Below, piece after piece: positions 1-40,372 of a stretch of 40,372 nucleotides of DNA. This DNA comes from Lachnospiraceae bacterium (GTDB taxonomy: Bacteria > Bacillota > Clostridia > Lachnospirales > Lachnospiraceae). Where the stretch lies: the NCBI GenBank assembly GCA_017437065.1, contig JAFSBX010000102.1:1-40372 (forward strand). Reading direction: 5' to 3'. The notes under the pieces were generated by a model, which was not told where the DNA came from, did not search any database, and saw only the letters and a program-made list of their open reading frames with translations. Both the position numbers and the translations under genes were made by a program. Every line of letters begins with the position of its first letter. Position 1 is the first letter of the stretch.

Positions 1-166
1 CCCACCTAATCGCCTTATCAAGTTTCTGTTCGTAGGCTCAAGAACTTTGCTACACCACTTCCTTCATCCATACCATTACTGATACCGACTTGTGGTTCGC
101 TACACTTGGCGGTAAAAACCCGTGACTGGACTTGCACCAGCTAGATTAGTGCCATGCTTGGCACAC
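1..166 (-). mobile_element. group II intron, 5' end (truncated by window edge)
   Basis: Read on the minus strand, the segment starting at 166 opens with GTGTGCC, fitting the GUGYG consensus of group II intron 5' ends. It continues as a short hairpin (GTGCC/GGCAC) and then GGTGCAAGTCCAG, a typical domain I stretch. The rest of the intron, including any reverse transcriptase/maturase gene, would lie left of the window. The 5' exon is at 167 and above, and appears to be part of an IS21-like end. The boundary rests on pattern recognition only. Confidence 0.65.
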
Positions 167-295
167 TATGATAGGCTACTCTGCCTAGGCAAACATGCCC
201 GTAAGGACAGGATTGCCGCTTTGCCACGAATACATATGCCGTGGAGGCTCATGTCAAGAGTACCGTGGAATAATGTTTCTGCGTGTAAAATTGAA

Positions 296-361
296 TGGCT
301 CTACTTCTCCGGAATGGTGGCTCTCAAAATCCGGATATGTGGCGCAAAGTGAGCCGGAATA
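296..361. repeat. three tandem 22-bp repeats
   Basis: Copies start at 296, 318 and 340, exactly 22 bp apart. All share TGGC(T/G)C at the start and CCGGA(A/T) near the end, with a variable centre. The period and the CCGGA core match the repeated transposase-binding sites of IS21-type ends rather than a CRISPR. Confidence 0.7.
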
Positions 362-370
362 TTCAATAGA

Positions 371-401
371 AAAAGCACCTTAGAATTTCTTCCAAAGTGC
401 C
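371..401 (-). terminator. intrinsic terminator-like hairpin (minus)
   Basis: On the minus strand GCACTTTGGAA pairs with TTCTAAGGTGC (two mismatches) around a GAAA loop and is followed by TTTTTC. It would stop leftward transcription before it enters the IS remnant. Confidence 0.5.
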
Positions 402-516
402 GATTCTACATTTTGTGAAATTGTAACAATAAAGTTTGTGAAATATTTCCCCGTTTTTTCCACCCTTTTTGACTGGTTTTGTCTCCCTGAAAAGGTAATG
501 AAAAAAGTGCTCCCAT

Positions 517-547
517 CGAAAAAAGCCCAAACCACCAGGGTTTAGGC
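517..547 (-). terminator. intrinsic terminator (minus strand)
   Basis: On the minus strand GCCTAAACC pairs with GGTTTGGGC around a short loop and runs directly into CTTTTTTCG. It lies about 50 nt downstream of the -10 box at 598-603, so the pair could define a short transcript. Confidence 0.65.
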
Positions 548-597
548 CTTCTTTACTTTTATGATTTTTGAATTTTGGGTACACTATCTCCACTGCT

Positions 598-626
598 ATT
601 ATGCAATACTTGAACCAATACGTCAA
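598..626 (-). promoter_or_regulatory. sigma-A-like promoter of a possible small RNA
   Basis: The -35 TTGACG (626-621) and -10 CATAAT (603-598) are separated by exactly 17 nt on the minus strand. No credible gene follows; an intrinsic terminator comes about 50 nt later (517-547). The expected product is a transcript of roughly 70-75 nt, either a small RNA or the leader of a lost gene. Confidence 0.4.
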
Positions 627-671
627 CGGCAAAATTTTTCCCTTTTACCATATCCCAATTATAACAGTGAA

Positions 672-768
672 ACTCTCCGAAGCACAGCGTAGGCAAAACC
701 GGCGAAGCCAATCAGGTACAGCAAAGATGTACCTTGCGCGAATACATCCAAGGGATGTATAGAAGTGC
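672..768. other. cluster of short hairpins in a non-coding stretch
   Basis: Two perfect stem-loops lie close together: GGTACA/TGTACC and ATACATCC/GGATGTAT. The latter is flanked by GCGC on both sides, and a TGCGCC/CTTC-rich stem follows it. The segment lies downstream of the acetyltransferase stub and codes for nothing recognisable. It may be a small structured RNA or a degenerate repeat. Confidence 0.35.
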
Positions 769-782
769 GCCCTTCTGGATTT

Positions 783-917
783 TTACAATGTTCTATAATC
801 AATTTTATATACCAAAGAATCAAATCCTACACTTCCATCTGTTTTTTCATAATAAGAATCTCTCTCGTAGACCATTCCTAGCTTTTCCATGACGCGACGA
901 CTTTTATAATTCTCCTC
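783..917 (-). pseudogene. GNAT acetyltransferase, C-terminal fragment
   Basis: Immediately after the stop codon of the HEPN gene, and in the same frame, the minus strand reads 44 codons to a TAA. They begin EENYKSRRVMEKLGMVYE. The N-x-x-S-R-R-V-M-E-K-L-G-M/F stretch is the classic last helix and strand of GNAT N-acetyltransferases, where acetyl-CoA contacts lie. The rest of the domain (about 120 residues) is missing and there is no start codon with a ribosome site. This is best read as the 3' stub of a GNAT gene whose 5' part was replaced or deleted when the cassette on its right was inserted. Confidence 0.65.
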
Positions 918-1778
918 CTAATATAAATCTTCTATCGGTGGTAATACTTCTCCAATAAATATACTAAATCCGTCATCTGAAGTTCTGTACTTATGCCATG
1001 CTCTCTTGGTTTTTAAACTACAATATACAAATTGCAGTGATGCCACCATATCCACTGTTGGAGTAAACACATATTCTTTACCTGTTGCAACCAGTTTATC
1101 ATTCATCCACCATGTTATTTCATAAAAATCTTCTGGGAAATTAGCATCAACTTCAACCCAAACTTTATATAGCTCTCCAGGCCTCAATTTTTCATTGTTA
1201 TATGGTAAAGAAAGTTTCTCCGTTTTTGTTTCATCCCTATAACCACATCTTCCCCATGAATCCTCTACTTTAATAAAGAACGGAACATTATACTCTTGTT
1301 CTTTTCCAATTCTAACATAATATGCTTTATAACAATCTATGAAATCATGAGAATAACATATTGCTTGCTCTGCCTCTCTATAAGAAATAGGATTACCATG
1401 ATACAGTTTATTTCGTATGTTCTTTAAAACCTCAATTCGATTTCTCACTTCTTCCTTACCAGAAAAATTATTCTCCAAAATTCCCTTAAACAGTTCATTA
1501 TAGAATGTATCTTTACATAAAAAATAAGCAATGTCTTCCATTAAAATAGCATCAATTTTTCGTGGAAATCTTTTAGGATTATCACGCATTCTATCTGAAA
1601 TAGTTTTTAGAATATCATTTTTAATTAAACTTTCTCCATTCTCAAATTTGTATTCAAAGTATTTCTTTCCATATCTTTCAACAAGCTTATCATTTATAAT
1701 ACGCCTAGACCAATGTTCTAACGATTCCATCGTTTCTTTCGCACTGTTTCGTATTTCTGTTTCACTAAATCTAATCAT
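918..1778 (-). CDS. HEPN-domain protein with C-terminal beta-sandwich
   Basis: A 286-residue protein. I chose ATG at 1778 over the upstream ATG at 1793 because GGAGAGGT sits 5 nt before it. The N-terminal two thirds is mainly helical and carries R-N-K-L-Y-H at about residues 122-127, fitting the R-x4-6-H active site of HEPN domains (Swt1/DZIP3-like type), which are metal-independent RNases in many toxin and defence systems. From about residue 160 the sequence turns beta-rich, with alternating hydrophobics and W/Y residues, and looks like an immunoglobulin-like or substrate-recognition domain. It is the last gene of a three-gene minus-strand cassette, after a PD-(D/E)XK nuclease and a GAF membrane protein. 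No MNT-type nucleotidyltransferase antitoxin is adjacent. HEPN call fairly sure; biological role inferred. Confidence 0.7.
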   Translation of the reverse strand: MIRFSETEIRNSAKETMESLEHWSRRIINDKLVERYGKKYFEYKFENGESLIKNDILKTISDRMRDNPKRFPRKIDAILMEDIAYFLCKDTFYNELFKGILENNFSGKEEVRNRIEVLKNIRNKLYHGNPISYREAEQAICYSHDFIDCYKAYYVRIGKEQEYNVPFFIKVEDSWGRCGYRDETKTEKLSLPYNNEKLRPGELYKVWVEVDANFPEDFYEITWWMNDKLVATGKEYVFTPTVDMVASLQFVYCSLKTKRAWHKYRTSDDGFSIFIGEVLPPIEDLY

Positions 1779-1829
1779 TTTGTACCTCTCCATTCTTTCT
1801 TTTGGCTTCTTTTATTAATGCAAACTTGA

Positions 1830-1959
1830 ATATGTTGACAGCATGAACTCGCTGATGTGCTGATAGGCATATGCACAAAGGCTCAGATTCCTTCAACAGA
1901 AACCTGAGCCTATCACCTTTTGTAACAGCTTAGCACATCAGCCCCTGCTGTAAACATAT
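1830..1959. repeat. 130-nt nested imperfect palindrome
   Basis: Three nested pairs of arms line up: ATATGTTGACAGCA (1830-1843) with TGCTGTAAACATAT (1946-1959), 13 of 14 pairs; CTGATGTGCT (1852-1861) with AGCACATCAG (1932-1941), perfect; AGGCTCAG (1879-1886) with CTGAGCCT (1904-1911), perfect. The whole would fold as one long interrupted hairpin in either strand. It fills the gap between the nuclease and HEPN genes. It could be a structured intercistronic RNA, an attenuator, or a miniature insertion element. Confidence 0.65.
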
Positions 1960-1987
1960 CCAATTTCCTTGCATACACTATCTGGAG

Positions 1988-2539
1988 TTAAAACAAAGAA
2001 AATTCCCTTTTTTCTCTATATATTCCACGCTCAATTAGCTCTTTAATAACGCTTATCCGAGGGCGCATTCCTCTTCCATCATATACACATCTTCCAAAAT
2101 GTTCAGATTCTTCAAGTATCATTTGAATATCAATATCATAAACTTCAAAGTAACAATCTTCTGGTGACTCATTATAAAATTTCACAAAATTAAGCCTATC
2201 CCATTTAATTTCAGGTGCAAAACTTGAAAAATCAGTCCTACCCGTTGCATATTTTATTTCAATACGATTATTTCCTTCTGGTGCATTCGGATCAAAACAA
2301 TCAAAACCAAGTCTCATATCATCAACCCTCCAATATCCCATCTTATAAGCCACTAATGCTTCTACAAATTCCGCTGGCATATTAGTTGGTCTTCCACCTA
2401 TTCTTCTTATTTTTTCATTTAAATTCATCCAATCAAAATACAGTTTCTGTAATATAAGCATATCTTCTTCTTCATATTGGATTATATTTACTGGAATCTC
2501 TCGTTCTGGAACATCTAAATAATTTTCTTTTCGTATCAT
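1988..2539 (-). CDS. PD-(D/E)XK nuclease, Bsp6I restriction-enzyme-like
   Basis: A 183-residue protein. The core reads G-F-D(80)-C-F-D(83), then E(94)-I-K(96), the spacing of a PD-(D/E)XK metal-dependent nuclease, with an upstream acidic helix residue near E60. It continues with S-F-A-P-E-I-K-W-D-R-L-N-F-V (106-119) and R-G-M-R-P-R-I-S (156-163), patterns I associate with the small Bsp6I-type type II restriction endonucleases. No DNA methyltransferase lies beside it in this window, unlike a normal restriction-modification pair. Its start overlaps the end of the GAF gene by 4 bp (ATGA), so the two are translationally coupled. Nuclease fold likely; Bsp6I kinship moderate; target unknown (DNA or RNA). 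Confidence 0.6.
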   Translation of the reverse strand: MIRKENYLDVPEREIPVNIIQYEEEDMLILQKLYFDWMNLNEKIRRIGGRPTNMPAEFVEALVAYKMGYWRVDDMRLGFDCFDPNAPEGNNRIEIKYATGRTDFSSFAPEIKWDRLNFVKFYNESPEDCYFEVYDIDIQMILEESEHFGRCVYDGRGMRPRISVIKELIERGIYREKREFSLF

Positions 2540-3450
2540 TTCAGCCCCTCCTTATCCGAAGATATAAATAATAAAACACATAATAATTCTAAATATCTTT
2601 GAATAACATCTTGATATTTATTGTATGTGGCCTCCAAACAATTTATTTTTGTACATGTTATTACCAAAACAAACTCTACACTATGTTCTACTATCAGTGG
2701 TATTGCTAATATCGATTGATATTGCCTATCATTCTCCAAGTCTACAAATGGGAAATCACGACTTCTGTTTTCAATATCACTACAGTAAATAGTTCTTTTT
2801 TCATCAAAAGCCGTTCCAACTAGAGAATCATTACCTAATCTTAATTTATCTATCGTTCCCGGTGAATGTTTAGTAGATACTAAAATAGCACATTGTCCTT
2901 GATTATCTTTCACAAAAACACTTGTATTAATTTTTGCGGTTTTTGAAAACATGTCATCTCGAAAAATATATTCAATTTCCGCAATTAATGCCTGCAATTC
3001 TGTATTGTCATATTTTTTCTGGTTCTTGAGCAAATATAGAATCTTTCTATTAACAGAATCGGTGTTGATGTAGTATTCACACTTGTTTTTAAATAATTCC
3101 AAATCTTGGTCTAGGCGTTTAATTTCTTGGTCTATTTCATCTCTTTCTTGTTCTACATCCAATATTCTTTCTTTTAAGCACTCTATCGACTTAATCAATT
3201 CATCTTTTTCTTTTCTTAAATCTTCAACTCCTAACTTTTCAATTTGCTCATCAAAACTTTCTTCTTGCATCTTAAGTTTTCTTTTTAAATTGAAAATAAT
3301 CACGACGAAAACAGAAACGATTACTGCAACTATTATACCTATAACCAAATACATATTATTTCTTTCAAAAGCATAGCATATTCCGTTAGCAATCATCTGA
3401 ATAACAAAAACACCTATGCCGCCGAAAACATCTGTTTTTTTAATATCCAT
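2536..3450 (-). CDS. membrane-anchored coiled-coil GAF-domain protein
   Basis: A 304-residue protein; start supported by AAGGAGG 5 nt upstream. Two hydrophobic segments (about 8-28 and 33-54) form a hairpin in the membrane. A long charged heptad-like coiled coil follows (about 58-122, rich in E, K, L, I). The rest (about 150-295) is a GAF-like domain, with the usual V-F-V-K-D-x-x-G opening, G-x-x-S-L-V-G-T-A-F and Y-Q-S-I-L-A-I-P-L strands. GAF domains bind small ligands such as cyclic nucleotides or sense redox state. It is the first gene of the cassette and 4 bp overlaps the nuclease start. By inference it senses a signal at the membrane and controls the nuclease and HEPN effectors. The gene lies directly downstream of rlmD with no terminator visible between them. 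Confidence 0.65.
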   Translation of the reverse strand: MDIKKTDVFGGIGVFVIQMIANGICYAFERNNMYLVIGIIVAVIVSVFVVIIFNLKRKLKMQEESFDEQIEKLGVEDLRKEKDELIKSIECLKERILDVEQERDEIDQEIKRLDQDLELFKNKCEYYINTDSVNRKILYLLKNQKKYDNTELQALIAEIEYIFRDDMFSKTAKINTSVFVKDNQGQCAILVSTKHSPGTIDKLRLGNDSLVGTAFDEKRTIYCSDIENRSRDFPFVDLENDRQYQSILAIPLIVEHSVEFVLVITCTKINCLEATYNKYQDVIQRYLELLCVLLFISSDKEGLK

Positions 3451-3497
3451 ATTTCCTCCTTATGTAATATTACGCTTTTATATACAGCCGCTTTAAA

Positions 3498-3692
3498 TTA
3501 CACCATCCCAAAATGCTTAAGCGCATCCCTAATCGCCTTTTCCTTATCCTTCGGACACTGTGGCTGTTTTGCATCCTCCTTCTGAGATTTATTATAGTTC
3601 TCCCTCTCAATAATACCGCACTTTTTCTTCACCTGCGCAATATAGAGATTTGTCACCTGCAAACCATGTTTCTCAAGCACATATTCTTTTAT
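3498..3692 (-). pseudogene. frameshifted C-terminal extension of rlmD
   Basis: The reading frame running 3692-3498 continues I-K-E-Y-V-L-E-K-H-G-L and ends K-H-F-G-M-V. From memory this is the standard C-terminal tail of Lachnospiraceae RlmD proteins (T-Y-A/Q-E-I-K ... I-I-E-R-E-N-Y-N-K ... Q-P-Q-C-P). It lies in a different frame from the upstream gene. At 3692-3697 the minus strand reads GAGAGA; removing one GA would give GAG ATA AAA and join the frames. A GTG at 3680 could in principle restart translation, but no good ribosome site precedes it. Either a genuine 2-nt slippage mutation or a sequencing error. Confidence 0.7.
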
Positions 3693-5215
3693 CTCTCCGC
3701 ATAAGTCGCCTTACTCTCTGCTGAAGTCAAATCAAGCTCATCCAGTTCCAATTCCACCTCAACATAATCATCCGCTTTTTGTTGGGACAAGAGAACTACA
3801 GTCTCGACATGCACCGTCATCCCAAACTGGTCCACTCCCCTCACTCTCTTAATCTCATACCCTCCATCACACAAAATCCTCAAATCCCGTGCCAACGTCG
3901 CCGAATCACAACTCACATACACAATCCTCTCCGGCTGCATTTTCAACATCGTATCAAGACAAACCTCATCGCATCCCTTACGCGGCGGATCTACCACAAT
4001 TACATCCGGGTGGCGCATATCGGAATCCTCCGTCTTTTCATAAAAAGCCGGCAACACTTCCTCTGCCTTTCCCACAAAAAACTCTGCATTCTTAATGCCA
4101 TTATTCTCCGCATTTTTCTTCGCATCCTCAATGGCCTGCGGGATAATTTCCACTCCGTAAACCTGCTTTGCCTTCTGTGCTAAAAACAAAGAAATCGTAC
4201 CTATACCACAGTACAAATCCCACACAGTCTCCTTCCCTGTCAGTCCTGCATAAGAAAGTGCCAGACTATACAACTTCTCCGTCTGATACGGATTGACCTG
4301 ATAAAAAGACAGCGGAGAAATACGAAAACTGATTGCCTTGTCCGTCTTCTTAAAATCATCACCTTCGCAAATTCCTATGCTGTCTTCAATCGTATCGCTT
4401 CCCCAAAGTGTATGAACCTCTTTTCCCATAATCACATTGGTTTTCTCTCTGTTAATGCTCACAGATATACTGGTCATACCAGAAATTTCTATCAAAGACT
4501 CTATCAGCTTATCCTGCTTTGGAAGAAACTTACCATCCGGCTGTTTTTTACCATTAATTACAAGACACACCATAATTTGTCCACTTGTAAAGCCTTTTCG
4601 AATTAATACGTGGCGTACCAGTCCTATTCCGGTTTCCTCATTATAGGCACTAATACCTTCATGCCTCATATATTCCAGAATAATTTCCAAAATTTCTTTA
4701 TTTTCGAAAACCCCTAAAGCACAATCCGTATTTTCAATAATCGTATGTGTTCTCCCCGCATAAAATCCTGTAATCGGATTTCCGTCTTTGCCTGTCCCAA
4801 TCGGAAACTGTGCCTTATTCCGATAGTGAAACGGTTCTTCCATCCCAACAATCGGCTCCATAACACTGTCAATAAACGTTTCATCAAATTTGCCAATGCG
4901 AATCAGATTTCCTCTAATCTTGTCCTGTTTAAACTGCAACTGCCTTTCATAGCTCATTGCCTGAATCTGGCAGCCGCCACACTGCTTATAATATGCACAT
5001 TTTGGCTCTACACGAAAAGGAGAAGGTGTAAGTACCTTCTCTAATTTCGCATAAGCATAGTTTTTTTTGGCTTTCATGATTTTCACGGAAACTGTATCTC
5101 CAATCACCGCATCTTTAACAAACAGTGCAAACCCGTCAACCTTGCCGATTCCTTCGCCATCATTTCCGATATCTTCAATTGTCACTGTCAGCACATCATT
5201 TTTCTTATATTCCAT
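3689..5215 (-). CDS. rlmD: 23S rRNA (uracil-5-)-methyltransferase, RlmD/RlmCD type
   Basis: A SAM-dependent enzyme that methylates C5 of uridines in 23S rRNA (U1939; in Firmicutes often U747 as well). The 508-residue product has an N-terminal TRAM RNA-binding domain (about 1-60), and iron-sulfur cysteines in C-A-Y-Y-K-Q-C-G-G-C plus a later D-C-A-L-G. The Rossmann core carries D-L-Y-C-G-I-G-T for SAM; V-D-P-P-R-K-G and the catalytic nucleophile in V-Y-V-S-C-D-S-A-T-L complete it. GAAGGAATA precedes the ATG. Translation ends T-Y-A-E-R at a premature stop, and the usual 60-65-residue tail is found out of frame just downstream (3498-3692). The catalytic domain is intact, so the enzyme probably still works. 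Confidence 0.93.
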   Translation of the reverse strand: MEYKKNDVLTVTIEDIGNDGEGIGKVDGFALFVKDAVIGDTVSVKIMKAKKNYAYAKLEKVLTPSPFRVEPKCAYYKQCGGCQIQAMSYERQLQFKQDKIRGNLIRIGKFDETFIDSVMEPIVGMEEPFHYRNKAQFPIGTGKDGNPITGFYAGRTHTIIENTDCALGVFENKEILEIILEYMRHEGISAYNEETGIGLVRHVLIRKGFTSGQIMVCLVINGKKQPDGKFLPKQDKLIESLIEISGMTSISVSINREKTNVIMGKEVHTLWGSDTIEDSIGICEGDDFKKTDKAISFRISPLSFYQVNPYQTEKLYSLALSYAGLTGKETVWDLYCGIGTISLFLAQKAKQVYGVEIIPQAIEDAKKNAENNGIKNAEFFVGKAEEVLPAFYEKTEDSDMRHPDVIVVDPPRKGCDEVCLDTMLKMQPERIVYVSCDSATLARDLRILCDGGYEIKRVRGVDQFGMTVHVETVVLLSQQKADDYVEVELELDELDLTSAESKATYAER

Positions 5216-5266
5216 TTTTATATTCCTTCTCTAACATAATCCTATGACCCTGCCGGAATCTTTTCC

Positions 5267-5302
5267 AGCCACTACTGCACACACTCTCTTAAGATAGTGG
5301 CT
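5267..5302. other. hairpin in the yhaM-rlmD intergenic region
   Basis: AGCCACTA (5267-5274) and TAGTGGCT (5295-5302) form a perfect 8-bp stem with a 20-nt loop, in the leader of rlmD (minus strand). No U-tract follows, so it is not a simple terminator; it may affect mRNA processing or stability. Confidence 0.4.
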
Positions 5303-5331
5303 CAGCTCTATGCCAATTACTACTCCATTTA

Positions 5332-6276
5332 TCAATCCATTTTTGTACTTTTCAGATTTGACTCAAATAAGCGATTATATCCAAGCCATCCTGTCTCCGA
5401 AGTTCCATTCAGAATTTCCGTAAATGTCTGCATTTTTGCATCTGTATTATCTGCAAAAGTCAACGCAACTGCCTCCATAATTGCAGGCTTTTTCGGTGAA
5501 CCGTATTCCAACTCTCCGTGGTGAGATAAAATACAGTGCTTTAATTCATTTGCAAGTACAACCGGGAATCCGTCAATATCCCTGATTTTTTCCCCAACCA
5601 TTTCACAACCGATAATAATGTGTCCTAAAAACTGTCCTTCATCCGTATAATCATTTTCCGGAAAAGCAGACAACTCTTTTGTCTTTCCGATATCGTGGCA
5701 GATAGCCGCGGAAAGTAACAAATCTCTATTTAATAACGGATAGGATTTACAATAAAAATCACACAATTTCGTCACGCTCAACGTATGCTCCAAAAGTCCT
5801 CCGACAAATCCATGATGTACGGTTTTTGCAGCAGATGACTTCTTAAATGCTTTGATGAATTTTTCATCTTTTTTAAACATATCTTCCATCAGTGTTTTCA
5901 AATAACGGTTTTCCATGCTGTCAATAAAACCAAGTAACTCCTTATACATTACTTCAATGTCTTTGGAGCTTACCGGAAGATAATCTGCCGGATTATACTC
6001 ACCTTCCTGACAAACTCTGATTCTTTTTACGTTAATCTGCAAAGCTCCCTGAAAATTGTTAACTTCTCCATACACTTCTATGTAGTCCAACGTATCATAT
6101 TCACCAATTCCTGCACTGTTTGGCTCCCATACCTTAGCATCAATTGTGCCTGTTTTGTCCTGTAAAATAACATTCTCATAGGGTTTTCCATTTTTTGTTA
6201 CCGCTGACTGTTTATGTTTACATAAGTAAATATCAAATACTCTGTCGCCTTCTTTATAATCCTTAATATATTTCAT
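5332..6276 (-). CDS. yhaM: YhaM-family 3'-5' exoribonuclease (OB-fold + HD)
   Basis: A 314-residue cytoplasmic enzyme, the normal length for YhaM, which trims RNA from the 3' end in Firmicutes. Residues about 10-100 form an OB-fold nucleic-acid-binding domain (V-I-L-Q-D-K-T-G-T-I-D-A-K-V-W). The HD domain (about 160-290) shows H-H-G-F-V-G-G-L-L-E-H and the metal-binding I-C-H-D-I-G-K. The ribosome site is weak (TTGGTG). It precedes rlmD by 116 bp on the same strand, joining RNA decay with rRNA modification. A near-perfect 30-bp palindrome lies just upstream (6291-6320). Confidence 0.9.
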   Translation of the reverse strand: MKYIKDYKEGDRVFDIYLCKHKQSAVTKNGKPYENVILQDKTGTIDAKVWEPNSAGIGEYDTLDYIEVYGEVNNFQGALQINVKRIRVCQEGEYNPADYLPVSSKDIEVMYKELLGFIDSMENRYLKTLMEDMFKKDEKFIKAFKKSSAAKTVHHGFVGGLLEHTLSVTKLCDFYCKSYPLLNRDLLLSAAICHDIGKTKELSAFPENDYTDEGQFLGHIIIGCEMVGEKIRDIDGFPVVLANELKHCILSHHGELEYGSPKKPAIMEAVALTFADNTDAKMQTFTEILNGTSETGWLGYNRLFESNLKSTKMD

Positions 6277-6290
6277 TTTTTACACCAAGT

Positions 6291-6320
6291 CACAAGTAAA
6301 ATATTAATATTTTATTTGTG
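6291..6320. promoter_or_regulatory. 30-bp near-perfect palindrome upstream of yhaM
   Basis: The arms CACAAGTAAAATATT (6291-6305) and AATATTTTATTTGTG (6306-6320) are inverse complements at all but one symmetric pair and meet with no spacer. It lies 15 bp before the yhaM start. The lack of a loop and of a U-tract argues for a protein-binding operator rather than a terminator. Confidence 0.45.
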
Positions 6321-6362
6321 GCATTTTCCTTTCCTACTAATTTTCATACTTCTCAACCATGC

Positions 6363-7676
6363 TTATTCCGGTTTTCCAAGCTCCACATCCAGCTCCATTG
6401 GCTGATACTCACCTACACTCTGCCGCTGTACAGTCAATGTTATCGTCGTTTCAGGTGGTGTGTTCAATATCGCATTCGTTAAATCCGTATAACTTACAAT
6501 CGTAATTTCCCCAAAACCGGTAATAACATCACCACTCTGTATACCATAATTCATTGCCGGTGAATCCAAAGCAATACTTGTCACATATGCACCTCTTGGC
6601 ACTCCTAATTGTTGCTGTGCTTCCATTGTAACATCCGTACCGTATACGCCAAGATAGGATAATTCCTGTCCATTTGACAACTTTTCAATTACCTTCTTTA
6701 AATCACTGATTCCGATTGCCGACACAAGATTCTCCGTATCAGAACTGTTATAGCTGTTATTTAATATTCCAATGACCTGTCCTTGCAAATTTATTAAAAT
6801 TCCGCTTGCATTTATGCTTCCATAAATATCCGTTGTCATCAGATAATAATTGGCATCATTCAGATGAATCGGCGTCCCCATAGACGTCACTACCCCATAG
6901 CATACGGAATTACTGTTGCCAAGCGGACTTCCTACTGCTATAACCGGTGAACCTACTATGCTTTTTGAAAAAGAACTTCCCAAATTTGCATAAACCATAT
7001 TATCTCTGGTTTCTCTATCAATTCCTGACAATGGTATCGCAATTACAGCCAGACCTGTATTGGCATCGCTCTGCTTAACAGTTGCCTCTGCCTGTGTTCC
7101 ATTCCAAAACGTAACTAAAATAGTCTCTCCATTTTCAATCACTTTTTTCTCTGCCAGTATTAACAATTCCCGACCATTATCTGCAATAACTAAACCCGAA
7201 GTAACACCTTTATTTTCGTAAGTATTATTAAACCAATCCACATCCGACGTCACACTTGTAACCGTCGCAACAGATTTTTCTGCTTCTTTTGCCAGACTTC
7301 CAAGTGACTCATAAATCTCTTTGTAATCCTCTAAATCCAGCTGCACTCCGGAAAGAATCTGTTCAATTTGCTCCTCCTCCAACTTTACTTCTGTTTCCTC
7401 TTCAATCTGTATCTCCTCTTCGGTCAGCATATCCTCCGGCAACATTTCATCCGTGGCATCCGGCAACTCAATTATCTCCGGCTCCTCCTCCGGATATAAC
7501 CAATTACTGAAAACAGGCTCCAAAACCAAAAATGTCAGACAGGCAATTAAGCCGAAAATGACCGCCATAGAAGCCGTAATTATCGTCCGCCTCAACAATT
7601 TCTTTTTATTTACCGGACGTTCTTTTATCCGTTCACTCATAAAATCAGAATCCTGATTCTTTTCCAAATCGCTCAT
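6363..7676 (-). CDS. HtrA/DegP-like trypsin-fold PDZ protein, catalytically dead
   Basis: A 437-residue protein from ATG at 7676 (a TTG at 7709 in the same frame lacks a ribosome site). It has a single membrane anchor (about 31-53), an acidic stalk rich in E/D (about 62-105), a trypsin-like domain (about 135-335) and a C-terminal PDZ domain (about 340-437). Hallmarks of active HtrA are absent. The catalytic His site reads A-E-K-K-V-I instead of N-N-H-V-I. The Asp site reads D-A-N-T-G-L-A-V instead of T-D-L-A-V. The G-N-S-G-G-P serine loop reads I-N-A-S-G-I (Ala 290). It should therefore be a membrane-bound, extracellular scaffold or peptide-binding pseudoprotease rather than a protease. Monocistronic, divergent from mutS2. 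Confidence 0.85.
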   Translation of the reverse strand: MSDLEKNQDSDFMSERIKERPVNKKKLLRRTIITASMAVIFGLIACLTFLVLEPVFSNWLYPEEEPEIIELPDATDEMLPEDMLTEEEIQIEEETEVKLEEEQIEQILSGVQLDLEDYKEIYESLGSLAKEAEKSVATVTSVTSDVDWFNNTYENKGVTSGLVIADNGRELLILAEKKVIENGETILVTFWNGTQAEATVKQSDANTGLAVIAIPLSGIDRETRDNMVYANLGSSFSKSIVGSPVIAVGSPLGNSNSVCYGVVTSMGTPIHLNDANYYLMTTDIYGSINASGILINLQGQVIGILNNSYNSSDTENLVSAIGISDLKKVIEKLSNGQELSYLGVYGTDVTMEAQQQLGVPRGAYVTSIALDSPAMNYGIQSGDVITGFGEITIVSYTDLTNAILNTPPETTITLTVQRQSVGEYQPMELDVELGKPE

Positions 7677-7716
7677 GAAATCTATTTTTCCTCTCTCTTT
7701 TTCATCCAATCACTTA

Positions 7717-7745
7717 AGTATATCTGTTTTACATTATAATGTAAA
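7717..7745 (-). promoter_or_regulatory. promoter of the HtrA-like gene with overlapping palindromic operator
   Basis: On the minus strand the -35 TTTACA (7745-7740) and -10 TATACT (7722-7717) are 17 nt apart. The -35 lies inside an 18-bp perfect palindrome, TTTACATTATAATGTAAA (7728-7745). That arrangement is what a repressor operator looks like. The regulator is unknown; the palindrome resembles but does not match PerR/Fur-type boxes. Confidence 0.5.
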
Positions 7746-7838
7746 GAAACACACTTTTAAAACATAGTATTTTAAAAAAAGATATGTTAGAATTATGAAT
7801 GATTATAACTATAAATATATTATTATCGGAGACCAACC

Positions 7839-10211
7839 ATGAACGAAAAAGTATTACGCGTTTTAGAATATAATAAAATAATTGATATGCTTACAGACCG
7901 TGCCACATCAGATCCCGGTCGTGAGGTCTGCAAAGCATTAACCCCTTCCTGCGATTTGGACGAAATTAATCAGGCACAGGAAGAAACAAAAGATGCGCTT
8001 TCCAGAATTTTCAAAAAGGGAAGCACTTCTTTCGGCGGAAACAAAGATTTAGGGTTTAGCATAAAATCTCTTGAAATCGGCAGTTCTCTTTCTGTTGTTG
8101 AGCTTCTTAAAATTGCCTCTCTTTTGGAAAATACGGCAAGAATTAAATCCTACGGAAGAAATGACAAAGAAGACTCACCAAAAGATTCTCTGGATGATTA
8201 TTTTGACGGATTAGAACCCCTCACTCCTCTCTCTTCGGAAATACGCAGATGTATTCTTTCGGAAGATGAAATTAGCGATGATGCTTCCTCAAATTTAAAA
8301 CACATTCGCCGAAGTATGGCTTCCACTAATGATAAAATTCACAGCCAGTTAAACAGTATGGTAAACGGCTCTTATCGCACCTATTTGCAGGATGCTGTCA
8401 TTACAATGCGTAACAACCGCTATTGTATCCCTGTAAAAGCGGAACATAAAGGACAGGTGCCGGGAATGGTGCATGACCAGTCTTCTACCGGTTCCACTCT
8501 TTTTATTGAACCTGCTGCCATTGTCAATCTGAATAATCAGCTGAAAGAACTGGAAATAAAAGAAAAAGAAGAAATTGAAGTAATTCTTGCCACCTTAAGT
8601 GCACAGGCGGCAGAGCATACGGATACTTTAGCTGAAAATCAGCGTTTAATGACGCACCTTGATTTCGTATTTGCGAAGGCTGCACTTGCCTTGGATTTGA
8701 ACGCAACACAGCCAATTTTCAATACAGACCACTATATTCACATACGAAAAGGCCGTCATCCGTTGTTGGACAAAAAGAAAGTTGTTCCGATTGATATTCA
8801 TCTCGGAAAAGATTTTGATTTGCTTATTATTACCGGTCCAAATACCGGTGGTAAAACCGTTTCCTTAAAAACCGTTGGCCTGTTTACCCTGATGGGACAG
8901 GCGGGACTGCATATTCCGGCACTGGATCGTTCGGAGCTTTCCATTTTTACGGAGGTTTATGCAGACATCGGTGACGAACAGAGTATTGAACAGAGTTTAA
9001 GTACCTTTTCTTCCCATATGACAAGCATTGTATCAATTCTTGCCCATGCGGACGAAAACTCTTTATGCCTTTTTGACGAACTTGGTGCCGGAACCGACCC
9101 TACGGAAGGTGCAGCACTGGCTATTGCCATTTTGAACCATCTTCATGACAGGGGCATCCGCACTATGGCAACCACTCATTACAGTGAAATCAAGGTATAT
9201 GCACTTTCTACCCCTTTTGTAGAAAATGCCTGCTGTGAATTTGATGTGGAAACCCTGCGCCCGACTTACCGTCTCTTAATCGGTATCCCCGGAAAGAGTA
9301 ATGCATTTGCCATCTCCTCAAAACTGGGATTACCGGACGAAATTATTGAAGCAGCAAAAGAACAGATTAGCGAAGAAAACGAAAGCTTCGAAGACTTGCT
9401 TACCGACTTAGAGCAGAGCCGTATTACTATAGAAAACGAACGTGCTGAAATTGCCTCTTACAAACGTGAAATCGAACAACTTAAAAAGCAATTAGAGCAG
9501 AAACAGGATAAAATTGACCAGTCCAAAGACCGTATTTTACGTGAAGCAAATGAACAGGCACGTGCCATTTTACAGGAAGCAAAGGATGTGGCAGACGAAA
9601 CCATCCGTACCTTCCAAAAAGCCGGTCCGAATGCTTCCATGCAGGATTTGGAGAAGTCCCGCCAGAAAGTGCGCGGAAAAATTTCCGAAAAAAACGACAA
9701 GCTTTCTTTAAAAGCCGCTCCTGCAAAACAAAGCGGTCTTAAACCAAACCAGTTGAAACTGGGCGAAAGTGTAAAAATTGTGTCCATGGGCTTAAAGGGA
9801 ACTGTCAGCTCTCTGCCTGACAACAAAGGCAACCTTTTTGTACAATGCGGTATTATGCGTACTAAAGCAAACATAAAAGATTTGGTTCTTATAGATGAAA
9901 AAACAGTTACTTCTCCTGCTTTAAGCCGTACCAATACCGGAAAGATGAAAATGTCCAAGTCCTTCTCCGTTTCTCCGGAAATTAATCTTTTGGGAAAAAC
10001 AGTAGATGAAGCTATTTCCGTATTGGACAAATATTTAGACGATGCCTATCTTGCTCATCTTCCAAGTGTACGTATCGTACACGGAAAAGGCACCGGTGCA
10101 CTTCGAAATGCAGTACAGAGCCATTTAAAACGGGTGAAATATGTAAAATCCTTCCAGTTAGGTGAGTATGGCGAAGGTGATGCAGGTGTCACAATTGCAA
10201 CCTTCAAATAA
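7839..10211 (+). CDS. mutS2: MutS2 ATPase/endonuclease
   Basis: A 790-residue cytoplasmic protein, normal length for MutS2. After an N-terminal clamp region come the Walker A G-P-N-T-G-G-K-T (about 332-339) and Walker B L-C-L-F-D-E-L-G-A-G-T-D-P (about 408-420). A long charged coiled coil (about 515-640) follows, then a KOW-like segment, and a C-terminal Smr domain with V-R-I-V-H-G-K-G-T-G-A-L-R. MutS2 suppresses homologous recombination and, in Bacillus, splits collided ribosomes. GGAGA precedes the ATG by 7 nt. It heads a plus-strand run with the two-component system at 10256-12396. Confidence 0.95.
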   Translation: MNEKVLRVLEYNKIIDMLTDRATSDPGREVCKALTPSCDLDEINQAQEETKDALSRIFKKGSTSFGGNKDLGFSIKSLEIGSSLSVVELLKIASLLENTARIKSYGRNDKEDSPKDSLDDYFDGLEPLTPLSSEIRRCILSEDEISDDASSNLKHIRRSMASTNDKIHSQLNSMVNGSYRTYLQDAVITMRNNRYCIPVKAEHKGQVPGMVHDQSSTGSTLFIEPAAIVNLNNQLKELEIKEKEEIEVILATLSAQAAEHTDTLAENQRLMTHLDFVFAKAALALDLNATQPIFNTDHYIHIRKGRHPLLDKKKVVPIDIHLGKDFDLLIITGPNTGGKTVSLKTVGLFTLMGQAGLHIPALDRSELSIFTEVYADIGDEQSIEQSLSTFSSHMTSIVSILAHADENSLCLFDELGAGTDPTEGAALAIAILNHLHDRGIRTMATTHYSEIKVYALSTPFVENACCEFDVETLRPTYRLLIGIPGKSNAFAISSKLGLPDEIIEAAKEQISEENESFEDLLTDLEQSRITIENERAEIASYKREIEQLKKQLEQKQDKIDQSKDRILREANEQARAILQEAKDVADETIRTFQKAGPNASMQDLEKSRQKVRGKISEKNDKLSLKAAPAKQSGLKPNQLKLGESVKIVSMGLKGTVSSLPDNKGNLFVQCGIMRTKANIKDLVLIDEKTVTSPALSRTNTGKMKMSKSFSVSPEINLLGKTVDEAISVLDKYLDDAYLAHLPSVRIVHGKGTGALRNAVQSHLKRVKYVKSFQLGEYGEGDAGVTIATFK

Positions 10212-10255
10212 ACGGACTTATGTAATTGCCTATAAATATAAAGAGGAGATTTTTT

Positions 10256-10957
10256 ATGGTAAGTAAACAAAAAATTTTAATTGTTGATGATGATAATAAC
10301 ATTGCAGAGCTGGTTTCACTTTATCTTACAAAAGAATGCTTTGAAACAATGATTGTAAATGACGGTGAATCCGCCCTTTCTGCGGTAGATTCTTTTGCCC
10401 CAAACTTAATTCTGCTTGATCTGATGCTGCCGGGCATTGACGGCTATCAGGTTTGCAGGGAAGTACGGGCAAAATCCTCCATTCCGATTATTATGCTCTC
10501 TGCGAAGGGTGAAATTTTTGATAAGGTACTCGGTCTGGAATTAGGTGCTGACGACTACATGGAAAAGCCTTTCGATTCCAAAGAACTTGTCGCCAGAGTA
10601 AAGGCCGTACTTCGTCGCTATAAACCTTCTGCAACTACTTCTCCAAATTCCGATGTTAAGAGTGTGGAATACCCTGATTTAGTAATTAATCAAACCAACT
10701 ACTCGGTAGTTTATATGGATAAAACTATAGATATGCCGCCAAAGGAGCTGGAGCTTTTGTACTTCCTTGCCTCCTCTCCGAACCATGTTTTCACAAGAGA
10801 GCAGCTTTTAGACCAGATTTGGGGATATGAATATATCGGTGATACGCGAACCGTTGACGTACACATTAAACGACTTCGTGAAAAAATCAAAGACCATGCT
10901 GCCTGGAAAATTGCCACAATTTGGGGTATCGGATATAAATTTGAAGTAAGAGGTTGA
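10256..10957 (+). CDS. OmpR-family response regulator
   Basis: 233 residues from ATG at 10256, chosen because AAGAGGAG lies 8 nt upstream; an in-frame upstream ATG at 10226 lacks one. The receiver domain (about 1-118) has the acidic D-D-D cluster, the phospho-acceptor in L-I-L-L-D-L-M-L-P-G, and K in M-E-K-P-F. The C-terminal winged helix (about 135-233) has the standard T-R-E-Q-L-L-D-Q-I-W-G and R-T-V-D-V-H-I-K-R-L-R-E-K-I motifs. It is followed directly by its cognate kinase and lies 44 bp after mutS2. Confidence 0.93.
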   Translation: MVSKQKILIVDDDNNIAELVSLYLTKECFETMIVNDGESALSAVDSFAPNLILLDLMLPGIDGYQVCREVRAKSSIPIIMLSAKGEIFDKVLGLELGADDYMEKPFDSKELVARVKAVLRRYKPSATTSPNSDVKSVEYPDLVINQTNYSVVYMDKTIDMPPKELELLYFLASSPNHVFTREQLLDQIWGYEYIGDTRTVDVHIKRLREKIKDHAAWKIATIWGIGYKFEVRG

Positions 10958-10971
10958 CAGGAGGAGTACTC

Positions 10972-12396
10972 ATGAGGAAAACCCTCTATCTGAAATTCGT
11001 ACTTGCATATATTATATTTGGTGTATTCGGCTTTATTGTTGTGGCAACCTTTGTTTCCAACATGACCACCGAACATCTGAAACGTGAAAAAGCGGATGCT
11101 CTTTACAGAGAGGCTACATTAATTGCCAACACCTACGCATCTGACCTTTATAACAATGCAACCACACTCGATGTAGTAAAAAAACAAATGGATGCTTTGG
11201 ATACTTATCTCTCTGCAACCATTTGGATTATTAACCCTTCGGGACGTATGATTCTGGATTCTTCCCACGAACTGAATATAGAAAATGAAGTGGTAGTAGA
11301 GAACTTTGACCCAACTATAACAGCCGGCTCCTACTATACCGTTGGAACATTCTTTGACACCTTTGAGTCAGAAATGATCAGCGTATTTGCACCGATTACA
11401 TCGGAATTTAGGGTGAAAGGATACGTTGTAATCCATGCTTCCATGCAGGATATTCAAAATTCCTCCAACAGTCTTTTAAATATTTCCTACATCACGTTGT
11501 GTATTTTGTTCCTGCTTTCACTGATTATCCTTATTTTCTTTACGGAAATGGTTTACATTCCTTTACGGAAAATTACAGAGGCTACGGAACAATACGCCGC
11601 CGGAAACATGCACTACGAATTCTCCGTGGAAAGTGAAGACGAAATCGGCTATCTGGCGGCTTCTCTTTCCTACATGGCAAGCGAGATTTCCCGTGCGGAA
11701 GACAATCAGAAGAAATTTGTTGCCAACGTATCTCATGACTTCCGTTCTCCACTGACTTCTATACGGGGATATTTGGAAGCAATGCTTGATGGTACCATTC
11801 CGCCGGAAAGCTACGACAAATACCTGAATATCGTATTAAACGAAACAGAACGGCTGACTAAGCTGACAAACAGCCTTTTAACCTTAAACAATCTGAATAC
11901 AAAAGGAATGATTTTGGACCGTAAAGACTTTGACATTAATAAAGTCATCCGCAACACTGCCGCTACCTGTGGCGGAACATGCCGACAGAAAAGTATTGCA
12001 ATCGAACTGATTTTGACCGGCGATACCATGCATGTCAACGGAGATATGGAGAAAATTCAGCAGGTGCTTTACAACCTTCTGGACAATGCCATTAAATTCA
12101 GCCACCATAATTCTGTTATAAAAATCGAAACCACTGAAAAAGGTAACAAAATATTTGTATCCGTAAAAGACAGTGGAATCGGTATTCCAAAGGATGATTT
12201 GAAACTGATTTGGGACAGATTTTATAAATCCGATTTATCCCGCGGTAAAGATAAAAAGGGAACAGGACTCGGATTGTCCATTACAAAGGAAATTATCCAC
12301 TCTCACGGGGAACATATTAATGTAATCAGTACTGAAGGGGTGGGAACGGAATTTATTTTCTCGCTGGCAAAGTCTGCTTTTGAGGATGAAGAATAA
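10972..12396 (+). CDS. membrane sensor histidine kinase
   Basis: 474 residues from ATG at 10972, preceded by AGGAGGAG; the TTG at 10954 in the same frame would overlap the regulator and is less likely. Two membrane helices (about 8-28 and 172-196) bracket an extracellular sensor of about 140 residues. A HAMP segment follows, then HisKA with N-V-S-H-D-F-R-S-P-L-T-S (phospho-His about 255), and an HATPase domain with N-box N-L-L-D-N-A-I-K-F-S, D-S-G-I-G-I and G-T-G-L-G-L-S-I. It phosphorylates the adjacent OmpR-type regulator. The signal is unknown. Confidence 0.93.
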   Translation: MRKTLYLKFVLAYIIFGVFGFIVVATFVSNMTTEHLKREKADALYREATLIANTYASDLYNNATTLDVVKKQMDALDTYLSATIWIINPSGRMILDSSHELNIENEVVVENFDPTITAGSYYTVGTFFDTFESEMISVFAPITSEFRVKGYVVIHASMQDIQNSSNSLLNISYITLCILFLLSLIILIFFTEMVYIPLRKITEATEQYAAGNMHYEFSVESEDEIGYLAASLSYMASEISRAEDNQKKFVANVSHDFRSPLTSIRGYLEAMLDGTIPPESYDKYLNIVLNETERLTKLTNSLLTLNNLNTKGMILDRKDFDINKVIRNTAATCGGTCRQKSIAIELILTGDTMHVNGDMEKIQQVLYNLLDNAIKFSHHNSVIKIETTEKGNKIFVSVKDSGIGIPKDDLKLIWDRFYKSDLSRGKDKKGTGLGLSITKEIIHSHGEHINVISTEGVGTEFIFSLAKSAFEDEE

Positions 12397-12426
12397 AAAA
12401 GTGTCGCTCTGCAGCGACACTTTTAA
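12395..12426. terminator. bidirectional intrinsic terminator
   Basis: GTGTCGCT (12401-12408) pairs with AGCGACAC (12413-12420) around CTGC, flanked by six A on the left and TTTT on the right. It serves both the plus-strand kinase gene, whose stop it abuts, and the convergent trmL. Confidence 0.85.
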
Positions 12427-12442
12427 TAACGATATTCTTAAT

Positions 12443-12937
12443 TTATTCCTTCCACTGAAGTCTATGTAACTCCCCTTCTAACTGCATATCAGAAAACTGA
12501 TTTTGTCGCAATGCCTCATAAAGTACAATAGCCACTGAATTAGAAAGGTTCAAAGAACGAATTTTTTCAAGCATCGGAATACGGATACATGTTTCTTCAT
12601 GTTCTACCAGAATCTCCTCCGGTATTCCGGCACTTTCTTTACCGAACATAATAAAATCATCCGGCCCATAAGACACATCCGTGTAAACATGTTTCGCCTT
12701 TGTCGTAGCCATCCATATTTTTGCATTCGGATTTTTCTCCAAAAAATCCTCAAAGTTTACATATCTGGTTACGTCTAAATGCTCCCAGTAATCCATACCT
12801 GCACGTTTAATTTCCTTTTCATTCAAACGAAATCCTAACGGTTCAATTAAATGCAGCTTTGTATCTGTTGCCACACAGGTCCGCCCGATATTTCCGGTAT
12901 TTGCCGGTATTTCCGGCTGAAATAAAACTATGTTCAT
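12443..12937 (-). CDS. trmL: tRNA (cytidine/uridine-2'-O-)-methyltransferase TrmL
   Basis: A 164-residue SPOUT-class enzyme that 2'-O-methylates the wobble base of certain tRNA-Leu species. It shows the family's opening N-I-V-L-F-Q-P-E-I-P-x-N-T-G-N-I-G-R-T and the trefoil-knot SAM-binding motifs I-M-F-G-K-E-S-A-G-I-P and I-P-M-x-x-x-x-R-S-L-N-L-S-N-S-V-A. Length is normal. It follows the aminotransferase gene on the same strand by 24 bp; the ribosome site is weak (AAGGTATGG). Confidence 0.93.
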   Translation of the reverse strand: MNIVLFQPEIPANTGNIGRTCVATDTKLHLIEPLGFRLNEKEIKRAGMDYWEHLDVTRYVNFEDFLEKNPNAKIWMATTKAKHVYTDVSYGPDDFIMFGKESAGIPEEILVEHEETCIRIPMLEKIRSLNLSNSVAIVLYEALRQNQFSDMQLEGELHRLQWKE

Positions 12938-12961
12938 AATTAACTACCATACCTTTTCCTT

Positions 12962-14140
12962 TTACTTTTCCTGCTCTGCCTGTAATTTACTTACAAATCT
13001 TTTCAGTCTCTCAATAGCAATTTTCAGATTTTCCAGTGAATACGCATAGGAAATACGAAGGAATCCCTCTCCGCAATCACCGAAAGCTGTTCCCGGAACA
13101 ACGGCAACCTTTTCTTCCTCCAAAAACTTCATGGCAAATTCTTCACTTGTCATGCCAAACTGTTTGATACAAGGAAATACATAAAATGCCCCGTACGGCT
13201 CAAAACACGGCAGTCCCATTTCTTTAAAAGAATGCAGCAAATAACGTCTTCTCTGGTTGTATGCCTGTCTCATCTCTGCCACAGCTTCATCACCGTTACG
13301 AAGTGCTTCTACTGCCGCATACTGGCTTGTTGTCGGTGCACACATAATCGCAAACTGATGAATTTTGAGTATCTGTTGGATAATCTCCTTTGGTCCGCAG
13401 GCATAACCAAGTCTCCATCCGGTCATCGCATAAGCTTTAGAAAAACCATTAATTAAAATGGTTCTTTCTTTCATCCCCGGAATATTAACAATGGACGTAT
13501 ATTTATCCTCATGGTAAAATAACTCACTATAAATTTCATCGGAAATAACAAAAATATCTTTCTCCTCAATAACTTTTGCAATTGCCTCCAAATCCTTACG
13601 CTCCATAATAGCACCGGTAGGATTGTTCGGGAATGGCAACACCAAAACCTTTGTTTTATCGGTAATGGCATTTAAAAGCTCTTCCGCAGTAAGACGGAAT
13701 TCATTTTCTGCTTTCAGTTCAATAATTACCGGAACGCCACCGGCAAGAATCGTACAAGGTTCATAAGAAACATAACTTGGCTGTGGAATCAGCACTTCCT
13801 CACCCGGATTTAACATGGCACGAAGCGCAATATCAATTCCTTCCGAACCTCCTACAGTAACAATTGTCTCATTATTATAATCATATTGAACATCTATCTT
13901 TCTCTTTAAGTAATTGCAGATTTCTACCTTTAATTCTTTCAGACCTGCGTTAGAGGTATAAAAAGTACGACCCTTTTCTAAAGAATAAATACCTTCATCC
14001 CTAATATGCCATGGGGTATCAAAATCAGGCTCACCAACACCAAGTGAAATGGCATCTTCCATTTCACTTACAATATCAAAAAACTTACGAATACCTGACG
14101 GTTTCAACTCTACAACTTTATCTGCTAACGGATTTCTCAT
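12962..14140 (-). CDS. PLP-dependent class I/II aminotransferase
   Basis: A 392-residue fold-type I enzyme. The PLP-binding lysine is in G-F-S-K-A-Y-A-M-T-G-W-R-L-G-Y, the N-N-P-T-G motif is present, and a C-terminal R-I-S-Y-A supplies the carboxylate-binding Arg. It belongs to the AspC/PatA-like group; the substrate (aromatic, aspartate or N-acetyl-diaminopimelate type) cannot be told from sequence. Its ATG overlaps the stop of the Lrp-type regulator (ATGA at 14137-14140), implying coupled translation and probable control by that regulator. Confidence 0.88.
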   Translation of the reverse strand: MRNPLADKVVELKPSGIRKFFDIVSEMEDAISLGVGEPDFDTPWHIRDEGIYSLEKGRTFYTSNAGLKELKVEICNYLKRKIDVQYDYNNETIVTVGGSEGIDIALRAMLNPGEEVLIPQPSYVSYEPCTILAGGVPVIIELKAENEFRLTAEELLNAITDKTKVLVLPFPNNPTGAIMERKDLEAIAKVIEEKDIFVISDEIYSELFYHEDKYTSIVNIPGMKERTILINGFSKAYAMTGWRLGYACGPKEIIQQILKIHQFAIMCAPTTSQYAAVEALRNGDEAVAEMRQAYNQRRRYLLHSFKEMGLPCFEPYGAFYVFPCIKQFGMTSEEFAMKFLEEEKVAVVPGTAFGDCGEGFLRISYAYSLENLKIAIERLKRFVSKLQAEQEK

Positions 14141-14619
14141 GGTGTAATTTTCTCCCTTTCATCTTCGTCTTTCTTAGAAAGTACTGTACCGTGATCTTTA
14201 TATTTCTTCAGTACAAAGTGTGTTGCTGTACTTAACACACTGTCCAGCGTAGATAATTTATCCGAAACAAACTGAGATACTTCCTTTAAACTCTTTCCCT
14301 CCAAAGAAACAAGTAAATCATAACCGCCGGAAATCAGGTATACTGCATGTACTTCCGGATATTTGTAAATTCTTTCTGCAATGTTATCAAATCCCTGTCC
14401 ACGTTGTGGAGTTACTCTGACTTCAATCAATGCACTGACTTTTTCAATAGAAGTTTTCTCCCAATTAATCAAAGTATGATAACCGCAAATAACTCCTTCA
14501 CTTTCCAGTGCCGCCAGCTCGTTCACTACATCTATTTCTTCCACTCCCAAAATAACCGCCAGCTCTTTTAAGTCAATACGGCTGTTCTTTTCAATAATAG
14601 CTAATAACGCTTCTCTCAT
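14137..14619 (-). CDS. Lrp/AsnC-family transcriptional regulator
   Basis: 160 residues with an N-terminal winged HTH (about 1-60, L-K-E-L-A-V-I-L-G-V-E-E-I-D-V) and a RAM ligand-binding domain (about 65-145, V-Y-L-I-S-G-G-Y-D-L-L-V). GGAGA lies 7 nt before the ATG. Such proteins sense amino acids as octamers and often control an adjacent amino-acid gene; here that is the overlapping aminotransferase. The C-terminal tail is lysine/glutamate rich. Confidence 0.9.
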   Translation of the reverse strand: MREALLAIIEKNSRIDLKELAVILGVEEIDVVNELAALESEGVICGYHTLINWEKTSIEKVSALIEVRVTPQRGQGFDNIAERIYKYPEVHAVYLISGGYDLLVSLEGKSLKEVSQFVSDKLSTLDSVLSTATHFVLKKYKDHGTVLSKKDEDEREKITP

Positions 14620-14648
14620 ACAGTTCTCTCCTTCTTTTTTCTATATAT

Positions 14649-14668
14649 ATTCGATTTTCTCTTCGAAT
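14649..14668. promoter_or_regulatory. inverted repeat upstream of the Lrp-type gene
   Basis: ATTCGA (14649-14654) and TCGAAT (14663-14668) are separated by 8 bp, about 30 bp before the regulator start. A plausible autoregulatory operator; no clear -35/-10 could be paired with it. Confidence 0.3.
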
Positions 14669-14693
14669 TTGCATCACAGTTGACTTATGATTA

Positions 14694-15713
14694 TCAAAAC
14701 TTCACTTTATAAAATTCGTCCGTTTTACGTGGTTCTAAAAAGCGGCGTTCCTCGTCTTTTATAATCACTCTGTCATTACTGTCTGTAGTTTTTCCTATAA
14801 CTACTGCCGCTATCTGTTCTTTCGCCAAAGCATTAACCAAATCAAAGCCGTCATTTACAGCAATCAGCAAACAGCCTCCCGAAATCAATTCATACGGATT
14901 TAAATCAAAATACTCACAGACTTCTATCGTTTCCTGCTTTACAGGAATCTTTTTTAAATCTATTTCCAGTCCAACGCCCAGTTTTTCTGCAAGCTCCCAA
15001 AGTGCTCCGAAAATTCCTCCTTCGGAAACATCATGCATAGCAAAAGCGCCGGACTTAACCGCGGTGGCAGCCTCCGGAATTACCGATAAATACTTTTCAA
15101 ATCCCTTCGCTTCCTCTACTAAATGAGTAGGATACCTTGTCAATAAGTCTTTTTCTTTCTCTTTCGCCAGAACTGCCGTTGCTTCCAAACCAATCCATTT
15201 GGTAGCGACAATATCAAGCCCTACCGTGTCATGACATTCTGCATCTCTTCCTGATGATGCTTTCCCATAGTGTGTGTCAACATTTTCGGAATGTATTTTT
15301 CCAACTCCGGTTACGGTAAGTATCGGGCAGTTCACAGCTTCTGAAACACTTGTATGCCCGCCTGCAAGCTGAATATTTAATTCTGCGCACACACTTTCCG
15401 CTTCCGCCATCAATATCTTTATTTGAGGTTCCTCTATGCTCTTAGGAAGCATTGCCGCTATCGTAACCGCCACAGGCTCTGCTCCGCCTGCCGCCAGATT
15501 ATTCACCGCTCTGATAATCGCATGACGAACAGTTCTTCCATTTCTCAGCACAAGCGGCTCTGTACTAACAGCACAATGTTCCGCCTCTTTAAATGCTAAA
15601 ATGGCGCAGTCTTCCCCCACACCTGCGCCATTTAATACTTCATTTCGTTTTGTTTTTATTTGTTTTAATATGGAGCGCTTTAAAACGCTCTCTGAAACTT
15701 TTCCGATTTTCAT
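14694..15713 (-). CDS. AIR synthase-related protein (HypE/ThiL-like)
   Basis: 339 residues, start supported by GGAGG. Fold motifs of the PurM/HypE/ThiL superfamily are present: N-terminal G-A-G-V-G-E-D-C-A-I-L, then A-V-N-N-L-A-A-G-G-A-E-P-V-A-V, and A-G-G-H-T-S-V with later H-D-V-S-E-G-G-I-F-G-A-L-W-E-L. Members bind ATP and activate a substrate by phosphoryl transfer. No hydrogenase genes are nearby and the family's C-terminal cysteine motif of true HypE is absent, so the substrate is unknown. It sits alone between the Lrp operon and the VanW gene. Confidence 0.8.
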   Translation of the reverse strand: MKIGKVSESVLKRSILKQIKTKRNEVLNGAGVGEDCAILAFKEAEHCAVSTEPLVLRNGRTVRHAIIRAVNNLAAGGAEPVAVTIAAMLPKSIEEPQIKILMAEAESVCAELNIQLAGGHTSVSEAVNCPILTVTGVGKIHSENVDTHYGKASSGRDAECHDTVGLDIVATKWIGLEATAVLAKEKEKDLLTRYPTHLVEEAKGFEKYLSVIPEAATAVKSGAFAMHDVSEGGIFGALWELAEKLGVGLEIDLKKIPVKQETIEVCEYFDLNPYELISGGCLLIAVNDGFDLVNALAKEQIAAVVIGKTTDSNDRVIIKDEERRFLEPRKTDEFYKVKF

Positions 15714-15768
15714 CTAAAGCCTCCATCTAATTGCAACCTGTAAGTATGTGTTTACCCAAACTTTTCTC

Positions 15769-17370
15769 TTATATTGGTGGTAATTCACCTTCCGGTGTTA
15801 CTTCCTGCACAGCCGGTTGCTGTTGCTCCGGTTGCGGCTGCTGTACCGCATCCGAATTTGCCGGTACATCGGCAGGCTGTGTCGGTTGCTGTACTGTCGG
15901 ATCTGCCGGTGCTGCCGGTGCTCCCGTAAGTGCTGCAACAACTCCTCTTACATGGTCAATATTACTGGTTGCAACTGCTGCCATAACCTGATTATAAATG
16001 TCAGGATTATCCGTTGCAACACCAATTGTTACGCTTCTCGGTGTCATTTTATAACTACTGCTGTTTACCTGTGTTCTGCTTTCTTCCACACCATTTACAG
16101 TAACTACTTTCCATAATTGCGCTTTATAACCGATATGCGCACTCTGTATGGCAGATACATAACCAACAGGCTGTGCCGCATCCGTATAAACTAATTCTGT
16201 ATCCGGATTTGTAACAGACAGAATCTTACTTTCGTAAGTAACCACTCTTCCTGTTTCTCTCGTCTCCACACCATAGATATTAAATGTAATGTGTTTATCC
16301 GGAGTAATAATTCCCTCAATATATATCGGATAATCCAAATTGTTTACAAATTTAAAGTCCTTTCCCGCGGACTCTGCAATCGCAGCATCTGCCGAAGGTT
16401 CTACATAAGTTACAATCATCGAATGATTATGTCTTTCCGTAACTTCTAATTCTGCCTGCAAAACCGCATTGTAAAGCGTTGTTGATACCTGACAGATACC
16501 TCCACCCAGACTTTCTACTACCTTTCCGTTCAAATAAGAACCCGCCGGATAATATCCGTTTTCAACCGAAAATGGTGCAATTGTCTCATATGTAGAAAAT
16601 TCCTCACCCGGATAAAGCGTAATACCGTTAATTAAATTACATCCGTTCGTTACATTTGCACTTCTGGAACTTCCGGATGTAGCAAAGCTGGTGGTACTTG
16701 TACCAAGTATGTCTTTAATTTGTGAAAGCTCCTCGACACTTCCCTCCGGCTCCTTCACTACAACTTCCAGCTCGACTTCTGCCGACTCGTGATTCCATTC
16801 TGTTTCCATAAAAGTAACAAGTCTGGAAACTGATGTCTCCACATCTACACCATAACCGGTCTTTCCATCTACAATTTTAAACACATCATTTTCACGAATA
16901 AGCTTATAGTTTTCCACACCTGCATCATATTTCGTACATTCATCCTCTATTAAAGCGCGGATTGCTTCTTCATCTACAGAAAATGTGATGTCATAAACTT
17001 TATTTTCACGTCTTAAATCTGTAAGAGCTTTATATCTCTGTACAATATTTCCTTCTGTACCCAGAGTAACTGCTTCTTCAGCAATCTCTCTATTTGTCCA
17101 TTCTAAACCGATCTCACCTGCAGTTGTTGTTACCTTATTACCATCTGCAACAATCAGGGTAATTTCCTCATCTTTTAAGGAAGCTACATACTCCTCAATT
17201 GCTGCCTCGGCTTCTTCTGCAGTCATACCGGACAATTCTACTTCATCTGCATAGACTCCTGTTTTTATCGCTCCAGCATCAATGGCTTTTGCTTCTGCTA
17301 CTGTTCCTACAAGCACAGATAACATGATTGCCATCATAAACGCAGCGACACATATAAATTTTTTCTTCAT
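15769..17370 (-). CDS. VanW-domain cell-wall protein
   Basis: 533 residues, exported. A signal peptide (about 1-27) is followed by a peptidoglycan-binding-4 type region (about 30-210) and a VanW domain (about 225-355) with P-G-E-E-F-S-T and G-G-G-I-C-Q-V-S-T-T-L-Y-N-A. A G5-like beta region follows (about 375-455). The tail from about 480 is Pro/Gln/Ala/Val-rich and of low complexity, a probable wall-spanning spacer. Related proteins accompany envelope or vancomycin-resistance genes but their activity is not settled. GAGGA precedes the start. Confidence 0.87.
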   Translation of the reverse strand: MKKKFICVAAFMMAIMLSVLVGTVAEAKAIDAGAIKTGVYADEVELSGMTAEEAEAAIEEYVASLKDEEITLIVADGNKVTTTAGEIGLEWTNREIAEEAVTLGTEGNIVQRYKALTDLRRENKVYDITFSVDEEAIRALIEDECTKYDAGVENYKLIRENDVFKIVDGKTGYGVDVETSVSRLVTFMETEWNHESAEVELEVVVKEPEGSVEELSQIKDILGTSTTSFATSGSSRSANVTNGCNLINGITLYPGEEFSTYETIAPFSVENGYYPAGSYLNGKVVESLGGGICQVSTTLYNAVLQAELEVTERHNHSMIVTYVEPSADAAIAESAGKDFKFVNNLDYPIYIEGIITPDKHITFNIYGVETRETGRVVTYESKILSVTNPDTELVYTDAAQPVGYVSAIQSAHIGYKAQLWKVVTVNGVEESRTQVNSSSYKMTPRSVTIGVATDNPDIYNQVMAAVATSNIDHVRGVVAALTGAPAAPADPTVQQPTQPADVPANSDAVQQPQPEQQQPAVQEVTPEGELPPI

Positions 17371-17415
17371 TATATTTCCTCATTTCTACGCTGCTTTTCA
17401 GGTATCTCAATTTAT

Positions 17416-17444
17416 TCATATTTGAATTAACTAATCAAATATGA
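17416..17444. promoter_or_regulatory. perfect inverted repeat in the vanW-type promoter
   Basis: TCATATTTGA (17416-17425) and TCAAATATGA (17435-17444) are perfect inverse complements with a 9-bp spacer. On the minus strand a TTGATT -35 and ATAAAT -10, 17 nt apart, fall across it. It is probably the operator of the wall-protein promoter. The regulator is not adjacent. Confidence 0.5.
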
Positions 17445-17485
17445 TAAAGTTGGTACTATCATAGCAAGTACTAAAATTGCAACTA

Positions 17486-17515
17486 TGACGGATGAAATAA
17501 TCCGTTTTGTTTTTT
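17486..17515 (+). terminator. intrinsic terminator or attenuator hairpin
   Basis: ACGGAT pairs with ATCCGT around GAAATA and is followed by TTTGTTTTTTT on the plus strand. It lies about 115 nt upstream of the next plus-strand start (17629) with no gene ending before it, so it may attenuate that gene or terminate a short leader transcript. Confidence 0.5.
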
Positions 17516-17628
17516 TGTTGTGCATATTAAACATCATGTTTTGCCGCCTTTCCGTGTACAATACGATTGCTCAATCCGGTATTATTCTAAAACCGGAAAT
17601 TTACTCTTTTATTGAAAGGATATTATAT

Positions 17629-18246
17629 ATGAAATTACCTCTTTTTGCAAGTTTTATAGTCTTTTGTGTATGGGTCTCCTACCAACTGAAACGTCAACGA
17701 ACAAAGGAAGCCCGCCTCGATGATTCCTATTGGGCACGGGAAGCTGCTGCCAACAATACAAGAAAGAAGCCTCTTGACGATGTAGAATACATCACTATCC
17801 CTTTTGATTTTCTCCCCATGCACACGCTTGCGGAGGACAACAAGGTTGCCGAATGTCACCAAATACTTCTTTCATTGCGTGACCAGAAAATCGTTAATCT
17901 TACCGGACTTACGAATACTGACTTGAAGCTTCGCTATGGTGTTGCCAACTTGAATTTTTTAGCAGATTGTGACCAACGATACACTTCTTTGGCGCGCACT
18001 TTGCAAAAATGGGCTTCTCTTTTATACGAAGCCGGCTATACCGACGATGCCAAAACTATATTGGAATTTGCGGTTTCTACCAAAACAGATGTAAGCTCTA
18101 CCTATGCCCTGCTCTCCGATATCTACAAAAAAGAAGGACAGTCTGATAAAATTGAAAGTCTGCTCCAGATTGCAGAAGGCTTAAATTCTGCAATGAAACC
18201 GACTATCGTCCGCATTTTGCAAGAATCCGGTCCATGTAACGACTAG
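17629..18246 (+). CDS. conserved membrane-anchored helical (TPR-like) protein
   Basis: 205 residues from ATG at 17629, chosen because GAAAGGA lies 9 nt upstream and the anchor then starts at the N-terminus; longer in-frame starts at 17485 run through a terminator-like hairpin. One membrane helix (about 4-20) is followed by a basic stretch and then a helical soluble region with repeated aliphatic helices resembling TPR repeats (about 110-200). No enzymatic motif is visible. From memory similar proteins are conserved in Lachnospiraceae but uncharacterised. Its last 44 bp overlap the convergent exonuclease gene. Confidence 0.75.
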   Translation: MKLPLFASFIVFCVWVSYQLKRQRTKEARLDDSYWAREAAANNTRKKPLDDVEYITIPFDFLPMHTLAEDNKVAECHQILLSLRDQKIVNLTGLTNTDLKLRYGVANLNFLADCDQRYTSLARTLQKWASLLYEAGYTDDAKTILEFAVSTKTDVSSTYALLSDIYKKEGQSDKIESLLQIAEGLNSAMKPTIVRILQESGPCND

Positions 18247-18928
18247 CTTCACTTCGAGTCAGCTTATCCACTTCCATGGATAAAATCGGAGACAGGTCAC
18301 CATCCTGCTCTATAGATAGTTTATGCAGCTCAAGCAGACGATATAACCTCTCTTTTTGAGGTTTTGTAATCGGCGTTTCCCGCTTTACCTTATACAGAAG
18401 CGGTGTCGGTTTAAAATCCTCTTCATTGTAAAACTCTTCACACAGCTTTTTATAGAGATTTACCGTTGCTTTGGCATCCGCCATGGCACGGTGAGCTTTG
18501 TGTTCAATCTGATAATGTGAACATAAAAATCCAAGACTTCTGCTCTCTAACTCCGGCAGAAATTTTCTCGCTATTTTCAGCGTATCAATGCCCTGTCTTT
18601 CAAATGTCAGTTTACAATTTACTGCTGTTCTTTTTATAAAAGAAAAATCAAACAGTACGCTGTGTCCCAACAGAATGTCATCTCCTGCAAACTCCAAAAA
18701 ACAAGGAATAATCTCTTCCTTTGGCGGTGCATTTTTCAGCATTTCATCTGTAATTCCCGTCAATTCCACGATACGTTTTTCCAATTTTCTTTCCGGTGCC
18801 ACAAAGGACTGAAAAGACTCCACAATATTGCCGTTTCTTACTTTTACTGCACCGATTTCAATAATTTTGTCTGTTTTGGGATTTAAACCTGTTGTCTCCA
18901 AATCCAAGCATATATAATCTTCTATCAT
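18203..18928 (-). CDS. DnaQ-like DEDDh 3'-5' exonuclease
   Basis: 241 residues. The N-terminal exonuclease domain has Exo I C-L-D-L-E-T-T-G-L, Exo II H-S-V-L-F-D-F-S-F-I, and Exo III H-R-A-M-A-D-A-K-A-T, i.e. the D-E-D-D-h catalytic set. After about residue 175 comes a short tail unrelated to a polymerase, so it is a stand-alone proofreading/repair-type nuclease like those near PolC. It follows nth on the same strand by 22 bp, suggesting a repair pair. Its 3' end overlaps a convergent gene by 44 bp. Confidence 0.88.
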   Translation of the reverse strand: MIEDYICLDLETTGLNPKTDKIIEIGAVKVRNGNIVESFQSFVAPERKLEKRIVELTGITDEMLKNAPPKEEIIPCFLEFAGDDILLGHSVLFDFSFIKRTAVNCKLTFERQGIDTLKIARKFLPELESRSLGFLCSHYQIEHKAHRAMADAKATVNLYKKLCEEFYNEEDFKPTPLLYKVKRETPITKPQKERLYRLLELHKLSIEQDGDLSPILSMEVDKLTRSEASRYMDRILAKCGR

Positions 18929-18950
18929 TTTCCCGTACTCTCTTTAACCT

Positions 18951-19658
18951 TTATGCCTTTTTCGTTCTGTTTCCCTTGTCTTTCTTCGACTTATCGGCCG
19001 TTTTCATCCGCTTTTGGTAATCTGCACACTGTTCCGTCAGGAAACACTCTTCACATTTCGGTGTGGGTGCTTTGCAAATCTGCCTTCCCAGCGTAATAAT
19101 CTGGATATTGTACAAAATCCAGTGTTCCTTTGGCAGCACTTTCATTAACTCATATTCTACCTTTACCGGATCATCTTCCCTCGTAAGCCCCAATTTTTTG
19201 GATATACGTTTTACATGAGTATCTACCACGACACTCGGCTCATGATAAATATTACCTCTGATAACATTGGCAGTCTTCCTGCCAACACCTGCAAGGGAAG
19301 TGAGCTGTTCTATTTCTCTTGGCACTTCTCCGCCGAATTTGTCCCGAAGGTCTTTACAGCAGGCAATAATATTTTTGGCCTTATTGTGATAAAATCCGGT
19401 AGGGCGGATGTCCTGTTCCAGTTCCTTTAAATCTGCCTCTGCAAAATCGTTCACGGACTGATATTTTTGAAACAAATCCTTTGTCACGATATTGACACGC
19501 GCATCCGTACATTGAGCACTTAAAATAGTGGCAATTAAAAGCTGCCATGCATTTTCATGATTCAGATAACACACATATTCCGTTCCATAATGCATATCCA
19601 GTAAATCCAGTATTTCCTGCGTTCTTTTACTTTTCGCGGATTTTGTTTCTCCTGCCAT
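18951..19658 (-). CDS. nth: endonuclease III (DNA glycosylase/AP lyase)
   Basis: 235 residues from ATG at 19658 (GGAAGGG just upstream; a longer form from 19688 is possible). It removes oxidised pyrimidines in base excision repair. Visible: helix-hairpin-helix L-T-S-L-A-G-V-G-R-K-T-A-N-V-I with the catalytic Lys; the Asp in V-V-D-T-H-V-K-R; and the [4Fe-4S] cysteines spaced C-x6-C-x2-C-x5-C near the end. A lysine-rich tail follows. Same strand as the radical SAM gene, 44 bp away. Confidence 0.95.
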   Translation of the reverse strand: MAGETKSAKSKRTQEILDLLDMHYGTEYVCYLNHENAWQLLIATILSAQCTDARVNIVTKDLFQKYQSVNDFAEADLKELEQDIRPTGFYHNKAKNIIACCKDLRDKFGGEVPREIEQLTSLAGVGRKTANVIRGNIYHEPSVVVDTHVKRISKKLGLTREDDPVKVEYELMKVLPKEHWILYNIQIITLGRQICKAPTPKCEECFLTEQCADYQKRMKTADKSKKDKGNRTKKA

Positions 19659-19702
19659 ACCAATCCCTTCCTTTCTCCGAACCTGCATATTTCCTTTGGT
19701 TA

Positions 19703-21499
19703 CTACTCTTCTACCACATAAAATGCTGCTTCTGCATTCAACGGATTTCTCTTCTGATAATCAAATAACACCAGCACTCTTTTTTCTGTCTCCGTTTTAC
19801 AGTTGTATACCTTGTTATCCCCCGGCTGTGCCACGTATTCCAGAATTTTTTCTCCATTCTCCAACCAGACCGGATATACAAACGGCTCCATATGTGTCAT
19901 TTTAGAAGTCTGTTTGGAATTATATCCTTCATATCCCTTCAAATAGCAAGGATTTTCCTCTTCGTTCCTGTAAAAATTCCTGATACGTTCTTTCTCAGGT
20001 TCTTTCTCTCCCGCAAAAGAAGGACGGCTTTTCAGATTTTCCCTTAAATACATGTCAAAAGTTAAAAGCTCTTTATACAAATCTTCATGCATCTTGTCCA
20101 CACTGCATGCAAAGCCAAGCAAAACCTCATACCGATAGGCTCTTGCAGGGCTATTCGTAAAGTACCCTTTTTCCTCATAATAATCCGCCAGTCTCTCGAA
20201 CATGGCAAAAGGATGTGGAAAAGTCTTCTCCAAAACCGAAAGTGTGTGGGTAAACTGATTGCTGTTATAGTAAATTTCCACCATTTCTTCAATACGCTTT
20301 AAGCGAAGTACTTCCGTATAAGACAGCCACTTTGAGTATAACACTTCATAGGGCGGTTTTTCTGTGTAAAATATACCATATTCTTTTGCCATGGTATGCA
20401 TACGGGAACCTTTCAATACTTTTAAAAATCCAAGCTGAAGCTGATTCGGTCTTAATTCGTACACATCATTAAAGGATTTCACAAAGCTGTCATAATCTTC
20501 ATAAGGCAACCCCGCAATTAAATCCAAATGTTGATGAATATTCTTTCCACTACTGATTTTCTCCACAACCGCTTTCAAATGCCCGAAATCCGTAAAACGG
20601 TTTATTTCCTTTAACGTTACCGGATTGGTAGACTGCACCCCAATTTCCAACTGCACCAATCCCGGTCGCATTTTATTCAATAATGCAATCTCTTCCTCAT
20701 TTAAAATGTCACCTTCCACTTCAAAATGAAAGTTTGTCACGCCATTATCATGCTCGTGAATATACTTCCAGATTTCTAAGGCATGATTATGATTGCAGTT
20801 GAACGTCCTGTCAATAAACTTCACTTGGGATACCTGTCTGTCCAAAAAGAACTGTAATTCCTTTTTCACAATTTCAAGATTCCGCAGACGCACTTTCTTA
20901 TCAATGGAAGACAGACAGTAACTACAGCGATAAGGACAACCTCTGGAGGACTCATAATAAATAATCCTATTTTTAAACTGCTCCATATCCTCATACAGAA
21001 ACGGAAGCGTACTAATATCCGTAAGCTCCCTTTCCCCTGTCTTTCCATCTGCAAGCAATAGTCCTTTAATCTCTTTGATATCCTTTAAATCTGTAAGGTT
21101 TCCATTCTTGTTTACATAATACTCAAGCAACTCTTTAAATGTCTGCTCACCTTCACCTACCATAATTCCTGTCACCGACGGATATTGCTTTAAAATATCT
21201 TCTCCACAAAAAGAAACCTCCGGTCCTCCCAGCCATATCGGCACTCCGGGCAAAATTTTTGGTATTTCTCCCAACAACTCCTGTATCACATTCCAGTTCC
21301 ATATATAACAGGAAAAAGCAATCACATCCGGTTTCTTACCATAAATCCCCGCTAAAATATGCTCCATCCGCTGATTTATCGTATATTCCGCAATTTCGAT
21401 ATGCTGCTCCAAATCCTTCCCCACATATGCCCGCAAGCTATATATTGCCGGATTCGAATGTATATATTTGGCGTTCACCGCTGTCAATAAAAATTTCAT
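19703..21499 (-). CDS. B12-binding-domain radical SAM protein (DUF4080 type)
   Basis: 598 residues. N-terminal cobalamin-binding-like domain (about 1-140), then a radical SAM core with the cluster motif S-R-G-C-P-Y-R-C-S-Y-C (C-x3-C-x2-C) near residue 190, then a C-terminal DUF4080 region (from about 370). It opens M-K-F-L-L-T-A-V-N-A-K-Y-I-H-S-N-P, a hallmark of this uncharacterised family. The B12-binding domain lacks the classic D-x-H-x-x-G, so cofactor use is uncertain. Substrate unknown. Between galK and nth in a same-strand run. Confidence 0.87.
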   Translation of the reverse strand: MKFLLTAVNAKYIHSNPAIYSLRAYVGKDLEQHIEIAEYTINQRMEHILAGIYGKKPDVIAFSCYIWNWNVIQELLGEIPKILPGVPIWLGGPEVSFCGEDILKQYPSVTGIMVGEGEQTFKELLEYYVNKNGNLTDLKDIKEIKGLLLADGKTGERELTDISTLPFLYEDMEQFKNRIIYYESSRGCPYRCSYCLSSIDKKVRLRNLEIVKKELQFFLDRQVSQVKFIDRTFNCNHNHALEIWKYIHEHDNGVTNFHFEVEGDILNEEEIALLNKMRPGLVQLEIGVQSTNPVTLKEINRFTDFGHLKAVVEKISSGKNIHQHLDLIAGLPYEDYDSFVKSFNDVYELRPNQLQLGFLKVLKGSRMHTMAKEYGIFYTEKPPYEVLYSKWLSYTEVLRLKRIEEMVEIYYNSNQFTHTLSVLEKTFPHPFAMFERLADYYEEKGYFTNSPARAYRYEVLLGFACSVDKMHEDLYKELLTFDMYLRENLKSRPSFAGEKEPEKERIRNFYRNEEENPCYLKGYEGYNSKQTSKMTHMEPFVYPVWLENGEKILEYVAQPGDNKVYNCKTETEKRVLVLFDYQKRNPLNAEAAFYVVEE

Positions 21500-21524
21500 G
21501 CTGCATCATGCCTTTCCTTAATCC

Positions 21525-22688
21525 TTATAAAACAACCGGACCTTCACCGATCTCCACTACATAAAAATCTGCCGCATAACCGATTTTTTCTTTATAAGCA
21601 GCTCCTACTTTTTCAATAAATGTGTCGATTGCATCTTCTTTTACGATACTTACCGTGCAGCCACCAAAACCTGCACCTGTCATTCTGGAACCGATAACAC
21701 CTTCAATCTTCCATGCTTCTTCTACCAGAGTATCCAGTTCCTCTCCCGTTACTTCATAATCATCGCGAAGTGAAACATGGGATTCGTTCATTAACTGTCC
21801 AAACAACGCCACATCATTATTTTTCAGTGCCTCAACAGCTTTCATAGTTCTCTGATTTTCATACACAGCATGTTTTGCACGTTTACATCTTACTTCATCC
21901 TTAATGGCAGCCTTATAAACCTCAAACTGCTCCTCATTCAAATCCCCCAATGTATTAATGCCGATTGCCTGCCTGATTTCTTCCAGTGCAGTCTCACATT
22001 CACTTCTTCTCTCGTTGTACTTGGAATCTCCAAGTCCACGCTTTTTATTACTGCATGAAATAACAATTTTTGCATTTTCCAACTTTATCGGTGCATATGT
22101 ATAGGATAAATTCGCTGTATCAAGGAAAATTGCATTATCTTTTTTACCCATTGCGATGGCAAACTGGTCCATAATTCCGCAATTTACCCCATTAAAATTG
22201 TTTTCGGAAAATTGTCCGATTAACGCTAAATCCTGATTTGTTACATTAAAACCGAAAAAGTCTTTTAAAATAAATCCTGTCAGAACTTCTACGGATGCAG
22301 AAGAGGATAAACCTGAGCCATTCGGAATATTTCCGTTTAAAAGCAAGTCCATTCCACAAGGAATTTCAAATCCCTTTTCACCAAATGCCCACATAATTCC
22401 TTTCGGATAATTAGTCCATTCTGCTTCTTTTTCCGGTTTTAAATTTTCAATATCGGATTCGATAATTCCAAGCTTTTCAAAATTCATGGAGTAAAATCTA
22501 AGCTTTTTATCATTTCTTTTTCTTGCCACACCATATGTACCGATTGTCAATGCGCACGGAAATACATGTCCGCCATTATAGTCCGTATGCTCTCCAATCA
22601 AATTTACCCGTCCCGGTGCAAAATACACTTTTGCTCCTTCACTATCTCCAAACACTTCCGCAAATTTTTCAAGTACAATATTTTTCAT
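21525..22688 (-). CDS. galK: galactokinase
   Basis: 387 residues from ATG at 22688 (an upstream ATG at 22706 is closer to no ribosome site; GGAAGGTGG lies between). A GHMP kinase that phosphorylates galactose to galactose-1-phosphate in the Leloir pathway. Motifs: G-R-V-N-L-I-G-E-H-T-D-Y-N-G-G (galactose signature), the ATP loop G-S-G-L-S-S-S-A-S, and G-A-G-F-G-G-C. Other gal genes are not in the window; it follows the spermidine-synthase-like gene by 29 bp. Confidence 0.95.
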   Translation of the reverse strand: MKNIVLEKFAEVFGDSEGAKVYFAPGRVNLIGEHTDYNGGHVFPCALTIGTYGVARKRNDKKLRFYSMNFEKLGIIESDIENLKPEKEAEWTNYPKGIMWAFGEKGFEIPCGMDLLLNGNIPNGSGLSSSASVEVLTGFILKDFFGFNVTNQDLALIGQFSENNFNGVNCGIMDQFAIAMGKKDNAIFLDTANLSYTYAPIKLENAKIVISCSNKKRGLGDSKYNERRSECETALEEIRQAIGINTLGDLNEEQFEVYKAAIKDEVRCKRAKHAVYENQRTMKAVEALKNNDVALFGQLMNESHVSLRDDYEVTGEELDTLVEEAWKIEGVIGSRMTGAGFGGCTVSIVKEDAIDTFIEKVGAAYKEKIGYAADFYVVEIGEGPVVL

Positions 22689-22717
22689 CACACTTCCACC
22701 TTCCATATTTTTTTACT

Positions 22718-24217
22718 TTATTCCCAATTTCTCACTGCATCAGAATAATACTGAATTAATGCCGGTTTCGATAATCTGTTAATTTCCACATTTTCGATTT
22801 TTTCATCTTTTCCAAAAGAAAATAATGCTGCCACATTATCATTATTCAAATATCTCGTCTCTACCGTGATGTCAAATTCATCATCCAGTTCCTTTTTCGA
22901 AGCCATATTAAATCCCCAGTCTCCAAACGCCGGAACCTGTAAATGATATGGTTTTACAAAAAAGCCTTCACTTTCCAGCGTTTCGTTTATACACCAAAAA
23001 GCCTTAGTTGCATAATAAGGGCTGGTAGACTGCACCGTAAGTATGCCGTCTTCCGTAAGAGAATTACTGCATAACCGATAAAAAATATTCGTATACAGCT
23101 TATTTAATGACTCATTATTCGGGTCCGGTAAATCTACTAAAATTACATCAAATAATTGTTGATTATCTTCCAAAAATTTATAGGCGTCCTGTGTCACTAT
23201 GGTAAGTCTGTCATTTTCCAGTGCATTTTCATTTAATGCTGTTATATTTTTATTTTCGGTACAGAGTTTTATCATTTCCTCATCTAAATCCACCAGTGTA
23301 ATTCGGGTGTCTTCATATTTCAGTAATTCTCTTACTGCTAAGCCATCTCCACCGCCAAGCACAAGCACATTATCTTTGTTTTCTGCCTTGGACATAGGCA
23401 CATGCACTAATGCTTCATGGTATCTGTATTCATCCATAGACGAAAACTGAATATTTCCATCAATATAAAGTCTTAAATCATCTCTGTGCTTTGTCATTAC
23501 AATATGCTGATACTTCGTTTGTTCCGATAGTATAACTTTATCTCTGTAAAGTCCGCCTTCAATAGAAGATGATAGATTTTCCGAAAACAACATCCCGCAT
23601 AACATAACTACAAAGAGTACTGCAGTAACGAGTTTAAATGTTTTTGCTTTTTTAATCCGATTCGTAAATTTATAAATAATCAGCATTGCCGCTACAAGGT
23701 TCATCGTTCCCGTTAAAAATGCCGTGGCAAAATAGCCAAGCTGTGGCAACAATAAAAGTGGAAACGCAATAGAACCAACCAAACCTCCGATGTAGTCAAA
23801 ACTAAAAATTGACGATAATGTAACTCGAAGATTTTCTTCATCATTTTCAATAATTCTGGTTAAAATCGGTATTTCCAGCCCTACAAAAGTTCCTATAACA
23901 ATAATCTCTGCATACATTACTAACTGGTATGTTTCCAGATATAGATTAGCCATAAAAAGCAGTAAGGAGCTTACTCCACCAATTACCCCGACTCCGATTT
24001 CCACAACAACAAACCAGTCAAACAAATTTTTCTTTAAATATTTGGAAAGATACGAACCAAGCCCCATTGCTGACATATAAAGTCCGATTGTCACTGAATA
24101 CTGTAATGTGCTGTCTCCTACCAAATAGGAACTTACTGCGCTTATAATTAGTTCATAACAAATGGAACACCCTGAAATAATCAGGGTGGTCAACATTAAC
24201 AGTTTGTAATTTTTCAT
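22718..24217 (-). CDS. membrane-fused spermidine-synthase-like protein
   Basis: 499 residues. The first 220 or so form about seven membrane helices, followed by a spermidine-synthase-type methyltransferase fold (about 235-450). The SAM/dcSAM loop reads L-G-G-G-D-G-L-A-V-R and the acidic ligand V-D-L-D-E-E. The active-site loop reads V-D-L-P-D-P-N-N instead of the usual D-S-T/S-D-P, a variant typical of these membrane forms, so the acceptor may not be putrescine. Its ATG shares the A of the DUF350 stop (TAATG at 24217). With DUF350 and DUF4178 it makes a recurrent three-gene module. Confidence 0.87.
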   Translation of the reverse strand: MKNYKLLMLTTLIISGCSICYELIISAVSSYLVGDSTLQYSVTIGLYMSAMGLGSYLSKYLKKNLFDWFVVVEIGVGVIGGVSSLLLFMANLYLETYQLVMYAEIIVIGTFVGLEIPILTRIIENDEENLRVTLSSIFSFDYIGGLVGSIAFPLLLLPQLGYFATAFLTGTMNLVAAMLIIYKFTNRIKKAKTFKLVTAVLFVVMLCGMLFSENLSSSIEGGLYRDKVILSEQTKYQHIVMTKHRDDLRLYIDGNIQFSSMDEYRYHEALVHVPMSKAENKDNVLVLGGGDGLAVRELLKYEDTRITLVDLDEEMIKLCTENKNITALNENALENDRLTIVTQDAYKFLEDNQQLFDVILVDLPDPNNESLNKLYTNIFYRLCSNSLTEDGILTVQSTSPYYATKAFWCINETLESEGFFVKPYHLQVPAFGDWGFNMASKKELDDEFDITVETRYLNNDNVAALFSFGKDEKIENVEINRLSKPALIQYYSDAVRNWE

Positions 24218-24648
24218 TAATAAATCACTCCACTAATTACAGCAGCAAGACCTACAAATATACCAAATACCATAATACCTGCAGCCGTATTTCCTTTACC
24301 AATCTCTTCATTCAAATTATATTTCTTGTTAAACAGGTTCACAACTACATAACCGATCATGAAGAAAACAACACCTACGATAAAGTAAATTACGCTGCCG
24401 GCAATGCCTTCTGCCAAGGATTCTTCCACCATATCTGTTACCGGTGACATGATTGCAGAACGTAAAATAACTCCAATTCCGATAAAGGAACCGGCGCTCA
24501 GCCAGCCAACTGCTGTATTTCCTTTTTTTATTTCCGTTGGGAAATGACAGGGTACAATTAAGTCGATTAAAAAGTTTCCAAGCATCATAAGTACGATTCC
24601 AAGTACTGAATAAATTGCAACATTCATAATATCTAATAATAATTCCAT
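24217..24648 (-). CDS. DUF350 membrane protein
   Basis: 143 residues from ATG at 24648, with AGAGGAG 7 nt upstream. Four membrane helices in two similar halves, each ending in a G-N-T-A-(V/A)-G motif (K-K-G-N-T-A-V-G-W and G-K-G-N-T-A-A-G-I), the signature of DUF350 (YjfL-like). Function unknown. It lies between DUF4178 and the spermidine-synthase-like gene, sharing one base with the latter. Confidence 0.87.
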   Translation of the reverse strand: MELLLDIMNVAIYSVLGIVLMMLGNFLIDLIVPCHFPTEIKKGNTAVGWLSAGSFIGIGVILRSAIMSPVTDMVEESLAEGIAGSVIYFIVGVVFFMIGYVVVNLFNKKYNLNEEIGKGNTAAGIMVFGIFVGLAAVISGVIY

Positions 24649-24720
24649 TGTTTTTCTCCTCTTCATTTAAACATTTTTATTGATCATAAACTAATTAATT
24701 AACCTTCCGTTACAATAAGT

Positions 24721-25830
24721 CTATTTACCACTGCTTATTCCGCCACCGGAAGACTGCCTTGCAGTGACACTTGCCTGCCTTACACTGTCTGCATATGAAC
24801 TATATGTATCCGTAGAACTGGTCACTGTTGTATCATCAAAGGTACTATAGGGGGTGCTATATTTGCCAAAAGAACCCATATCACCTGTATATCCTTTAGA
24901 ATAATAAAACCTTCTGTAATAACGATATGTATTATTTCGTGAGTGATAAGGCGCAGAATCAGTAGTATATACATATTTTCGTGTAGAAACCTGTATCAAT
25001 GTTTCATTGTCTTCTGACACATACACTAAACAGTATTCTTTTGATGTAAGAATCGCTACACTGTTATCACCATCATCCGTATTTTGCTGTATTGCTTCCG
25101 TTTTTCCTTCAATGCCGTCAATAATATCCTTCACTGCCAAATCCAAATCCATTGAAGTCCTATACACATCGGCTTTCTGTCCTTCATTGCCCGTTATAGA
25201 TGTTATATATTCATAATAATTTGACTTTTTCAAATACTTCGATATAACTTTTGAACCGGAAAAAATCGCCCCGCACATACCAAATACTACAGCCAACCCT
25301 GTAAACAAAGTAATAATTCCTACTAATGACGAACTACTTTTCTTTCGTTGTGTATTCCCATAATTCCCGTAAACTCCATGGGAACCCTGATACGGATTAT
25401 TTGTCCCCTGACTGTTTCTTCTCTGTAAACTTACTTCATCCTCATCCAGATAATATCCGACAGACAACTCTTCTCCATCATCCCATATTTCAACAGACAA
25501 AATTTTCTCTTCGGTACTATCCTCATACTCTTTAAATTTGGCTCTGTCACCAACCTCAACATCTACAGCACCCCATGCACCAATGACTTTTTCTTCGCCA
25601 CTGTCTACCAAATGGTATCCGCTTATAGAACTGTTTCGTATTACCTCCGATATAGAGTACTCTCGATATATCGAATCATAACTAAGCCACTTCTCGTTTC
25701 CGGAATTTTGTTGTATCATACGGTATTCAAACCAACAACATCCATCATCTAAATTTTTGTATTGAATTTTACCAATAACCTCATAGATTCCTCCGTCTAC
25801 GCGAAGTGTATCACCTACTGAATATTCCAC
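24721..25830 (-). CDS. DUF4178-domain membrane protein
   Basis: 369 residues with a GTG start at 25830; AGAGGAG lies 11 nt upstream. A beta-rich DUF4178 region (about 1-140: V-G-D-T-L-R-V-D-G-G-I-Y-E-V-I-G and W-F-E-Y-R-M-I) is followed by a low-complexity linker and a single membrane helix (about 168-190). A soluble C-terminal half follows, and a Ser/Thr/Tyr-rich tail ending S-S-G-G-G-I-S-S-G-K. First gene of the DUF4178-DUF350-spermidine-synthase module; its own promoter is at 25868-25896. Similar modules in other bacteria (YjfK/YjfL genes) are unexplained. Confidence 0.82.
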   Translation of the reverse strand: MEYSVGDTLRVDGGIYEVIGKIQYKNLDDGCCWFEYRMIQQNSGNEKWLSYDSIYREYSISEVIRNSSISGYHLVDSGEEKVIGAWGAVDVEVGDRAKFKEYEDSTEEKILSVEIWDDGEELSVGYYLDEDEVSLQRRNSQGTNNPYQGSHGVYGNYGNTQRKKSSSSLVGIITLFTGLAVVFGMCGAIFSGSKVISKYLKKSNYYEYITSITGNEGQKADVYRTSMDLDLAVKDIIDGIEGKTEAIQQNTDDGDNSVAILTSKEYCLVYVSEDNETLIQVSTRKYVYTTDSAPYHSRNNTYRYYRRFYYSKGYTGDMGSFGKYSTPYSTFDDTTVTSSTDTYSSYADSVRQASVTARQSSGGGISSGK

Positions 25831-25867
25831 TTCTACTTCTTCTCCTCTTTTTCTAATAATCTCTTCT

Positions 25868-25896
25868 ATAATATACCTAATATACTATTTTATCAA
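25868..25896 (-). promoter_or_regulatory. promoter of the DUF4178 operon
   Basis: TTGATA (25896-25891) and TATTAT (25873-25868) are 17 nt apart on the minus strand, about 38 bp before the GTG start. Good match to a sigma-A promoter. Confidence 0.6.
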
Positions 25897-25912
25897 TCAT
25901 ACTATATTTCTG

Positions 25913-28681
25913 TCATTCCGTATGCAGATGCAATAACATTTGTTCAACTGCCTCTTTGCAGGAATCATAATCAAATTCCTTCATTGCCTGCAACATACTG
26001 TAAAACAGCTCCTTCTGCTCCTTATGTTCATATCGGTACTGCTTCATTTCTTCCAAAATTTCTTCTGCACCGAAAGAATCATATTCTTCCAGACAGCCGG
26101 TTAACCTCCGAAGTATTTGAATCAATTGTTCCGAATCTGCCTTTATTGACACTTTTTCTTCCAATTTTTCTGTTGTCGATGCCTTTCCACCGTTCAACCA
26201 TTCTTCACACTGTTTCAGATTTTCACCAAGCTCTCTGTATTGTCGCAGTAGCACCGGAGTCTTTTCACAAATAACTTGCATATTTTTAGTTCTGCCACTA
26301 TCCTCCAGCTCTTTAGCAAGCTCTGAAAGCTCCATGGCACCGATGGTCTTTGAAACACTCTTGAGTGCGTGTACCTGTATGGTATAGTTCTCCAAATCGT
26401 CTTCTGAAAGGAACTTCTGTATATCTGCCGACCGCTTTTCCACTTCATCTGCATAATCTGTCAGAACATCATGATACAACGCTTCATCACCCGCAACATA
26501 ATCAAGACCGATTGCCACATTCAATCCCTGAATATTGCCAAATACTGCCTCTATTTTTGTTTCTTCCGTTAAGTCATCTTTTGATGGACTTATCCGGGTT
26601 GTCTCCCGACCTTCATTCTGTAGTGGTGTTTTCTTTTCTTCTTGAATCTCATGTATCGGTATTATTTTTTCTTTCGGGAGCCATTTTTTCAGTTTATCGG
26701 AAAGCCGCCTCATTTCTATCGGTTTGGATACAAAATCGTTCATCCCCGCTTCCTTAAACATTTTCTGTGCACCATGTACTGCATTTGCCGTGAGAGCAAT
26801 AATTGGTAAGTTTTTAAAGTAACTGTCTTCCTTCTGCCGGATAATTTTAGTAGCTTCAATACCATCCATTTTCGGCATCATGTGATCCATTAATACCAAA
26901 TCATAATGTGTATCCATAATTTTTTGAATACTTTCTTCACCACTCAATGCCTTATCTATTTGCATTCCATAAGGTCTCAACAAACCTTCTGCCACCTTTA
27001 AATTTACAGCATTGTCATCTACAATTAAAATCTTTACATCAGGAGCATAAAAACGTCTGTTGCCTGCACTGATTTCCTGCTCATATAATTCTCTTCCAAG
27101 CTTCTCACGATTTAATGCCACTGCAAATGTCATACTGCAAACCGGTTTTTTAATCGTTTCTACAGCAAATTTTTCATACTCCGGCAGACAGGAATCTTCC
27201 AATAACAATACGGTTGTTTCCGCAGAAATCTGCCTTAAAATCTCTAATACGTCACTGGTTTTCTCACAATCTATAAACAGATGACTGATACCACCCGTCT
27301 GGCCTGCTATTATGGATTGCCTGTCGGTTATTTCTCTATATGTAAGTCCAAGTTGTGTAACTGTCTTTAATAATATATTTCTTACAGCTTCGTTTTCCGC
27401 GTATACCCCAATGCATATCTTTTCCTTGTCTTTTACATCCATGCCGGGGGCACCATTCACAACAATCTGTGGTATGGTAAAATAAAAATGAGAACCTTCT
27501 CCATATTTACTTTCAAGTCGCAGTTCGCCACCCATAAGTGATACAATTCTTTTTGTAATAGCCAGCCCCAGACCTGTTCCATTATAAGCACGACTGCGCT
27601 TGGAATCTATCTGCTTAAAAGCCTGGAACAGCTGCTTTGCATCCTCTTCTTTTATTCCGATTCCGCTGTCTCTAACGGATATTGTTAAATCAATGCCTTT
27701 TTCCGTTTCTACAAAATCTGCCTTAAAACAGATTTCTCCATGTTCAGTATATTTAATGGCATTACTCATCAGATTCATAATAACCTGTTTCAGTCTTACT
27801 ACATCTCCTCTTAAACTCATCGGAAATGCAGGATTAATGTCAACCACAAGCTCCGGTTCTTTTTCTGCCAGCTGCATTTTAGCAATACTGCATATGTCAT
27901 AAAAAAGAGACATTGTTTCATAAACTTCATCCGTAAGTTCCAGCTCACCTGATTCAATTTTTGAAAAATCAAGTATATCATTAATAACAGTAAGCAGATT
28001 ATCTCCCGCATGATGAATTCCATATACATATTCTTTTACTTCTTCATCCAGGTTTTTCTGCATAACAAGCTCTGTCATACCGTTAATAACATTCAATGGT
28101 GTTCTGATTTCATGGCTTACATTTGCCAGAAAATCAGCTTTTGCCTGTCCGGCACGCTCAGCCAGTCTGGTTTTCTCTTCCGCAGTTTTCAATGCCTTCA
28201 GATGCCATTTCACCATAAGCAGCATCGTAATCTCGACAAGATAAATACACGCAATACGAACAATAATAATATAATCTTTTTCCTGTATAATATGAAGCAG
28301 CCACCCCTTCATAAGTAAATTGTATACCACGAATATCGTTGTACTGCCTAAATGAACATAATTAATACTGGGAACGTGATAAAAAGATAGCACACATGTT
28401 AACGCACACAATACCAGAAATATTTCTGTAAACTGGTTCGTATACTCACTAAAATTAAAAATAGTTACCGTAGAACAGAATCCAAGAAGATATGCCTGTG
28501 GCTCTGCTTTAAATTTTTTACTGAACGTAAGAAATCCTCCTGCGATTATCCCAATTATGCAAAGCCACATATCACTTTTCGGCCAGTTAATCAAACCGCT
28601 TATTGACCACATAAATATGACGTATATACAAAAAATAACATAGCCCGCTATTGCTATTTTTCTTCTACTTGTGTTTTCCAT
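25913..28681 (-). CDS. hybrid sensor histidine kinase (HK-REC-HPt)
   Basis: 922 residues. About six membrane helices (1-158) form the sensor. A short coiled coil leads to HisKA with F-L-A-N-V-S-H-E-I-R-T-P (phospho-His 190) and an HATPase with N-L-M-S-N-A-I-K-Y-T, D-S-G-I-G-I and G-T-G-L-G-L-A-I. A degenerate receiver (about 425-535) has E-N where the D-D pair should be. A complete receiver follows (about 550-670, I-V-D-D-N, V-L-M-D-H-M-M-P, V-S-K-P), then an HPt domain with H-A-L-K-S-V-S-K-T-I-G-A (about 715-815) and a helical tail. The layout predicts a multistep phosphorelay, likely ending on the single-receiver protein encoded just upstream. Confidence 0.92.
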   Translation of the reverse strand: MENTSRRKIAIAGYVIFCIYVIFMWSISGLINWPKSDMWLCIIGIIAGGFLTFSKKFKAEPQAYLLGFCSTVTIFNFSEYTNQFTEIFLVLCALTCVLSFYHVPSINYVHLGSTTIFVVYNLLMKGWLLHIIQEKDYIIIVRIACIYLVEITMLLMVKWHLKALKTAEEKTRLAERAGQAKADFLANVSHEIRTPLNVINGMTELVMQKNLDEEVKEYVYGIHHAGDNLLTVINDILDFSKIESGELELTDEVYETMSLFYDICSIAKMQLAEKEPELVVDINPAFPMSLRGDVVRLKQVIMNLMSNAIKYTEHGEICFKADFVETEKGIDLTISVRDSGIGIKEEDAKQLFQAFKQIDSKRSRAYNGTGLGLAITKRIVSLMGGELRLESKYGEGSHFYFTIPQIVVNGAPGMDVKDKEKICIGVYAENEAVRNILLKTVTQLGLTYREITDRQSIIAGQTGGISHLFIDCEKTSDVLEILRQISAETTVLLLEDSCLPEYEKFAVETIKKPVCSMTFAVALNREKLGRELYEQEISAGNRRFYAPDVKILIVDDNAVNLKVAEGLLRPYGMQIDKALSGEESIQKIMDTHYDLVLMDHMMPKMDGIEATKIIRQKEDSYFKNLPIIALTANAVHGAQKMFKEAGMNDFVSKPIEMRRLSDKLKKWLPKEKIIPIHEIQEEKKTPLQNEGRETTRISPSKDDLTEETKIEAVFGNIQGLNVAIGLDYVAGDEALYHDVLTDYADEVEKRSADIQKFLSEDDLENYTIQVHALKSVSKTIGAMELSELAKELEDSGRTKNMQVICEKTPVLLRQYRELGENLKQCEEWLNGGKASTTEKLEEKVSIKADSEQLIQILRRLTGCLEEYDSFGAEEILEEMKQYRYEHKEQKELFYSMLQAMKEFDYDSCKEAVEQMLLHLHTE

Positions 28682-28725
28682 AAATTTCCCCTACTTACTC
28701 CCCACAATTTACACTATTCCGCTTA

Positions 28726-29148
28726 CTATTTTCCGCTAAAAAATTTATCTAATTTCTCCAGCAAAGCATTTTTCGCTACCGGTTTCACAATATAACCTGC
28801 CGGACGAAGTGCAATACATTCTTCTACTGTTTCACGGTCTGTTTTCGCAGTCAGAAAGAACACCGGTATGTTCTGTGTCTCCGGTTTACTTTTGATCATT
28901 TTCAATACAGTTGCCCCATTAAATAAAGGCATCATATAGTCCAATAATATTACATCCGGTTTATATTTCGCCAAAAAATCCACGGCAACCTTCCCTGAAT
29001 TCACTACAGAAACTTTATAATCATCCTGTAAATAAGCACGGATAAGCTTTAAAACAATCGGACTGTCATCTACAACAAGTACATGTTTTCTTTTGGAACC
29101 TTCATTTGCCACTTCACATATTATTACTGAGTTTTCCTCATTTGCCAT
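28726..29148 (-). CDS. stand-alone receiver-domain response regulator
   Basis: 140 residues, essentially one receiver domain: D-D at V-V-D-D-S-P, phospho-acceptor in V-I-L-L-D-Y-M-M-P, and K in V-K-P-V-A-K. No output domain follows, as in CheY or Spo0F, so it probably acts by protein contact or as a phosphorelay intermediate. GGAGG precedes the start; an extended -10 (TGGTATAAT) lies upstream. It is 44 bp before the hybrid kinase on the same strand, its likely partner. Confidence 0.9.
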   Translation of the reverse strand: MANEENSVIICEVANEGSKRKHVLVVDDSPIVLKLIRAYLQDDYKVSVVNSGKVAVDFLAKYKPDVILLDYMMPLFNGATVLKMIKSKPETQNIPVFFLTAKTDRETVEECIALRPAGYIVKPVAKNALLEKLDKFFSGK

Positions 29149-29177
29149 ACGTATACCTCCTCAACTCATATAGTACA

Positions 29178-29185
29178 ATTATACC
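29178..29185 (-). promoter_or_regulatory. extended -10 promoter of the receiver/hybrid kinase pair
   Basis: On the minus strand TGGTATAAT gives a perfect TATAAT with an upstream TG, about 30 bp before the receiver start. No good -35 hexamer is visible, consistent with an extended -10 promoter. Confidence 0.5.
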
Positions 29186-29240
29186 ACTCTTAAGACTTGG
29201 TTTCTACATAATAAAACATTTACATTTTACATTTTTTAAT

Positions 29241-29312
29241 AAAAATACCTGCGTACTATTTCATTAAGATTCACATCTGAATCCTATTAGAAATACGCAG
29301 GTATTTTTCCTT
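29241..29312 (-). terminator. long-stem terminator after the GntR-ABC operon
   Basis: AAAAATACCTGCGTA and TACGCAGGTATTTTT form a 15-bp perfect stem; the loop contains a second small stem (GATTCA/TGAATC). Located just beyond the last permease gene and before the receiver promoter; the poly-T/poly-A arms make it work in both directions. Confidence 0.7.
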
Positions 29313-29324
29313 GCATTTATATAA

Positions 29325-30044
29325 TTATACTGTGACTGCTTCTTTTCTAACCAGCAACACTGTTCCTGCAATAAAAATACAGGTTATTATCAAAAAAGTA
29401 ACTGCCTGTGCAATTCCTGACATTCCTGTCACAAATTCCAGAATTCCACTACAGATTCTTGCAACAAGGCTTTCCGGATTCTTTGCAATATAGTCCGCAA
29501 ACCTGTTAAATCCCAAAAACGTAACCATCCACAATGCCCACATTATCCAATATGCCACTTTCTTAAACTTCAGAATCAAAGCTCCTCCAAGCATTTTTGT
29601 TGCCGGAAGGATTATAATAATTCCCAAAACAACACGATAGTCTGCTAAAAAACCAACCAAATTATCAAATTCTCTGTCTGCATAAATAACCTTACACAAA
29701 AAACTTTCCACAAAATAAAATATTATAATTGCTATTGTTTCAATAATGACATTAACATAGTCCGTTACACCATTTGCAATTAAAAATTCCTTTCGGGTAC
29801 TTCCAAGAGACATTACGGTATTAAAAGAATTACCAAAAGCAAAAATTCCAAAGATCCAATTGGCAAATACGCCTACAAATATTGCAAAAAGAGTACCAAT
29901 GATTGTACTATTTGCTTCTGCATCCACTGTCAGCACCACTCCCTCTATAATCAATCCGAAAATCCCACATCCTAACATAAATAGAAGCGTTACATACAAC
30001 TCCGTTGCCGTGAGTTTCCACGTATCAATAATTCGTTTTATCAT
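29325..30044 (-). CDS. ABC-2-type membrane permease subunit
   Basis: 239 residues with about six membrane helices and no soluble domain. GGAGG precedes the start. It is the last of the GntR-ATPase-permease-permease operon at 29325-32004, 34 bp after the preceding permease. The pair of dissimilar membrane subunits with one ATPase fits a small exporter, as in ytrA-type operons where wall or membrane stress is handled. Substrate unknown. Confidence 0.75.
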   Translation of the reverse strand: MIKRIIDTWKLTATELYVTLLFMLGCGIFGLIIEGVVLTVDAEANSTIIGTLFAIFVGVFANWIFGIFAFGNSFNTVMSLGSTRKEFLIANGVTDYVNVIIETIAIIIFYFVESFLCKVIYADREFDNLVGFLADYRVVLGIIIILPATKMLGGALILKFKKVAYWIMWALWMVTFLGFNRFADYIAKNPESLVARICSGILEFVTGMSGIAQAVTFLIITCIFIAGTVLLVRKEAVTV

Positions 30045-30078
30045 AAATAACCTCCATTAGACCATAATCCCTTGTTAT

Positions 30079-30717
30079 CTATACTCTGACTTCATATTCC
30101 TGAACGGCTTTACTGCATAATCCGGTCATAATTACATCGAAAACAACAGCTCCGATAATTCCCCATACACTGTAAGACACTAAAAAACTTCTTGTATTTC
30201 CAACGTTTGCTATCATAACTCCAACTACTAAAAATATACTCAAAATGACACCTGCCACATAAGCCCATGTGCCTGCTGTTTTTCCATAACGCAAAAATGT
30301 TGCACACACACCGTTTCCTGCCCCACAGCCAATCAAAAACAAAATCACGCATATACTAAGCCAATCCATTGTTGCAAGATTAGTAAAACCTAAAACATAT
30401 TTGGCTCCAAACATCATGACTATCATTGCCTGAAATACCATAATATGTGTAAATACCTGCATTCCTATCACATTTTCTTTTCTTGTAGCCCCAAAAGAAA
30501 TTGCTTCCGGCAAATAATAGTTGGCATTGCTTGATGCCTGGGACAATACTACAATCATTCCCAGCATAGGCATATACCGGAGTGCCATTTCAAACACCCC
30601 CTCTTTTACCGTAATGCTCATAAATATAATGGTTGCTCCTATTCCCAAAAACAATCGCCAGAAATTCTGTTCCATTATTTTCCCCCAATAAAGAAGGCTT
30701 CTTTTTATTCCCTCCAT
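30079..30717 (-). CDS. membrane permease subunit of ABC cassette
   Basis: 212 residues, about six membrane helices. The middle S-F-G-A-T-R-K-E-N-V-I-G motif is a common cytoplasmic loop in ABC-2 permeases of this type; the next gene (29325-30044) has a similar S-L-G-S-T-R-K-E-F-L. The AAGGAGG used as its ribosome site lies inside the last codons of the ATPase gene, so the two are translationally coupled. Confidence 0.75.
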   Translation of the reverse strand: MEGIKRSLLYWGKIMEQNFWRLFLGIGATIIFMSITVKEGVFEMALRYMPMLGMIVVLSQASSNANYYLPEAISFGATRKENVIGMQVFTHIMVFQAMIVMMFGAKYVLGFTNLATMDWLSICVILFLIGCGAGNGVCATFLRYGKTAGTWAYVAGVILSIFLVVGVMIANVGNTRSFLVSYSVWGIIGAVVFDVIMTGLCSKAVQEYEVRV

Positions 30718-30719
30718 CT

Positions 30720-31601
30720 CTATTCAACCTCCTTGCCACACAATGAAACAAATACCTGTTGTAAGTTTACCGGCTGCACGGATACCTCTGTTGTCTGCTT
30801 AAGTGTCTGCCCCTGTTCCAATAAAACCGTAACTCCTTTACTTCTTCCCATTTTTTCTACATGGATGGTTTTCATTCCGGCAGTCATTGCATCCACGTCC
30901 TCTGCTTTTCCGCTGACATGACGGCTTCTGTCCAAAAGCTCCTGCGTATTTTCTTTTAAAATAATTTTCCCTTTATCTAACATTATGACTTCTTCAAATA
31001 TATCTGCCGCTTCCTCAATGATATGTGTTGAGATGACAAACGTTCTTCCACTATCCGCAAATTCATCCAAAAGTACCCGATAAAAGTACTCTCTCATTAC
31101 AACATCCAGTCCTGCCACCGGTTCATCCAAAAATGTATAATCTGCCTTACTTGCCAGTGCAGTAATAATAGTCACCATGGACATCATACCTTTCGAGAGT
31201 TTCGTAATCCTCTTCTTTGGTTCCAGTTCAAACTTTTCAAGCAGATGCTTTGCCAGCTCATTATCCCAATTTGGCATAAATACTGAAGCAATTTTTAAAT
31301 ACTCTTTTATACTGTAACCGCCCTGTCCCGCTGCGTTCAGCGGGTTCAATTCTCTTGAAAAACAGATGTGGTCTAAAGCTTCCCTGTTTTCCCATACCGG
31401 CATGCCATTACAGGTAACTGTTCCTTTGGTTGCCGGACTTTGTGCTGAAAGAATCGACAAAAGAGTGGTCTTTCCGGCTCCGTTTCTTCCAATTAATCCA
31501 TAAATTTTCCCTTTTTCCAACTCTAAGTCCACATGACTCAATACATCTTTTTTCCCATAAGTTTTTACAATATCCCTACATATTAACTTCTCTTTGCTCA
31601 T
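30720..31601 (-). CDS. ABC transporter ATP-binding protein
   Basis: 293 residues. Walker A G-R-N-G-A-G-K-T, signature L-S-K-G-M-M (a variant of LSGGQ typical of YtrB-like exporters), Walker B F-L-D-E-P-V-A-G-L-D and a switch His in S-T-H-I-I-E-E-A. GGAGG precedes the start. It powers the two adjacent permeases and is co-transcribed behind the GntR regulator. Confidence 0.9.
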   Translation of the reverse strand: MSKEKLICRDIVKTYGKKDVLSHVDLELEKGKIYGLIGRNGAGKTTLLSILSAQSPATKGTVTCNGMPVWENREALDHICFSRELNPLNAAGQGGYSIKEYLKIASVFMPNWDNELAKHLLEKFELEPKKRITKLSKGMMSMVTIITALASKADYTFLDEPVAGLDVVMREYFYRVLLDEFADSGRTFVISTHIIEEAADIFEEVIMLDKGKIILKENTQELLDRSRHVSGKAEDVDAMTAGMKTIHVEKMGRSKGVTVLLEQGQTLKQTTEVSVQPVNLQQVFVSLCGKEVE

Positions 31602-31641
31602 ATCTTACCTCCACTTGTTAAAACGGCTTTTCTTTCTACTT

Positions 31642-32004
31642 TTACACACTCTGCTTAATCATTCGGATTAACTCCTCTTTTGTTATCCCGATACTTTCTG
31701 CTTCTACCAGCAATGTCTTAATATATTTATCTGCAAATTCCGTCTGTCTTCTTTTTTTTATTTTTTCCTTTGCCCCGGTCGCTACAAACATTCCGATTCC
31801 CCTTTTCTTATATAACACACCATCATCCACTAATATATTGATTCCTTTTGCTGCTGTCGCAGGATTAATCGCATAAACCCGTGCCAGTTCATTTGTACTC
31901 GGCACCTTCTCTTCTTCTAAAATGATGTCACGAAGAATGTCGTTTTCAATCATTTCACTAATCTGAAGATATATGGATTTCTCCTGTGTCAGAATTTCAT
32001 TCAT
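31642..32004 (-). CDS. GntR-family regulator, YtrA type
   Basis: 120 residues from ATG at 32004, chosen for AAGGAGTT upstream; the longer frame starting at 32055 would run past this site. N-terminal GntR winged HTH (about 10-75: I-Y-L-Q-I-S-E-M-I-E-N, V-P-S-T-N-E-L-A-R, N-P-A-T-A-A-K-G-I) with only a short helical C-terminus, as in the YtrA subfamily. It heads the operon whose promoter carries a matching inverted repeat (32098-32121), so autoregulation is likely. Confidence 0.88.
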   Translation of the reverse strand: MNEILTQEKSIYLQISEMIENDILRDIILEEEKVPSTNELARVYAINPATAAKGINILVDDGVLYKKRGIGMFVATGAKEKIKKRRQTEFADKYIKTLLVEAESIGITKEELIRMIKQSV

Positions 32005-32097
32005 TTCTTCAACTCCTTTCCATACAGTATGCGAATTTTTCACTTTTTTTGTCATTATTTCATTTTCGTTTTATTCATAATAGTTTGTTACCTCGTT

Positions 32098-32147
32098 GGT
32101 TCATTACTTGTGTAATTAACCATATCACTAACATTATTTACTGTCAA
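32098..32147 (-). promoter_or_regulatory. promoter and operator of the GntR-ABC operon
   Basis: -35 TTGACA (32147-32142) and -10 TATGGT (32124-32119) are 17 nt apart, with a TG extending the -10. Overlapping the -10 and start region is GGTTAATTAC-ACAA-GTAATGAACC (32098-32121), arms matching 9 of 10. This is the expected place for repression by the YtrA-type protein. Confidence 0.7.
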
Positions 32148-32169
32148 TACCTTTTTTATAAAAAAAAGG

Positions 32170-32216
32170 AAAAAAAAACATGAGAACAACCAAACAACGT
32201 CATTCTCATGTTCCTA
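32170..32216 (-). terminator. intrinsic terminator of the PadR-DUF2812 operon
   Basis: On the minus strand ACATGAGAA and TTCTCATGT pair around a 16-nt loop and are followed by nine T. It lies 20 bp beyond the DUF2812 stop. Confidence 0.8.
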
Positions 32217-32232
32217 ACCTGAATCTAATGTA

Positions 32233-32943
32233 CTAACATTCTTCTTTATATGCACTTCTTAAGCGATAAATTCCAACAAGCATCAAAATAATCGCTATAA
32301 TCTGAAACAACATTATTATTGTCGGAGAAATTGCTACAGACTCCTTTGCTAACACAGCACAACTGTTTATAAGCATACCACACGGAAGCAACGGATAAAC
32401 TTTTCCTTTTCCAAAACCACATTTTACCACCTCTCCTTTTCGTTCCTTCAATTCAGCTATAATATAATTTGTTTTAAAAGCAGCTTTCATCAAAACAAAA
32501 ACTAATATCATAATAAAAAACATCATCCAAATTGCCATTTTATTCCCTTGCATGGCACACCACATTTCTACAAAAAAGCAAATCAATTCTATAATGGTTC
32601 CAATTTTGAACATCGTACGTATTTTTGTATAATGCTCAATACTGGAATCAACATCCGTATAAAGCTTAAACTCTCCCTCTGACGCAAGTTTACGCAAAAT
32701 TATCCAAAAACCCCACTTTTGCACAATTTGTACACCCATATCTTCCATAAACTCCCGATAACCATTGCTTATATTGAAAAACTTGTCCCCGAAATCTATC
32801 TGATATGTATATTCTCCGGGTTCACATTGTTCAAACCTATAAAATCCTGCAAAAAAACCGGTCATGGCCCAGCCTTGAGCTACCATTTCATTTAACCAAG
32901 CTGTTTCCTTATCCTTGTCATAATACATACGAAATTTAATCAT
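32233..32943 (-). CDS. DUF2812-domain membrane protein
   Basis: 236 residues. The N-terminal half is a soluble DUF2812 region (Y-D-K-D-K-E-T-A-W-L-N-E-M-V-A-Q-G-W-A-M, then the G-E-Y-T-Y-Q-I-D strand). Four membrane helices follow (about 118-136, 142-160, 180-200, 208-228). The family is nearly always encoded with a PadR regulator, as here, where the genes overlap by 8 bp. The role is unknown; a membrane-stress accessory is a guess. Confidence 0.85.
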   Translation of the reverse strand: MIKFRMYYDKDKETAWLNEMVAQGWAMTGFFAGFYRFEQCEPGEYTYQIDFGDKFFNISNGYREFMEDMGVQIVQKWGFWIILRKLASEGEFKLYTDVDSSIEHYTKIRTMFKIGTIIELICFFVEMWCAMQGNKMAIWMMFFIMILVFVLMKAAFKTNYIIAELKERKGEVVKCGFGKGKVYPLLPCGMLINSCAVLAKESVAISPTIIMLFQIIAIILMLVGIYRLRSAYKEEC

Positions 32944-33259
32944 CTTCGCCTACCTCCATAAGTTCTGCGTTTTTCAATAACTCTTCTAATCTAAGCTTTT
33001 CCTCTTTAAATACGGATTGTCCTTCTTCCGTAATCAAATATTCTTTTTTCTTTCTTGAATCGGTGTCCTGACTGTATATACGAATCCAGCCCTTCTTTAC
33101 GAGAGATTGGATTGCACCGTACAATGTTCCAGCTCCCAGCACTACTCTTCCGTCAGTCAGTTCCTCTACCTCCTGAATGATACCGTATCCGTGATTGGGC
33201 TTTCTGACTGCCAGCAAAATATAAAACAGCGCTTCTGTAAGCGGTGTATTCTTTTCCAT
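32936..33259 (-). CDS. PadR-family transcriptional regulator
   Basis: 107 residues: winged HTH with the hallmark N-H-G-Y-G-I-I-Q-E-V, G-A-G-T-L-Y-G-A-I and K-K-E-Y-L-I-T-E-E-G. A short C-terminal helix gives dimerisation. GAGGAT lies upstream. Overlaps and probably represses the DUF2812 gene; palindromic sites lie in its promoter. Confidence 0.92.
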   Translation of the reverse strand: MEKNTPLTEALFYILLAVRKPNHGYGIIQEVEELTDGRVVLGAGTLYGAIQSLVKKGWIRIYSQDTDSRKKKEYLITEEGQSVFKEEKLRLEELLKNAELMEVGEDD

Positions 33260-33302
33260 ACTTGTATCCTCTTTTCCCCATATAAAACTTCATATAATTT
33301 TT

Positions 33303-33361
33303 ATATATCGTCAAGCGATATATCGTATATTCAATATATCGCATGCCGTTATATATGTCAA
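33303..33361 (-). promoter_or_regulatory. PadR promoter with palindromic operators
   Basis: -35 TTGACA (33361-33356) and -10 TATATT (33338-33333) are 17 nt apart on the minus strand. Over the -10 lies a perfect palindrome, GCGATATAT (33315-33323) with ATATATCGC (33334-33342). A third half site, ATATATCG (33303-33310), makes a second palindrome with 33316-33323. Confidence 0.65.
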
Positions 33362-33552
33362 GTATATAAAAATAAAAAAAATCTTGCTTTTGTAATTTTT
33401 TTCTTATGTATATTTTTCTTTTTTTTGCAAACACTACACAAAGTAACATAGACATACAGCATGATTTATTATGCAAAATATAGCTTTATAATCAGTTACG
33501 TCATACTAATATTGTATGAACACAAATATAAGCAATCAAACGGAGGTTTACT

Positions 33553-33759
33553 ATGAAAATGCTTAACTGTATTGCACTTACAATTGCAATTATCGGTGCC
33601 ATTAACTGGGGTCTGATTGGCTTCTTTAACTTTAACTTAGTTGCATTCATTTTCGGTGACATGACTTTATTTTCCCGAATTATTTATGCATTAGTAGGAC
33701 TTTGTGGTCTTTACCTGATTACTTTTTATGGATTTATATGCAAAGAAGAGACTGCCTAG
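33553..33759 (+). CDS. DUF378 small membrane protein
   Basis: 68 residues with two membrane helices and the family pattern A-I-N-W-G-L-I-G-F-F-N-F-N-L-V-A and R-I-I-Y-A-L-V-G-L-C-G-L-Y. Related to YuzA-like proteins. GGAGG lies 7 nt upstream. Monocistronic, with its stop codon inside the terminator stem-loop. Confidence 0.9.
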   Translation: MKMLNCIALTIAIIGAINWGLIGFFNFNLVAFIFGDMTLFSRIIYALVGLCGLYLITFYGFICKEETA

Positions 33760-33773
33760 CAGTCTCTTCTTAC
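33744..33773 (+). terminator. hairpin overlapping the DUF378 stop codon
   Basis: AGAAGAGACTGC and GCAGTCTCTTCT form a perfect 12-bp stem with a 3-nt loop containing the stop codon. The U-rich tail is weak. Confidence 0.6.
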
Positions 33774-33815
33774 ATAATTCAAGCTAAATCAATACCTTTT
33801 GACGCCCGAATCCTC

Positions 33816-34460
33816 TCAAATTACTAATTTTTCAATTGTTTCCGCCTCAATTTCTACTATGGCAGTATTCGCTGTTTTGTATCTTTTTACCATTTCATGA
33901 AAAGGTGTGTCATTGACAAATGACATTAATGACATAATATCTGCGCTGTGAGTAACAACAACGATGTCCCCATTCACCGGTTCACCACTTCCATTCACAG
34001 ATTTACTGTTTGTGCCTTCTGCATAGTTACCTGCTTTGAGTTCTTTTATTGTTTTTTGTAATGCCGTGACTACTCTTTCCACCAGTTCCTGATAAGACTC
34101 ACCTTTCGGTGGATGACCATACCGTCTGTTTTGACGCCATGCCTGATATTCCGCCGGAAACTGTTCTTCTACCTGCTCCCATGTAATCCCTTCCCACAAG
34201 CCAAAATTAATTTCCTCTAAACCGGATAGCACAATACACTCTTTTTCAAGCTTTGCTGCAACATATTCTGCCGTTTTGGCTGCCCTTTCCAACTTACTTG
34301 TATAAACTCCGATAACCGGTGTTTCTCGTTTTGCAAGCTCTTCTGCAAGACGTTTTGCCTGCTCTATACCGGTTTCATTTAAAGGAGTATCCGTACTACC
34401 CTGAATTCTTTTTGCTACATTCCAGTCAGTTTCTCCGTGTCTTACCAAAAGTATTTTCAT
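33816..34460 (-). CDS. histidine phosphatase (phosphoglycerate-mutase-like)
   Basis: 214 residues of the RHG branch: catalytic V-R-H-G-E-T-D-W-N with phospho-His near residue 8, Arg in T-S-K-L-E-R-A-A-K-T-A, acid in G-L-W-E-G, and second His in V-V-V-T-H-S-A-D. Substrate not determinable (small phosphoester or cofactor-type). GAGGAGG lies upstream. Alone between DUF378 and the XRE membrane gene. Confidence 0.88.
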   Translation of the reverse strand: MKILLVRHGETDWNVAKRIQGSTDTPLNETGIEQAKRLAEELAKRETPVIGVYTSKLERAAKTAEYVAAKLEKECIVLSGLEEINFGLWEGITWEQVEEQFPAEYQAWRQNRRYGHPPKGESYQELVERVVTALQKTIKELKAGNYAEGTNSKSVNGSGEPVNGDIVVVTHSADIMSLMSFVNDTPFHEMVKRYKTANTAIVEIEAETIEKLVI

Positions 34461-34674
34461 AAGTATAACTACGCCTCCTCATTGCCTGCAAGTTTGTTCT
34501 ACGTACAAAATCATTAATTTGTCTGTTTTTCTATGATACAGGTATGATGTTTTGTTTCATCATAATTAATACCGACCCACACTGTATACGAGCACTTTCA
34601 CTACTCAAAGTATCATCAGACTATTTACATTCTAGCATATCAGCTTGCAAAAAGAAATGACAACGTAAACCTGT

Positions 34675-35649
34675 TTACTCTGTATCCTCTTTCTCCGCCA
34701 AAGAAGAATTAAAAATAACAGCTACAATCCCACATATAATTCCACCAATCGGAAAAACAATCCAGCTATATGCCATGATAGATGTTTTCCACTGATATCC
34801 CATTCCGCTTGCCAAATCTTCCTGAAATCCTCCAATTTCGATTCCAATACTTAATAAGAATAAAATGACAGCCACCATCATAATGACTCCGCACCATTTT
34901 CCAATTTTTCTCTGCACAGCACGAAATTCTTTATTTTGATCTTTGTTGTATTCATTTTCTTTATTATATACTTCTACACTATATTTAGATTTCTGTAATC
35001 CACCATACACCAATACTGTAACTGCTGCCGCAATTACCCAAAGAAAAATTGCACCGCTAAACTCGTCACTCAGTCCTCTGTTTATAAAAATCTTCTCTAA
35101 TAATGACTGGCAGGCAACATTTATAATTATAGCTCCAATCGGTGCAGCCATAAGCCAGAGAAACTTTCTCTCAAACTTTTCTAACACTTCTTCCGTGTAA
35201 AACTGGTTAATGCTTGGATGTTTCTTTTTAAAATGATCATGCTGCATACCTTTTACAACAAACACTACAATTGATATTGCCGCAAAAACCCAAAAAATGA
35301 ACTGATTTATCTCTTCTGCAACACCAAAACCTTCCAACATACACTGTAAACCTACATTAAAGATAAGAAATCCCACTGCACCTGCAATCCATTTAGAAAA
35401 ATCATTCATATGTTCATCATAATGTGCTGTATCCTCTTTTACATTTTCCTCTACGCTTCCCCTTAATAAAGCATCCATATTACAGGAAAACATTTCACAA
35501 AGCTGTACCAGTTTTTCCATCTCAGGATAACTGCCATCTGACTCCCATTTTGATACGGACTGTCTTGATACACCTAAACGCTCTGCAAGCTGCTCCTGTG
35601 TAATATTGTTTTTCTTTCTTAAAAATTGTAAATTTTCTCCGAAACTCAT
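34675..35649 (-). CDS. XRE HTH regulator fused to a membrane domain
   Basis: 324 residues. The N-terminal helix-turn-helix (about 4-60: N-I-T-Q-E-Q-L-A-E-R-L-G-V-S-R-Q-S-V-S-K-W-E-S) is a classic Xre fold. Six membrane helices follow from about residue 88. The fusion suggests a membrane-tethered regulator that responds to envelope state. GGAGGA lies 6 nt before the ATG. No obvious target gene beside it. Confidence 0.88.
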   Translation of the reverse strand: MSFGENLQFLRKKNNITQEQLAERLGVSRQSVSKWESDGSYPEMEKLVQLCEMFSCNMDALLRGSVEENVKEDTAHYDEHMNDFSKWIAGAVGFLIFNVGLQCMLEGFGVAEEINQFIFWVFAAISIVVFVVKGMQHDHFKKKHPSINQFYTEEVLEKFERKFLWLMAAPIGAIIINVACQSLLEKIFINRGLSDEFSGAIFLWVIAAAVTVLVYGGLQKSKYSVEVYNKENEYNKDQNKEFRAVQRKIGKWCGVIMMVAVILFLLSIGIEIGGFQEDLASGMGYQWKTSIMAYSWIVFPIGGIICGIVAVIFNSSLAEKEDTE

Positions 35650-35693
35650 CTTGTCTCCTCCTTATACCCTATGTATTTAAACACAAATTTCTA

Positions 35694-35828
35694 CTATATA
35701 GCAATAGATAATTGGTTACTGTTCACTCCGTGACCGGTAACGATAATTCCTCTGTGTTCATCCGGGGTTATCTTATGTCCGTATTCTATCTGACACCCTC
35801 CGCAACCTCTACCAATTTTGTGTTGCAT
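35694..35828 (-). CDS. possible 44-residue peptide with C-x2-C motif
   Basis: From ATG at 35828 an uninterrupted frame runs to TAG at 35694. It contains G-C-G-G-C followed by histidines, then G-I-I-V-T-G-H-G, which recalls the start of PTS IIA-type domains. The ribosome site is poor (GAAAAAATTG), so it may be a remnant rather than a gene. The sequence also forms a hairpin near its end (GTTAC...GTAAC). Confidence 0.3.
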   Translation of the reverse strand: MQHKIGRGCGGCQIEYGHKITPDEHRGIIVTGHGVNSNQLSIAI

Positions 35829-35896
35829 TTCAATTTTTTCATGTAAAGTTGCGGTTGCATCCCTTGATTTTAGGGCATTTGAGAACCAATTACCTT

Positions 35897-36859
35897 TTAA
35901 TTGGCAATTTTATATTCCCGATAAAATTCTTTTCTGGCACATTCATCGTTCGCTGCTTTTTGAACATCCTCCAGCCGTCCATCAGCAAATAATTTTGATA
36001 TCAGCAAGCCTAATTTTAATTCTCCTTCCATTCTGCCTTGCTCTCTTCCTTCTTCTCTTCCCTCTTCTTTAATTCCTTCAATCGCACGACACATATCAAT
36101 CTCTCCTCTTACATTCCGCCAATCTTCTTTATACTTCATTAAATCTTTTTGGTTTACCATAACACTCATTACATCAAATGTTTCTTCATCCAAATGTGAA
36201 AACTCTTCTGCATTCTCTTTTATATAATTCCTCAATGCATTTTTATCCTCACTTCGTTTCATAACTCCAAGCAATTGTCTCAGTCCTGTTTTGAAGTTTT
36301 CCTCCTTTATATCCTGTAATGTCACTAAATTCATCTGATAATTAGTGATAAATTCCTTATAAATTTCATTTTCCCCTTCCAAATCTAATATTCCATACAA
36401 ATCTCTGCTCCCTTCATATTCTCCCATTCCATGATAAAACATAATGACAACTACAGGATTCAACTTTTCATTTTTACTCATTCCTGACAAAAATTCTTCT
36501 CCGGTCCGGCATTCTTTTTGAAAGTTCATTTTAATTATTTTCAGTTGCCTGATATACTCTGCAACCTCATATTCCATACAACGAAACGGCATGGCATAGT
36601 GAACTTTGTTTTGATTCTCTACTCCCACTATCGCGTACTTATTGCCTTTCATAATTCCTTTGACTACATCCCTCTCCCGTTCCAATTTTTGCTTTGTTCC
36701 GCACCTATCCGTAATCTTTTCGTGATAAACCCCATCATAACTCTGTACGTCCTTCTCCTTAATCCGGCTTCTGCCGTTAAATAAAGTTCCATTAACAAAA
36801 TCTGCAAAAACTTCGGGTACTGACAAATAACTGCACATTGCATCATTTTTTTCACCCAT
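35897..36859 (-). CDS. Rpn-type PD-(D/E)XK nuclease (transposase-like)
   Basis: 320 residues, start supported by AGGAGTG. N-terminal nuclease region with D-G-V-Y-H-E-K-I-T-D-R, then the conserved I-V-G-V-E-N-Q-N-K-V-H-Y-A-M-P-F-R typical of the Rpn (recombination-promoting nuclease) family. The C-terminus has the usual E-E-G-R-E-E-G-R-E-Q-G-R repeat before a short helical end. Rpn proteins are DNA endonucleases that raise RecA-independent recombination and are abundant in Lachnospiraceae genomes. Not flanked by obvious inverted repeats. Confidence 0.85.
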   Translation of the reverse strand: MGEKNDAMCSYLSVPEVFADFVNGTLFNGRSRIKEKDVQSYDGVYHEKITDRCGTKQKLERERDVVKGIMKGNKYAIVGVENQNKVHYAMPFRCMEYEVAEYIRQLKIIKMNFQKECRTGEEFLSGMSKNEKLNPVVVIMFYHGMGEYEGSRDLYGILDLEGENEIYKEFITNYQMNLVTLQDIKEENFKTGLRQLLGVMKRSEDKNALRNYIKENAEEFSHLDEETFDVMSVMVNQKDLMKYKEDWRNVRGEIDMCRAIEGIKEEGREEGREQGRMEGELKLGLLISKLFADGRLEDVQKAANDECARKEFYREYKIAN

Positions 36860-36944
36860 AATTACTTCACTCCTGTTCTTTTGTCTTATTTCCTTGAATC
36901 TACGGCAGAAATGCCTGATTTTCTCAGATACGCTTATAAGAAGC

Positions 36945-37020
36945 TTGAAATCATCTTAGAATCTGCATGATTTCAATGCAAAAAGCTTTGTGACATTTAC
37001 TGTATCACAAAGCCCTTTTT
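36945..37020. terminator. two consecutive hairpins, the second a terminator
   Basis: TTGAAATCAT (36945-36954) pairs perfectly with ATGATTTCAA (36967-36976). GCTTTGTGA (36985-36993) pairs with TCACAAAGC (37005-37013), with T-runs on both outer sides. The second would end the ABC permease operon on the minus strand. Confidence 0.65.
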
Positions 37021-37040
37021 CCTGCAAGTTTTTTCTTTTC

Positions 37041-37072
37041 ACTTCTTCATTACTTCTTCATTACTTCTTCAT
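37041..37072. repeat. 11-bp tandem repeat, about three copies
   Basis: ACTTCTTCATT is repeated at 37041, 37052 and 37063 (last copy one base short), just past the permease stop codon. Low complexity; likely slippage. Confidence 0.7.
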
Positions 37073-37079
37073 CACCTTC

Positions 37080-37868
37080 CTATGCTGCCAAATCCTTTTT
37101 CCGGTACTTACCAAATGCAATAATAAATGCCAAAACAATTACTAAAACTCCTATCCCAAGCATAACTCCATCAATTTCTCCACTTGTAAAAATATCCGCG
37201 CCATTAGAGTAATAAAACGGTGTTATATACTTCACATTTTCAATTGCCGGTATAATACGGCACATCATATCTGCGGCAAACATCAGTATGGCAATTCCCA
37301 ACCCTGCACCCATCAGATTCTTTTTGGAAAAAGCAGATATCATAAAGCAGACCGTACCAATTTCTGCCTGCATCAGAAATTGAGCCAGATGATATAACAC
37401 CATCTCTTTTTCCATGAGTTCTTCGCCCATCATGACAAACCCTACAACATACATAGTCGTACAAACTAAATTAAACAACAAAATATTGCTGATTAACGCC
37501 AAATATTTTTCTATAATAATTTGCTTTCTTCCTATCGGAAATACATTTAAAAATTCTGATGTGTGTCCTGCTTCTTCCTTTGACAACATTCCCGTTCCCA
37601 AAATAGCGGCAAACATAGCGCCGCCCAGACCATGCATCATGGCTATTTCCGTGGCATAAAATCCTGTCAGCGTTGCAAGGCTCATTTTGTCCATTCCGAG
37701 TGCTGTCGACATAGCTCCCATATTAGAATAGACATCCGCAATATCCTGCAAAGACTCCTCTAAACTTGTATACAACAAAATACATCCAAAACATAAGCCT
37801 CCTACACAAAGCGTCCATATAATAAGACTTTTCAAATTCATTTTCATTTCGTGTCTGTATAAAGTCAT
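37080..37868 (-). CDS. ABC transporter permease
   Basis: 262 residues from ATG at 37868 (preceded by AGGATGGGG); an in-frame ATG at 37880 would lie only 3 nt after the ATPase stop. About six membrane helices, with the common ABC-2 loop F-P-I-G-R-K-Q-I-I-I. Follows its ATPase directly; together with LytTR and DUF3021 upstream it forms a typical regulated exporter cluster. Confidence 0.82.
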   Translation of the reverse strand: MTLYRHEMKMNLKSLIIWTLCVGGLCFGCILLYTSLEESLQDIADVYSNMGAMSTALGMDKMSLATLTGFYATEIAMMHGLGGAMFAAILGTGMLSKEEAGHTSEFLNVFPIGRKQIIIEKYLALISNILLFNLVCTTMYVVGFVMMGEELMEKEMVLYHLAQFLMQAEIGTVCFMISAFSKKNLMGAGLGIAILMFAADMMCRIIPAIENVKYITPFYYSNGADIFTSGEIDGVMLGIGVLVIVLAFIIAFGKYRKKDLAA

Positions 37869-37883
37869 TTTCAACCCCATCCT

Positions 37884-38714
37884 TTATTTCTCATAGTAGT
37901 GCATGAATATTTCATCCAACTCCGGTTCTTCGATCAAAATATCTGATATATCATGTTCTGCAAATCCTGCAAAAAGCTCATTTAGATTACCTTTGAATAC
38001 AAAATCTTCCTCCACACCATCTTTTACCACTCGAATTCTCTTTGCACTTGTTTTTGTCAGGTTTTCCACGGTATCTGTGCAGATTAACTTTCCGTTACGA
38101 ATAATAGCCGCATTCCGACAGTACTTTTTCACTTCCGGTAACACATGCGAAGATAAAAAGCAGGTGGCTCCCTGTTTGTTATACTCCAGAATCAGCTTGA
38201 AAAATTCTGCCTGCATAAGTGGATCTAGCCCGCTGGTCGGCTCATCAAAAATAAACAGCTCCGGTTTGTGTTGCATAGCACAGACAATACTGACTTTTTT
38301 GCGATTTCCTAAAGAAAGTTCATCTACTCTTTTCTCCGCATGAACCTCCAGCCGCTCACAAAGCATTCTGCTTTCCTCCACGCAATCCTTTTTTCGCATA
38401 TCTGCTGCAAACTTTAACACATCTTTTACCTTCATGGACGGATAAAACATAGCCTCAGACGGCATATATCCTATCTTTTCCAGTACTTCTTTCTGTTTAT
38501 TTCTTACATCCATTCCAAGGATAGACGCATTTCCTTCCTGAAACTGTATGAAACCAAGCAGGCTTCGAATCGTTGTAGATTTTCCTGCACCGTTCGGTCC
38601 CAAAAATCCGAAAATATCCCCTTTTTCTACCTTTAATGTAAGATTCGTAACACCTCTGGCTTTTCCGTAGTTTTTTGTAAGATTATTTATTTCTATGGCA
38701 TACTTCTTATTCAT
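37884..38714 (-). CDS. ABC transporter ATP-binding protein
   Basis: 276 residues from ATG at 38714 with AGGAGG 10 nt upstream; a longer in-frame start at 38762 lacks one. Walker A G-P-N-G-A-G-K-S-T, signature L-S-L-G-N-R-K-K, Walker B F-I-F-D-E-P-T-S-G-L-D-P, switch S-S-H-V-L-P-E. Typical exporter ATPase, partner of the permease 15 bp downstream. Confidence 0.92.
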   Translation of the reverse strand: MNKKYAIEINNLTKNYGKARGVTNLTLKVEKGDIFGFLGPNGAGKSTTIRSLLGFIQFQEGNASILGMDVRNKQKEVLEKIGYMPSEAMFYPSMKVKDVLKFAADMRKKDCVEESRMLCERLEVHAEKRVDELSLGNRKKVSIVCAMQHKPELFIFDEPTSGLDPLMQAEFFKLILEYNKQGATCFLSSHVLPEVKKYCRNAAIIRNGKLICTDTVENLTKTSAKRIRVVKDGVEEDFVFKGNLNELFAGFAEHDISDILIEEPELDEIFMHYYEK

Positions 38715-38809
38715 GCTCTTTCTCCCTCCTGCACATTTTTTACTCTGTTTTTCATATCTCATTCGATACTATTGCACTTTTTCCTATACTTCCTGATGTC
38801 GCAATTTAC

Positions 38810-39277
38810 TTAATGCTTCTTTTTATTGCTATCCGGCTTTTCTTTTGTCATTTGAAAGACTTTCAATTCTTCATTTAATTGCTTTGTATCCACATCACGT
38901 TTCACTTTATATACCAAAAATGCACATACATAAGCAAACAACATATATCCGCAAAATACAGCTGTCACGCCGATTTTTCTGTCAAACCACCCACACAAAT
39001 AGCTTGTAATTGCATACAGAAGGGTACAAACCAAAGAAGCTGCTGCCTCAAATATTCCAAAATGCTCCGCTTCATCAAAATTACGCATTAAAAAAACCTG
39101 TATATATCCCATAATATAAGTAGACAATATCATTTCAGCCAAATAGATAATGCTTGCCTCCATACTTCCACCGATTACTCTATACATTGCATAGAAAAAA
39201 AGTAGTACAAAAAAATAGAGACATGCTTTAAACTCAATTCCTATTTCCTGTGCCAGATATTTTTTAAACTTTTCCAT
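38810..39277 (-). CDS. DUF3021 membrane protein
   Basis: 155 residues from ATG at 39277 (a GTG at 39289 in frame is also possible). Four membrane helices in two pairs with the F-D-E-A-E-H-F-G-I-F loop between, as in DUF3021. These are usually encoded next to a LytTR regulator and are thought to modulate it. Here a MITE-like element separates the two genes. Confidence 0.83.
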   Translation of the reverse strand: MEKFKKYLAQEIGIEFKACLYFFVLLFFYAMYRVIGGSMEASIIYLAEMILSTYIMGYIQVFLMRNFDEAEHFGIFEAAASLVCTLLYAITSYLCGWFDRKIGVTAVFCGYMLFAYVCAFLVYKVKRDVDTKQLNEELKVFQMTKEKPDSNKKKH

Positions 39278-39360
39278 TCCGACAATCACACCTTTCTGTT
39301 TCTCTATATTTTTCCAAGTCCTTTATCGACCTGATACATTGTTATTTCGAAAACGATGGG

Positions 39361-39525
39361 CTAGTGTACTGACACTTTGATATTTGAATAAACTCCGTAG
39401 AATATTCGCTTAACAGCAAGGCGGCTGAATGAGGCGATGCGGTGGCATCGTCGATTTAAGCCAACGAAGTCTGATAAGTGAATAGGCAAGGAGTTTATCA
39501 AATTATCAACGTGTCAGTACACTAG
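39361..39525. mobile_element. MITE-like element, 165 bp, with ~36-bp terminal inverted repeats
   Basis: Outer arms CTAGTGTACTGACAC (39361-39375) and GTGTCAGTACACTAG (39511-39525) are perfect. The homology continues inward to AACTCC/GGAGTT (39396/39490) with three or four differences. The centre contains a smaller stem (GGCGATGC/GCATCGTC). No coding capacity. CTAG at both tips could be a palindromic target duplication. It would also fold as one long hairpin in RNA. Confidence 0.75.
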
Positions 39526-39962
39526 GTCTCACCTCTTAATATTCTTCTCAATTCTTTTGCATACCGCCTTGAAATGATAACATGCTCTCCGTTATCCATC
39601 ATTGCATCAATTCGGTTCCCCGACTCACTTTTCAACTTTGTTATGCGGTATATATTAATAATCATGGCCTTGCTGCATCGAAAATACCCTTCTTCCATGT
39701 ACATTGCCTCTACTGCTGCCAGAGATAAATTCGTACGGTATACTTCCATACTGGTATATAAATAGGTAACACCGTCCACACTTTCAAGATAAATAACATT
39801 TTGTGGTGGAATGGCATACTGTTGACCCTCTTTCAAACCGATAAGCTTTTTCTCCTGCCTGTTTATGTAATTTACAATGCCTTCAATCTGCTCTGTCATA
39901 TCCTTATATTTGATGACCACTTCTTCTGTGCCTGCGGATATTTGCTGTAATGTTACTTTCAT
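39522..39962 (-). CDS. LytTR-domain DNA-binding regulator
   Basis: 146 residues, no receiver domain. The C-terminal LytTR domain (about 45-142) has V-I-Y-L-E-S-V-D-G-V-T-Y-L-Y, F-R-C-S-K-A-M-I-I-N-I and S-R-R-Y-A-K-E-L. The stop codon is the TAG of the CTAG at the MITE tip, so the element abuts the last codon. GGGGG precedes the start. Probably controls the DUF3021/ABC genes behind the element. Confidence 0.9.
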   Translation of the reverse strand: MKVTLQQISAGTEEVVIKYKDMTEQIEGIVNYINRQEKKLIGLKEGQQYAIPPQNVIYLESVDGVTYLYTSMEVYRTNLSLAAVEAMYMEEGYFRCSKAMIINIYRITKLKSESGNRIDAMMDNGEHVIISRRYAKELRRILRGET

Positions 39963-39984
39963 GAGTTTTTCGCCCCCTTATTTT

Positions 39985-40013
39985 TTTATAATATAATCGC
40001 AAATAAAGTGCAA
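39985..40013 (-). promoter_or_regulatory. promoter of the LytTR operon
   Basis: -35 TTGCAC (40013-40008) and -10 TATAAA (39990-39985), 17 nt apart on the minus strand, about 23 bp before the start codon. Confidence 0.6.
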
Positions 40014-40196
40014 TGCGTTTTTCTGTAAGAGGCACTTTTCTTCCTTTAAGATGCAAAATACATCGAACCGGTAAGGGATATTCGTTGCCTATGCCATATT
40101 CTTGTGCTAAAATTCGTTTGATGTAAGCGGTATTAATTGCAAGTTTGCAAAAAGATTGAAAGCAACAGAAACTTGAAGTTTACGCACTGTAAAATA

Positions 40197-40231
40197 CTTT
40201 TGACACTGCTAAAATGAACAATGTCAAAGCG
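40197..40231. promoter_or_regulatory. inverted repeat before the XRE gene
   Basis: CTTTTGACACTG and CAATGTCAAAGC are imperfect inverse complements about 10 bp apart (central TTTGACA/TGTCAAA perfect), some 60 bp upstream of the right-edge regulator. A likely operator for it or for divergent control with lytTR. Between 40014 and 40196 I see nothing else definite. Confidence 0.35.
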
Positions 40232-40289
40232 TTTTGATAGACCCAAATTTCTTTTTTGATTAAAGTGGGTTATGAAGGAGATGGCAAAG

Positions 40290-40372
40290 ATGGAACTTAA
40301 CAAGCAGATAAAAAAATATCGAACAGAAGCAAATTTATCTCAAGAGGAGTTGGCAGATAAAATTTACGTTTC
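40290..40372 (+). CDS. XRE-family regulator, N-terminal part (runs off window)
   Basis: ATG at 40290 with AAGGAG 9 nt upstream. The visible 27 codons read as the start of an Xre helix-turn-helix (I-K-K-Y-R-T-E-A-N-L-S-Q-E-E-L-A-D-K). Divergent from lytTR. The remainder lies beyond the right edge. Confidence 0.8.
   Translation, partial: MELNKQIKKYRTEANLSQEELADKIYV

Follow-up and report, generated by a model that had tools for sequence, protein, structure and literature searches.

The initial annotation described three open reading frames on the minus strand of the window, the 40,372-nucleotide stretch of Lachnospiraceae DNA analyzed here, and proposed that they form a three-gene defense cassette. 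All three reading frames were confirmed: a membrane GAF-like protein of 304 aa (gene 1; 2536..3450), identified by hydrophobicity, a profile match and a structure model; a Bsp6I-family restriction endonuclease (REase) of 183 aa (gene 2; 1988..2539); and a HEPN-like protein of 291 aa (gene 3; 918..1793). The cassette had been placed between rlmD and a truncated acetyltransferase gene, and we found the same arrangement. An rlmD-type RNA methyltransferase gene (3689..5215, minus strand) is the conserved upstream neighbor, and the tail of an acetyltransferase-like ORF (783..917, minus strand) directly abuts the stop codon of the HEPN-like gene. The names rlmD, HD, uvrB/uvrA, penicillin-binding protein and acetyltransferase are presumptive labels throughout, given by eye or carried over from an earlier finding. 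The nearby group II intron was also recovered, as a minus-strand piece at 1-85 that matches RF02001 model positions 1-85 of 170 and is cut by the contig end. The cassette is AT-rich as described, with a GC content of 0.30-0.35 compared with 0.37-0.44 over the adjacent 4 kb; GC also drops to 0.33 elsewhere in the window. A promoter scan gave 10 sites versus 14.4 in shuffled sequences, and thus no signal over shuffles, and an NCBIfam search with the proteins returned nothing over the cut-off.

Gene 2 had been read as a small PD-(D/E)XK protein with the residues D80/D83 and E94-x-K96. The motif is present, as E94-I-K96, and is supported by the family alignment, but the initial annotation missed that the protein belongs to a named restriction enzyme family, Bsp6I (PF09504). 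The PF09504 match scored 360 bits (cut-off 25) and aligned over profile positions 1-179 of 179, and PADLOC called the gene REase_II with 61 bits. The active-site residues are E60, D80, D83, E94 and K96, with the PD-(D/E)XK residues kept; in a 10-sequence Bsp6I alignment no sequence deviates at E60, D80 or K96, and positions D83 and E94 fall in the class conserved in at least 90% of sequences. A sequence search of solved structures with the REase found nothing significant.

Gene 1 is predicted to encode a transmembrane hairpin (residues ~8-53), a coiled coil extending to ~129 and a GAF-like domain (~133-302). The membrane hairpin agrees with two hydrophobic stretches, peaking at residues 8-26 and 35-53, and with two helices, 5-29 and 33-129, predicted in a low-confidence model (mean pLDDT 53). 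The GAF assignment is tentative. The predicted secondary-structure order is compatible with a GAF domain, in a model whose core pLDDT is below 50, whereas the GAF_2 match (E = 1.3e-4, 22.6 bits) lies below the curated cut-off of 28.6. Among the 50 Foldseek matches listed for this model, eight carry GAF or fRMsr in their titles, all with E above 0.001, and the top row is SpoIISA (3o6q) at a non-significant E = 0.43. Because the models of gene 1 and of the HEPN-like protein are low-confidence, we treat Foldseek rows as leads only. No SpoIISA profile matched gene 1 in Pfam at E≤1, and a sequence search of solved structures gave nothing significant. PADLOC matches were weak throughout; one of them, with 17.9 bits and E = 4.8e-4, was to a 2TM effector. 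In 397 genomes of the family the GAF profile matched in 14, namely the window's own genome and 13 others with weak matches (best E 1.3e-5); these 13 matches fall within profile positions 10-137, the transmembrane and coiled-coil parts, and were left out as GAF partners.

The frames of genes 1 and 2 overlap by 4 bp, as the ORF coordinates confirmed, and a second genome carries the same two genes. We scanned 84,980 species genomes by exact peptide patterns, a method whose reach is close relatives only, and confirmed one relative, the Lachnospiraceae metagenome-assembled genome (MAG) SIG327 (locus L006). In SIG327 the GAF-like ortholog (L006:5090-6001, 78% identity) and the REase ortholog (L006:6001-6552, 86% identity) overlap by 1 base, and in both loci the Shine-Dalgarno sequence of the REase lies inside the 3′ end of the GAF-like gene. 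The gene order is also the same: an HD-type gene, rlmD, the GAF-like gene and the REase. The alignable DNA block has 78.5% identity; it runs from window position 3781, within the last part of rlmD, down to position 1989, with no homology past the stop codon of the REase. The flanks are less similar, with DNA identities of 65% (remainder of rlmD) and 68% (HD gene). Because the pair block is more alike than the flanking genes, its transfer as a unit is suggested, and comparison of the two loci thus suggests that the GAF-like gene and the REase moved together between genomes.

Both genes of the pair are under purifying selection. The dN/dS ratio (NG86) is 0.077 for the REase (bootstrap 0.041-0.124) and 0.137 for the GAF-like gene (bootstrap 0.082-0.214). 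The HD gene gave 0.085, but with a saturated dS (3.5), and dS of rlmD was not computable.

The pair is rare and was found in two genomes only; in both known loci of this branch (2/2) the GAF-like partner sits beside the REase. PF09504 matched in 1 of 3 genomes of the genus, 4 of 397 of the family, 2 of 391 of the class, 1 of 398 of the phylum and 1 of 31 of the SIG327 genus, and each of these counts includes the window's own genome or SIG327. The sole carrier among the 3 genomes of the window's genus is that genome itself, and among the 31 it is SIG327. The SIG327 assembly is a low-coverage draft MAG, and the window's own genome carries 5.58% contamination. One PF09504 match, in genome G418 (L009/L012), was rejected: at 21 bits it is below the cut-off, it contains an internal stop, and it lies antisense within an 869-aa ORF resembling a penicillin-binding protein. 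Viral contigs queried with the GAF-like, HEPN-like and REase sequences yielded no confirmed relative, and a single distant REase was found in phages. Plasmids held no relative of the GAF-like or HEPN-like protein at E≤1e-5 and no near DNA match of the three-gene cassette.

The third gene did not behave as a member of the unit. It is absent from L006, and a query of 338 family genomes gave three matches: itself, G668 and G512. The G668 match is a chance one, with 23% identity inside a different 340-aa ORF. The G512 match is a remnant (L050:6154-6580) in which an ORF keeps residues 8-104 of the HEPN-like protein (39%) and a nearby stretch keeps the C-terminal tail, with the HEPN core missing between them; it adjoins uvrB- and uvrA-like genes, an unrelated place. 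In the window, a 194-bp gap (1794..1987) parts genes 2 and 3 and carries an imperfect, MITE-like palindrome of ~150 nt, which lies outside the pair and had gone unmentioned in the initial annotation. The palindrome escaped a simple repeat search and came to light by RNA folding, with a predicted folding energy of -69.9 kcal/mol, a raw value calculated without shuffles. One partial copy exists in the genome (G000:C83:2589-2688; 79% over query positions 29-125). The absence of gene 3 from SIG327, the single remnant in an unrelated place and the palindromic element that parts it from the pair here leave a three-gene unit unsupported, with one further locus to compare, and we conclude that the HEPN-like gene is probably an unrelated neighbor. 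The initial reading was thus upheld for the coupling of the GAF-like protein to the nuclease and lost its third member.

As for the nature of gene 3, the R-N-x-x-Y-H motif that had led to the HEPN reading is present as R-N-K-L-Y-H, and the C-terminus is predicted to be strand-rich as described. The HEPN_Swt1 match (E = 0.027, 15.2 bits) is below its cut-off of 27.5, and the model (mean pLDDT 44) is too poor for judging the fold; with this poor model no HEPN-titled row appeared among the 50 Foldseek matches listed. PADLOC had no match for gene 3, and a sequence search of solved structures found nothing significant. Its start is likely at 1778 rather than 1793, judging from the Shine-Dalgarno sequence and the start of a relative.

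We compared the pair with known Type II restriction-modification (R-M) systems of the Bsp6I type. These have a homologous REase with the same active-site residues and a similar length, but those examined encode a C5 methyltransferase (MTase) where the pair has a membrane GAF-like partner. Besides the pair we collected nine distinct REase loci; L012 was left out as spurious, and the remaining eight come from three genomes, four plasmids and one phage. In 8/8 of these relatives, all with readable surroundings, a C5 MTase lies adjacent to the REase (seven loci) or 1.1 kb away (L013), and the MTases are at least 42.7% identical to one reference MTase. No C5 MTase lies beside the pair in the window or in L006 (0/2; Fisher p = 0.022 for 8/8 versus 0/2, with the ten loci not independent). 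The REases differ as well. The two GAF-linked enzymes form their own long branch in a tree of 10 REases (support 100/99), with 23-27% identity to the methylase-linked members in the Bsp6I alignment.

We also searched both genomes for MTases, covering PF00145 (C5) and PF01555 (N4/N6-type). The window's own genome encodes 3 C5 MTases, which are 24-30% identical to the Bsp6I-linked MTase type, and has three stretches over the PF01555 cut-off, all on contig C53. In SIG327 the PF00145 search found none, which may reflect an assembly gap because this is a low-coverage draft MAG, and PF01555 exceeded its cut-off once, at a type III Mod gene next to the pair. The specificity of Bsp6I is GCNGC. This site, which may not be that of the GAF-linked branch, is not avoided in the window (94 observed, 65.3 expected) or in L006 (25 observed, 25.9 expected).

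A Type II REase that lacks a matching MTase is expected to kill its host. We hypothesized that the two genes form a unit in which translational coupling links a membrane GAF-like protein to a Bsp6I-type REase that has no recognizable MTase, and in which the GAF-like protein controls the nuclease, a reading for which we consider the chances to be about even. A narrower version, in which the REase has traded DNA methylation for control by a protein, with the membrane GAF-like protein tethering or gating an active, site-specific nuclease so that location or a signal, rather than base modification, would distinguish the cell's DNA from foreign DNA, seems possible but is more tentative. Under the two-gene model the nuclease would be active in the cell, and cleavage of the cell's own DNA would be blocked by the GAF-like protein rather than by DNA methylation. 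The GAF-like protein could anchor the nuclease at the membrane, the site of foreign DNA entry, or keep it inactive; cutting would then start when foreign DNA reaches the membrane, or when the GAF-like domain senses a ligand or a change in the membrane. From the sequences of the two loci, we infer that the pair may be a methylation-independent restriction unit in which the partner serves as tether, restraint or trigger for the nuclease. If the PADLOC 2TM effector match is right, the GAF-like protein would be an effector and not a guard. A literature search, limited in reach, found no report joining Bsp6I with GAF, or GAF with restriction endonuclease, anti-phage and membrane.

Two kinds of known system offer points of comparison. 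A survey of restriction genes lists 21 Type II restriction enzymes without a predicted paired MTase (PMC3488263). The pair resembles such solitary REases in having a Type II REase gene and no recognizable MTase, and differs from those described there by its coupled membrane partner gene, which is kept in both known loci. In Hachiman HamAB, a partner reportedly restrains an effector nuclease until it is triggered (PMC12278908). We claim a likeness of proposed working and no homology, and the partners differ, since HamB is a DNA-damage-sensing helicase and the pair would use a membrane GAF-like protein. If a pair that lacks a methylase is conserved, under selection and apparently mobile, this would point to another route to safety for such enzymes, and it would offer a small, testable case in which to study the persistence of solitary restriction genes.

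The absence of a cognate-type C5 MTase from what we found in either genome would also fit modification-dependent restriction, in which this branch cuts DNA with modified bases, the host needs no MTase and the GAF-like protein is an accessory. The deep, separate REase branch could have switched specificity. We consider this unlikely, because the REase is compact at 183 aa and colinear with the methylase-linked members with no extra domain seen, and because the coupled GAF-like gene would be left unexplained. It is equally improbable that the two genomes contain a separated R-M system, with the MTase located elsewhere, of another class or missed in the draft, and with a different role for the GAF-like protein. 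Such systems are described in the survey (PMC3488263), and the own genome has its 3 C5 MTases and the N4/N6-type genes on C53. However, those C5 MTases are just 24-30% identical to the Bsp6I type, and SIG327 has no PF00145 match and only the type III Mod for PF01555.

An inactive or silent relic, a restriction gene bereft of its MTase, is quite unlikely given the selection data. According to the same survey (PMC3488263), restriction genes that stand alone occur commonly and many of them may be inactive, but this REase has a dN/dS of 0.077, retains its active-site residues and is intact with the same partner in two genomes from distant genera. Least probable, and very unlikely in our view, is a toxin-type pair in which the membrane GAF-like protein would do the killing, in the manner of SpoIISA or a 2TM effector, with the Bsp6I-type protein as its regulator or trigger: the top Foldseek row and the weak PADLOC match point this way, and SpoIISA is a membrane protein with N-terminal transmembrane helices and a cytosolic GAF-fold domain (PMC6562991), a layout that the GAF-like protein may share, but the likeness comes from a low-confidence model, the SpoIISA profile gave no match, SpoIISA has three transmembrane helices compared with two here, and the partner is a 183-aa nuclease and not a small antitoxin of 45-56 aa.

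Returning to the proposed methylase-free restriction pair, the region behind rlmD carries restriction or candidate defense genes in some genomes, namely SIG327 and two other relatives. Downstream of the pair in SIG327 (L006:7055-10920) lie a DUF5677 gene, a small XRE-type regulator, PDC-S57 (T5orf172), which is a candidate defense gene, and a type III MTase. We compared the rlmD loci of ten relatives and scanned five proteins from two of them with PADLOC, which called PDC-M30A/M41A and type III R-M genes in L042 and a type II MTase in L039. Four proteins behind rlmD in L036, L037 and L043, searched with Pfam only, matched no defense family. The same-genus relative L036, whose rlmD is 90% identical, has a GGDEF gene in place of the pair, and L045 extends only ~80 bases beyond rlmD.

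Two minor observations concern the annotation of this region. The RE_Bsp6I model PF09504 gives 360-361 bits on the GAF-linked branch versus 22.5-52.7 bits on five methylase-linked members, one of which scores below the cut-off. Because the model fits the GAF-linked branch far better, the PF09504 seed probably already contains members of that branch. Annotation by PF09504 is lopsided as a result of these unequal scores (L004, L046). Separately, window positions 3498-3704 encode the conserved RlmD C-terminal tail in a different frame than the 508-aa rlmD ORF, so the tail is frame-disrupted here, and longer open forms of rlmD occur elsewhere, with 551 aa in L039 and 584 aa in L042.
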